Assembly (NCBI GenBank): GCA_944329445.1
Contig: CALVIH010000012.1
Location: 1 to 34,608 of the forward strand
Direction of reading: 5' to 3'
DNA from: an uncultured Bacilli bacterium
GTDB taxonomy: Bacteria > Bacillota_I > Bacilli_A > RF39 > UBA660
Length of the DNA: 34,608 nucleotides
Shown: in pieces, positions 1 to 34,608 of the stretch
Position numbering within the stretch: the first letter of the stretch is position 1
How the letters are laid out: each line of letters starts with the position of its first letter
Program-made: the position numbers and the translations under genes
Notes under the pieces: model-generated
Seen by the model: only the letters and a program-made list of their open reading frames with translations
The model's database searches: none
What the model was told of the DNA's origin: nothing

Positions 1-28
1 ATCAGTAGGATCCTTTTTGTTATTATAC

Positions 29-57
29 TTGCAAAAAATAGTAAAATATTTTATAAT
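29..57 (+). promoter_or_regulatory. Promoter of the DUF1292 operon
   Basis: A TTGCAA box at 29-34 and a perfect TATAAT at 52-57 are separated by 17 bases, close to the ideal housekeeping-sigma spacing. Transcription would start near 64, giving a leader of about 20 bases with the ribosome site AGGGAGG just ahead of the ATG at 84. Confidence 0.8.
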
Positions 58-83
58 AATGAGTATAGAATAGGGAGGGCATT

Positions 84-338
84 ATGAAAGAACTTGAAAC
101 TTTAAAAATTACTAATTCTGAAGGGAAAGAAACAGAAATAAAAGTTATTACAATTTTAAAAAAACCAGACAATGCTAAATCATTTTTAATTTATACTTTT
201 GATGATAAGGCAGAAACGGTTGATATTTATGCTTCATTAATAAGAGAAGAAAATGATGTATATATTTTAGATTCTATTACTGAAAAAGAGGATTGGGAAT
301 TAGTACAAAAAGCTATTAAAGAACTATCTGAAGAATAG
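84..338 (+). CDS. DUF1292 (YrzB-like) small protein
   Basis: An 84-residue soluble acidic protein with the DUF1292 layout: an N-terminal beta strand (residues 5-12) leading into a strand of the LIYTFDD type, then an IYAS strand near residues 47-51 and a C-terminal helix after an 'I..kEDWE.V' segment. YrzB-family proteins are common in Bacilli, often next to the Holliday-junction resolvase YrrK, and their biochemical role is unknown. It has its own promoter and a strong Shine-Dalgarno site, AGGGAGG. The next gene starts 10 bases after its stop, so the two are probably co-transcribed. Family assignment is from pattern recognition only. Confidence 0.75.
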   Translation: MKELETLKITNSEGKETEIKVITILKKPDNAKSFLIYTFDDKAETVDIYASLIREENDVYILDSITEKEDWELVQKAIKELSEE

Positions 339-348
339 GAGTTTTACT

Positions 349-1851
349 ATGAACAAAGAATATTATGATGAGTTAAAAAACGAAATAGAAGAATTTGATA
401 AAAAAAATATTTCTAATGATATAAATGAAAGAAGAAAAAAACTTCAAAAATTTATAAATTCTAGATTTAGCGCTTATCCAGATAAAAATATTTCAGCGGT
501 TATTGCCTTTTATGAATATACGTATAATAAAGAAGAATATAATTGGCTTAATGAACATTACACAAAAATTTTATCAGGTTATTTTCCTAAAGATAAAATA
601 GAAAATAAATTTGACTCAATTGTAAAAGACAACGAAGGTTTATTACTTAATGCAATAATTTCTCTAGGTAATGATAACGTAATTAAAGATTTAATTAGTG
701 TTAGCTATGAAAAAGCGAGTCAAAATAAAGATTATATATCAATATATGAATCAATAAAAAATAAATGTATTAATGTGGGTATAGATTCTAATAAATTTCT
801 AGATATTGAGTTAAAAGATGTTGCTAAAGATGATAAAGAGATTTCTGATTTAGGAAAAAAGGTAATTCAGTCATTTGCAATTGATATGCCAAGCGCTAAT
901 CTTTTTGAACGGCAAGAAGATAATTCTTTAATGGAAGAACATGAAAAAAGAGTAGCTGCAGCTAATCAAAAAATAGATAAATTAGTAAGCGAAAGAGGAC
1001 TTGATCCTAGTGTTAAACCACTTAATAAATCTATTAATTTAGATAATTTTAGCTCTAGTAATGTTAGTGAAGTAGAAAGAGAAAAAAGATATCAAGAAAT
1101 AAAAGAAAATAGAAGATTAGCAGAAGAAAAAGCGGATAAAATAGTTGAACAAGCAGCAAATGAACTAAATGTAGATAAAAAAGATATTTATAAAACTTTG
1201 AACAAACAAGGGGTAAATCCTTTGAATTTAAAACCGGGTGATATTGTTATAACTTCAAATATGTTAAGACAAGTTTCAAATAATAATGCAGTAGAGCAAA
1301 TGAATCAGGGTCGTTATCAAAGATTTATAAATAAATTATTCTCTAAAATTTTATTTAAAGATTCAGATATAAAAGTAGAAGTATCTGAAATTGATAGAAG
1401 TAAAAAGGTAGTAATAGCACCAGGTAATAAATCTCAAAAAATTGCAAAAGCAGAAAATGATTTAATAAAGATTCAAAGGGTTTCACAAAATGTAAAAAAA
1501 TATTTTGTTGATACTAAGAATAATGCTAAAGAAGCTATAAAAACTACTATTTTAAATTTAAATGATAAACGTCAAGCTTTAACTGATAGTATAAAAGAAA
1601 ATGTTTCAAATAAGCTTTATGATATTGCTGATAAAATTTCTGGTGTGCAAGAAAATCCTTATGATGTTTCAAATAAAGCTGAAATGGGAAATATATTCTT
1701 TGATAAAAATCCTTTCAAAAATGAAAATGATATCCAATTTCAAAATTATTTAAAAGGATTAAAAGATAATAAAGTTATTGCTTTATCTGGGAACTTAGTT
1801 AATCAAATTCCACATCCATTATTAGCCGAAGCTTCACATAAAAGTATGTAG
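349..1851 (+). CDS. Unrecognised 500-aa soluble, partly coiled-coil protein
   Basis: I do not recognise this gene. It encodes a highly charged, Lys/Asn/Glu-rich protein with no signal peptide and no membrane segment. Residues about 1-180 look like a helical domain. Residues about 196-275 are strongly helical with long runs of alternating charge, probably coiled coil, ending in a segment like 'NELNVDKKDIYKTLNKQGV', which resembles a small helix-turn-helix by spacing only. The C-terminal 60 residues are less charged and end 'HPLLAEASHKSM'. The ribosome site TAGGAG overlaps the stop of the DUF1292 gene, so the pair shares a promoter. The hairpin at 1863-1921 probably ends the transcript. ACGT content resembles the core genes, so recent transfer is not obvious. 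Confidence 0.7.
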   Translation: MNKEYYDELKNEIEEFDKKNISNDINERRKKLQKFINSRFSAYPDKNISAVIAFYEYTYNKEEYNWLNEHYTKILSGYFPKDKIENKFDSIVKDNEGLLLNAIISLGNDNVIKDLISVSYEKASQNKDYISIYESIKNKCINVGIDSNKFLDIELKDVAKDDKEISDLGKKVIQSFAIDMPSANLFERQEDNSLMEEHEKRVAAANQKIDKLVSERGLDPSVKPLNKSINLDNFSSSNVSEVEREKRYQEIKENRRLAEEKADKIVEQAANELNVDKKDIYKTLNKQGVNPLNLKPGDIVITSNMLRQVSNNNAVEQMNQGRYQRFINKLFSKILFKDSDIKVEVSEIDRSKKVVIAPGNKSQKIAKAENDLIKIQRVSQNVKKYFVDTKNNAKEAIKTTILNLNDKRQALTDSIKENVSNKLYDIADKISGVQENPYDVSNKAEMGNIFFDKNPFKNENDIQFQNYLKGLKDNKVIALSGNLVNQIPHPLLAEASHKSM

Positions 1852-1862
1852 AAATTTGTATT

Positions 1863-1921
1863 AAAAAAGATACTTTTACCATAATAATACTGGTGATTAT
1901 TATGAAGAAGTATCTTTTTTT
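1863..1921 (+). terminator. Terminator-like hairpin overlapping the next gene's start codon
   Basis: AAAAAAGATACTT (1863-1875) pairs perfectly over 13 bases with AAGTATCTTTTTT (1908-1920). Inside it ATAATAAT (1881-1888) pairs with ATTATTAT (1896-1903), leaving ACTGGTG as the apical loop. A run of seven T follows at 1915-1921. The geometry is that of an intrinsic terminator for the upstream gene, but the ATG at 1902 and the coding start of the next gene lie in the 3' arm and the GGTGA ribosome site is in the loop. Confidence 0.6.
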
Positions 1922-2309
1922 GTTGGTATTATTTATTGTTTATCTTTTTTTAGTTAATGAAAATGATGTTAGTCCTGCTATTTCTTATGAAAATGAATAT
2001 GATGGTAATGTGTCTGATATAAGTGTTTCTTTTTCTAACGGAATAAATAGTAATAACATGAAAGAAGTGTTTGATAGATATAGTTCTGAATATTATGTTT
2101 ATGAAATTAAGGTAAAAGATAAAAATGTTGCTGTTTCTTGTAACGACATTGATTCTTGTTTAAAAAAGGTTTACGAATCAGAGGATAAATTATTTGAAAT
2201 ATCATTTGCGGCAACCGGTTTTAACGTTCAAGAAATATCAATGCTAGCGTATACGGATAGTATAGTTCCGTTTTTAAACGAAAACAATTTAACTTATAAA
2301 GTTAATTAA
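1902..2309 (+). CDS. Small exported or membrane-anchored protein, unknown function
   Basis: A 135-residue protein with a Lys-Lys N-terminus and a hydrophobic stretch over residues 4-17 that reads as a signal peptide or membrane anchor, followed by an extracytoplasmic domain with two cysteines (in a VSCNDIDSCL segment) that could form a disulfide. A GTG at 1893 is in frame, but I chose the ATG at 1902 because the GTG belongs to the ribosome site GGTGATT, a spacing seen for many genes here. The start lies within the 3' arm of a terminator-like hairpin. The gene converges on the mnmL-mnmM fusion and their stop codons overlap by 4 bases. No family recognised. Confidence 0.6.
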   Translation: MKKYLFLLVLFIVYLFLVNENDVSPAISYENEYDGNVSDISVSFSNGINSNNMKEVFDRYSSEYYVYEIKVKDKNVAVSCNDIDSCLKKVYESEDKLFEISFAATGFNVQEISMLAYTDSIVPFLNENNLTYKVN

Positions 2310-3766
2310 CCGAGTTGTTTATAGCTAGGGTTAATTTCTATTAAATAAGGAGCATTTTTATTAGTGGTGTTATGGTAAGTTAAATATTTAATGTTATTTT
2401 TATTTAAATAATCTATTATTTCTATACTTTCTTTTTTTCCTTCTTCATGAGGATAGCATGTAACTAGTATTATTCCTTTTTTGTTAAGCATTTTAATGTT
2501 TTTTTTGATTGCGTTTAATGTAGAGATATGATTGGTTGTTATACTTTTATCTCCACCTGGTAGATAACCTAAATTAAATAGGACTAAACTTATTTTATTT
2601 TTATATTTTTTCAAAACAATATCTATGTTTTCATGACTATCATTAATTAAAGTTACGTTATCCACAGCGTTTTTATCTAATAATTTTTTAGTGTTTTCAA
2701 TCGCTTTTTTTTGAACATCAAAAGAAAATACTTTTTTTGCTAATTTAGATAACATAAGGGTATCGTTTCCATTACCGCACGTTGCATCAACAACTATGTC
2801 ACCTTTTTTAATAAACTCATTACATATTAAGTTTACCCGGTTAAGAATACTTTTGTTAAATCCTTGATAAGTTCCTCTTCGTTTAAGTTCTTTATCAACG
2901 TCGTTTAGAACGCTTACTTTTTTTAACGTCCAAACCGGTGCGATTAGATCTTCTTTTGCACCATCACCAGTTAATCGATGAATAACTATTTTTTCATTTA
3001 ATTCTTCGATTTGGTCACAAACTATGTTTACGTATTCTTCTTTTGTTAATAGGTGGAACGTTGTTTTTTTATAATAATTTTCAAGAGGGGTGTTTTTAAG
3101 TACGTGAAGCATATGTATTTTAATCCCTTGAATATCTAGTTTATTTAGGTGTTTAATGGTATCCATCATCATTTCATGGGTTTCATAAGGAAGCCCATTT
3201 ATTATGTGTACAACTACGTTGATGTCTTTTTCTCTAAGTCTTTTAACACACGCATCAAAGCAGTTTAAATCATGACCTCGGTTTATTAATTTTAAGGTTT
3301 CGTTATGCATACTTTGAAGACCTAATTCTATGGTTAAAAAAGTTCTTTTGTTTAGATCAGACAAATATGCTAAACATTCATCGCTAATTGCATCAGGCCT
3401 TGTCCCAATGTTTATTCCAACAACGTTTGGAAAAGTTAGTACCTTTTCAAATTTCTCTTTTAAAACTTTTACGGGTGCATACGTGTTTGTGTTAGCTTGG
3501 AAATAAGCAATGTATTTTGTATCTGGCCACTTATTATTTAGCTTTTGCTTTATTTTATTAAATTGGGTTAGTAAATCATCATTTTTATCTCCTGCAAAAT
3601 CTCCTGATCCTTTCGCGGAACAAAAAATACAACCACTACCATTTTTAAAGTTAGGGCATGAAAATCCTCCGTTTAGACTAACTTTAAATACCCGACATCC
3701 AAATCTTTTGGTTAAATCATAATTTAAAGTATGATAACGTTTATTATCTAAACTATATTTAAACAT
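2306..3766 (-). CDS. mnmLM: MnmL-MnmM fusion: radical SAM enzyme plus tRNA wobble-uridine methyltransferase
   Basis: A 486-residue fusion of two proteins that are usually separate neighbours (YtqA and YtqB in Bacillus). Residues 1 to about 300 are the YtqA/MnmL radical SAM family (TIGR01212), with the cluster-binding cysteines at 37, 46 and 49 (C-x8-C-x2-C; the CP-N...GCIFCS signature). Residues about 305-486 are the YtqB/MnmM methyltransferase, with the SAM-binding DATCGNGNDT at 327-336 and the family signature NLGYLPGGDK at 398-407. MnmL and MnmM together convert cmnm5(s2)U to mnm5(s2)U at position 34 of tRNAs reading split codon boxes, without MnmC. The ATG is preceded by GGTGAT. It is transcribed divergently from the leucine T-box and ends 4 bases inside the convergent gene. 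Fusions of this pair are known, so both activities are probably retained. Confidence 0.9.
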   Translation of the reverse strand: MFKYSLDNKRYHTLNYDLTKRFGCRVFKVSLNGGFSCPNFKNGSGCIFCSAKGSGDFAGDKNDDLLTQFNKIKQKLNNKWPDTKYIAYFQANTNTYAPVKVLKEKFEKVLTFPNVVGINIGTRPDAISDECLAYLSDLNKRTFLTIELGLQSMHNETLKLINRGHDLNCFDACVKRLREKDINVVVHIINGLPYETHEMMMDTIKHLNKLDIQGIKIHMLHVLKNTPLENYYKKTTFHLLTKEEYVNIVCDQIEELNEKIVIHRLTGDGAKEDLIAPVWTLKKVSVLNDVDKELKRRGTYQGFNKSILNRVNLICNEFIKKGDIVVDATCGNGNDTLMLSKLAKKVFSFDVQKKAIENTKKLLDKNAVDNVTLINDSHENIDIVLKKYKNKISLVLFNLGYLPGGDKSITTNHISTLNAIKKNIKMLNKKGIILVTCYPHEEGKKESIEIIDYLNKNNIKYLTYHNTTNKNAPYLIEINPSYKQLG

Positions 3767-3783
3767 TTATATCACCAATCAAA

Positions 3784-3789
3784 ATTATA
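3784..3789 (-). promoter_or_regulatory. -10 box of the mnmL-mnmM gene
   Basis: On the minus strand TATAAT lies 17 bases upstream of the start codon; no good -35 is visible at the expected distance. It forms a divergent promoter pair with the T-box promoter at 3800-3828. Confidence 0.5.
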
Positions 3790-3799
3790 CCATTTATGC

Positions 3800-3828
3800 T
3801 TGAATTTAGAAATAAAATATAATATACT
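3800..3828 (+). promoter_or_regulatory. Promoter of the leucine T-box / leuS operon
   Basis: TTGAAT at 3800-3805 and TATACT at 3823-3828 with a 17-base spacer. The predicted start near 3835 falls right before the T-box stem I, as expected. Confidence 0.7.
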
Positions 3829-3835
3829 ATTAATT

Positions 3836-4064
3836 GTTAAAGCGTTGATGAAGAGTATTAGCTTAATTTATCTTTTTAAAGAGAGTTTATGGTTGGTGTA
3901 AGTAAACAAAAGATGTTAAGTGAACTAGCTTCGGAGTTGTTATGTGAAATAATAGTAACGTAATACGGTTAACCTCGTTATTGGTTTAGAGCGTATACTT
4001 TTGTATAAATTAAGGTGGTACCGTGGACTTAAAAGTTCATCCTTTACTTGGGATGAGCTTTTTT
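3836..4064 (+). promoter_or_regulatory. T-box riboswitch, leucine-specific (specifier CUA)
   Basis: The conserved T-box elements occur in order: GATGAAGAGTA (kink-turn and S-turn of stem I) at 3847-3856, the AGAGA bulge near 3880, the distal loop GGTGTAA near 3896, the specifier-side GTGAA followed by CTA at 3925-3927, and the T-box core AAGGTGGTACCGTGG at 4012-4026 that pairs with the acceptor end of uncharged tRNA. A terminator hairpin (4031-4042 with 4051-4062, T run to 4064) follows. CTA is a leucine codon, which fits leuS downstream. Uncharged tRNA-Leu should favour the antiterminator and allow transcription of the membrane gene and leuS. The exact specifier frame is inferred from alignment by eye. 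Confidence 0.9.
4031..4064 (+). terminator. T-box regulated intrinsic terminator
   Basis: A 12-base stem (4031-4042 with 4051-4062, one G-U pair), an 8-base loop and a T run. Its 5' arm directly follows the T-box core, so the antiterminator competes with it. Confidence 0.85.
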
Positions 4065-4079
4065 ATTTAGGAGGAAATT

Positions 4080-4433
4080 ATGGTTGAATGGGCAAAGATA
4101 GCATTAGAGTTTATAGGTGTATTTTTAATAGTTTATTTTGGATATTATTTTTTGTCATACAAGAAAGTGGATAAGTTTAATAGGAAGAAGATGCCTATAA
4201 ACATTAAATATCTGGTATTTAGGTATAATACCAACGTTGTATCTTTAGGATATAAAAAAGTTTTAAAAACACTAATGCTCTGTGATTCATTTATTATTGC
4301 GACTATTTTTACCGTAACGAGGTTTATTGATAACATATACATAAGATTATTAGTTGCTTTCATTTTGATATTTCCTTTGTTTGCTGGGGTGTATCATTTG
4401 GTTGCAATGTATTATAAAAAGGAGAGTGAATAA
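4080..4433 (+). CDS. Small membrane protein under leucine T-box control
   Basis: A 117-residue protein with three likely membrane segments: residues about 7-26, 62-81 and 86-108. Between the first two is a basic cytoplasmic loop (KKVDKFNRKKMPINIKY). No family recognised. It lies between the T-box terminator and leuS, has a strong GGAGG ribosome site, and its stop is only 2 bases before the leuS ATG, so it is expressed whenever charged tRNA-Leu runs low. The placement suggests a role tied to leucine supply or to LeuRS expression, but nothing in the sequence shows transport activity, and three segments is small for a transporter. Confidence 0.75.
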   Translation: MVEWAKIALEFIGVFLIVYFGYYFLSYKKVDKFNRKKMPINIKYLVFRYNTNVVSLGYKKVLKTLMLCDSFIIATIFTVTRFIDNIYIRLLVAFILIFPLFAGVYHLVAMYYKKESE

Positions 4434-4435
4434 CT

Positions 4436-6856
4436 ATGGAATATAATTTTAAAGAAATAGAGAAAAAATGGCAGAAATATTGGGAAGATAACAAGACTTT
4501 TAAAACTGACGTATGGGATTTTTCAAAACCTAAGTTTTATGCACTTGATATGTTTCCTTATCCATCAGGAGTAGGCCTTCATGCCGGGCATCCAGAAGGT
4601 TATACGGCAACTGATATTGTATCTCGTATGAAAAGGATGCAAGGATATAACGTTCTTCATCCAATGGGATATGATTCGTTTGGCCTTCCAGCGGAGCAGT
4701 ATGCGGTTCAAACTGGTAATCACCCAAGTGGTTTTACCGAAAAGAACATTGAGTACTTTACTAGCCAATTAAAGGAACTTGGTTTTGATTACGACTGGGA
4801 CAGGGTAATAGCAACCTCAGATCCAAAGTATTATAAATGGACCCAGTGGATCTTTAAACAATTATACAAAGATGGTTATGCAAAATACGTTGATATGCCA
4901 GTTAATTGGTGTGAGGAGCTTGGTACCGTTTTATCAAATGACGAAGTAATAGATGGTAAGTCAGAGCGTGGCGGATATCCAGTAGTAAGAAAGAACATGA
5001 AACAACTATGCATTGACCAGCCAAAGTTTGCAGAGAGACTACTTGAAGGTTTAGAAGAAATAGATTGGCCAGAATCAACTAAAGAAATGCAAAGAAACTG
5101 GATAGGCAAGTCAACTGGTGTTGAAGTTGATTTCGAAATAGTAGGCGGGGGAAAGTTTTCTATTTACACAACTTGTATTGAAACCATTTATGGTATTACC
5201 TTCATGGTTTTAGCACCTGACGGCTCTTTAGTTAAAGAACTAATGCCTAGGGTAGAAAACAAAGAAGAAGTAAATGCTTACATAGAAGAAACATTAAAAA
5301 AATCAGACATGGATAGGACCGAACTTAACAAAGGAAAAAGTGGTTGTGAGTTAAAAGGCATTAAAGCGATAAACCCGGTTAATAAAAAAGAAGTTCCGGT
5401 GTTTATTGGAGACTTTGTTTTAGCAAACTACGGAACAGGTGCGGTTATGGCAGTACCTTCTCATGACCAAAGGGATTTTGAGTATGCTGTAGTACATAAC
5501 ATTCCAATGATTCAAGTAATAGATGGAAGGGATGTAAGTGAAGCAGCTTTTGAAAAACAAGATTATTTAGGTAAGGGATGCAAGCTTATTAACTCAGAAG
5601 AATTTACCGGTTTAACCGTTGAAGAAGCAAAGGAAAAAATAACCGATAAGTTAGTTAAAATGGGTGTTGCAAGAAAGACCACTAATTATAAGTTTAGAGA
5701 GTGGATATTCGCTCGTCAAAGATACTGGGGAGAGCCAGTACCAATCGTTCATATGGAAGATGGTACGGATTACTTACTTCCTGATGATGAATTACCACTT
5801 GTATTACCAGAATTAAAAGATTATAAAGGACATAATGGTAAGGCTCCTTTAGAAAATGCAACAGAATGGAAGCACTATGAAAAAGATGGTAAAAAAGGTA
5901 TTCGTGAAACTTCTACGATGCCTGGTTCGGCAGGATCTAGTTGGTACTTCTTAAGATACATTGACCCTCATAATACACATGAGTTTGCGAACCAAGAGCT
6001 ATTAAAGCACTGGATGCCAGTAGACTTATACATCGGTGGTCCAGAACATGCCGTTGGACATTTAATGTATTCTAGAATTTGGAATAATTATCTTTATGAC
6101 AAAGGATTATCTCCGGTTAAAGAACCATTTAAAAAGTTGGTTCACCAAGGTATGATACTAGGTGAAAACGGAATTAAAATGGGGAAACGCTATCCTGAAT
6201 TCGTTGTTAACCCAAGTGACATAGTAAGAAAATATGGAGCGGATACACTAAGATTATACGAAATGTTTATGGGACCATTGGAAGCCTCAAAACCTTGGAG
6301 TACGTCAGGTGTTGAAGGTGCTAAAAAATTCTTGGATAGGGTTTGGAGATTATTTACCGGAGAAAATAAAAGTTTTGATGGTGAGAATAAAAACCTTGAA
6401 AGAATATACCATGAAACTGTCAAAAACGTTACGAACGATTATGAAAAATTATCATTTAATACGGCAATAAGCCACTTAATGGTATTTGTTAACGCGGTTT
6501 ATAAAGAAAGCGTATTTCCAAGGGAATATGCGGAAGGATTTATAAAGTTATTAAACCCAATATGTCCGCATATTACTGAGGAATTATGGAGCATTTTGGG
6601 GCATGATAAAACGATTGCTTATGAACCATGGCCAAAATACGATGAGGCTAAACTTGTTCAAAATGAGTTTGATATAGCCGTTCAAGTAAATGGTAAGTTA
6701 AGGGGCACTATTACTATATCGGTAGATGATACCGAAGATGTTATTAAAGAAAAAGCGTTATCTAACGAAAACGTTAAAAGACATACTGATGGTAAAGAGA
6801 TAGTAAAAGTAATCGTAATTAAAAATAAGATAGTAAACGTAGTGGTAAAAGGATAA
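4436..6856 (+). CDS. leuS: Leucyl-tRNA synthetase
   Basis: An 806-residue class I synthetase that charges tRNA-Leu with leucine, of normal bacterial length. The HIGH-type motif is in FPYPSGVGLHAGH (residues 40-52), the CP1 hinge WIGKSTG is at 222-228, the CP1 editing domain spans about 225-420, GSAGSSWYFLRY is near 497-508, and the C-terminal tRNA-binding region follows. Two signatures differ from the usual: the KMSKS loop reads KMGKR (581-585), and the threonine-rich editing peptide, normally TTRPDT, reads TTCIET (245-250). The editing-site aspartates in HDQRD (343-347) are kept. The gene is under the leucine T-box and its ribosome site lies inside the end of the preceding gene. A terminator overlaps its stop. 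Confidence 0.97.
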   Translation: MEYNFKEIEKKWQKYWEDNKTFKTDVWDFSKPKFYALDMFPYPSGVGLHAGHPEGYTATDIVSRMKRMQGYNVLHPMGYDSFGLPAEQYAVQTGNHPSGFTEKNIEYFTSQLKELGFDYDWDRVIATSDPKYYKWTQWIFKQLYKDGYAKYVDMPVNWCEELGTVLSNDEVIDGKSERGGYPVVRKNMKQLCIDQPKFAERLLEGLEEIDWPESTKEMQRNWIGKSTGVEVDFEIVGGGKFSIYTTCIETIYGITFMVLAPDGSLVKELMPRVENKEEVNAYIEETLKKSDMDRTELNKGKSGCELKGIKAINPVNKKEVPVFIGDFVLANYGTGAVMAVPSHDQRDFEYAVVHNIPMIQVIDGRDVSEAAFEKQDYLGKGCKLINSEEFTGLTVEEAKEKITDKLVKMGVARKTTNYKFREWIFARQRYWGEPVPIVHMEDGTDYLLPDDELPLVLPELKDYKGHNGKAPLENATEWKHYEKDGKKGIRETSTMPGSAGSSWYFLRYIDPHNTHEFANQELLKHWMPVDLYIGGPEHAVGHLMYSRIWNNYLYDKGLSPVKEPFKKLVHQGMILGENGIKMGKRYPEFVVNPSDIVRKYGADTLRLYEMFMGPLEASKPWSTSGVEGAKKFLDRVWRLFTGENKSFDGENKNLERIYHETVKNVTNDYEKLSFNTAISHLMVFVNAVYKESVFPREYAEGFIKLLNPICPHITEELWSILGHDKTIAYEPWPKYDEAKLVQNEFDIAVQVNGKLRGTITISVDDTEDVIKEKALSNENVKRHTDGKEIVKVIVIKNKIVNVVVKG

Positions 6857-6875
6857 CGTAAGTTGTCCTTTTTAC
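6845..6875 (+). terminator. Terminator of leuS
   Basis: GTAAAAGGATAAC (6845-6857) pairs with GTTGTCCTTTTTAC (6862-6875) around a GTAA loop, with one bulged T and one G-U pair. It includes the leuS stop codon, and the T tract is within the 3' arm. Confidence 0.7.
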
Positions 6876-6964
6876 GATTGCTTGGTAAAAAGTAATGTGT
6901 TAATTATGAAAAAAACAAAAGAAGCATTTATAAATTATATAAAACTAAAGCTGATGAATATCGT

Positions 6965-7411
6965 TTGGAAGCAAATATTATGCAAGTTATATCCAGCGTT
7001 CCTCTTTTTTTTACAGCAATAAATCAGCATAATTTTAAAGGTGATATAATAGATTTTATAAAATTATTAATATTATCTTCTATCCCTTTTGTAGGAGTAA
7101 CGTCTATAGAAGTTGCTATTCAAAGTATTAATGGTGCAAAATTATTAAAAATATGTAAATTAATTAATGATAAAACAGGTGAAAAGATAGATTTTTATGA
7201 TGCAAATATAACTGTTTCTGGGTTTCAAGATAGCGCTAAAGAAACTAACGTAGCTTTTGAATTTGATAATTTTCATATTAAAGAATGTATTAAAGATGAT
7301 GTTTATAGATGTGGTCTTTATTATTCAGATGGTGGATTTACAGACTTGACTAATGAAGTAAGTGATATTATAAAAGTACATGGTAGAAAAGATAATAAGT
7401 ATTTTAAGTAA
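6965..7411 (+). CDS. Unrecognised protein with one hydrophobic segment; 5' end doubtful
   Basis: The open frame gives 148 residues from a TTG, with a hydrophobic stretch about residues 30-48 (LLILSSIPFVGVTSIEVAI) and a polar C-terminal domain. No family recognised. The TTG has no visible ribosome site. The frame stays open upstream to a stop at 6893 and encodes a plausible protein tail (KRSIYKLYKTKADEYR), while an ATG at 6906 sits in another frame just before a run of seven A (6909-6915). One extra A would join that ATG to this frame and give about 168 residues. So the gene may be frameshifted, phase-variable or mis-assembled at the A run. A good terminator 10 bases after the stop favours a once-functional gene. 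Confidence 0.5.
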   Translation: MEANIMQVISSVPLFFTAINQHNFKGDIIDFIKLLILSSIPFVGVTSIEVAIQSINGAKLLKICKLINDKTGEKIDFYDANITVSGFQDSAKETNVAFEFDNFHIKECIKDDVYRCGLYYSDGGFTDLTNEVSDIIKVHGRKDNKYFK

Positions 7412-7420
7412 TAAATAGTT

Positions 7421-7442
7421 AGTAGCTTTATGCTACTTTTTT
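7421..7442 (+). terminator. Terminator after the 6965-7411 gene
   Basis: AGTAGC (7421-7426) pairs with GCTACT (7432-7437) around a 5-base loop and is followed by T at 7437-7442. A short but clean intrinsic terminator. Confidence 0.75.
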
Positions 7443-7476
7443 ATACATAAAAAACTTATCATGTGATATATTTGTT

Positions 7477-7623
7477 ATGTACATTGATGAAAAAGATAGT
7501 ATCGACAATTGCGAGATAATAATAAAAGAAAAGTTTCAAAGAAAAAGTAAAGAGGATATCCGCTCTAAACCTAATGAACATGTTAAATCATTAAAATCTA
7601 AAGCACAAAGACCACAACGCTGA
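7477..7623 (+). pseudogene. Short ORF, likely remnant of a broken gene
   Basis: The frame encodes 48 residues (starts MYIDEKDSIDNCEIII) and ends at a TGA. The neighbouring frame continues in similar style past it (NAEEIESININKFRKE, to a stop near 7667), as expected after a frameshift. There is no ribosome site. Bases 7535-7559 inside it recur 6.6 kb away at 14153-14177. No family recognised. Confidence 0.35.
7535..7559 (+). repeat. Left copy of a 25-base direct repeat flanking the SANT operon
   Basis: TTCAAAGAAAAAGTAAAGAGGATAT-type sequence that matches 14153-14177 at 24 of 25 positions, in the same orientation. Both copies can encode QRKSKEDI. The tract is A-rich, which raises the chance of coincidence. 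Confidence 0.5.
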
Positions 7624-7718
7624 AGAAATAGAAAGTATAAATATAAATAAGTTTAGAAAAGAATAGAGAAAATTATCTTCTATAAATATATTTATAAAAA
7701 ATTGTTAAATAAATTAAT

Positions 7719-7868
7719 ATGAGAAATGAAACGATAACAAATTGTCACCAGTTGAAATTGAAAGCTTAAGATGGTAAGTATCGTATATCTGATGTAGTTA
7801 ACATTGAAGGTGCGTTTAGGATAATAGAGTTAATTTCAAGTAAAAAAGCAAGGAATGTTTTCTACTAA
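7719..7868 (+). pseudogene. Decayed fragment of a BRO/DinD-type phage antirepressor domain
   Basis: One frame reads MRNETITNCHQLKLKA, an in-frame TAA at 7767-7769, then DGKYRISDVVNIEGAFRIIE followed by LISSKKARNVFY and a stop at 7866. This matches the usual wording of BRO-N/DinD-type proteins (TNCHQLKL, then an adenine-rich 'DGK.R.tDv..tE..FRiiqsIPSpKAepFk.WLA'). The interrupting stop and the loss of everything after the SKKA motif show a dead fragment. Such antirepressors are carried mostly by phages and mobile elements, so it is evidence that a mobile element once occupied this spot. Identification is by motif only. Confidence 0.65.
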
Positions 7869-7897
7869 ATGACTTTTAATAAAAAATATCAAAAAAG

Positions 7898-7906
7898 TGT
7901 TATAAT
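7898..7906 (+). promoter_or_regulatory. Extended -10 promoter of the SANT operon
   Basis: TGTTATAAT: an extended -10 (TG at 7898-7899) with a perfect TATAAT at 7901-7906. No good -35 is seen, which extended -10 promoters tolerate. Transcription would start near 7912, about 40 bases before the first SANT gene. Confidence 0.65.
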
Positions 7907-7934
7907 AATAATTAAGTTTTTCTTTGAAAGATTT

Positions 7935-7942
7935 GGGGGGGG
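7935..7942 (+). repeat. G8 homopolymer at the ribosome-binding site of the first SANT gene
   Basis: Eight consecutive G end 9 bases before the ATG at 7952 and take the place of the Shine-Dalgarno sequence. No other ribosome site is visible. Slippage would change both the strength and the spacing of this site. Confidence 0.8.
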
Positions 7943-7951
7943 TAAATATAT

Positions 7952-10030
7952 ATGAATCAAAGAATCTGGACTAAAGAGGAAGATGATTATATAAAAGATA
8001 ATTTTGGAAACAAAACTTTTAGTGAAATGGCAGAACATATTGGTTGTTCAATAATTACAGTTCAGAAAAGAGCGAGATTTCTAGGCTTTGATTATGAGAA
8101 AAAAACACTAAGAAGATGGAATGAAGAAGAAATAGAATTATTAAAAATAATGGCACCAAAGTATTTGAATAAAACTATAGCAAGAAAATTGAATCGTTCT
8201 ATTAATGAAGTAAATAAAAAGGCTAGAGAATTAGGAGTTGAATTAATCTTTAAAAGACCAGTGTGGAAAAAATGGAAGTTGAAATTTTTAAAAGAAAATA
8301 TAAATAGCCTATCATTATCTCAAATTCAAAAAGAATTAGAAGTAAACTATTATCAAATCATGGATAAACTAGATGAACTTGGTATAGAATATAACAATAA
8401 TTCTTGGAGCGAAGAAGAGATAAATATTTTAACCGAATTATCTGGTAAAGTATATATAAGAGAGATTGCTAAAGTTTTAAATAGATCTGAAGGCGCTATT
8501 ATATCTAAAGCAGATAAATTAGGATTAGATTATATTACTTTAAAAAAAGTTTATACAGAAAAAGAATTAAAATACATAAAAGATAATTGGGGTATTATTG
8601 CGGTAACTGATATAGCAAGAAATTTAGGAGTAAGCAGAATAATGGTTCAAACTCAAGCAGATAAAATGAATCTTCCAAAATTAGGTAATAATCCATATAG
8701 AAAATGGACTGAAGAAAAATTAATAGAATTAAAAAGATTATCTTCCAAGAAATCTATAACTGAATTAGCTAAACACTTTAATACGACCAACGATGCGATT
8801 ATAACTATAGCTCATAGAAACGGAATATATTTAAATGATGATAAGATTCATTGGACTGAAGAAGATAATGCGGTTTTAAGAGAATTATCAAAGAATTTAG
8901 ATTTATCAGAAATAGCAACCAAAATGAATAGAACTACTTCTGCTGTTCGTTTACAAGCAGAAAGACAAAATATTAAAATTATACCGAATAAAAAAAATAC
9001 TTTAAGTGTATGGACTGAAGAAAATAATAAAGAATTAAAAAAGTTAGTTAGAGAAGGTAAATCTTTGTTAGAAATTTGTAATATAATGAATAAAAAAGAT
9101 GGTATAGTGTTAAAAAAAGCCAGGGAATTAAATTTAGATATAAAAACAGAAGAACAAAGACAATGGTCTGAAGAAGAAATTGCTAGATTAAAAGAGTTAT
9201 CTAAAACACAAAAAATAAGTGAATTAGTTAAAGAATTAAACCGTACGAGTAGCTCAATAAAAGCAATGGCTAAGAAATTAGGAATTAATATAATGAGTGA
9301 TAGAAAAAGTTGGACTGAAGAAGAATATAAACTTCTTGAAAAATTGACTATGATTGAGAAAAAAACTCCTAAAGAAATAGCAGAGATACTTGGAAGAACT
9401 GAAGATGCAATTATTATTAAAATAAATAGAAGAGGGTTGCAAATCCAAACAAATGACAAAAGATTTTGGACAAAGGAAGAAGAAACTTTATTATCTGATT
9501 TATGGGGAACAGAATCATTTGAAACAATCGCAAAGAAATTAAACAGAACCGTATCATCAATTAAAAATAAGGCATTTCTTTTAGGCTTAGGATCTGCAAT
9601 AGAAAGTAATTATAATGGTTTAACAATCAAAGATATTAGTGATTTGTTGGGTGTAAACATAAATACAGTAAGTGTAAACTGGATCGGGTTAGGATTAAAA
9701 TATAAAGTTCAAAAAATATCAAAATCAAGGAGTTATAGATATGTAGAAATAAAAGATTTATATGAGTTTTTAGAGAGAAATCAAAATATATGGGACAGTA
9801 GGAATTTAGAAAAAAATATTTTGGGAACAGAACCAGAATGGTTGAAAGAAAAAAGAAAGCGAGATATAAAACAGAATCCAGATATTGAACGACCAAATTT
9901 GACTAAGCAGCAGTTAATACTTGCAAGAAAGTTCTTTTTAGAATTAAAAGAAGAAACAAAAGAACAAGAAGAATCAACTATAGATGAACAAGGCCCACAA
10001 TTATCTTTAAAAAGAGGTAAAAGAAGATGA
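7952..10030 (+). CDS. Multi-SANT/Myb-repeat DNA-binding protein A (11 repeats + HTH)
   Basis: A 692-residue protein made of tandem units of about 50 residues with the pattern [RK].WT.EE...L..L......eIA..LnRs..aI..KA..LG, that is, three helices with a conserved Trp at the start as in Myb/SANT domains. I count 11 units over residues 1 to about 553, beginning near 1, 54, 104, 150, 200, 249, 299 and then about every 50. Unit 3 (WKKW...LKENINSL) and unit 5 (YIKDNWG...IARNL) are divergent. Residues about 554-620 form a different helix-turn-helix (LTIKDISDLLGVN...), followed by a conserved 'EPEWLKEKRKRDI' block and a charged tail. Its TGA overlaps the ATG of the next gene by 4 bases. Multiple DNA contacts are expected; target and function are unknown. 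Confidence 0.85.
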   Translation: MNQRIWTKEEDDYIKDNFGNKTFSEMAEHIGCSIITVQKRARFLGFDYEKKTLRRWNEEEIELLKIMAPKYLNKTIARKLNRSINEVNKKARELGVELIFKRPVWKKWKLKFLKENINSLSLSQIQKELEVNYYQIMDKLDELGIEYNNNSWSEEEINILTELSGKVYIREIAKVLNRSEGAIISKADKLGLDYITLKKVYTEKELKYIKDNWGIIAVTDIARNLGVSRIMVQTQADKMNLPKLGNNPYRKWTEEKLIELKRLSSKKSITELAKHFNTTNDAIITIAHRNGIYLNDDKIHWTEEDNAVLRELSKNLDLSEIATKMNRTTSAVRLQAERQNIKIIPNKKNTLSVWTEENNKELKKLVREGKSLLEICNIMNKKDGIVLKKARELNLDIKTEEQRQWSEEEIARLKELSKTQKISELVKELNRTSSSIKAMAKKLGINIMSDRKSWTEEEYKLLEKLTMIEKKTPKEIAEILGRTEDAIIIKINRRGLQIQTNDKRFWTKEEETLLSDLWGTESFETIAKKLNRTVSSIKNKAFLLGLGSAIESNYNGLTIKDISDLLGVNINTVSVNWIGLGLKYKVQKISKSRSYRYVEIKDLYEFLERNQNIWDSRNLEKNILGTEPEWLKEKRKRDIKQNPDIERPNLTKQQLILARKFFLELKEETKEQEESTIDEQGPQLSLKRGKRR

Positions 10031-12390
10031 AGCAAAAATTTTATTTGACTGAAGAAATGGTAGATGAATTAAAAAATATATGGAATACTAAACCATTGTA
10101 TAAGATTGCTATAGATTTCCATACAACAACAGAAACAATAAGAAAAAAAGCAAATGAGATTGGTCTGGAAGAATATAAAAGTAATCGTTGGACAAAAGAA
10201 GAGGAGGAACTTCTTCGTGAGTATTCAAAAAAATATGTTACAAAGACAATAGCAAGAAAATTAGGAAGAAGTTATTTAGCTGTTCAAAAGAAGGCCGTTA
10301 AGTTAGGTATTGAATTACATAGTACACCTGATCCATGGAAAAAATGGATGATAGATTATTTAAAAGATAATATTAATAAGCAACCTATAGGTAAAATAGA
10401 ATCAATGATCGGATTAAGTTATCACTCAATATTAACTAAGTGTAAAGAATTGGGAATTGATTATGTTAAAGAAAACTGGACGGATGATGAAATAAAAATA
10501 TTAAGAGAATATGCTAATAAGTGTCATTATACTGAGTTAACAAAAGTTTTGCCGAATAGAACGATTGGTGCAATTGCTGCAAAAGCTTATGAATTAGGAA
10601 TTGAAACAATATCTACATATACAAAGTTAGATGATAAACAAATCCAATATATAAAAGATAATTGGGGAGATATGCCTGCTACAGAAATAGCAAGAAACTT
10701 AAAAATTAGTATTGGTATTTTAAATAGATATAAAAAGGAATTAAATCTTCCAAATACAGGACAGCAAAAAAAATGGACTGATGAGAAAATTAGTGAATTA
10801 AGAAAAGACGCTAAAATGAAAACTAGGAATGAACTAGCTAAGAAGTACAAAACATCACCTGCACAAATCTCTGCAGTTGCTAGAAAAAATAATATTAAAC
10901 TGACAGATTCAAAACTTGTATGGACTGATGAATTAGTTAGTCAATTACAAAAATTAATAGACCAAGGATTAGGAATAAGTGAAATTTCAAAAGAAATGGA
11001 TATGAAAGCATCATCAATTAGACAGCAAATTAGAAAAATGAAGGGTGATGAGTTTATCAATCCAAGTTCAAAAAGTAAAAGATGGATGGATGACGAAGTT
11101 AATAAATTAATTAGTTTATCTAAAATATATACAACTGAAGAAATAGCTGAAATACTTAATAAAACTGAAAGACAAATATATAACAAAGCAGTAAAACTTG
11201 GAATTCAAATAAATAGAAATAAACAAAACTTATGGACTGATAAAGATACTCAAACACTAATTAATTTACATGATAATTATGAACTTCACATTATTTCAAA
11301 AATTATGGGGAAATCTGAGGCAATAATTCGTGAAAAAGCACAAGTTTTAGGATTAAAATTAAAATTTAAAGAAAGAACAGCTTGGTCTTTAGATGAAGAA
11401 CAATTATTAAAGGAATATGCAAAAAATTATACGATAAATGAAATTGCATATATTCTAGGACGTACTACTTCGTCAGTTAATGCAAAATTAAGATATATGG
11501 GAATTAAAGCTGTTCAAAGTTCGAGGTTTTGGACAAAAGAAGAGGAAGAAGAATTAAAAAGACTATCAGATGATTTTTCAATAGAAGAAATTGCTAAAAA
11601 AATGAATAAATCTTATGATTCTATTGTTGCAAAATCATATCAATTGGGAATAAGAACAAAAAATTATTCTAATAAAAGATGGACAAAGGAAGAAGAAACA
11701 GAATTATTGGAGTTACTAACTTCCTATTCATCATTTGAAGTTGCAGAAATATTAAACAGAAGTGAAGAAGCGATAGCTTTAAAAGCGATTAATTTAGGGT
11801 ATAATATTGATTCAAAGCATAGAAAATGGACAGAGGAAGAAGAAACTATGTTATCTGATTTATGGGGAACAGAATCAATAGAAAATATTGCTAAAAAGTT
11901 AAACAGAACTGTTTCTTCGATTGTAAATAGAGTATATGTTCTTGGGCTTGGATCTCAAATTGAAAATAATTATGATGGACTTAGAATTCAAGATATTTCT
12001 GATATATTTCAAGTTAATAGAAATGTTATTTTAACGTCATGGGTAAGTTTAGGATTAAAATTAAGTTTTAGAAAAAGATCAAATTATAGTGTATATTCTT
12101 ATGTTCAAATAAAAGATTTATATGAATTTTTAGAGAAAAATCAAAATATATGGGATAGTAGAAATTTAGAAAAAAATCTTTTAGGAATTGAACCTGAATG
12201 GTTAAAGGAAAAAAGAAAACGAGATATGGGACAAAATTCAGGTGTTGAACGACTAAATTTAACAAAACAGCAATTAATACTAGATAAAAGTTATTATTTG
12301 GATTCAGAAATGTCAAAAGAGAATACGGAGCTTAGTGAAAATACGATTACTCCTAGATTAATTAAAATAAAAGATAATAAAAAAAGGTGA
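10027..12390 (+). CDS. Multi-SANT/Myb-repeat DNA-binding protein B (13 repeats + HTH)
   Basis: A 787-residue paralogue of protein A with the same plan. I count 13 Myb/SANT-like units up to about residue 645, then the helix-turn-helix module (LRIQDISDIFQVN...), the 'EPEWLKEKRKRDM' block and a basic tail. Units 1-7 correspond one-to-one with units 1-7 of A, including the odd unit 3 (PWKKWMIDYLKDNINKQ) and unit 5 (YIKDNWGDMPATEIARNL). The extra two units lie in the middle-to-late part. The last unit is nearly identical to that of A even at DNA level (27 identical bases at 9491-9517 and 11851-11877). It starts on an ATGA overlap with A, which implies translational coupling. A typical bacterial regulator carries one or two such domains, so 13 is exceptional. 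Confidence 0.85.
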   Translation: MKQKFYLTEEMVDELKNIWNTKPLYKIAIDFHTTTETIRKKANEIGLEEYKSNRWTKEEEELLREYSKKYVTKTIARKLGRSYLAVQKKAVKLGIELHSTPDPWKKWMIDYLKDNINKQPIGKIESMIGLSYHSILTKCKELGIDYVKENWTDDEIKILREYANKCHYTELTKVLPNRTIGAIAAKAYELGIETISTYTKLDDKQIQYIKDNWGDMPATEIARNLKISIGILNRYKKELNLPNTGQQKKWTDEKISELRKDAKMKTRNELAKKYKTSPAQISAVARKNNIKLTDSKLVWTDELVSQLQKLIDQGLGISEISKEMDMKASSIRQQIRKMKGDEFINPSSKSKRWMDDEVNKLISLSKIYTTEEIAEILNKTERQIYNKAVKLGIQINRNKQNLWTDKDTQTLINLHDNYELHIISKIMGKSEAIIREKAQVLGLKLKFKERTAWSLDEEQLLKEYAKNYTINEIAYILGRTTSSVNAKLRYMGIKAVQSSRFWTKEEEEELKRLSDDFSIEEIAKKMNKSYDSIVAKSYQLGIRTKNYSNKRWTKEEETELLELLTSYSSFEVAEILNRSEEAIALKAINLGYNIDSKHRKWTEEEETMLSDLWGTESIENIAKKLNRTVSSIVNRVYVLGLGSQIENNYDGLRIQDISDIFQVNRNVILTSWVSLGLKLSFRKRSNYSVYSYVQIKDLYEFLEKNQNIWDSRNLEKNLLGIEPEWLKEKRKRDMGQNSGVERLNLTKQQLILDKSYYLDSEMSKENTELSENTITPRLIKIKDNKKR

Positions 12391-12395
12391 TTACT

Positions 12396-13457
12396 ATGAA
12401 AGGAACAAAGCGGGAATTTACAGAAGAGGAAATACAATATATAATTAATAATTGGGGAAAAGAGTCTGCTCATAGCATGAAGAAAAAGTTTAATTGCTCA
12501 TGGTATGCAGTTTGTAAGGTAGCAGAAAAGCATGGATTAGAAATACCTAAATCTAATGAGTGGACAAACGAAGAGATTGAAACTTTAAAATTATTATCTG
12601 ATAAATATCATTATTCTGAAATAGCAAAAATTATGAATAAAACAGAAAATGCCATTTATATAAAAGCAAGAAGATTAGGAATAACTTTAATACAAGATAG
12701 AAGAAAATGGACAAAAGAGGAAGAAACCATGTTATCTGATTTATGGGGAACTAAATCTATTGAAGTTATAGCAAAAACTATGAAGAGAACCGTTTTTTCA
12801 TTAAAGGTTAAAGCAGTAAGAATGGGGCTTGGACCTATGGTTAGAAATAATTATGATCTTATTACAGTATCTGATATGTGTGATTTGCTTAACGTTACTC
12901 GTGATAGAATTACAAATACATGGATTAATTTAGGGTTAAATTTAAAAAAGAAAAGGTTAACTAATAATATGTCATATTATGTAATTACATGGAATGATTT
13001 GATGGATTTTTTAGAGAAAAATCAAAATGAATGGGATTCAAGATGTGTTGAAAAAAATATGCTTGGTACTGAACCAGACTGGTTAAAAGAAAAAAGAAAA
13101 CGAGATATTGAAGAAAATCCTCTTTGGTATCGTAAGTGGACAGAAGATGAAAAAAAGCAGGTAGAAAATTTATTTAAATCTGGTAAGGATTATTTAGGAA
13201 TTGCTGAAATTATAAATAGAAGTGAATGGTCAGTTGCTAATTTGCTTAGGAATATGGGTTATAGTTATATGCTTCCACAATTTTGGAAGGGTAAGGAATT
13301 AAAATATTTAAAAGAAAATTATAAAGATATGACTTATTCAGAAATCGCAGAGGAACTTGGAAGAACAACTAAAGCAATTGGTGCTAAAGCCGAAGAACTG
13401 GGTTATCAAAAAAGACTTATAAAATCAAAAAATAATGGTGGTGAAAGTAATGGCTAG
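12396..13457 (+). CDS. Multi-SANT/Myb-repeat DNA-binding protein C (5 repeats + internal HTH)
   Basis: A 353-residue short relative of A and B. Three Myb/SANT-like units (residues about 1-155; the third reads KWTKEEETMLSDLWGTKSIE, matching the last unit of A and B) precede the shared helix-turn-helix (ITVSDMCDLLNVT...) and the 'EPDWLKEKRKRDI' block. Then, unlike A and B, two more units follow (YRKWTEDEKKQVENLFKSG and FWKGKELKYLKENYKDMTYS). I place the start at the ATG at 12396: an in-frame GTG at 12387 is part of the ribosome site AAAGGTGATT. The gene is coupled to B by close spacing, and its end overlaps the sigma-factor gene by 8 bases. Confidence 0.85.
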   Translation: MKGTKREFTEEEIQYIINNWGKESAHSMKKKFNCSWYAVCKVAEKHGLEIPKSNEWTNEEIETLKLLSDKYHYSEIAKIMNKTENAIYIKARRLGITLIQDRRKWTKEEETMLSDLWGTKSIEVIAKTMKRTVFSLKVKAVRMGLGPMVRNNYDLITVSDMCDLLNVTRDRITNTWINLGLNLKKKRLTNNMSYYVITWNDLMDFLEKNQNEWDSRCVEKNMLGTEPDWLKEKRKRDIEENPLWYRKWTEDEKKQVENLFKSGKDYLGIAEIINRSEWSVANLLRNMGYSYMLPQFWKGKELKYLKENYKDMTYSEIAEELGRTTKAIGAKAEELGYQKRLIKSKNNGGESNG

Positions 13458-14097
13458 GAAATTATCATTAGATGAAACAAAAAAATGTTTAAAAGCATGG
13501 CGAGAACTTGCTGATAAAGAGGCATTGGAAGTTTTAATGATCAGCAATGGTGGATTAGTTGGGTACATTGCTAAAAAATATTTAGGAAAAGGTTTAACTT
13601 TTGAAGAATTACAGTCAGCTGGTAACGAAGGTTTATTAAATTCAATTAATAAATTCGATTATAATGAAAGAGCAATTGAAGGATTTAGTACTTATATTTC
13701 TACAGCAATTGAAAATCAAATTAGGATGGAATTAAGAAAATATAACAAACATAGTCATGTACTAAGTTTTGATCAACCAATAGGTCAAAATAAAGATGGA
13801 GATGAACTTAAAATCGAAGACATTGTTGGTACTGATGCCGATCAATTAATAGATGATATAATATCCGAAATGAAAATAGATATTGTTCGGGATGCCCTAC
13901 AATGTTTAACATCTAGAGAACAACAGATCATTTTATTACGATACGGACTTGATGATGTACATAGAAAAACGCAAGATGAAGTGGCAAAGATGTTTGGATG
14001 TTCCCAGACTACAATTGCAAAACAAGAACAAAGAGCGTTGACAAAAATGAGACATCCTAGAAATACAAGAAAATTAAAAGATTTTATAGAAGAATAA
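13450..14097 (+). CDS. Sigma-70-family RNA polymerase sigma factor
   Basis: A 215-residue sigma factor. Region 2 is residues about 30-95 (LVGYIAKKYLGKGLTFEELQ, NEGLLNSINKFDY, then FSTYISTAIENQIRMELRKY, the core-binding and -10-recognising part). Region 4 is about 140-205 (LTSREQQIILLRYGLDD...TQDEVAKMFGCSQTTIAKQE, a -35-binding helix-turn-helix). There is no region 1.1, and region 3 appears short, similar in size to sporulation or general-stress sigma factors. The in-frame GTG/ATG codons upstream are inside gene C. I chose the ATG at 13450, preceded by GGTGGTGA. It is the last gene of the multi-SANT operon, overlapping C by 8 bases, so the SANT proteins and this sigma probably work in one regulatory system. 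No anti-sigma gene is adjacent. Confidence 0.85.
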   Translation: MARKLSLDETKKCLKAWRELADKEALEVLMISNGGLVGYIAKKYLGKGLTFEELQSAGNEGLLNSINKFDYNERAIEGFSTYISTAIENQIRMELRKYNKHSHVLSFDQPIGQNKDGDELKIEDIVGTDADQLIDDIISEMKIDIVRDALQCLTSREQQIILLRYGLDDVHRKTQDEVAKMFGCSQTTIAKQEQRALTKMRHPRNTRKLKDFIEE

Positions 14098-14152
14098 AAA
14101 GCAGAAAAAAATCAAAAGAGGTTTAAATAAACAAAAGTCAAAAAAGTAATAA

Positions 14153-14177
14153 TTCAAAGAAAAAGTAAAGAAGATAT
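14153..14177 (+). repeat. Right copy of the 25-base direct repeat flanking the SANT operon
   Basis: Matches 7535-7559 at 24 of 25 bases in direct orientation and lies 56 bases after the sigma-factor stop, so the two copies bracket the whole SANT/sigma operon. Confidence 0.5.
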
Positions 14178-14186
14178 AAAAATGGT

Positions 14187-14220
14187 AAACAAAATAAGTA
14201 AAGGAGGCTTATTTTGTTTT
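14187..14220 (+). terminator. Terminator of the multi-SANT/sigma operon
   Basis: AAACAAAATAAG (14187-14198) pairs perfectly over 12 bases with CTTATTTTGTTT (14208-14219) around the loop TAAAGGAGG. The 3' arm is T-rich. The loop happens to contain a perfect Shine-Dalgarno sequence with no start codon behind it. Confidence 0.7.
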
Positions 14221-14236
14221 ATTTTGTAGTAAAAAA

Positions 14237-14245
14237 TGTTATAAT
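14237..14245 (+). promoter_or_regulatory. Extended -10 promoter of the hydrolase-murF-ddl operon
   Basis: TGTTATAAT with perfect TATAAT at 14240-14245 and an upstream TG. No clear -35. It is about 40 bases ahead of the hydrolase start. Confidence 0.65.
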
Positions 14246-14286
14246 ATGTAAAGAAGATTTATCCATAATAGAAATAGGTGATTAAC

Positions 14287-15009
14287 TTGAACATAAATGG
14301 ATTAGATATTAATTATATAGATTTTGGTAATAAGAAAAAAGATGCAATTGTTTTGCTTCATGGATGGGGACAAAACATTCAAATGATGCAAATGCTAGGT
14401 GAACCATTTAAAAAGGATTATCGAATCATTATATTAGACTTTCCTGGGTTTGGATTGAGTCCTGAGCCAAAAAAGGTAATGGACGTAAATGATTATACCG
14501 TTATGGTTGAAGAGCTATTAAAAAAACTAGGAGTTAAAAATCCTATATTAATTGGTCATTCGTTTGGTGGTAGGGTATCAGTTAAGTATGCATCAAGAAA
14601 CGAAGTGAAAAAGGTTATTCTTTTATCTCCGGCTTTAAAAGGTCATGATAAAAAAGGATTGAAAACCAAAGTTTTAAAATTTTTAAAAACGGTTCCTGGA
14701 ATAAAGAACTTAGAGAGTTGGGCTAAAAACCACATAGGTTCTCGGGATTATAAGGCCGCTAGTCCAATTATGAAACAGGTTTTGGTAAAAACCGTTAACG
14801 AGGATTTATCAGGGGATGCAAAAAAAATAAAAGCTCCAACCATTTTGATATATGGAGATTTGGATAGTGAGGTTCCAGAAGAGGATACCAAGGAGTATGA
14901 AAGACTAATACCAGATTGTGGACTTATTCTTTATGAAGGATGTACACACTATGCATACTTGGAAAGATTACAACAAACGATAAATATAATTAGAAATTTT
15001 ATAAAGTAA
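14287..15009 (+). CDS. Alpha/beta hydrolase
   Basis: A 240-residue soluble alpha/beta-hydrolase fold enzyme. The catalytic triad is visible: nucleophile Ser92 in GHSFGG, Asp193 in YGDLDSEVP and His221 in CTHYAYLE. The oxyanion-hole motif LLHGWG is at residues 23-28. The substrate cannot be read from sequence; relatives include esterases and C-C hydrolases. I chose the TTG at 14287 because the in-frame GTG at 14278 belongs to the ribosome site AGGTGATTAAC. It is the first gene of an operon with the membrane-anchored MurF-like ligase (13 bases downstream) and Ddl, so a job near peptidoglycan precursors is possible but not shown. Confidence 0.85.
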   Translation: MNINGLDINYIDFGNKKKDAIVLLHGWGQNIQMMQMLGEPFKKDYRIIILDFPGFGLSPEPKKVMDVNDYTVMVEELLKKLGVKNPILIGHSFGGRVSVKYASRNEVKKVILLSPALKGHDKKGLKTKVLKFLKTVPGIKNLESWAKNHIGSRDYKAASPIMKQVLVKTVNEDLSGDAKKIKAPTILIYGDLDSEVPEEDTKEYERLIPDCGLILYEGCTHYAYLERLQQTINIIRNFIK

Positions 15010-15022
15010 GGATGTGCATAAT

Positions 15023-16615
15023 ATGTTTTACATAAGTTTAATACCATTTATAATTTTGCTTATCTATGATTTGAAAAACTCACTTCATATGGCACAACAA
15101 AATTTATATAATGATGATCACCGGTTTTTAAAGTGGACGATTAAAGACATCATGGCACTTAGAACTCCATTTAAATGCTCTTTGGTTGTTTTGGTGACTT
15201 ATTTGATTCTAAACGTTTTTAATTTAGAGTCGAAGGTTATTACAAGTATTTATTTCTTCATTGTATGCTTAATCATATTCATAATTAAGGTTAGGGAAAA
15301 CAGATCAAAGGATACAAAGATAAAGTTAAAGGTTACCGCAAGGGTAAAAAGACTTATATTTACTAACGTAGTGCTTTTTGTATTATTATGTGTTGGGTTA
15401 TGTTTTGTTAAAAACATAAATTTGATTTATTTGATTTTGTTTTTGTATGATATGCTTTTAAACTTTGTTGTTATGCTTGCTATAATAATTAACAAACCGG
15501 TTGAAAAAATGGTTTATTTATCATATAAAACTAAGGCCGTTAACAAATTAAAAGAAATGAAAAACCTTAAGGTAATTGGTATTACGGGTAGTTATGGTAA
15601 AACTAGTAGTAAGAACATTTTAAGTGATATTTTAAACGTTAAATATAATGCTCTCCCTAGTCCTAAAAACTTTAATACACCATATGGCCTTATAATAACG
15701 GTTAACAATCATTTGGATAAATTTGACGATATTTTAATTGCAGAAATGGGTGCTTACAAAGTAGGTGAAATTAAAGAGCTTTGTGATTTAGTTAAACCTA
15801 AGTATGGTATTTTAACTAAAATAGGTACTGCTCATATAGAAATATTTGGATCACAAGAAAATATTCAAAAAGGAAAATTTGAGCTTATAGAAAGTTTACC
15901 AAGTGATGGTGTTGGCGTTTTAAACGGAGATGATGAATTACAAGTTAATTACAAGTTAAAAAATAATTGTAAGATATTGTGGATAGGTATTGATAATAAA
16001 GACGTTGACGTAAGGGCAACCGACATTAAGACATCTAATAAAGGTACAACGTTTAACGTCATATTTAAAGGTGATAAAACCAAGTATCCGTTTACAACCA
16101 AATTATTAGGATATAATAATATATACAACATATTAGCATCACTTGCTTTATCAAAGGAGTTTGGTTTAACTGTAGAACAAATGAAAAAAGCTGTTTTGGG
16201 TGTTAAAAGCGTTGAACACAGGTTGGAATTAAGACGGGCTGGTAACATTACTTACATAGATGATTCTTATAATTCAAACCCAGTTGGTTCAAAGATGGCT
16301 TTAGAGGTATTAAAGGATATGCCAGGAATTAGAATCGTCATGACGCCTGGAATGGTAGAACTTGGTGATAAGTCGTATGAACTTAATAAAAAGTTTGGAA
16401 CTTATATGAAGGATACTTCTGACATAGTAATATTGGTTGGAGAAAAAATAACCAGACCAATAAGGGATGGGCTTAAAGAAGTAAAGTACAACGATAAAAA
16501 CATATACGTTGTTAAAAACACAAAAGAAGCGTTTAATCTTGTAAAAAGTTTATCCAATAATAAGGAAACTTATTGTTTAATAGAAAATGATTTACCTGAT
16601 ATTTATAACGAATAG
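15023..16615 (+). CDS. murF: Membrane-anchored MurF-like Mur ligase
   Basis: A 530-residue protein. MurF adds D-Ala-D-Ala to UDP-MurNAc-tripeptide in the cytoplasm. Residues about 183-530 carry the Mur ligase ATPase and C-terminal domains: P-loop GITGSYGKTSS (186-196), AEMGAYKVGEI, an NGDDE segment, GYNNIYNILASLA, then EHRLELRR...YIDDSYNSNP and a GMVELGDKS motif typical of MurF. In place of the usual N-terminal UDP-binding domain there are about five hydrophobic segments (residues about 1-16, 52-66, 71-90, 111-129 and 133-158). I start it at ATG 15023, 10 bases after AAGGA; a GTG at 15014 is in frame but too close to that site. The ddl gene follows 13 bases later, which supports the MurF role. 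Confidence 0.85.
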   Translation: MFYISLIPFIILLIYDLKNSLHMAQQNLYNDDHRFLKWTIKDIMALRTPFKCSLVVLVTYLILNVFNLESKVITSIYFFIVCLIIFIIKVRENRSKDTKIKLKVTARVKRLIFTNVVLFVLLCVGLCFVKNINLIYLILFLYDMLLNFVVMLAIIINKPVEKMVYLSYKTKAVNKLKEMKNLKVIGITGSYGKTSSKNILSDILNVKYNALPSPKNFNTPYGLIITVNNHLDKFDDILIAEMGAYKVGEIKELCDLVKPKYGILTKIGTAHIEIFGSQENIQKGKFELIESLPSDGVGVLNGDDELQVNYKLKNNCKILWIGIDNKDVDVRATDIKTSNKGTTFNVIFKGDKTKYPFTTKLLGYNNIYNILASLALSKEFGLTVEQMKKAVLGVKSVEHRLELRRAGNITYIDDSYNSNPVGSKMALEVLKDMPGIRIVMTPGMVELGDKSYELNKKFGTYMKDTSDIVILVGEKITRPIRDGLKEVKYNDKNIYVVKNTKEAFNLVKSLSNNKETYCLIENDLPDIYNE

Positions 16616-16628
16616 GAGTTGATATAAT

Positions 16629-17843
16629 ATGAAAATAAGAGTTGGAGTTTTATACGGGGGAAAAACAACAGAACATGAGGTTAGTATAATAACCGCAGTA
16701 CAAGCAATGGGATTTTTAAACAAGGATAAATATGATGTTATTCCCATGTATTTAACAAAGGAAAACGAGATGTATACTGGTGAGCCTTTAAAAGAGATGG
16801 ATGTCTATAAAGAAACGGAACTTTTAAAGCGTTATTGTAAAAACGTTGTATGCTATAGCAAGGATGGTGCTTTAGTATTACAGAATAAAAAAGGTTTATT
16901 TAAAAGAACGATCGCAACGGTTGATATTGTAATTCCTTGCGTTCATGGATACAACATGGAAGATGGTAACGTTCAAGGTATGTTAGAAACTTACGGAATT
17001 CCTTATACTGGCAGTGATATATATGGTTGTACGGTTGGTCAGGACAAGGTTTTCCAAAAACAAATCCTAGAGGCTGAAAAAGTACCGGTTACCAAATATA
17101 CTTGGTTTTATGATAATGAATACTATGAGGATGAGACCAAGATCTTAGAAAATATTAAAAAGGTTGGATACCCAGTAATCGTTAAACCAGCAAGACAAGG
17201 AAGTAGTATTGGTATTAAAATTGCTAATAACGAAGACGATGTAAAAGAAGCAATTGAAGATGCGATTAAGTATGATGATAAGATATTAGTTGAAGAAGTA
17301 ATAAGTAATATGACAGAACTTAATTGTAGTGTTTTAGGCTCTAATAGTTTTATGGAAACATCTGCGATTGAACAAGTTATGGGAAAAGATGAAATTCTGT
17401 CCTTTAATGATAAGTACATTGGAAGTGGTGCCAAAAAGGGAGCTGCTAAAAAGATGGGAGCATCAAAGGGAATGGTATCAGCTGATCGTGTTATTCCAGC
17501 GGATATACCAAAGAAATTAGCAAGCGAAATAGAAGAAACTTCTAAAAGGGCGTTTAGAGCACTAGGAGCATCTGGTGTTGTAAGAATTGATTTCTTATAT
17601 GATAAAAAATCAAAAAAGTATTATGTAAATGAACTTAATACAATACCTGGATGTTTATCTTTCTACTTATGGTTGCCACTAAATAAAGAGTATGATGAGC
17701 TTTTGGATGACATGATTAATATAGCGGTTAAACGTTATAAAAAGAAACTAAAGAAAACAACGATATTTGAATCAAATATTTTATCAACCTTTGATGGTAC
17801 TAAAGGTACTAAGGGAATAAAAGGTAAATTAAGACATAGATAA
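16629..17843 (+). CDS. ddl: D-alanine--D-alanine ligase
   Basis: A 404-residue ATP-grasp enzyme that joins two D-alanines for MurF to use. Signatures: LYGGKTTEHEVSI near residues 8-20, HGYNMEDGNVQGMLE, YTGSD, the ATP-binding KPARQGSSIGI (about 190-200), ELNCSVLG, and the metal-binding VRIDFLYD...YYVNELNTIPG near the end. The loop after LSFNDKYIG is longer than in Escherichia coli DdlB and is rich in Gly, Ala and Lys (GSGAKKGAAKKMGASKGM). A C-terminal tail of about 35 basic residues extends past the usual end, giving 404 residues against about 310-370. GGAG lies ahead of the ATG; it is the last gene of the hydrolase-murF-ddl operon. D-Ala-D-Lac specificity is not suggested by anything I can identify. 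Confidence 0.93.
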   Translation: MKIRVGVLYGGKTTEHEVSIITAVQAMGFLNKDKYDVIPMYLTKENEMYTGEPLKEMDVYKETELLKRYCKNVVCYSKDGALVLQNKKGLFKRTIATVDIVIPCVHGYNMEDGNVQGMLETYGIPYTGSDIYGCTVGQDKVFQKQILEAEKVPVTKYTWFYDNEYYEDETKILENIKKVGYPVIVKPARQGSSIGIKIANNEDDVKEAIEDAIKYDDKILVEEVISNMTELNCSVLGSNSFMETSAIEQVMGKDEILSFNDKYIGSGAKKGAAKKMGASKGMVSADRVIPADIPKKLASEIEETSKRAFRALGASGVVRIDFLYDKKSKKYYVNELNTIPGCLSFYLWLPLNKEYDELLDDMINIAVKRYKKKLKKTTIFESNILSTFDGTKGTKGIKGKLRHR

Positions 17844-17857
17844 AAAGTCAAATATAG

Positions 17858-17885
17858 AAGAAGACCTAATTAATTAGGTCTTCTT
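17858..17885 (+). terminator. Bidirectional terminator between ddl and the small Cys protein
   Basis: A 28-base near-perfect palindrome: AAGAAGACCTAAT (17858-17870) pairs with ATTAGGTCTTCTT (17873-17885). It lies between convergent genes and has T-rich flanks on both strands. Confidence 0.75.
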
Positions 17886-18033
17886 ATTCTTCTTGGTTGT
17901 TAACATCATGTTGTTCTTTTTTCTCTACTTCTTCATAGTATTCTTTTCCATTTTCCATGGTTTTAACTTTCTTTTCGATAACTTCGTTACAATTACAATC
18001 TTTACAACCTTTTTTCTTATCTTTATTTTTCAT
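17884..18033 (-). CDS. Small acidic protein with a Cys cluster
   Basis: A 49-residue protein with a lysine-rich N-terminus, a GCKDCNC cluster (three Cys around residues 10-16) and an acidic C-terminal half. The cysteines suggest metal binding, but the spacing fits no family I know. A longer in-frame start at 18084 exists; I prefer the ATG at 18033 because AAAGGATG precedes it at the right distance and covers the upstream ATG. It ends in the bidirectional terminator shared with ddl. Confidence 0.6.
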   Translation of the reverse strand: MKNKDKKKGCKDCNCNEVIEKKVKTMENGKEYYEEVEKKEQHDVNNQEE

Positions 18034-18104
18034 GTTAATCATCCTTTCTTTAATAGAATTAACAACATTTAGTATTTTATGCATAAAATTAATCTTAAAT
18101 AAAA

Positions 18105-18130
18105 TAAAAAAATCTCAATTAATGAGATTT
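18105..18130 (-). terminator. Terminator of tRNA-Ser
   Basis: On the minus strand AAATCTCA (18130-18123) pairs with TGAGATTT (18117-18110) around a 5-base loop and is followed by a T-rich tract (18110-18101). It lies about 10 bases after the tRNA 3' end. Confidence 0.75.
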
Positions 18131-18140
18131 TATTTTTTTA

Positions 18141-18231
18141 TGGCGGAGTGAGAGGGATTTGAACCCTCGCGCCAGTTACCCAGCCTACACCCTTAGCAGG
18201 GGCGCCTCTTCAGCCTCTTGAGTATCACTCC
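18141..18231 (-). tRNA. tRNA-Ser (anticodon GCU)
   Basis: A 91-base tRNA with encoded CCA. The acceptor arms GGAGTGA and TCACTCC pair, the anticodon loop CTGCTAA gives anticodon GCT (18195-18197 on the complement), and there is a long variable arm as expected for serine. The T arm reads GAGGGTTCAAATCCCTC. It decodes AGU and AGC. It has its own promoter and terminator. Confidence 0.97.
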
Positions 18232-18245
18232 GTCTGACAAAATTA

Positions 18246-18274
18246 ATTTTACACTATATTAATTAATTGGTCAA
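18246..18274 (-). promoter_or_regulatory. Promoter of tRNA-Ser
   Basis: On the minus strand TTGACC (18274-18269), a 17-base spacer and TAAAAT (18251-18246), 14 bases ahead of the mature tRNA. Confidence 0.8.
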
Positions 18275-18287
18275 GTAATAATCGTTA

Positions 18288-19022
18288 TTATTCTTTGTAT
18301 CCTACACATAATTTGAATAGTGAAATATCAATCTTATTATATAATATGTCAAATACTTTAGGAGACAATAAAAGACTTGATAAGTATGGTAATATAAAGC
18401 TTAAAATATATGTTACAGAAACTACTATAATTGCGGTTAAACTTCCAGGATTTTCTTTTATGGTTTCATTAAAACCGTTCGATATGCACATAACAACGAA
18501 CAAAACAAATAATAATCCTAGGATAGGTGATATGTATCCATATAACATTCTTATGAAATAACTTCCGAAGTTTGCTATGTAAGAAATTATTATTAGTATA
18601 CATTTAATTAAAAAGCATAATAAAGTCTCAAGCATTACCCCAATAACACCAATCAACTTTCTTATTTTTGGCATTTTTGCATACTTAAACCACTCTTTAA
18701 AGTACTGCCATTTTGTTACGGTTTTTTCTTCGTATACTTGATCTTTAGTATCTTTTTCGTAGGCTTGCTTTCTTTGGGTGTACCTGTTATAGTTTTCTTT
18801 TATTTTCTTTTTTAAATATTCATCATAGTCATATCTTTTAACCGGATCAAGCAAGACCTCTTTTGCTTCGTTTATTTTAGAGGACATGTTAACAGCTTCT
18901 GCATCTTTATTTATATCAGGATGCCATTTTTTCATTTGTTTTTTATAAGCTGATTTAATCTCATCCTCACTAGCGTCTTGTTTTACCCCTAGAAGGTCAT
19001 AATAGTTAAAGTTATTATTCAT
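18288..19022 (-). CDS. J-domain membrane protein
   Basis: A 244-residue protein. Residues about 6-62 are a J domain with the diagnostic HPD at 34-36 (KKWHPDIN), which stimulates the ATPase of DnaK-type chaperones. A basic, charged stretch (about 63-115) follows, then about four hydrophobic segments from residue 118 to about 235. There is no Gly/Phe region or zinc domain, so it is not DnaJ itself but a membrane-tethered J protein that would bring DnaK to the membrane. I use the ATG at 19022, preceded by GGTGAT; the longer frame from 19037 lacks a site. It is divergent from the dehydrogenase gene. Confidence 0.85.
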   Translation of the reverse strand: MNNNFNYYDLLGVKQDASEDEIKSAYKKQMKKWHPDINKDAEAVNMSSKINEAKEVLLDPVKRYDYDEYLKKKIKENYNRYTQRKQAYEKDTKDQVYEEKTVTKWQYFKEWFKYAKMPKIRKLIGVIGVMLETLLCFLIKCILIIISYIANFGSYFIRMLYGYISPILGLLFVLFVVMCISNGFNETIKENPGSLTAIIVVSVTYILSFILPYLSSLLLSPKVFDILYNKIDISLFKLCVGYKE

Positions 19023-19037
19023 AATATCACCATACAT

Positions 19038-19046
19038 ATTATAACA
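19038..19046 (-). promoter_or_regulatory. Extended -10 promoter of the J-domain gene
   Basis: Minus strand TGTTATAAT, the same extended -10 form as at 7898, 14237 and 29744. It leaves a very short leader (about 10 bases) before the ribosome site. Confidence 0.55.
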
Positions 19047-19097
19047 TTTTACTTTACGTTTAACAAAATTCTATTTTTTTATTAATGTTAATTAATG

Positions 19098-19103
19098 TAT
19101 AAT
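19098..19103 (+). promoter_or_regulatory. -10 box of the dehydrogenase gene
   Basis: TATAAT at 19098-19103, 20 bases upstream of the start codon, with only a T-rich stretch where the -35 would be. It is divergent from the J-domain promoter. Confidence 0.5.
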
Positions 19104-19123
19104 AAAAATAGAAAGGTAGGGAC

Positions 19124-20176
19124 ATGATGAAGGATTTAAAAATATTTCAGTATGGTTGTGGTAAAATGAGCGTTTACACCATGCGCTACGTAACGGAAAA
19201 TGGTGGAAAAATAGTAGGGGCGGTTGATATAAATCCAAATGTCATTGGAAAAGACATTGGAGAAATAATGGAAACCGAAAAAACTGGTGTGATAGTAGAA
19301 GATGCAAAAAAAGCAGAGGAGTTGTTAAATGAATTAAAACCAGATTGTGTAATTGTTACAACGATGAGCTTACTTGAGGATGTAAAAGATGCGCTTTTAA
19401 CTTGTGCAAAATGTGGTATTAATGCCATTACTACTTGTGAGGAAGCTTTTTATCCAATGAACTCTAATCCTAATTTAACCAAAAAGATTGATGCGTTAGC
19501 GAAAGAAAATAATTGTACGATAACTGGTAGTGGTTACCAAGATGCGTTTTGGGGTAATTTAATTACTACTTTGGTTGGATCAAGTCATAACGTAACAAAA
19601 ATAAAAGGAAGTTCTTCTTATAACGTAGAAGATTATGGTATTGCTCTTGCAAAAGCTCATGGGGCTGGTCTTACCAAGGAAGAATTTGAAAAAGACGTAG
19701 CAGCCATGGATGAAATATCTGATGAGGAAAGAAGAAAAATTATTGAAAGTGGAAAGTATCAACCATCTTATATGTGGAACGTAAATGGTTGGTTGTGCGA
19801 TAAACTCGGATTGACGGTTGTAGGTCAAAGTCAAAAATGTGTGCCACAATTTAATGACTATGACATAGAGTCAAGTACTTTAGGAATGACCGTAAAAACC
19901 GGTATGGCAACTGGTATGAGTGCGGTTGTTACAACAAAGACTAAAGAAGGTATTACTTTAGAGACGGAATGTATTGGAAAAGTGTATAATAAAGATGAAT
20001 TTGATAGGAACGAATGGACCGTTTATGGTGAGCCAGATACAACGCTTGTTATTGAAAAACCTAATACCGTTGAACTTACTTGCGCAACCATCGTAAATAG
20101 AATTCCTGACGTAATAAAAGCTGAAGCTGGCTTTGTTCCAACTTCACGTATGGGAGAATTAAAAAACATTATTTAA
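19124..20176 (+). CDS. NAD(P)-dependent dehydrogenase, dihydrodipicolinate-reductase fold (2,4-diaminopentanoate dehydrogenase-like)
   Basis: A 350-residue soluble protein. It opens with a Rossmann dinucleotide site (IFQYGCGKMS, residues about 7-16, with acidic AVDINPNVIGKDIGE after strand 2). The next features, CVIVTTMSLLEDV and then GINAITTCEEAFYP, match dihydrodipicolinate-reductase-like amine dehydrogenases such as 2,4-diaminopentanoate dehydrogenase of ornithine fermentation. True DapB is about 260 residues, so this is not ordinary DapB. No other ornithine-fermentation gene is nearby, so the substrate stays open. The ATG at 19124 follows AAAGGTAGGG; a second ATG at 19127 is possible. It has its own promoter and terminator. 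Confidence 0.75.
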   Translation: MMKDLKIFQYGCGKMSVYTMRYVTENGGKIVGAVDINPNVIGKDIGEIMETEKTGVIVEDAKKAEELLNELKPDCVIVTTMSLLEDVKDALLTCAKCGINAITTCEEAFYPMNSNPNLTKKIDALAKENNCTITGSGYQDAFWGNLITTLVGSSHNVTKIKGSSSYNVEDYGIALAKAHGAGLTKEEFEKDVAAMDEISDEERRKIIESGKYQPSYMWNVNGWLCDKLGLTVVGQSQKCVPQFNDYDIESSTLGMTVKTGMATGMSAVVTTKTKEGITLETECIGKVYNKDEFDRNEWTVYGEPDTTLVIEKPNTVELTCATIVNRIPDVIKAEAGFVPTSRMGELKNII

Positions 20177-20182
20177 CGTATT

Positions 20183-20209
20183 AAAAAGGCAACCTAGGTT
20201 GCTTTTTTA
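20183..20209 (+). terminator. Terminator of the dehydrogenase gene
   Basis: AAAAAGGCAACC (20183-20194) pairs with GGTTGCTTTTTT (20197-20208), with one G-U pair and a tiny loop, followed by A/T. Strong intrinsic terminator. Confidence 0.85.
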
Positions 20210-20278
20210 TTTATTACATAATAAGTTTTATGCCCGTTCACTGTTTTGTTTTTTTCATATTATAAAATGGTGATTAAC

Positions 20279-20809
20279 ATGTTTAAGTTCATCAAGGAAC
20301 AAATAAGCATAATAAAAAGAAGGGATCCAGCGATTAAAAGTACTTTAGAAGTATTTTTATATCCTTCTTTTAGAGCACAAATATACCACAAAATATCTAA
20401 ATTTCTTTACAATCATAAAATGTATTTTTTAGCACGTTTAATATCAGAATTTGCCAAAAGAAGAACGGGAATTGAAATTCATCCAGGTGCAACGATAGGT
20501 AAGGGTTTGTTTATTGATCATGGAACTGGTGTTGTTATTGGTCAAACAGCGGTTATTAAAGATTACGTTACGATGTTTCATGGAGTAACACTTGGTGGTA
20601 CTGGAAACGAAAAAACTAAAAAAAGACATCCTACCATTGGTAATAACGTATTTATTGGAAGTGGTGCGAAAGTTTTAGGAAATATTACTATTGGCGATAA
20701 CGTAAAAATAGGGGCAAACGCAGTAGTGTTAAAAAATGTAGAAAAAAATAGAACCATAGTAGGAATACCAGGATACGTAGTAAAAGAAAATGTAGAAAAA
20801 GATAAATAA
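20279..20809 (+). CDS. cysE: Serine O-acetyltransferase
   Basis: A 176-residue member of the short CysE/EpsC type, which makes O-acetylserine from serine and acetyl-CoA for cysteine synthesis. Residues about 1-60 are the helical N-terminal part. From about 64 on there are hexapeptide repeats of a left-handed beta-helix ([53 protein letters not shown]). Likely catalytic residues are Asp80 and His81 (IDHGTG) and His101 ([11 protein letters not shown]). I start at 20279, with GGTGATTAAC ahead of the ATG; the in-frame upstream start at 20246 lies in the promoter area (TATAAA near 20261). Monocistronic by position. No cysK is in view. Confidence 0.92.
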
Positions 20810-20823
20810 TAGTCATAAATATA

Positions 20824-20851
20824 TTGATTTTATTTTCATATGATATATAAT
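20824..20851 (+). promoter_or_regulatory. Promoter of the HelD-like gene
   Basis: TTGATT (20824-20829), a 16-base spacer and TATAAT (20846-20851). It gives an unusually long leader of about 85 bases that contains two competing stem possibilities. Confidence 0.65.
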
Positions 20852-20942
20852 GATAGTGACGTTTTTGCAAAGAAGTTATATATTTTATACCTACTGGATA
20901 GAAATATCTGGCTTTTTTGCTGTGGAAGGAGAGTGATATGTC

Positions 20943-22973
20943 GTGGCTTTAACCGAAAGCGAGTTAAAGAAAGAAAAAAACTACCTTGAAAAAACATCAA
21001 AGGAAATATCTGAGCAAATAGATATTTTAGGAAAACAAATTCATGTTAAGGAAAGCGAGTTAACTGAGTTTAAAAAAGTTTTGTGGGAGGATAAAGGTAG
21101 CATCGATAAGGTTGAGATGCAAACTGGCCTTATGTCATCGGAACTTGAAGCAGGATTTATGCTAATGAAGATGGAGTATTATAAAAAACTTTTAAAAGTA
21201 GAATATTCGCCGTACTTTGGAAGGGTTGATTTTAAAGAAGATAATGAGGAGTTAAAACCAATATACATAGGTCTTACTAACGTTGAAAAAGATCTTAATT
21301 ATTTCGTTCATGATTGGCGAAGTCCGATTGCAAGCTTATTTTATGATTACGGAATAGGGCCTTGTAAATATGAAACACCAGATGGGGACATAACTGGTTA
21401 TATGTCTTTAAGAAGGCAATATAAAATAGAAAATAACAAGTTGATAAGGGTATTTGATAACGATTTAAACGTGGTTGATGAGTGTTTGCAAGAAGTTTTA
21501 TCGGAAAGTTCATCAAGTAAAATGAAAAACATAGTTAACACCATTCAAAAAGAACAAAACGAAATAATAAGAAACGTATCAAATAAACACCTTATAGTTC
21601 AAGGAATTGCAGGTTCAGGAAAAACATCGGTCGCGTTACATAGGATAGCATTTTTGTTATATAAGATAAAAAATTTAAAATCTTCTAACGTACTTATCTT
21701 TTCACCAAACAACGTGTTTTCTGAATACATTTCAAACGTATTACCAGAACTAGGAGAGGATAATACGGGTGAAACTACCTTTCATGAGTTTGCGATAAGT
21801 TATGCTAAAGAGTTTAAGAAAACAGAAACTTTTACGGATTTTATTGAAAGGTTTTACACCGGAAAAGAAGCTAATCCAAAGCTAGTATCATTTAAACTCT
21901 CAAAGAAGATGGTAGACGTAATAGATAATTATGCAAAAGAGCTAGAAAATAGCATAAGAATAACTGATGATATTGAACTTAAAATAGAAACCATAGAAAA
22001 AAGTTATTTAAATAAGCTTTTAAAAGATAAGTATGATAGACTTCCATTATTTGAAAGAATAGATAAAATGGCTGAGCACTTATGTGATAAAACTGGTGTT
22101 AGTTATGGCAAGGGAAAGCGGGGGTTTATAAAGCAAATTAAAGAGCGCTTAAGTATAAAACCAAATTTTAAAAAAATATATGAAGATTTATATAAGAGTA
22201 ACGCTTTTATAAGTGAGTATAAAAAGGAAGAATCTCTTAAGTTAAACACAAAGGAAATTAAGTATGAGGATGCGCTATGTTTTATATATTTAAAGGGATT
22301 GTTAAATGGTTTTCCATACAGCAATTTAATTAGGCAAATAGTTGTTGATGAGGCACAAGATTATAACGAAATGCAATACATAATTTTAAGCAAGATATTT
22401 AAAAGAGCATCATTTACTATTTTAGGTGATGTAAACCAAACAATTAATCCATACATTAAGTATGATACGTTAGAAGTATTAACTAATATTTTAAATGAAA
22501 ATAGTAAATACGTAGAGTTAAATAAAACGTACCGTTCTTCAAAAGAAATAATAGAATACACTAATAAAATATTGGGCTTGAAATACGTAAGTGCGATAAG
22601 AAAAGAAATCAACATACCAGTTAAGTTTAGGGATGATATAAAACAAACAGAAAACGACATATTAACTTTAAAAGAAAAATATAAATCAGTTGCAATAATT
22701 ACTAAAAGCAAACAAGAAAGTGTTATGCTGTATGAAAGATTAAAAGAAAAAATAGAAGGTATAAGTTTAATGGAAGATAGTGATAAAGAATTCAATAAGA
22801 ATTTAGTTATCGTACCAAGTTATCTTGCCAAAGGATTAGAGTTTGACGCCGTAATATCATACACTGACAAAGAAAACATATACAACAAAAATGAACGATA
22901 TTTGTTCTACGTAGTTGCAACAAGATGTCAACACGAATTGATAGTATATAATCCCCCAAAAGCATTTAATTAA
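20943..22973 (+). CDS. helD: HelD-like UvrD-family helicase (RNA polymerase recycling factor)
   Basis: A 676-residue superfamily 1 ATPase. The N-terminal 80 residues form a charged coiled-coil arm (ESELKKEKNYLEKTSKEI...), as in HelD proteins that reach into the RNA polymerase secondary channel. Walker A GIAGSGKTSVALHR is at 221-234 and Walker B VVDEAQDYNE near 467-476. Motif IV-like LNKTYRSSKEI and the terminal YVVATRCQHELIVYNPP follow. The family removes or recycles stalled RNA polymerase and can affect rifampicin tolerance. It is shorter than Bacillus HelD (about 770). The start must be the GTG at 20943: the frame is closed upstream at 20934, and the ATG at 20938 opens only a 4-codon frame. 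GGAAGGAG is at 20924-20931. Confidence 0.88.
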   Translation: MALTESELKKEKNYLEKTSKEISEQIDILGKQIHVKESELTEFKKVLWEDKGSIDKVEMQTGLMSSELEAGFMLMKMEYYKKLLKVEYSPYFGRVDFKEDNEELKPIYIGLTNVEKDLNYFVHDWRSPIASLFYDYGIGPCKYETPDGDITGYMSLRRQYKIENNKLIRVFDNDLNVVDECLQEVLSESSSSKMKNIVNTIQKEQNEIIRNVSNKHLIVQGIAGSGKTSVALHRIAFLLYKIKNLKSSNVLIFSPNNVFSEYISNVLPELGEDNTGETTFHEFAISYAKEFKKTETFTDFIERFYTGKEANPKLVSFKLSKKMVDVIDNYAKELENSIRITDDIELKIETIEKSYLNKLLKDKYDRLPLFERIDKMAEHLCDKTGVSYGKGKRGFIKQIKERLSIKPNFKKIYEDLYKSNAFISEYKKEESLKLNTKEIKYEDALCFIYLKGLLNGFPYSNLIRQIVVDEAQDYNEMQYIILSKIFKRASFTILGDVNQTINPYIKYDTLEVLTNILNENSKYVELNKTYRSSKEIIEYTNKILGLKYVSAIRKEINIPVKFRDDIKQTENDILTLKEKYKSVAIITKSKQESVMLYERLKEKIEGISLMEDSDKEFNKNLVIVPSYLAKGLEFDAVISYTDKENIYNKNERYLFYVVATRCQHELIVYNPPKAFN

Positions 22974-22985
22974 ATGCTTTTTTTC
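22958..22985 (+). terminator. Terminator of the HelD-like gene
   Basis: AAAAGCATTTAATTAAATGCTTTT (24-base perfect palindrome, 22958-22981) runs into T to 22984 and contains the stop codon. Confidence 0.85.
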
Positions 22986-23009
22986 GTTTTACACAGTTTT
23001 TTTAAAACC

Positions 23010-23040
23010 TTGACGGGGGGGGGGTATTTGATATTATAAA
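23010..23040 (+). promoter_or_regulatory. Promoter with a G10 spacer tract, probably phase-variable
   Basis: TTGACG at 23010-23015 is a near-consensus -35. TATTAT (23032-23037) or TATAAA (23035-23040) serves as -10, with a spacer of 16 or 19 bases. The spacer holds ten consecutive G at 23015-23024 (the first is also the last base of the -35). Changes in G number would alter -35/-10 spacing and switch expression of the operon starting at 23097, as in known phase-variable promoters. Confidence 0.75.
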
Positions 23041-23096
23041 CATAGAAAATATTAAAATAAGAAGGTGTAAAAGTGGAAAAAGAAAGAAGGATAAGC

Positions 23097-24734
23097 GTGA
23101 AGTGTAGTAAGTGCAATTATGAAAATAAGGATACAAGTAAGTATTGTGAAAATTGTGGAGCTGATTTGAAAGAACAAATTAATTTAGAAAGTAATATTAA
23201 TAATAATAATTTTTACCAAAATGAAGGTCAGTATCAAAATAATAATAGCATGAATACTTTAGAAAATAGTAATACTAATATTTTTGATGCTAATACTTTT
23301 AATGGTTCAGCAAATAATAATTTAAATTATACTAGTAATGAATTTAAGATAATGTCTGAACGAAATATTATAAATGAAACTCAAGACATTAATAATACAT
23401 CTATGCGGTCACAAACAAATCCAAATATTTACCAACAGTCCGTTAATTTGGTTAATACACAACCAAATAATATAAATAGTAACGAGAAGGAAGTTGTTGA
23501 TAAAAAAACAAAGGTATCATTCATTATAGGTATAGTAGCGATAATTCTATCTTTCCTACTAAATATTTTTGTAATACCATTATCAGTAGTGGGATTAGTG
23601 TTTGGAATAAAAAGCAAAGATAAATCAAAGAAAAAAATAATAGGTATTATATTAAATATACTAAGTATGGTTATTGCTATTATTCTTATCATAGTCGGTA
23701 TAATATTGAATTTATCTGGTGAAACAAATACATATTATGGTAGTGGTTATGAGTTAGAATATAATAAAAACTGGACTATTACTGAATTGTCTGATGGTCA
23801 AGCATCATTGCAATATAGATATCAAAATTCATATTTAGTTCCAGTAGGAAAAAGTACATTAACACAATATACAAATAATTTAAATTGTGATTTTGAAGAA
23901 AGCAGTTGTAAAGAAAGTTTATATAATGAATTTTATGATTATTGGAGCACCAACATGCTAAGTAATTCATTATATTTATATAAAGGCACTAATTTATTTA
24001 TGAAATTAAAAGATGATATTTATTATGCTACATATGATTATGGTACCTCTAAAGATAATATAAGAGGTAAGAATTATTTGATAGTTTCTAAAGAAAAAGA
24101 TATTATATTATCTTTTATGTCTAACGCTGAAGCCGAAAATGTAAAAATGTTGGATAGGGAGATAATTAAATTATTTAAACAAATTAATATAGATGACAAT
24201 TCTAATGTAAATGTGATTGAAGATGATGAATTAGGCGAAATGTTAGATTCAATGAGTAACTGGAATAGATACGCTGAATTAAGAAGTGGAACTTTAGGCA
24301 AAAAAGCTAATATTAATGGTGGATGGCGAATATTAAGTGATTCAGAACAATATTGGGAATTCAAAGATGGAAAGTTTTGGTGGTATAAGTCAGTTAATGA
24401 TTTAAATGATAATTATTGGTACGGAACAACTGAGATTAAAACAGGGTTAGTAGGTTTAAAGTCTATTGGTTTAGATGAAACTAATCTTAAAAGAGTTCTA
24501 TCAATGGGAAATGGTAAGATAGGAGAAAAAGATATATATACTGTAATTTGTAAACCAACAAAAATAATATCTGATGGAGAGGATAAAAGTTCTACCAATA
24601 TTCCAGAAGATTCAGAGTGGAAATATGTCTGGATAATAGTAAATCACGGAGATGAAGGAATCGAAGGTCAGGTTGCGGATTATAATGGTTCTTTCACAAT
24701 TGATACCTCTTATTATGTAAAGATAAAAGATTAA
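23097..24734 (+). CDS. Zinc-ribbon membrane protein with large outer domain (first gene of the G10 operon)
   Basis: A 545-residue protein. It begins with a zinc ribbon, K-C-S-K-C...Y-C-E-N-C-G-A (cysteines about residues 3, 6, 17 and 20). A linker rich in Asn, Ser and Gln follows (to about 140), then two or three membrane segments (about 142-210, DUF4190-like by look) and an outer domain of over 300 residues with many aromatic residues. I place the start at the GTG at 23097, not the GTG at 23073: the two sister genes start M-K-C-x-K-C or close to it, and AGAAGG sits 6 bases before 23097. It is the first gene after the G10 promoter and ends 16 bases before the next gene. Function unknown; a surface or envelope-sensing protein is likely. 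Confidence 0.75.
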   Translation: MKCSKCNYENKDTSKYCENCGADLKEQINLESNINNNNFYQNEGQYQNNNSMNTLENSNTNIFDANTFNGSANNNLNYTSNEFKIMSERNIINETQDINNTSMRSQTNPNIYQQSVNLVNTQPNNINSNEKEVVDKKTKVSFIIGIVAIILSFLLNIFVIPLSVVGLVFGIKSKDKSKKKIIGIILNILSMVIAIILIIVGIILNLSGETNTYYGSGYELEYNKNWTITELSDGQASLQYRYQNSYLVPVGKSTLTQYTNNLNCDFEESSCKESLYNEFYDYWSTNMLSNSLYLYKGTNLFMKLKDDIYYATYDYGTSKDNIRGKNYLIVSKEKDIILSFMSNAEAENVKMLDREIIKLFKQINIDDNSNVNVIEDDELGEMLDSMSNWNRYAELRSGTLGKKANINGGWRILSDSEQYWEFKDGKFWWYKSVNDLNDNYWYGTTEIKTGLVGLKSIGLDETNLKRVLSMGNGKIGEKDIYTVICKPTKIISDGEDKSSTNIPEDSEWKYVWIIVNHGDEGIEGQVADYNGSFTIDTSYYVKIKD

Positions 24735-24750
24735 TTAAAGGTGAGGGTAT

Positions 24751-25341
24751 ATGAAAATGAAATGTGATAAATGTTATTTTGAAAATAGTGATTCAAATAA
24801 ATTTTGCGAAAATTGTGGGAATAATTTAATGATAAATAATATAAAAGAAAACAAAAATAATTTGGAAAATGATATTAACACACAGTTAGATAGATATAAA
24901 AAAATTTCAAAATATTTGAGTAATAAGATAGTTTTATTTTTATTTTTAATTATATTTGGTTTAACATTTATATATTCGCTTATAAGTGCATATGTTGATG
25001 CCTCACAATGTGAACCTGGTGGATGTAGTGGATTTTTCATTATTTTTATACCTATAATTGCATGTATATATTCAATACCATTATTTGTGGGTCTAATATT
25101 AAGTTTAATAAATCTTGCAATAAAAAAACACATAATGTTAATATTAGAAATTATATCTTGTGTATTTTCTTTGAAAATCCTTTTATATGCAGGTTTTGTG
25201 GAAAGCTATGATAGATTTATGATATTTAAATATATAATTGTAATATTAACAGTTATTTTAATTATTATATGTCTATTAAAGTTTATATTAAGTATTTATT
25301 TGAATTTAACGAAAGGAAAAAATAATGTTTTTTTGAAATGA
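24751..25341 (+). CDS. Zinc-ribbon multi-pass membrane protein
   Basis: A 196-residue protein with an N-terminal zinc ribbon (K-C-D-K-C...F-C-E-N-C-G) and four hydrophobic segments at about 51-73, 88-120, 124-148 and 153-185. Between segments 1 and 2 lie two cysteines (QCEPGGCSG) that face the other side of the membrane and could be linked. The start has two ATG codons 6 bases apart; I keep the first (GGTGAGGG ahead). It lies 16 bases after the previous gene, in the same operon. No function can be read. Confidence 0.75.
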   Translation: MKMKCDKCYFENSDSNKFCENCGNNLMINNIKENKNNLENDINTQLDRYKKISKYLSNKIVLFLFLIIFGLTFIYSLISAYVDASQCEPGGCSGFFIIFIPIIACIYSIPLFVGLILSLINLAIKKHIMLILEIISCVFSLKILLYAGFVESYDRFMIFKYIIVILTVILIIICLLKFILSIYLNLTKGKNNVFLK

Positions 25342-25366
25342 TTATTAAATACATGGAGTAGATGTT

Positions 25367-26359
25367 ATGGAATATAATTTTGATAATAATGATATAAATA
25401 AAAAAAATATAGAAAATACTAGTAAAAAAAGAAAGATAGAAATTCTAATAGGTGGTTTATGCATTTTATTATTTGGATGTTTTTTGACGTTCATTACCTT
25501 TTTCTTTTTTGGACCTTTTTTAGGTAGCCCATTTTTAATTGGTGGAGTAGTTTTTATTTCAAATTACGTTTTTAATAATAAAATTATAAAAATTGTTATG
25601 AGTGTAGTACTTAGTATATTATTCATATTATTAATATCAATTGCTGCATATTTTTTTTGGTCTAGACCTGGTAAAAAAGACACAAGAAATATTATGGAAG
25701 AACAAAAAAAGTATTTTTATTATTCTTTAGAAGATTATACATACACTTATGAATATTTTGATGACATTTGGTGTAAAAATGGTGTTCGTTGTTATCAGTA
25801 TAAAAGATATAAAATAGATTTTTATGATACCCTTGGTAAAAAACAGCAAATTATTATAGATGGTGATGATACTTTTGAAGAAAGCCTATCGTCATCAATT
25901 GAGACTTATTTAAATAGCAAATTTAAAATATATGAAGAAAAAATAAATAAAAAAATAGAAAAAAGTGAATTATATGAGTTTTTAGATAAAAAAAGAAATA
26001 TTAATGCAAATGATGAATTTTTTATTAATTCTTATATTGATCTTTCTAAAATAGATGACACCATTAATTATAGTGATATACAAAAAGGTGTTTATTTAAA
26101 AAGTCTTGATTTCAAAAACCTTAAAGAAAATAATATTAAGGCAGAATTGAGAAGTTTTATTAAACTAAATTGTTCTATTAATGATATAAAAAAAATAGAA
26201 GATTATTTAGTGGATATTTATGGAGAATATTTAAAATTATTTGAATATGATAATATTCAATATTCATTTGATATTTATGATATCGAAAATAAAAATATTG
26301 AATATATATTAAAAATTGATAATTCAAATAATTTTTATTGGGAAGTTGAGGAGAAATAA
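25367..26359 (+). CDS. Membrane protein without zinc ribbon, outer domain unknown
   Basis: A 330-residue protein with a polar Asn/Lys-rich start, three hydrophobic segments (about 26-46, 48-66 and 77-97) and a C-terminal domain of about 230 residues rich in Tyr, Asp and Lys. It lacks the cysteine ribbon of its neighbours but has the same size range and build. GGAG precedes the ATG. The next gene starts 2 bases after its stop, so it belongs to the same operon. Family not recognised. Confidence 0.7.
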   Translation: MEYNFDNNDINKKNIENTSKKRKIEILIGGLCILLFGCFLTFITFFFFGPFLGSPFLIGGVVFISNYVFNNKIIKIVMSVVLSILFILLISIAAYFFWSRPGKKDTRNIMEEQKKYFYYSLEDYTYTYEYFDDIWCKNGVRCYQYKRYKIDFYDTLGKKQQIIIDGDDTFEESLSSSIETYLNSKFKIYEEKINKKIEKSELYEFLDKKRNINANDEFFINSYIDLSKIDDTINYSDIQKGVYLKSLDFKNLKENNIKAELRSFIKLNCSINDIKKIEDYLVDIYGEYLKLFEYDNIQYSFDIYDIENKNIEYILKIDNSNNFYWEVEEK

Positions 26360-26361
26360 AA

Positions 26362-27570
26362 ATGAAATGTATTAAATGCAATTATGAAAACAGTGATATA
26401 GCTAGATTTTGTGGAAAATGCGGAGCTGATTTAAGAAAGAAAGTTAATGTGGTAGAAAAAAATGGTTTGAGTAATAAAAAAGTTTTTACTATTTTGTTGA
26501 TAGTATTTTTGATATTGGTAGTAGGCATATTAATATTATTGTTAAATAATAAGAATGATAATGATTTGGAAGATAAAAAGATAATAATAAAGTTTGAAAA
26601 GAAGAATTTTGTTAAAGATGGTTTTGTAATAGATCATTATCAAGATAATAAAGTGTATGAATGTAGTTATATGGTACCTAAATATATGATTAAGGATAGT
26701 AATACTCTTAAAGGAGCAAGTTATTTGTTTCAAAATAAAAATTATAAGTTAGTAATTAATTATAATTATTATGAAGATGAAAATGATTTGAAATATTTTA
26801 AAGGTAGTGAAGAATTTAAAACTGGAAAAAATTATAGTTATTACAAAAGTGATAGTTTAATTAAAGTATACTTTAAAAATAACAAAAATATGTACCAAAC
26901 TGTTGAAATTTCAGTACTTAGTTTAGATGGTAGAGATTATGCTCTAGATAAATCATACAAAAATTTATTATCTGATATGAATATAAAAAGTGTAAGTAAA
27001 GAAAAATATTCTATTACTAAAAACAATAATAATTATGAAGGAAATATAAATTATAATTATTATATTGATGAAGATAATAAAATGACTGTTAAAGCTAGTT
27101 ATAAGGTTTCTAGTGATAAATATGGAAGTAATTATGATAGTGCTAATGCAGACTTTCAATTATACATTGATGATTCTAAAATAAACTTTTATGAAGGTGA
27201 AATAACTAGAGATTTATCTTCGGTAAAAGATCAAAGTAAAATAAATATTTATTTTTTAAAAGAAAGTAATTTAGATTTAAAGCAAGATGCGGTAACTTCT
27301 TTAGTATGGGCTGTTAATCAAACCGCTTTTACAAATGTAAATGAAGATAAGGTAAATATATCAATAAATAACTTTAATTATAATGGATATGAAATTAACT
27401 ATTATCATATTAAGTCTGATAATAATAGCGCACATAATGAAAGAATAAAAGCTTATTTGAAAATTAAGGATGACTTATACTATGTTGTTCAAATATATGG
27501 TGGAGATTCAAAAGAATTATCTTTAGACATGTTAAAGGAATTTTTACCTGTTGAGATTATAATAAAGTAG
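26362..27570 (+). CDS. Zinc-ribbon single-pass membrane protein with outer domain
   Basis: A 402-residue protein: zinc ribbon M-K-C-I-K-C-N-Y-E-N...F-C-G-K-C-G-A-D-L (cysteines 3, 6, 17 and 20), one membrane segment at about 41-62, then an outer domain of about 340 residues. The ribbon is nearly the same as in the gene at 23097. The outer part is Asn/Lys/Tyr-rich. GAGGAG precedes the ATG. Directly after its TAG is the remnant of another zinc ribbon. The fold and role are unknown; a cytoplasmic ribbon plus an outer domain is common in uncharacterised Firmicutes envelope proteins. Confidence 0.75.
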   Translation: MKCIKCNYENSDIARFCGKCGADLRKKVNVVEKNGLSNKKVFTILLIVFLILVVGILILLLNNKNDNDLEDKKIIIKFEKKNFVKDGFVIDHYQDNKVYECSYMVPKYMIKDSNTLKGASYLFQNKNYKLVINYNYYEDENDLKYFKGSEEFKTGKNYSYYKSDSLIKVYFKNNKNMYQTVEISVLSLDGRDYALDKSYKNLLSDMNIKSVSKEKYSITKNNNNYEGNINYNYYIDEDNKMTVKASYKVSSDKYGSNYDSANADFQLYIDDSKINFYEGEITRDLSSVKDQSKINIYFLKESNLDLKQDAVTSLVWAVNQTAFTNVNEDKVNISINNFNYNGYEINYYHIKSDNNSAHNERIKAYLKIKDDLYYVVQIYGGDSKELSLDMLKEFLPVEIIIK

Positions 27571-27619
27571 TGTAATTATGAAAATAATAAATTAAATAAG
27601 TATTATGAAATTTACGGAG
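27571..27619 (+). pseudogene. Decayed zinc-ribbon gene start
   Basis: Directly after the previous stop, one frame reads C-N-Y-E-N-N-K-L-N-K-Y-Y-E-I-Y-G-V, to be compared with C-N-Y-E-N-K-D-T-S-K-Y-C-E-N-C-G-A in the gene at 23097. The last two cysteines have become tyrosine (TGT to TAT and TAC). The DNA also aligns closely (TGTAATTATGAAAATAA and TAAGTATTATGAAA are almost shared). It is a dead fourth member of the zinc-ribbon family, and its former Cys-Gly-Ala codons now supply the ACGGAG ribosome site of the radical SAM gene. Confidence 0.65.
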
Positions 27620-27625
27620 TAATAT

Positions 27626-28969
27626 ATGAGAAAGTGTGATAATAAAGTATTACTTATAAATCCGGAAGATTCAAGGAACAAACTTAACTTCGAAGGAATA
27701 ATTGTAAATGAGCCTCTGGATTTAGAGGTTATATATACAGTTTTAAAAGATAATAATATCAAAGTGTATTTTTATGATTTCTTAATAAGTCAAAAACAAA
27801 CCCTTTATGAAGTAATAAAAAAACTAAATCCGAATTATATTATTGCAAACGCTAATGTAAATCAGATACCTTTTGTTTTTGAATATTTTGAAACCGCAAA
27901 AAAAATAGATAGTAATATTAAAACTATATTAACAGGCAATTATGTTGAACATAATTATAAAAGTATAAAGTCTAAATATTTAGACTTTATTTCAAGATCC
28001 TATGATCCTAAATGTATACTAAATATAATAAATAACAAAAAAATAAAAGATATTAATGGTTTATGTTATAAAGAAAAAGGCGTATGGAATTATAATAATC
28101 TTACATCTTATGATATTAATGAACTACCGTTGGTAAACAGAACTCATTTTTATAAAAATAAAGATAAATATAGATATTTAGAATTGTTAGGCGCATGTCA
28201 AATTAGAACATCATATTCTTGTCCTTATAATTGTAATTTTTGTTATAGAACCTCATTAAATTGTGGAAAGTATAAAGCTAAAGATATAACAAAGGTTGTT
28301 GATGAAATAGAAAGTATAAAATCTGATAATATATATATTGTTGATGATGACTTTTTATTTAATAAAAAAAGGTTATATACTTTTGTCGAAGAAATTAAAA
28401 AAAGAAAAATAAAAAAACAGTATATATGTTATGGAAGAGTGGATTTTATAATTAACAATAAAGACATCATAAAACAGTTAAAAGAAATAGGTTTTTACTA
28501 TATACTAGTTGGGTTAGAAGCTATAAATGATAATTTTTTAAATGATTATAATAAGTTGATAGGAGAAGAAAATAATAAAGAATGTGTACGATTTTTAAAT
28601 GAAATAGGTATTAATTGTATGGGAATGTTTATAATTGATTTAAATTTCAAAAGAAAGGATTTTTTTAATTTATATAAATGGATATACAATAATGATTTAA
28701 AACATGTTGCGGTTTCTATATTTACACCAATGCCGGGTACAGAATTATATAATGAATATAAAAGTAAACTAATTACAAATGATTTAACCAAGTGGGATTT
28801 TCTTCATTTAGTTGCAAAACCTAAATTTTTAGGTAAAAGACAATTTTATTTTTATTATTATATTTTGGTAATAAAGTTATTTAGACTTGCTATCAAAAAC
28901 AAAATATATGATTTTATAGATTGGAAGAAATTAAGAAAAGAATTTTTTAAGTTGGTGATTAAAAAATGA
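27626..28969 (+). CDS. B12-binding-type radical SAM protein
   Basis: A 447-residue protein. Residues about 7-160 look like the cobalamin-binding-type Rossmann domain seen in class B radical SAM enzymes (VLLINPEDS..., a helix and strand pattern ending LTGNYVEH), without the DxHxxG motif. The radical SAM domain has its cluster cysteines at 199, 203 and 206 (SCPYNCNFCYR), an IVDDDF segment, and then GLEAINDNFLNDYNK and FTPMPGTELY, typical of the HpnJ/BchE-like families. The C-terminus is very basic and may lie at the membrane. The substrate is unknown; relatives modify lipids, porphyrins and natural products. It shares a 4-base ATGA overlap with the next gene, so the two are translationally coupled. 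Confidence 0.8.
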   Translation: MRKCDNKVLLINPEDSRNKLNFEGIIVNEPLDLEVIYTVLKDNNIKVYFYDFLISQKQTLYEVIKKLNPNYIIANANVNQIPFVFEYFETAKKIDSNIKTILTGNYVEHNYKSIKSKYLDFISRSYDPKCILNIINNKKIKDINGLCYKEKGVWNYNNLTSYDINELPLVNRTHFYKNKDKYRYLELLGACQIRTSYSCPYNCNFCYRTSLNCGKYKAKDITKVVDEIESIKSDNIYIVDDDFLFNKKRLYTFVEEIKKRKIKKQYICYGRVDFIINNKDIIKQLKEIGFYYILVGLEAINDNFLNDYNKLIGEENNKECVRFLNEIGINCMGMFIIDLNFKRKDFFNLYKWIYNNDLKHVAVSIFTPMPGTELYNEYKSKLITNDLTKWDFLHLVAKPKFLGKRQFYFYYYILVIKLFRLAIKNKIYDFIDWKKLRKEFFKLVIKK

Positions 28970-29643
28970 AGAATGTATATGTTGTATTACCTAAATCGAA
29001 TACATTAATTTCAAAAATTTCTAAGATGGTAACGCATTATGAATATTCACATATTACAATTTCTTTGGATGATAATTTAAATGAGTTTTATTCATTTTCT
29101 AGGATATATAATGATGCGCCAATTATATCAGGCTTTGTTAAAGAATATAGATCACATCTTGCAAGTAAAAAAGGTGTGGATTTAAAATGTAAAATTTTTA
29201 AAATAGAAGTTAGTGATGATGTTTATAATGATATTAAAAACTATATAACTGATTTGAAGAATGATAATAAATTATTATTTAATTATTTATCAATGTTGTT
29301 ATTACCAATAGTTGGTGGTGTAAAGGTTATAAAGTCTTATAATTGTTGTCATTTTGTTGCAGAAGTTTTAAATAAGATTCCTAAAATTAATATGAATAAA
29401 AAATTATATAAATACAAACCAAAAGATTTTGATTTGCTGCTAAGTGATCGCTTTTTATACTTTGAAGGAGTTTTAAAATCTAATTATAAAAAATACAAAG
29501 GTATATATTTTAATAAAGTTAATTTTATATATAAGATTAGATGTAGTTTTTATTTTATTAATGAGGTAATATATAGAATTATTTTTAAAAAAGTTAGAAA
29601 AAAGTTCGATAATAAAAAGTATATAAAACTCTTGCTAAAGTAA
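28966..29643 (+). CDS. Permuted papain-fold (YiiX/NlpC-like) enzyme
   Basis: A 225-residue protein. A His29 in HYEYSHITISLDD and a Cys127 or Cys128 in SYNCCHFVAEVL are arranged His first, Cys later, as in circularly permuted papain-like proteins (YiiX, LRAT/HRASLS, permuted NlpC/P60), which act as amidases, peptidases or acyltransferases. Residues 146-225 are a strongly basic C-terminal extension. No signal peptide. It is coupled to the radical SAM gene by an ATGA overlap. A pairing of a radical SAM enzyme with a His/Cys papain-like enzyme points to two steps on the same molecule, possibly a lipid, but that is inference. Confidence 0.65.
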   Translation: MKNVYVVLPKSNTLISKISKMVTHYEYSHITISLDDNLNEFYSFSRIYNDAPIISGFVKEYRSHLASKKGVDLKCKIFKIEVSDDVYNDIKNYITDLKNDNKLLFNYLSMLLLPIVGGVKVIKSYNCCHFVAEVLNKIPKINMNKKLYKYKPKDFDLLLSDRFLYFEGVLKSNYKKYKGIYFNKVNFIYKIRCSFYFINEVIYRIIFKKVRKKFDNKKYIKLLLK

Positions 29644-29645
29644 AA

Positions 29646-29692
29646 TAACTAAAGTTTTATCATTATTAAAAGTCATAGTTATATGTTTTTTA
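29646..29692 (+). terminator. Possible terminator of the G10 operon
   Basis: TAACTA (29646-29651) can pair with TAGTTA (29676-29681), with partial pairing inside, and a T run follows at 29685-29691. Imperfect stem. Confidence 0.4.
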
Positions 29693-29743
29693 ATTAAATA
29701 ATATTTTATAATAAAAAAATAATTATAAAAACATAAAGATACA

Positions 29744-29752
29744 TGTTATAAT
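29744..29752 (+). promoter_or_regulatory. Extended -10 promoter of the 878-aa membrane protein gene
   Basis: TGTTATAAT with TATAAT at 29747-29752. No good -35. The ribosome site AAGGGG and the ATG at 29779 follow. Confidence 0.6.
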
Positions 29753-29778
29753 AAAATTAATAATAAGGGGTTGATAAA

Positions 29779-32415
29779 ATGATTTTTCAAAGCATGATAG
29801 CATTGTGTTTCCTATGCTTATTTTTCGTTTTTTATTTTACGAGTAAAGGTAATGAAAAAAGGCGAGTAGAGACTAAAAATACTAACGTTTATAATCAACT
29901 TGGTAGCAACAATTCGCCACAAAAGCAAAGTACTGATCAAAAAAATAGTTTTATTATTATTTTGAACATCGGTGTAATTTTAATAATTTTATCTTCGATT
30001 ATTTTTGCTACGTCTACGTGGAATATTTATAACAATTACGCTAAAGTTATAATTTTGGGATCAGAAACATTATTATTTTTGGTGTTAGGACTTATTTTAA
30101 AGTACGTTTTTAAAACAATAAAATCAGGTAATGCATTAACCCTTATAAGTTCATTTTTACTTTTTGCTACGTTTTTAAGCGCTGGATATTTTAAACTTTT
30201 TGGAGATGATTTTTCTCTTTTGGGTAGAAATTCAGAAATATTTTTAAGCGTTGCGTTTTTAATAGAAACACTCATTTTATTCATAAGAAAGTTACTTATT
30301 AAGAGTAATTACTATTTACTTCCTTTATCTTGTTTCTTCGTTGCTTTATTTTTGCTATTTAAGGGTATAACCGGTGATTTTGCGTTAGCTATCGCAATCG
30401 TTTCAGTAATATTATTGTTAGTTAGTTTGTTTAGTAAGAACATTTTTAAACGTACGATAGAGTTTGATGTTTTTAATTATGTTTTAATTGGTTTTTTAAC
30501 TATTATTTACATATCAACTGTCATATATCAATTAGTATCAAACAATACGTATCTTTTAGAACGTTTTTCATTAATTCTTTTACTTGCTTCTTTATCAATT
30601 AATTTTATTGTTAACGTTGGCAAGAAAAATGAAATTCTAAATATATTATCAATCGTTTATGAAAGCTTTTTGGTTATTTGGTTTGTTATGTTTTCTGGTA
30701 ACCTTATGACTTCGTCATTTGCATTAGCAATATCTGGTTTTGTTTTATACATAATTTATTACTTAACAAAAAATAAATATATTTCTATTACGTCATTAAT
30801 AATTAGTTATTTACAAGGATTACTTGGAATTATACTTATATGTTTTGATAAAACATACACCATTGCGGCTCCAATAATTTCTTTTACTTACATAATACTA
30901 ACTTTTATTAGTTCACTAAAAAAGGATAATACCATTATTTTAAACGCAATCTTTGAGCCGGTTTATTTAGTTATGTTTGCAATTGGTATTTTAGTGCAAC
31001 CAAGCATTATAGCAATGGTTAAACCAATCGACGTTATAATGGTAATAAATGCCTGCTTAATAATTGCTCTAATTGCATCTACGTTACTTAAAAATAATAT
31101 TAAAAACGGTTATTTTGTTATTCTTATAGTTGGTTTATTTGTTCAATGTATTTGTTCTTCTTATACCTCAGTAATTTATTCAGTTGTTACTTTAGTTATT
31201 AACGCTGTACTAATTTTATACTCGTATTTTAGTAAAGATTCTTTTTGTTGGAAATCTACTTTTCCTATCTCTCTTTTATTTATTCTAAACTTATTAATTG
31301 GTTTAGGAAAACACCATTTGGTAGCGTCTTTATTAGTAACGGTATCGCTTATATTATTTATGGTTGTAACTAAAAGTACAAAAAAGCGTTTTGTTTATGC
31401 TTCGTTATTCTTTATACCTGTATTTCAAATAATTAGTATGACAAACATGCGTTTATCTATAAAAGATGATTTAATGCTAGTGGTATTATTGCCATTTATT
31501 ACTTTATTTTCTAGAAAGGTAATAAATAGCAAAGAAGAAACTGGTATGTGTATTTTAGAACTTTTGCTTTTCAGTATGTTAAGTTTTAACATTCATAATA
31601 ACATATTTTCTTTGCTTTATTTAGTTGTTCTTTACGTTATTATGTACGTGTTATCATTTGGATGGAAGAACTCTTCTAAGGTGTATTTAAATTATTTGTT
31701 GTTTTTAACTCCGGTTATGTTCTTTATGTTAGAAACGGGACCTTATGAAGCTCTTTATATGATTTGTGTGGTGTCATCGCTAGTTATTAATCAGGTGTTA
31801 TACAGACTTTTGTTTGAAAAAAGAAGTTTACTGTTCGAGGTATTTCATTCGGCTATAAGTTTGATTTTAATAATTTCTTTGGTAAGCACTTTATCATTTA
31901 ATAACATATTATCTGCTATCATTAGTATTATTCTACTTATCATATTATATTTAATATATGAAAACGAAAAAATGAGGTACGTTGTTTTATCATTTGTTAT
32001 ATATCCATTAAGTTTATTGATAGATTATATACCATATCAAGAGGTAAGTAGTATACTAAACTTATTTATATGGATGATTCCGATTACTATTCTTTTAAGA
32101 AAGGTATTTAACGTTGATAAGGTAGCATCGGTTGCAATTGAAAGTGTTACTTTATCTCTTATGTTTTTACTATTTATTTTTAATATTAACGTGTACGTTG
32201 GAGTAACCTTAGGTATAATTAGTGTAATTTTAATAATATTAGGAATTTTACTCAAGTATAAATCATTTAATTATGTTGGATGTGTAACATTAATAATAAC
32301 AATTATTATTCAAACCGTTAGTCTATGGGGTAGTATTCCTTGGTGGGTATATCTACTTATTTCTGGAATAGCTTTAGTTATAGTAGCAGCGGTTATTGAA
32401 AGCAGGAAAAAATAA
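29779..32415 (+). CDS. Very large polytopic membrane protein, unknown function
   Basis: An 878-residue protein with one N-terminal hydrophobic segment (about residues 4-21), a polar linker rich in Asn, Gln and Ser (22-55), and then an almost unbroken series of hydrophobic segments to the C-terminus, about 24 by eye. No charged or catalytic motif stands out. Proteins of this build (DUF2157/DUF2339-like by general look) are common in Firmicutes and have no known role. Its codon use, with AACGT-type contexts, resembles the housekeeping genes, so it is probably native and not part of the accessory block before it. AAGGGG precedes the ATG. A hairpin overlaps its stop. Confidence 0.7.
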   Translation: MIFQSMIALCFLCLFFVFYFTSKGNEKRRVETKNTNVYNQLGSNNSPQKQSTDQKNSFIIILNIGVILIILSSIIFATSTWNIYNNYAKVIILGSETLLFLVLGLILKYVFKTIKSGNALTLISSFLLFATFLSAGYFKLFGDDFSLLGRNSEIFLSVAFLIETLILFIRKLLIKSNYYLLPLSCFFVALFLLFKGITGDFALAIAIVSVILLLVSLFSKNIFKRTIEFDVFNYVLIGFLTIIYISTVIYQLVSNNTYLLERFSLILLLASLSINFIVNVGKKNEILNILSIVYESFLVIWFVMFSGNLMTSSFALAISGFVLYIIYYLTKNKYISITSLIISYLQGLLGIILICFDKTYTIAAPIISFTYIILTFISSLKKDNTIILNAIFEPVYLVMFAIGILVQPSIIAMVKPIDVIMVINACLIIALIASTLLKNNIKNGYFVILIVGLFVQCICSSYTSVIYSVVTLVINAVLILYSYFSKDSFCWKSTFPISLLFILNLLIGLGKHHLVASLLVTVSLILFMVVTKSTKKRFVYASLFFIPVFQIISMTNMRLSIKDDLMLVVLLPFITLFSRKVINSKEETGMCILELLLFSMLSFNIHNNIFSLLYLVVLYVIMYVLSFGWKNSSKVYLNYLLFLTPVMFFMLETGPYEALYMICVVSSLVINQVLYRLLFEKRSLLFEVFHSAISLILIISLVSTLSFNNILSAIISIILLIILYLIYENEKMRYVVLSFVIYPLSLLIDYIPYQEVSSILNLFIWMIPITILLRKVFNVDKVASVAIESVTLSLMFLLFIFNINVYVGVTLGIISVILIILGILLKYKSFNYVGCVTLIITIIIQTVSLWGSIPWWVYLLISGIALVIVAAVIESRKK

Positions 32416-32432
32416 TTTCTTGCTTTTCTTTT
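32398..32432 (+). terminator. Terminator of the 878-aa gene
   Basis: GAAAGCAGGAAA (32398-32409) pairs with TTTCTTGCTTTTC (32416-32428), with one G-U pair and one bulge, followed by TTTT. The stop codon is in the loop. Confidence 0.65.
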
Positions 32433-32473
32433 ATTTATTTAGTAAACTTTATATATGAAAAGGACGTGATAAA

Positions 32474-34057
32474 ATGCTTCAAGTGAATAATTTAAGTTTA
32501 ACCTTTGGAAAAAGAACGTTATTTAAAGACGTCAACTTAAAGTTTACACCAGGAAATTGTTATGGTGTAATAGGTGCTAACGGAGCTGGTAAGTCTACGT
32601 TTTTAAAGGTGTTATCAAAAGAGATTGATTCAACTACGGGAGAGGTTATCGTAACTGACAATGATAGAATGTCTGTTTTAAAACAAGATCATAATGCTTA
32701 CGATGATAAAGGTGTTATAGAAACGGTTATCATGGGGAACCAAAGGCTATATAACATTATGAAGGAAAAGGAAGAGATTTACTCAAAACCTGATTTTAAT
32801 GATGAAGATGGACTTAGGGTAGGAGAACTAGAAGCAGAGTTTGCTGAAATGGATGGTTGGCAAGCGGAGAGTGATGCCGAAATACTTTTAGCTGGTATTG
32901 GACTTGATAGGGCGTTTTTTAATGATAAAATGGAAAACTTATCCGGAGAAGATAAGGTCAAAGTTCTTTTGGCACAAGCATTGTTTGGAAACCCAGACAT
33001 ATTGATTTTGGATGAACCTACTAACTATTTAGATATAAACGCAAAAATATGGTTAGAGAATTTCTTATTAGACTTTAAAAATACCGTAATTGTTGTATCA
33101 CACGATAGACACTTTTTAAATAAGGTTTGTACTCATATTTTGGACATTGATTATGGGAAGATAAGGCTTTACGTTGGTAACTATGATTTCTGGTTAGAAT
33201 CAAGTGAGCTTATACAAAAGCAGATGAGGGATTCTAATAAAAAGAAAGAAGACAAAATAAAAGAATTACAAGAATTTATTAGGAGGTTTAGTGCTAACGC
33301 ATCTAAATCTAAACAAGCAACGTCAAGAAAAAAACTCTTGGAAAAAATTGAACTTGATGATATCGTTCCTTCCTCTAGAAAATATCCATACATAAATTTT
33401 GATATAGATAGAGAACTAGGACGTGATGTTTTGGAGTTAAAGGGTATTAGTAAAACGATTGATGGTGAAGTGGTTTTAAAAAATCTAAACCTAACCATTA
33501 ATAATGGTGATAAAGTGGCTTTTGTTGGTAAAAATGAACTTGCTAAAACAACGTTATTTAAAATAATAACTGGAGAGTTAGAACCAGATAGTGGAACCGT
33601 TAAGTGGGGAACAACGACAACTTATTCTTATTTTCCAAAGGATCATGATAAGTATTTTAAAGAAGATGTTAATTTGGTTGATTTTCTAAGACCATATTCT
33701 AAAGAGCAGGAAGAAGCCTATTTAAGAGGATTCTTAGGAAGAATGTTATTTTCTGGTGAAGAAGCTCTTAAGAGGGTGAGTGTACTTTCTGGAGGAGAAA
33801 AAGTAAGGCTTATGTTTTCTAGAATGATGCTTAAAAAAGCAAACGTAATAATATTAGATGAACCAACAAACCATTTGGATATTGAGTCAATTACTTCTTT
33901 AAATAAGGGAATGAAATCATTTAGGGGAGTATGTTTGTTTTCATCATATGATTATGAGCTTGTAAATAGTGTTGCTAACCGAATAATAGAGTTTAAAGAG
34001 GATGGTAAATACGTTGATAAAATGACAACTTATGACGAGTATTTAAACAGGGAGTAA
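32474..34057 (+). CDS. ABC-F family ATPase (YkpA/YbiT-like)
   Basis: A 527-residue soluble protein with two ABC ATPase domains and no membrane segments. Domain 1 has Walker A GANGAGKST (residues about 34-42), signature LSGEDKVKV and Walker B DILILDEPTNYLD. A linker (about 240-300, RFSANASKSKQATSRKK) enters the ribosome in ABC-F proteins. Domain 2 has an altered Walker A, VGKNELAKTTLFK, then LSGGEKVRLMFSR and VIILDEPTNHLD. The altered second P-loop is usual for the YkpA/YbiT branch. ABC-F proteins bind the ribosomal E site and relieve stalling or confer antibiotic protection; this branch is a housekeeping type. AAGGACGTGAT precedes the ATG. Confidence 0.9.
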   Translation: MLQVNNLSLTFGKRTLFKDVNLKFTPGNCYGVIGANGAGKSTFLKVLSKEIDSTTGEVIVTDNDRMSVLKQDHNAYDDKGVIETVIMGNQRLYNIMKEKEEIYSKPDFNDEDGLRVGELEAEFAEMDGWQAESDAEILLAGIGLDRAFFNDKMENLSGEDKVKVLLAQALFGNPDILILDEPTNYLDINAKIWLENFLLDFKNTVIVVSHDRHFLNKVCTHILDIDYGKIRLYVGNYDFWLESSELIQKQMRDSNKKKEDKIKELQEFIRRFSANASKSKQATSRKKLLEKIELDDIVPSSRKYPYINFDIDRELGRDVLELKGISKTIDGEVVLKNLNLTINNGDKVAFVGKNELAKTTLFKIITGELEPDSGTVKWGTTTTYSYFPKDHDKYFKEDVNLVDFLRPYSKEQEEAYLRGFLGRMLFSGEEALKRVSVLSGGEKVRLMFSRMMLKKANVIILDEPTNHLDIESITSLNKGMKSFRGVCLFSSYDYELVNSVANRIIEFKEDGKYVDKMTTYDEYLNRE

Positions 34058-34101
34058 GATTGATATATCTTTCTTCTTTTTTTATATAATATTTTAAAAT
34101 C

Positions 34102-34131
34102 TTGACCGAGGAAGTTGTATTATGCTATTAT
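34102..34131 (+). promoter_or_regulatory. Promoter of the prepilin-like gene
   Basis: TTGACC (34102-34107), an 18-base spacer and TATTAT (34126-34131) with an upstream TG. The ribosome site AGAGGAAAG follows before the ATG at 34153. Confidence 0.65.
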
Positions 34132-34152
34132 CAACGTAGAGGAAAGATAGCT

Positions 34153-34608
34153 ATGAAAAAGAACGATAAAGGATTTACTTTAATAGAGTTGTTAGCGGTA
34201 ATAGTTGTACTTGCAATAATAATGGTAATAGCCACTATGGCAGTAAACAAACAAATAAAAAAGGCAAGAAAAGACGCTAATGATATAAATAAAGAGGTAA
34301 TAGTAAAGGCAACAAAAACGTGTTTGGTAGAAAACGCTCAAGAAGATTGTGACACGATAGAAGAACTTCAAGAAAAAGGATACCTAGAAGATTTTGAAGA
34401 CCCATGGACTGGTGAGAGTGAAAATTTAGATAATAGTTACGCAATAATAATAAACGAAGATGGAACCGATGCAAAGGTAATATACTTTGGAGAAGGAATA
34501 ACAGAGGAGAACGAAACACCACCAGAGGAATATTTTTCGTGGTGTAATAGCAAGAAAACATGTACCGATGGATTAACGAGTGAAGGAAAAGAATGGTTAC
34601 AGAAACAT
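34153..34608 (+). CDS. Type IV prepilin-like (ComGC/pseudopilin) protein, 3' end outside window
   Basis: An open frame of at least 152 codons, cut by the window edge. The N-terminus carries the type III signal of type IV pilins and competence pseudopilins: a short basic leader ending in Lys6-Gly7, then FTLIELLAVIVVLAIIMVIA. Prepilin peptidase would cut after Gly7 and methylate Phe8; the conserved Glu at mature position 5 is present (Glu12). The outer part has four cysteines in the visible portion, which may form disulfides (CLVENAQEDCD and WCNSKKTC). It fits a competence or type IV pilus system whose other genes would lie beyond the window. The full length is unknown. Confidence 0.85.
   Translation, partial: MKKNDKGFTLIELLAVIVVLAIIMVIATMAVNKQIKKARKDANDINKEVIVKATKTCLVENAQEDCDTIEELQEKGYLEDFEDPWTGESENLDNSYAIIINEDGTDAKVIYFGEGITEENETPPEEYFSWCNSKKTCTDGLTSEGKEWLQKH

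Follow-up and report, generated by a model that had tools for sequence, protein, structure and literature searches.

A sigma factor encoded with long arrays of GcrA/Myb-like helix-turn-helix units in an operon of uncultured Bacilli

Described relatives and the A-B-C-S operon

GcrA of Alphaproteobacteria is an established cofactor of sigma70, and its contact with sigma is made through a separate domain (PMC7403470). Cbp1, the CRISPR-repeat-binding protein of Sulfolobales, places its three tandem helix-turn-helix (HTH) domains side by side on a single CRISPR repeat (PMC10883916). The annotation of D5 from phage T5, a phrog_323 member, describes a DNA-binding protein that replication and late transcription require; D5 is 255 aa long and contains approximately three weak units. 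Priestia, Sphingobium, and Pseudomonas plasmid and Bacillus phage KLEB27-3 multi-HTH proteins carry 3–8 copies of the same unit as the proteins described below; the initial annotation's premise of one or two units per bacterial protein was thus too low. To our knowledge, bacterial tandem HTH regulators beyond a handful of units are undescribed, and the literature searched contained nothing relevant on tandem Myb/HTH arrays paired with sigma factors.

We analysed a 34,608-bp stretch of DNA from an uncultured gut Bacilli genome (the window), in which four overlapping ORFs, A, B, C, and S, form one gap-free run between leuS (4436–6856) and an alpha/beta-hydrolase gene (14278–15009). The overlaps A/B, B/C, and C/S are 4, 4, and 23 bp, respectively, and the ORFs are those initially annotated as three overlapping array genes followed by a fourth, sigma-70-family gene.

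7898–7942, + strand: likely promoter of A, predicted by consensus match only, with an extended -10 TGTTATAAT (7898–7906) and a ribosome-binding G-run 5' of A
7952–10030, + strand: gene A, 692 aa; 11 HTH units (residues 6–546), then a winged HTH (wHTH) module and a helical tail
9608–9880, + strand: wHTH (HTH_17-like) and conserved NQN-WDSR...EPEWL motif region of A
10027–12390, + strand: gene B, 787 aa; 13 HTH units (residues 8–641), then a wHTH module and a helical tail
11962–12240, + strand: wHTH module of B, same as in A
12387–13457, + strand: gene C, 356 aa; 3 HTH units, a wHTH module, and 2 HTH units
12843–13121, + strand: wHTH module of C, same as in A
13435–14097, + strand: gene S, 220 aa; sigma-70-family factor, SigE/SigK-related and specific to the A-B-C-S operon family

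The components of A-B-C-S come from known families, and the operon is unusual in its array length and sigma partnership. The array unit resembles the N-terminal DNA-binding domain of GcrA, but GcrA has one such domain and an array protein up to 13 units. The GcrA profile PF07750 scores above its cut-off in A, B, and C over the GcrA N-terminal part; the match covers profile positions 2–66 of 155, and the C-terminal sigma-interacting domain is absent in all three proteins. The GcrA equivalog model NF050816 reached at most 24.8 bits (cut-off 280). Cbp1 shares the tandem HTH arrangement but is archaeal, has only three HTH domains, and comes with no sigma; its NCBIfam match to the array proteins was weak (E=0.0027). 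PHROG 323 was matched by A, B, and C at E=2.7e-89, 7e-109, and 2e-46, respectively, with part of the score due to repeated unit matches; unlike D5, A and B combine 11–13 units with a wHTH module, and a sigma gene shares their operon. The Priestia plasmid protein, with the order U-U-U-wHTH-U, is close to C in layout, and no sigma gene lies next to its gene in the Priestia regions read. A Priestia plasmid gene annotated as sigma-70 (L223, 5058–5951) encodes a C-type U-U-U-wHTH-U protein and is likely misannotated. The same HTH unit also occurs two to seven times in putative homing endonucleases of viral contigs (L217, L219, L220, and L222), which from our own reading of their sequences we take to be LAGLIDADG- or GIY-YIG-like.

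HTH units, wHTH module, and sigma factors

An iterated HMM of the unit (~42 aa, spaced at ~50 aa) detected 11, 13, and 5 copies in A, B, and C, respectively, those of C being arranged as 3+2 around the extra module, and each protein also has one divergent HTH. These counts are identical to the initial ones. A second model, trained on plasmid and phage units only, gave 12, 12, and 5 units at E<1e-3, with a background of ~0.005 units per shuffled protein; its training units were aligned by the first HMM, and it is therefore independent in sequence, not in alignment. The 12th unit in A is the wHTH, and one weak B unit just misses the cut-off. Units 2–6, the last unit, and the wHTH of A and B are reciprocal-best matches; the one-to-one register initially claimed for units 1–7 is not clear at units 1 and 7.

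The units had been called Myb/SANT-like, a loose name; true membership of Myb/SANT is unsupported. Pfam scores were 50 bits for Myb_DNA-bind_6 and 38–41 bits for Myb_DNA-binding, and the Myb profiles PF00249 and PF13921 exceed the curated cut-off in A and B, PF00249 being just above it in C. However, the units also match GcrA, HTH_23, and Sigma70_r4_2, and the GcrA and Sigma70_r4_2 models exceed their gathering cut-offs. Myb/SANT repeats have regularly spaced tryptophans, usually three per repeat. As initially noted, Trp at unit position 1 is conserved in nearly all units; position 13 is Trp in a minority, and the second and third conserved Myb tryptophans are absent across the units of A, B, and C. 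Because the units match several HTH families and keep only the first Myb Trp, 'GcrA/Myb-like HTH unit' is the safer name. The array reading depended on agreement between units and HTH profiles, which was found; together with the unit fold, and with the role of related units as DNA-binding modules of phage homing endonucleases and T5 D5, these family matches support the prediction that the arrays of A, B, and C are of DNA-binding type.

The AlphaFold2 model of C (21-row alignment; mean pLDDT 80, pTM 0.44) contains five trihelical units and a winged HTH of the order H-H-E-E-H (residues 158–211), followed by a conserved helical motif. In that of B (7 alignment rows; pLDDT 69, pTM 0.25), thirteen trihelical units are followed by the wHTH seen in C and a tail of helices. 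Confidence in these modelled unit folds is fair, and the relative placement of the units is not predicted. The extra HTH module initially reported as common to A, B, and C is present in all three and appears as a winged HTH in the models. Fold matches in the PDB were weak (none at E<0.001), with chains of SelB, SNAPc, Myb, and Cbp1 among them; unlike these, the viral matches were significant, and they include D5 proteins and one GcrA-like protein.

S contains sigma-70 regions 2 (PF04542, 36 bits) and 4 (PF04545, 49 bits). Its best-matching models are those of the sporulation sigmas SigE (149.6 bits) and SigK (145.3 bits), yet both scores are far below the equivalog cut-offs (339 and 252, respectively). 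It is at most 39% identical to the sigma factors of relatives without the operon. In G436 and G658, the operon ends in sigmas of 372 and 375 aa that are RpoD-like (regions 2, 3, and 4, with region 1.2 additionally detected in the 372-aa sigma) and ~28% identical to S. These were rejected as housekeeping rpoD, since G436 and G658 each have a separate rpoD linked to dnaG. That the last operon slot is held by two clearly different sigma types is the strongest sign that arrays and sigma cooperate. Since an RpoD-like sigma replaces S at two loci, the array-sigma link appears, from gene content, to have arisen or been renewed more than once.

Distribution, transfer, and array history

To find relatives, the last unit was aligned together with the wHTH (the core), and this alignment served as the query. 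Among 84,980 species genomes, it retrieved 20 loci from uncultured Bacilli and a single distant match from Metabacillus; ~20 further operon-related loci all fall within one family of uncultured Bacilli. The distribution is patchy, with the core in 17 of 386 genomes of the window's family (16 of 150 genera); a phylum sample of 392 genomes held only two carriers, both in that family. Strong S matches (≥389 bits) were found in nine genomes, eight of which also carry the core, and one (G767) has S alone. Observed layouts are A-B-C-S, A-B-S, A-S, A-C-S, B-C-S, C-S, C alone, S alone, and A alone, as well as C-A-B-sigma372 and A-B-sigma375, and intact four-gene copies of the conserved operon are present in several genera. 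A sigma gene (S or RpoD-like) stands at the end of 11 of the 13 distinct loci having A or B, so that the linkage to a sigma gene noted in the window recurs in other genomes, with two sigma types. Sixteen distinct loci are C-only, six with S and ten with no sigma gene. The C-only genes at L036, L037, and L038 share an upstream gene (465 aa) and a downstream gene family, and C alone has apparently been inherited vertically there. No shared cargo adjoins the operon across loci, save an ADP-ribosylglycohydrolase gene just 3' of the sigma gene at two of them (L021, 13513–14289; L031, 4535–5317).

The flanking genes differ at nearly every operon locus. Two features lie at this site in the window:

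7851–14170: stretch missing at the same site in congener G014 (~117 bp between flanking matches), bounding the acquired segment
7723–7865: remnant resembling a BRO-type antirepressor gene, by reading of its translation

The gap between leuS and the hydrolase gene is ~230 bp in congeners G005 and G016. A 128-bp remnant common to G014 and the window resembles the end of a BRO-type gene, presumably so on our own reading of the translation. Different congeners hold different small cargo in this gap; G015 (L106) has a longer ORF of the BRO-like remnant, and a 148-aa ORF without a family match in the window (6965–7411) belongs to the variable cargo 3' of leuS. A 25-bp direct repeat (one mismatch, TTCAAAGAAAAAGTAAAGARGATAT) lies on both sides of the operon (7535–7559 and 14153–14177), with a 12-bp inverted copy of its core at 7917–7928; as nothing comparable occurs at other loci, it was rejected as a general insertion signature. 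Contamination of the assembled genome is unlikely, given that the contig itself carries leuS and the hydrolase gene, whose matches in congeners reach 97% and 93%, respectively.

Between the window and three genomes of other genera (G562, G621, and G654), dS was 0.43–0.92 for the operon genes and 1.46–2.41 for rpoD and leuS, and other genome pairs (e.g., G397 with the rest) showed no dS excess of this kind. C and S distances co-vary (rho 0.70, 21 pairs that are not independent, so that p-values have no literal meaning), and neither co-varies with leuS; against rpoD distances, again in non-independent pairs, S showed no correlation and C a weak negative one. Since operon-gene dS lies below that of rpoD and leuS between genera, these comparisons clearly indicate horizontal acquisition of the window's copy and of its near relatives' operon, which is not proof for every locus. 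Low synonymous divergence goes with discordance from the species markers, and a mobile character of the operon is supported by the variable flanks, the empty site in a congener, and the dS excess in housekeeping genes. The operon contains no recombinase gene, and no constant ends or shared flanking DNA were found across loci that would mark an integrative element. A phage or plasmid vehicle was also rejected; viral contigs contain no relative of the sigma, and phages and plasmids only distant array relatives.

Gene remnants at five loci show that A-B-C-S is the ancestral order and that arrays have disappeared in situ. At L022, 31 aa of C persist between A and S; at L021, B and S are separated by 12 aa of C. 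L020 has a chimera of B unit 1 and C, interrupted by a stop and a frameshift, and an A remnant lies 5' of B at L025 and a B remnant 5' of C at L029. A and B are often lost where C and S remain. Exchange between arrays is also visible, with B-type sequence in A unit 4 and A-type sequence at the B end of L021, and with A's first unit as the first unit of B at L027. In complete main-lineage orthologues, the unit number is fixed at 11/13/5; a second lineage has a 9-unit-class A and a 10- or 13-unit B, and these counts include the divergent HTH only where the model scored it. The modular growth initially proposed is not seen as an ongoing process, the observed recombination only shrinking or swapping arrays.

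All four genes are under purifying selection (dN/dS 0.08–0.40 in the least diverged pairs). The residues with which helix 3 begins differ between units and are kept across orthologues (position 27, 0.26 between units vs 0.90 within a unit; position 29, 0.10 vs 0.73), the pattern expected if each unit reads a fixed DNA stretch. This suggests that the arrays are kept as readers of one fixed site and are not fast-changing, and the unit comparison gave no sign of diversifying selection on the recognition helices. B units 7–11 are the least conserved.

Proposed function and alternatives

We modestly favour the explanation that A-B-C-S is a portable transcription-control operon whose array proteins bind extended operators and act with the dedicated sigma S. 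A, B, and C would be related to phage D5-like and GcrA-like regulators and bind DNA sequence-specifically, the tandem units of each occupying one extended operator. The common wHTH and C-terminal motif may tie the three proteins to a shared partner or site, and S would bring RNA polymerase to promoters beside the array operators. We infer DNA binding from the units, the existence of long operators from the arrays, and array-sigma cooperation from the repeated coupling of arrays to a terminal sigma gene at loci with A or B (11 of 13) and from C-S distances that co-vary with each other and not with leuS. GcrA, whose DNA-binding domain is unit-like, is itself a sigma cofactor (PMC7403470), which also argues for cooperation. 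Against this explanation count the frequent loss of A and B where C and S stay, and the missing GcrA sigma-interacting domain; co-location in one operon does not prove array-sigma contact. The parts are separable, given the ten of 16 C-only loci without a sigma gene and S without arrays in G767. Upstream of the operon, no conserved operator or sigma promoter was found across loci, only extended -10 TATAAT motifs, which at several other loci resemble that of the window and precede the first gene; with no DNA common to these upstream regions, no self-operator is visible.

The length of the arrays would also suit a silencing or architectural module that coats particular DNA, such as a resident or invading element, and keeps it free of spurious transcription, the effect that archaeal Cbp1 has on CRISPR repeats, with the sigma only driving a counterpart or its own regulon. 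A patchy, transferred, and decaying distribution is typical of accessory and defence genes, a Cbp1 chain is among the PDB fold matches of C, the Cbp1 NCBIfam model gives its weak match, and the three tandem HTH domains of Cbp1 are aligned along its repeat (PMC10883916). We nevertheless consider such a module rather unlikely; it leaves the recurrent sigma coupling unexplained, PADLOC families fit only as generic HTH or sigma matches, none over the whole protein, and the flanks of the operon loci share no defence neighbour. On the same results, a known anti-phage defence system was rejected, and the coating or defence role raised initially is unsupported.

It is unlikely, too, that the operon is what remains of a phage or plasmid regulatory cassette, with C-like proteins from Bacillales phages or plasmids and no role for the host in which it is a passenger. 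U-wHTH-U relatives do occur in Bacillus phage KLEB27-3 and Priestia plasmids, decay is seen at L020, L021, L022, L025, and L029, and the BRO-like gene remnant adjoins the operon in the window, but purifying selection acts on all four genes, intact four-gene copies persist in several genera, and no structural, integrase, or replication genes lie alongside the operon. Very improbable, in our judgement, is that the arrays serve as helical protein or RNA scaffolds, such as an anti-sigma brake that binds the sigma. A sigma and its anti-sigma are commonly encoded on one transcript, and SelB winged-helix domains in complex with RNA are among the PDB fold matches; against this, the units match DNA-binding HTH families throughout, they serve as DNA-binding modules in homing endonucleases, and C is present without any sigma gene at ten loci.

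As a portable transcription-control operon, A-B-C-S looks like a switch for genes, one that reads DNA addresses of unusual length. Long HTH arrays combined with a sigma factor in one transferable unit would represent a new layout for promoter control, and the operon offers a directly testable case of an alternative sigma gaining long-address specificity. More tentatively, A and B may be one-dimensional DNA readers in which 11–13 units each read a few bases in register, an address of several tens of bp thereby delivering a private sigma; arrays and sigma would have been paired on two or more occasions, with sigma types unrelated to each other, and the arrays re-cut by unit-to-unit recombination. 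If the units read DNA in register, the arrays would be a bacterial counterpart of TALE and zinc-finger arrays, built from Myb/GcrA-type modules, and natural unit swaps could help in working out a code.

Two further observations concern the same genome and family. On the minus strand of the window (2306–3766), a 486-aa protein joins the radical-SAM enzyme MnmL/YtqA to the methyltransferase MnmM. Unusually long sigmas occur in the same bacterial family at L172 (G000:C5; 742 aa) and L177 (G658:C2; 630 aa), both with a large extension at the C terminus.

What the first reader, a model, noticed from the sequence alone, without database searches (positions are those of the whole stretch)
23010..23040. 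G10 tract between -35 and -10: phase-variable promoter of an envelope operon
TTGACG is followed at once by ten G ending 7 bases before TATTAT. The tract accounts for most of the spacer, so slippage changes the -35/-10 distance, a known mechanism of on/off switching of surface genes. The operon behind it encodes several membrane proteins with outer domains, the classic type of target.
Basis: partly seen in the sequence, partly recalled or inferred. Interest (0 to 1): 0.78.

Follow-up and report, generated by a model that had tools for sequence, protein, structure and literature searches.

The report
Poly-G switch promoter, one of many
A run of ten Gs sits between the two promoter boxes of a membrane-protein operon in an uncultured gut bacterium, and it belongs to a large set of such slippery promoters, for which I found no earlier description, that probably switch surface genes on and off at random across a whole family of uncultured Bacilli.

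Summary
It is not a one-off. All seven runs of nine or more G in this 1.17 Mb genome sit in such promoters (iid expectation 0.14 runs); shorter or damaged copies also exist. Across 18 genomes of the genus the same -10 block follows a G-rich spacer about 49 times. Pure tracts give spacers of 15-21 nt (mostly 16 or 17); versions with a non-G spacer or an internally interrupted tract are mostly exactly 17 (12/14 against 11/38). Within genomes, 32 of 90 near-identical promoter pairs differ in G-run length, always by one. Downstream genes are largely surface or secreted: PARCEL/BspA-type repeats, TasA/SipW-like proteins, Big_2/Listeria repeats, a WXG100 (type VII) cluster; also a sigma-70 factor. 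Other genera of the same family carry their own poly-G promoters (up to 44 pattern matches per genome); elsewhere in the class they are rare; reversed-pattern control is zero. The mechanism (spacer-length phase variation, as in meningococcal porA) is known; this genus- and family-wide use appears undescribed. An upstream element matching the genome's own DnaA box, at near-fixed distance, is a new lead. Missing: reads, expression data, isolates.

The parts
22958..22981 (+). intrinsic terminator of the upstream UvrD-like helicase gene (perfect 12-nt inverted repeat followed by T run)
   Evidence: insulates the promoter
22987..22995 (+). TTTTACACA, fits the DnaA-box consensus TTWTNCACA, starts 23 nt upstream of TTGAC
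   Evidence: same element in 41/52 poly-G promoters of the genus; DnaA box of this genome taken from the oriC/dnaA region
23010..23015 (+). -35 hexamer TTGACG
23015..23024 (+). G10 tract, proposed slippage site
23029..23037 (+). extended -10, TG-a-TATTAT (core TATTAT 23032-23037); block TATWTGATATTATNAACAT conserved in the genus
23060..23067 (+). probable ribosome binding site AGAAGGTG
   Evidence: sequence
22987..23100 (+). promoter, leader and first codons (MEKERRI) nearly identical to promoters of TasA-like genes at G000:C18 and C7; similarity ends inside this gene, so the module looks copied onto a zinc-ribbon gene
23073..24734 (+). gene 1: zinc ribbon, two TM segments, probable external domain, 553 aa
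24751..25341 (+). gene 2: zinc-ribbon membrane protein, 196 aa
   Evidence: zinc ribbon below curated cut-off
25367..26359 (+). gene 3: membrane protein, 330 aa, no family
26362..27570 (+). gene 4: zinc ribbon, one TM, probable external domain, 402 aa
27626..29643 (+). genes 5-6: radical SAM protein and a 225-aa protein of unknown family; same direction, no terminator seen in the 55-nt gap, membership in the operon uncertain

Best explanation
The G10 tract is the spacer of a sigma-70-type promoter with a -35 (TTGAC) and an extended -10 (TGaTATTAT). Slipped-strand mispairing adds or removes one G, changing the -35/-10 distance by one base (16 nt here, probably the weak or off state; G11 would give 17 nt, probably the on state), so single cells switch the downstream membrane-protein operon on and off reversibly. 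The window promoter is one member of a set of poly-G promoters: at least a dozen in this genome, about 49 in the genus with the same -10 block, with other genera of the same family having expanded their own versions, mostly in front of surface and secreted proteins. Shown: architecture, recurrence, non-randomness, tract-length differences between near-identical promoters, 17-nt preference of fixed-spacer relatives. Inferred: slippage at this locus, effect on expression, which length is ON, benefit to the cell.
For: All 7 runs of nine or more G in the genome lie in this promoter context, 0.14 runs expected. Same block in 18 genus genomes; the pattern TTGAC-N(4-16)-TATNTGATATTRT returns 58 sites, about 49 with a G-rich spacer, and at most one hit for the reversed control; nothing comparable elsewhere in about 85,000 species genomes apart from two stray matches lacking TTGAC. 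Pure tracts: spacers 15(2) 16(18) 17(11) 18(1) 19(3) 20(2) 21(1); relatives with non-G spacer 7/9 at 17, internally interrupted tracts 5/5 at 17; Fisher p 0.0004 for 12/14 versus 11/38, 0.008 after merging orthologues. Near-identical promoter pairs in one genome (4 or fewer mismatches in about 45 flanking nt): 32/90 differ in G-run length, all by one; with 1 or no mismatch 9/28 differ. Sister-bin pair G9/G10 with closely similar flanks. Downstream genes: PARCEL/DUF285 repeats, Flg_new+Big_2, WXG100 cluster, TasA/SipW-like. Family-wide recurrence with different flanks but similar spacer: 10/54 genomes of the family, up to 44 matches, versus 6/341 outside with one match each, reversed control 0. 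The analogous porA promoter is established (PMC3899988).
Against: No reads, isolates or expression data; each species is represented by one assembly, so variation at this locus is unseen. Mismatch repair genes mutS and mutL are present, which lowers but does not abolish slippage. A sub-group (TTGACNNNN-G9..11, spacers 19-21) does not fit a simple '17 = on' rule. Homopolymer lengths in short-read assemblies can be off by one. Some genes behind such promoters are not surface genes (sigma factor, GNAT acetyltransferase). Pairs and sites are not fully independent.
Confidence: 0.85

Rival explanations
1. The G-tract is a fixed structural part of a specialised promoter (recognised by a dedicated regulator, or chosen for spacer shape), conserved by function, and does not switch in life.
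For: Most tracts cluster at two spacer lengths (16/17), and the upstream box keeps a near-constant distance to the tract (sd 0.8). Mismatch repair genes are present.
Against: Near-identical promoters differ in tract length in a third of pairs; interrupted and non-G spacers exist in front of the same gene families, so G is not needed for promoter function; unrelated genera of the family use different flanks but again pure G.
Confidence: 0.1
2. Tract length tunes a DnaA-controlled promoter: DnaA bound at the conserved upstream box contacts RNA polymerase, and each added G shifts and rotates the box relative to the -10, as in Bordetella fim promoters where a C-tract separates activator site and -10. 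Switching is then the joint effect of spacer and activator phasing and is tied to the cell cycle.
For: TTWTNCACA-like element (8/9 or better) at a near-fixed place in 41/52 promoters, 9/11 in this genome versus 0.19 in shuffles; the oriC/dnaA region of this genome carries 11 such boxes; distance box to tract start varies less than box to TTGAC (Levene p 0.044); a second box in the leader in 6/47.
Against: No binding data; the promoters share ancestry, so conservation is not independent; another protein could read this 9-mer; other genera's poly-G promoters mostly lack the box; box-to--10 spread is not significantly smaller than -35-to--10 spread (p 0.26).
Confidence: 0.3
3. Invertible promoter or site-specific recombination locus, the G-tract being incidental.
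For: Repeated promoter blocks with shared leaders exist, some at contig ends.
Against: The only inverted repeat around the promoter is the terminator; the conserved block itself is asymmetric. No search for recombinase genes was made.
Confidence: 0.02

Closest known systems
Neisseria meningitidis porA promoter (poly-G between -10 and -35)
   Same: Poly-G of similar length fills the -35/-10 spacer; one-base changes alter transcription of a surface protein (PMC3899988).
   Different: Here a whole set of promoters with a common -10 block and an upstream DnaA-like box in an uncultured Bacilli genus, with type VII secretion and sigma-factor genes among the targets.
Mycoplasma hyorhinis vlp promoters
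   Same: Family of surface genes each with a homopolymer in the promoter and conserved leader; relatively close lineage (PMC3899988 cites vlp among similar promoter repeats; that the tract is poly-A is from my own knowledge).
   Different: Poly-G rather than poly-A; SipW/TasA-like and PARCEL proteins rather than Vlp lipoproteins; mutS/mutL present; no membership of the vlp family tested.
Bordetella pertussis fim promoters
   Same: Tract lies between an upstream factor box and the -10 (own knowledge; PMC3899988 lists B. pertussis among similar promoter repeats).
   Different: There a C-tract and BvgA, with a poor -35; here G-tract, a good -35 and extended -10, and a DnaA-like box whose role is untested.

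Membership tests
Spacer-length phase-variable promoter (porA type) | Homopolymer lies between -35 and -10 and makes up most of the spacer | tested here: met
Spacer-length phase-variable promoter (porA type) | Tract long enough for slippage and not expected by chance | tested here: met
Spacer-length phase-variable promoter (porA type) | Tract length varies while the flanks stay the same | tested here: met
   met between paralogous and sister-genome promoters; not testable at the window locus itself (no reads)
Spacer-length phase-variable promoter (porA type) | Transcription changes with tract length | not testable with these tools
   only indirect: fixed-spacer relatives prefer 17 nt
Spacer-length phase-variable promoter (porA type) | Target genes are surface or host-interaction genes | tested here: met
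   mostly met across the set; window operon: membrane proteins by topology
DnaA-regulated promoter | DnaA box at a fixed position | tested here: met
DnaA-regulated promoter | DnaA binds there and changes transcription | not testable with these tools
   needs protein and reporter
Invertible promoter | Inverted repeats flanking the promoter | tested here: not met

The most novel reading that the evidence does not exclude
A phasome of promoter-spacer poly-G switches, carrying DnaA boxes and so coupled to the replication initiator, controls surface fibres, a type VII secretion cluster and a sigma-70 factor in uncultured gut Bacilli, and poly-G promoter sets arose repeatedly in different genera of this family; the phase-variable sigma factor would flip a second layer of genes.
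Probability: 0.3. Interest if true: 0.8.

Novelty: new variant of a known kind. Interest (0 to 1): 0.64.

Why it matters
Homopolymer phase variation is known mainly from Gram-negative mucosal bacteria and mycoplasmas. Here a family of small-genome, uncultured Bacilli from animal gut samples shows dense, genus-specific sets of poly-G promoters in front of surface fibres, repeat-rich surface proteins, type VII secretion substrates and a sigma factor. If true, populations of these common but uncultured bacteria are mosaics of surface types, which bears on persistence, phage resistance and host recognition. It can be tested at once from existing metagenome reads by counting Gs, without culturing anything. 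The DnaA-like box offers a testable link between the cell cycle and a random switch.

Tried and rejected
Invertible promoter: only the terminator palindrome is present. Loss of mismatch repair as the cause of long tracts: mutS and mutL are present in 17/18 genus genomes each. Contig ends inside tracts (C10, C37) as proof of length heterogeneity: rejected, repeated promoter sequence alone would break a short-read assembly. Phage origin: no match in viral contigs. Helicobacter and Chlamydiae matches to the pattern: no TTGAC upstream, chance. Orthologue of window gene 1 in the genus: none beyond zinc-ribbon similarity. Structure of the gene 1 outer region: model too poor, pLDDT 39. Structure of a TasA-like protein: pLDDT 72, Foldseek without significant match. 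In the window's genus the TasA/SipW assignment rests on sub-threshold profile hits; it is firm only in a sister genus. Literature searches found no description of poly-G promoters in this lineage; the library is incomplete. The lineage name (RF39-like Bacilli) is a guess and was not tested.

Full report
OBSERVATION. The window reads ccTTGACGGGGGGGGGGtatTTGaTATTATaaacatag at 23008-23045. The ten G are 23015-23024 and the -35/-10 spacer is 16 nt. The G10 is the longest homopolymer of any base in the window, where A and T runs stop at 8. A perfect terminator hairpin at 22958-22981 (z -5.3) ends the upstream helicase gene, and the first gene of the operon starts at GTG 23073.

ONE OF MANY. The genome (1.17 Mb, 59 contigs) has seven runs of nine or more G. 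All seven are in the same context: TTGAC, 0-4 bases, G10-11, TAT[AT]TGATATTATNAACAT (in C37 the contig ends inside the tract). About 0.14 such runs are expected from base composition. A relaxed search adds copies with G8 (C1, C5, C7), an interrupted tract (C7:209, GGGGGAGGGGGG) and a decayed one (C18, TTGATGGGGGGATTTGCTATTAT). A promoter of another form is at C4:16726.

GENUS. The pattern G9TATNTGATATT occurs in 9 of 18 genomes of the genus and in none of 41 others sampled from the family and class; the reversed pattern gives none. In about 85,000 species genomes it returns 30 stretches; 28 are MAGs of this kind (titles: uncultured Bacilli from rabbit and other metagenomes) and two are stray matches without TTGAC. 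Viral contigs give none.

SPACER STATISTICS. Searching for TTGAC-N(4-16)-TATNTGATATTRT without asking for G finds the same -10 block behind G-tracts and behind ordinary spacers. Ordinary spacers are 17 nt in 7 of 9. Internally interrupted tracts are 17 nt in 5 of 5. Pure tracts scatter: 15 (2), 16 (18), 17 (11), 18 (1), 19 (3), 20 (2), 21 (1) (three TTGACNNNN forms mis-sorted by the regular expression were put back). The difference is unlikely by chance (Fisher p 0.0004; 0.008 after merging orthologues). Reading: 17 nt is the working distance; promoters that can no longer slip are kept there, and those that can slip are found on and around it. I infer that the window state, 16 nt, is weak or off and G11 would be on. 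The sub-group with spacers of 19-21 nt, in front of the 'VGRPS' membrane proteins and some Big_2 proteins, does not fit this rule and is unexplained.

MUTABILITY. No reads or second strains were available. As a substitute I compared promoters within each genome that have nearly the same flanks (4 or fewer mismatches in about 45 nt). Of 90 such pairs 32 differ in G-run length, always by one; of 28 pairs with at most one mismatch 9 differ. Two bins of one rabbit sample carry G9 and G10 at the same locus with similar flanks. Pairs are not independent and short-read assemblies can miscall runs by one. mutS and mutL are present.

GENES BEHIND THE PROMOTERS. In the genus: short proteins with an N-terminal membrane anchor resembling SipW-dependent TasA-type proteins, many in tandem each with its own promoter (weak profile support in this genus; a SipW-type signal peptidase is present in all 18 genomes); PARCEL/DUF285 repeat surface proteins; Listeria-Bacteroides repeat plus Big_2 proteins; a YukD-size protein followed by four WXG100 proteins, seen in two species; and a sigma-70 family factor in two species, 41% identical. 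The window operon has four membrane proteins, three with zinc ribbons (the one in gene 2 is below the curated cut-off). Its promoter, leader and first seven or so codons (MEKERRI) are nearly identical to those of TasA-like genes at C18 and C7, and similarity stops there, so the switch module seems to have been copied onto a new gene.

FAMILY. Other genera of the same family have their own poly-G promoters with other flanks: 10 of 54 family genomes against 6 of 341 others in the class, up to 44 matches in one genome against one each outside, reversed control zero. In one of them (G034) about 17 promoters of two classes precede families of secreted proteins. Others precede SipW-dependent proteins: a BsaA-family protein in G025 (E 5.5e-31) and a SipW-type signal peptide in G063 (contexts). 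Flanks differ but spacers stay near 15-20 nt, which points to repeated origin of the same solution.

DNAA-LIKE BOX. Thirteen to fourteen nt upstream of TTGAC lies a 9-mer that fits TTWTNCACA (8/9 or better) in 41 of 52 promoters; in this genome 9 of 11 against 0.19 in shuffles. The window has TTTTACACA at 22987-22995. The oriC/dnaA region of this genome carries eleven TTWTCCACA boxes, so the element is the genome's own DnaA box by sequence. Its distance to the tract start is nearly constant (28-29 nt, sd 0.8) even where TTGAC is shifted. Whether DnaA binds there is unknown.

COMPARISON. The mechanism is that of meningococcal porA, where the number of G in the -10/-35 spacer sets transcription (PMC3899988). 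Mycoplasma vlp and Bordetella fim are related designs. Searches of the paper library found no report in this lineage, but the library is incomplete. I rate it a new variant of a known kind: known switch, new lineage, unusual density, new targets and an unexplained DnaA-like box.

Noticed in passing
7935-7942: G8 at the ribosome-binding position 10 nt upstream of the ATG at 7952; could be a translational slippage site, or just a strong Shine-Dalgarno.
   Followed up: partly
7952-14097: Three consecutive large proteins made of repeated WTEEE-type helix-turn-helix units, followed directly by a small sigma-70-like factor.
   Followed up: no
2306-3766: Radical SAM protein apparently fused to a SAM-dependent methyltransferase in one 486-aa frame (resembles YtqA-YtqB; from memory).
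   Followed up: no
L096:2361-4586 (G000:C5) and L082 (G012:C17): Sigma-70 family factors of 742 and 806 aa with long extra C-terminal regions, 41% identical, each behind a poly-G promoter: a possible phase-variable sigma factor.
   Followed up: partly
L097:4848-6375 (G000:C6) and L154 (G014:C18): YukD-size protein followed by a run of WXG100 proteins behind a poly-G promoter, spacer 17 nt in both species.
   Followed up: partly
L078, L144, L145, L097, L080, L084 leaders: Second exact TTWTNCACA box 28-37 nt after the -10, overlapping ribosome site or start codon in several genes; 6/47 against 0.03 in shuffles.
   Followed up: partly
L150 (G007:C14): Two PARCEL-type genes with the same -10 block but ordinary 17/18-nt spacers: apparently locked versions of the switch.
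   Followed up: yes
L079, L091, L100, L152, L153: Poly-G promoters of the VGRPS membrane-protein family have long spacers (19-20 nt); unexplained sub-class.
   Followed up: partly
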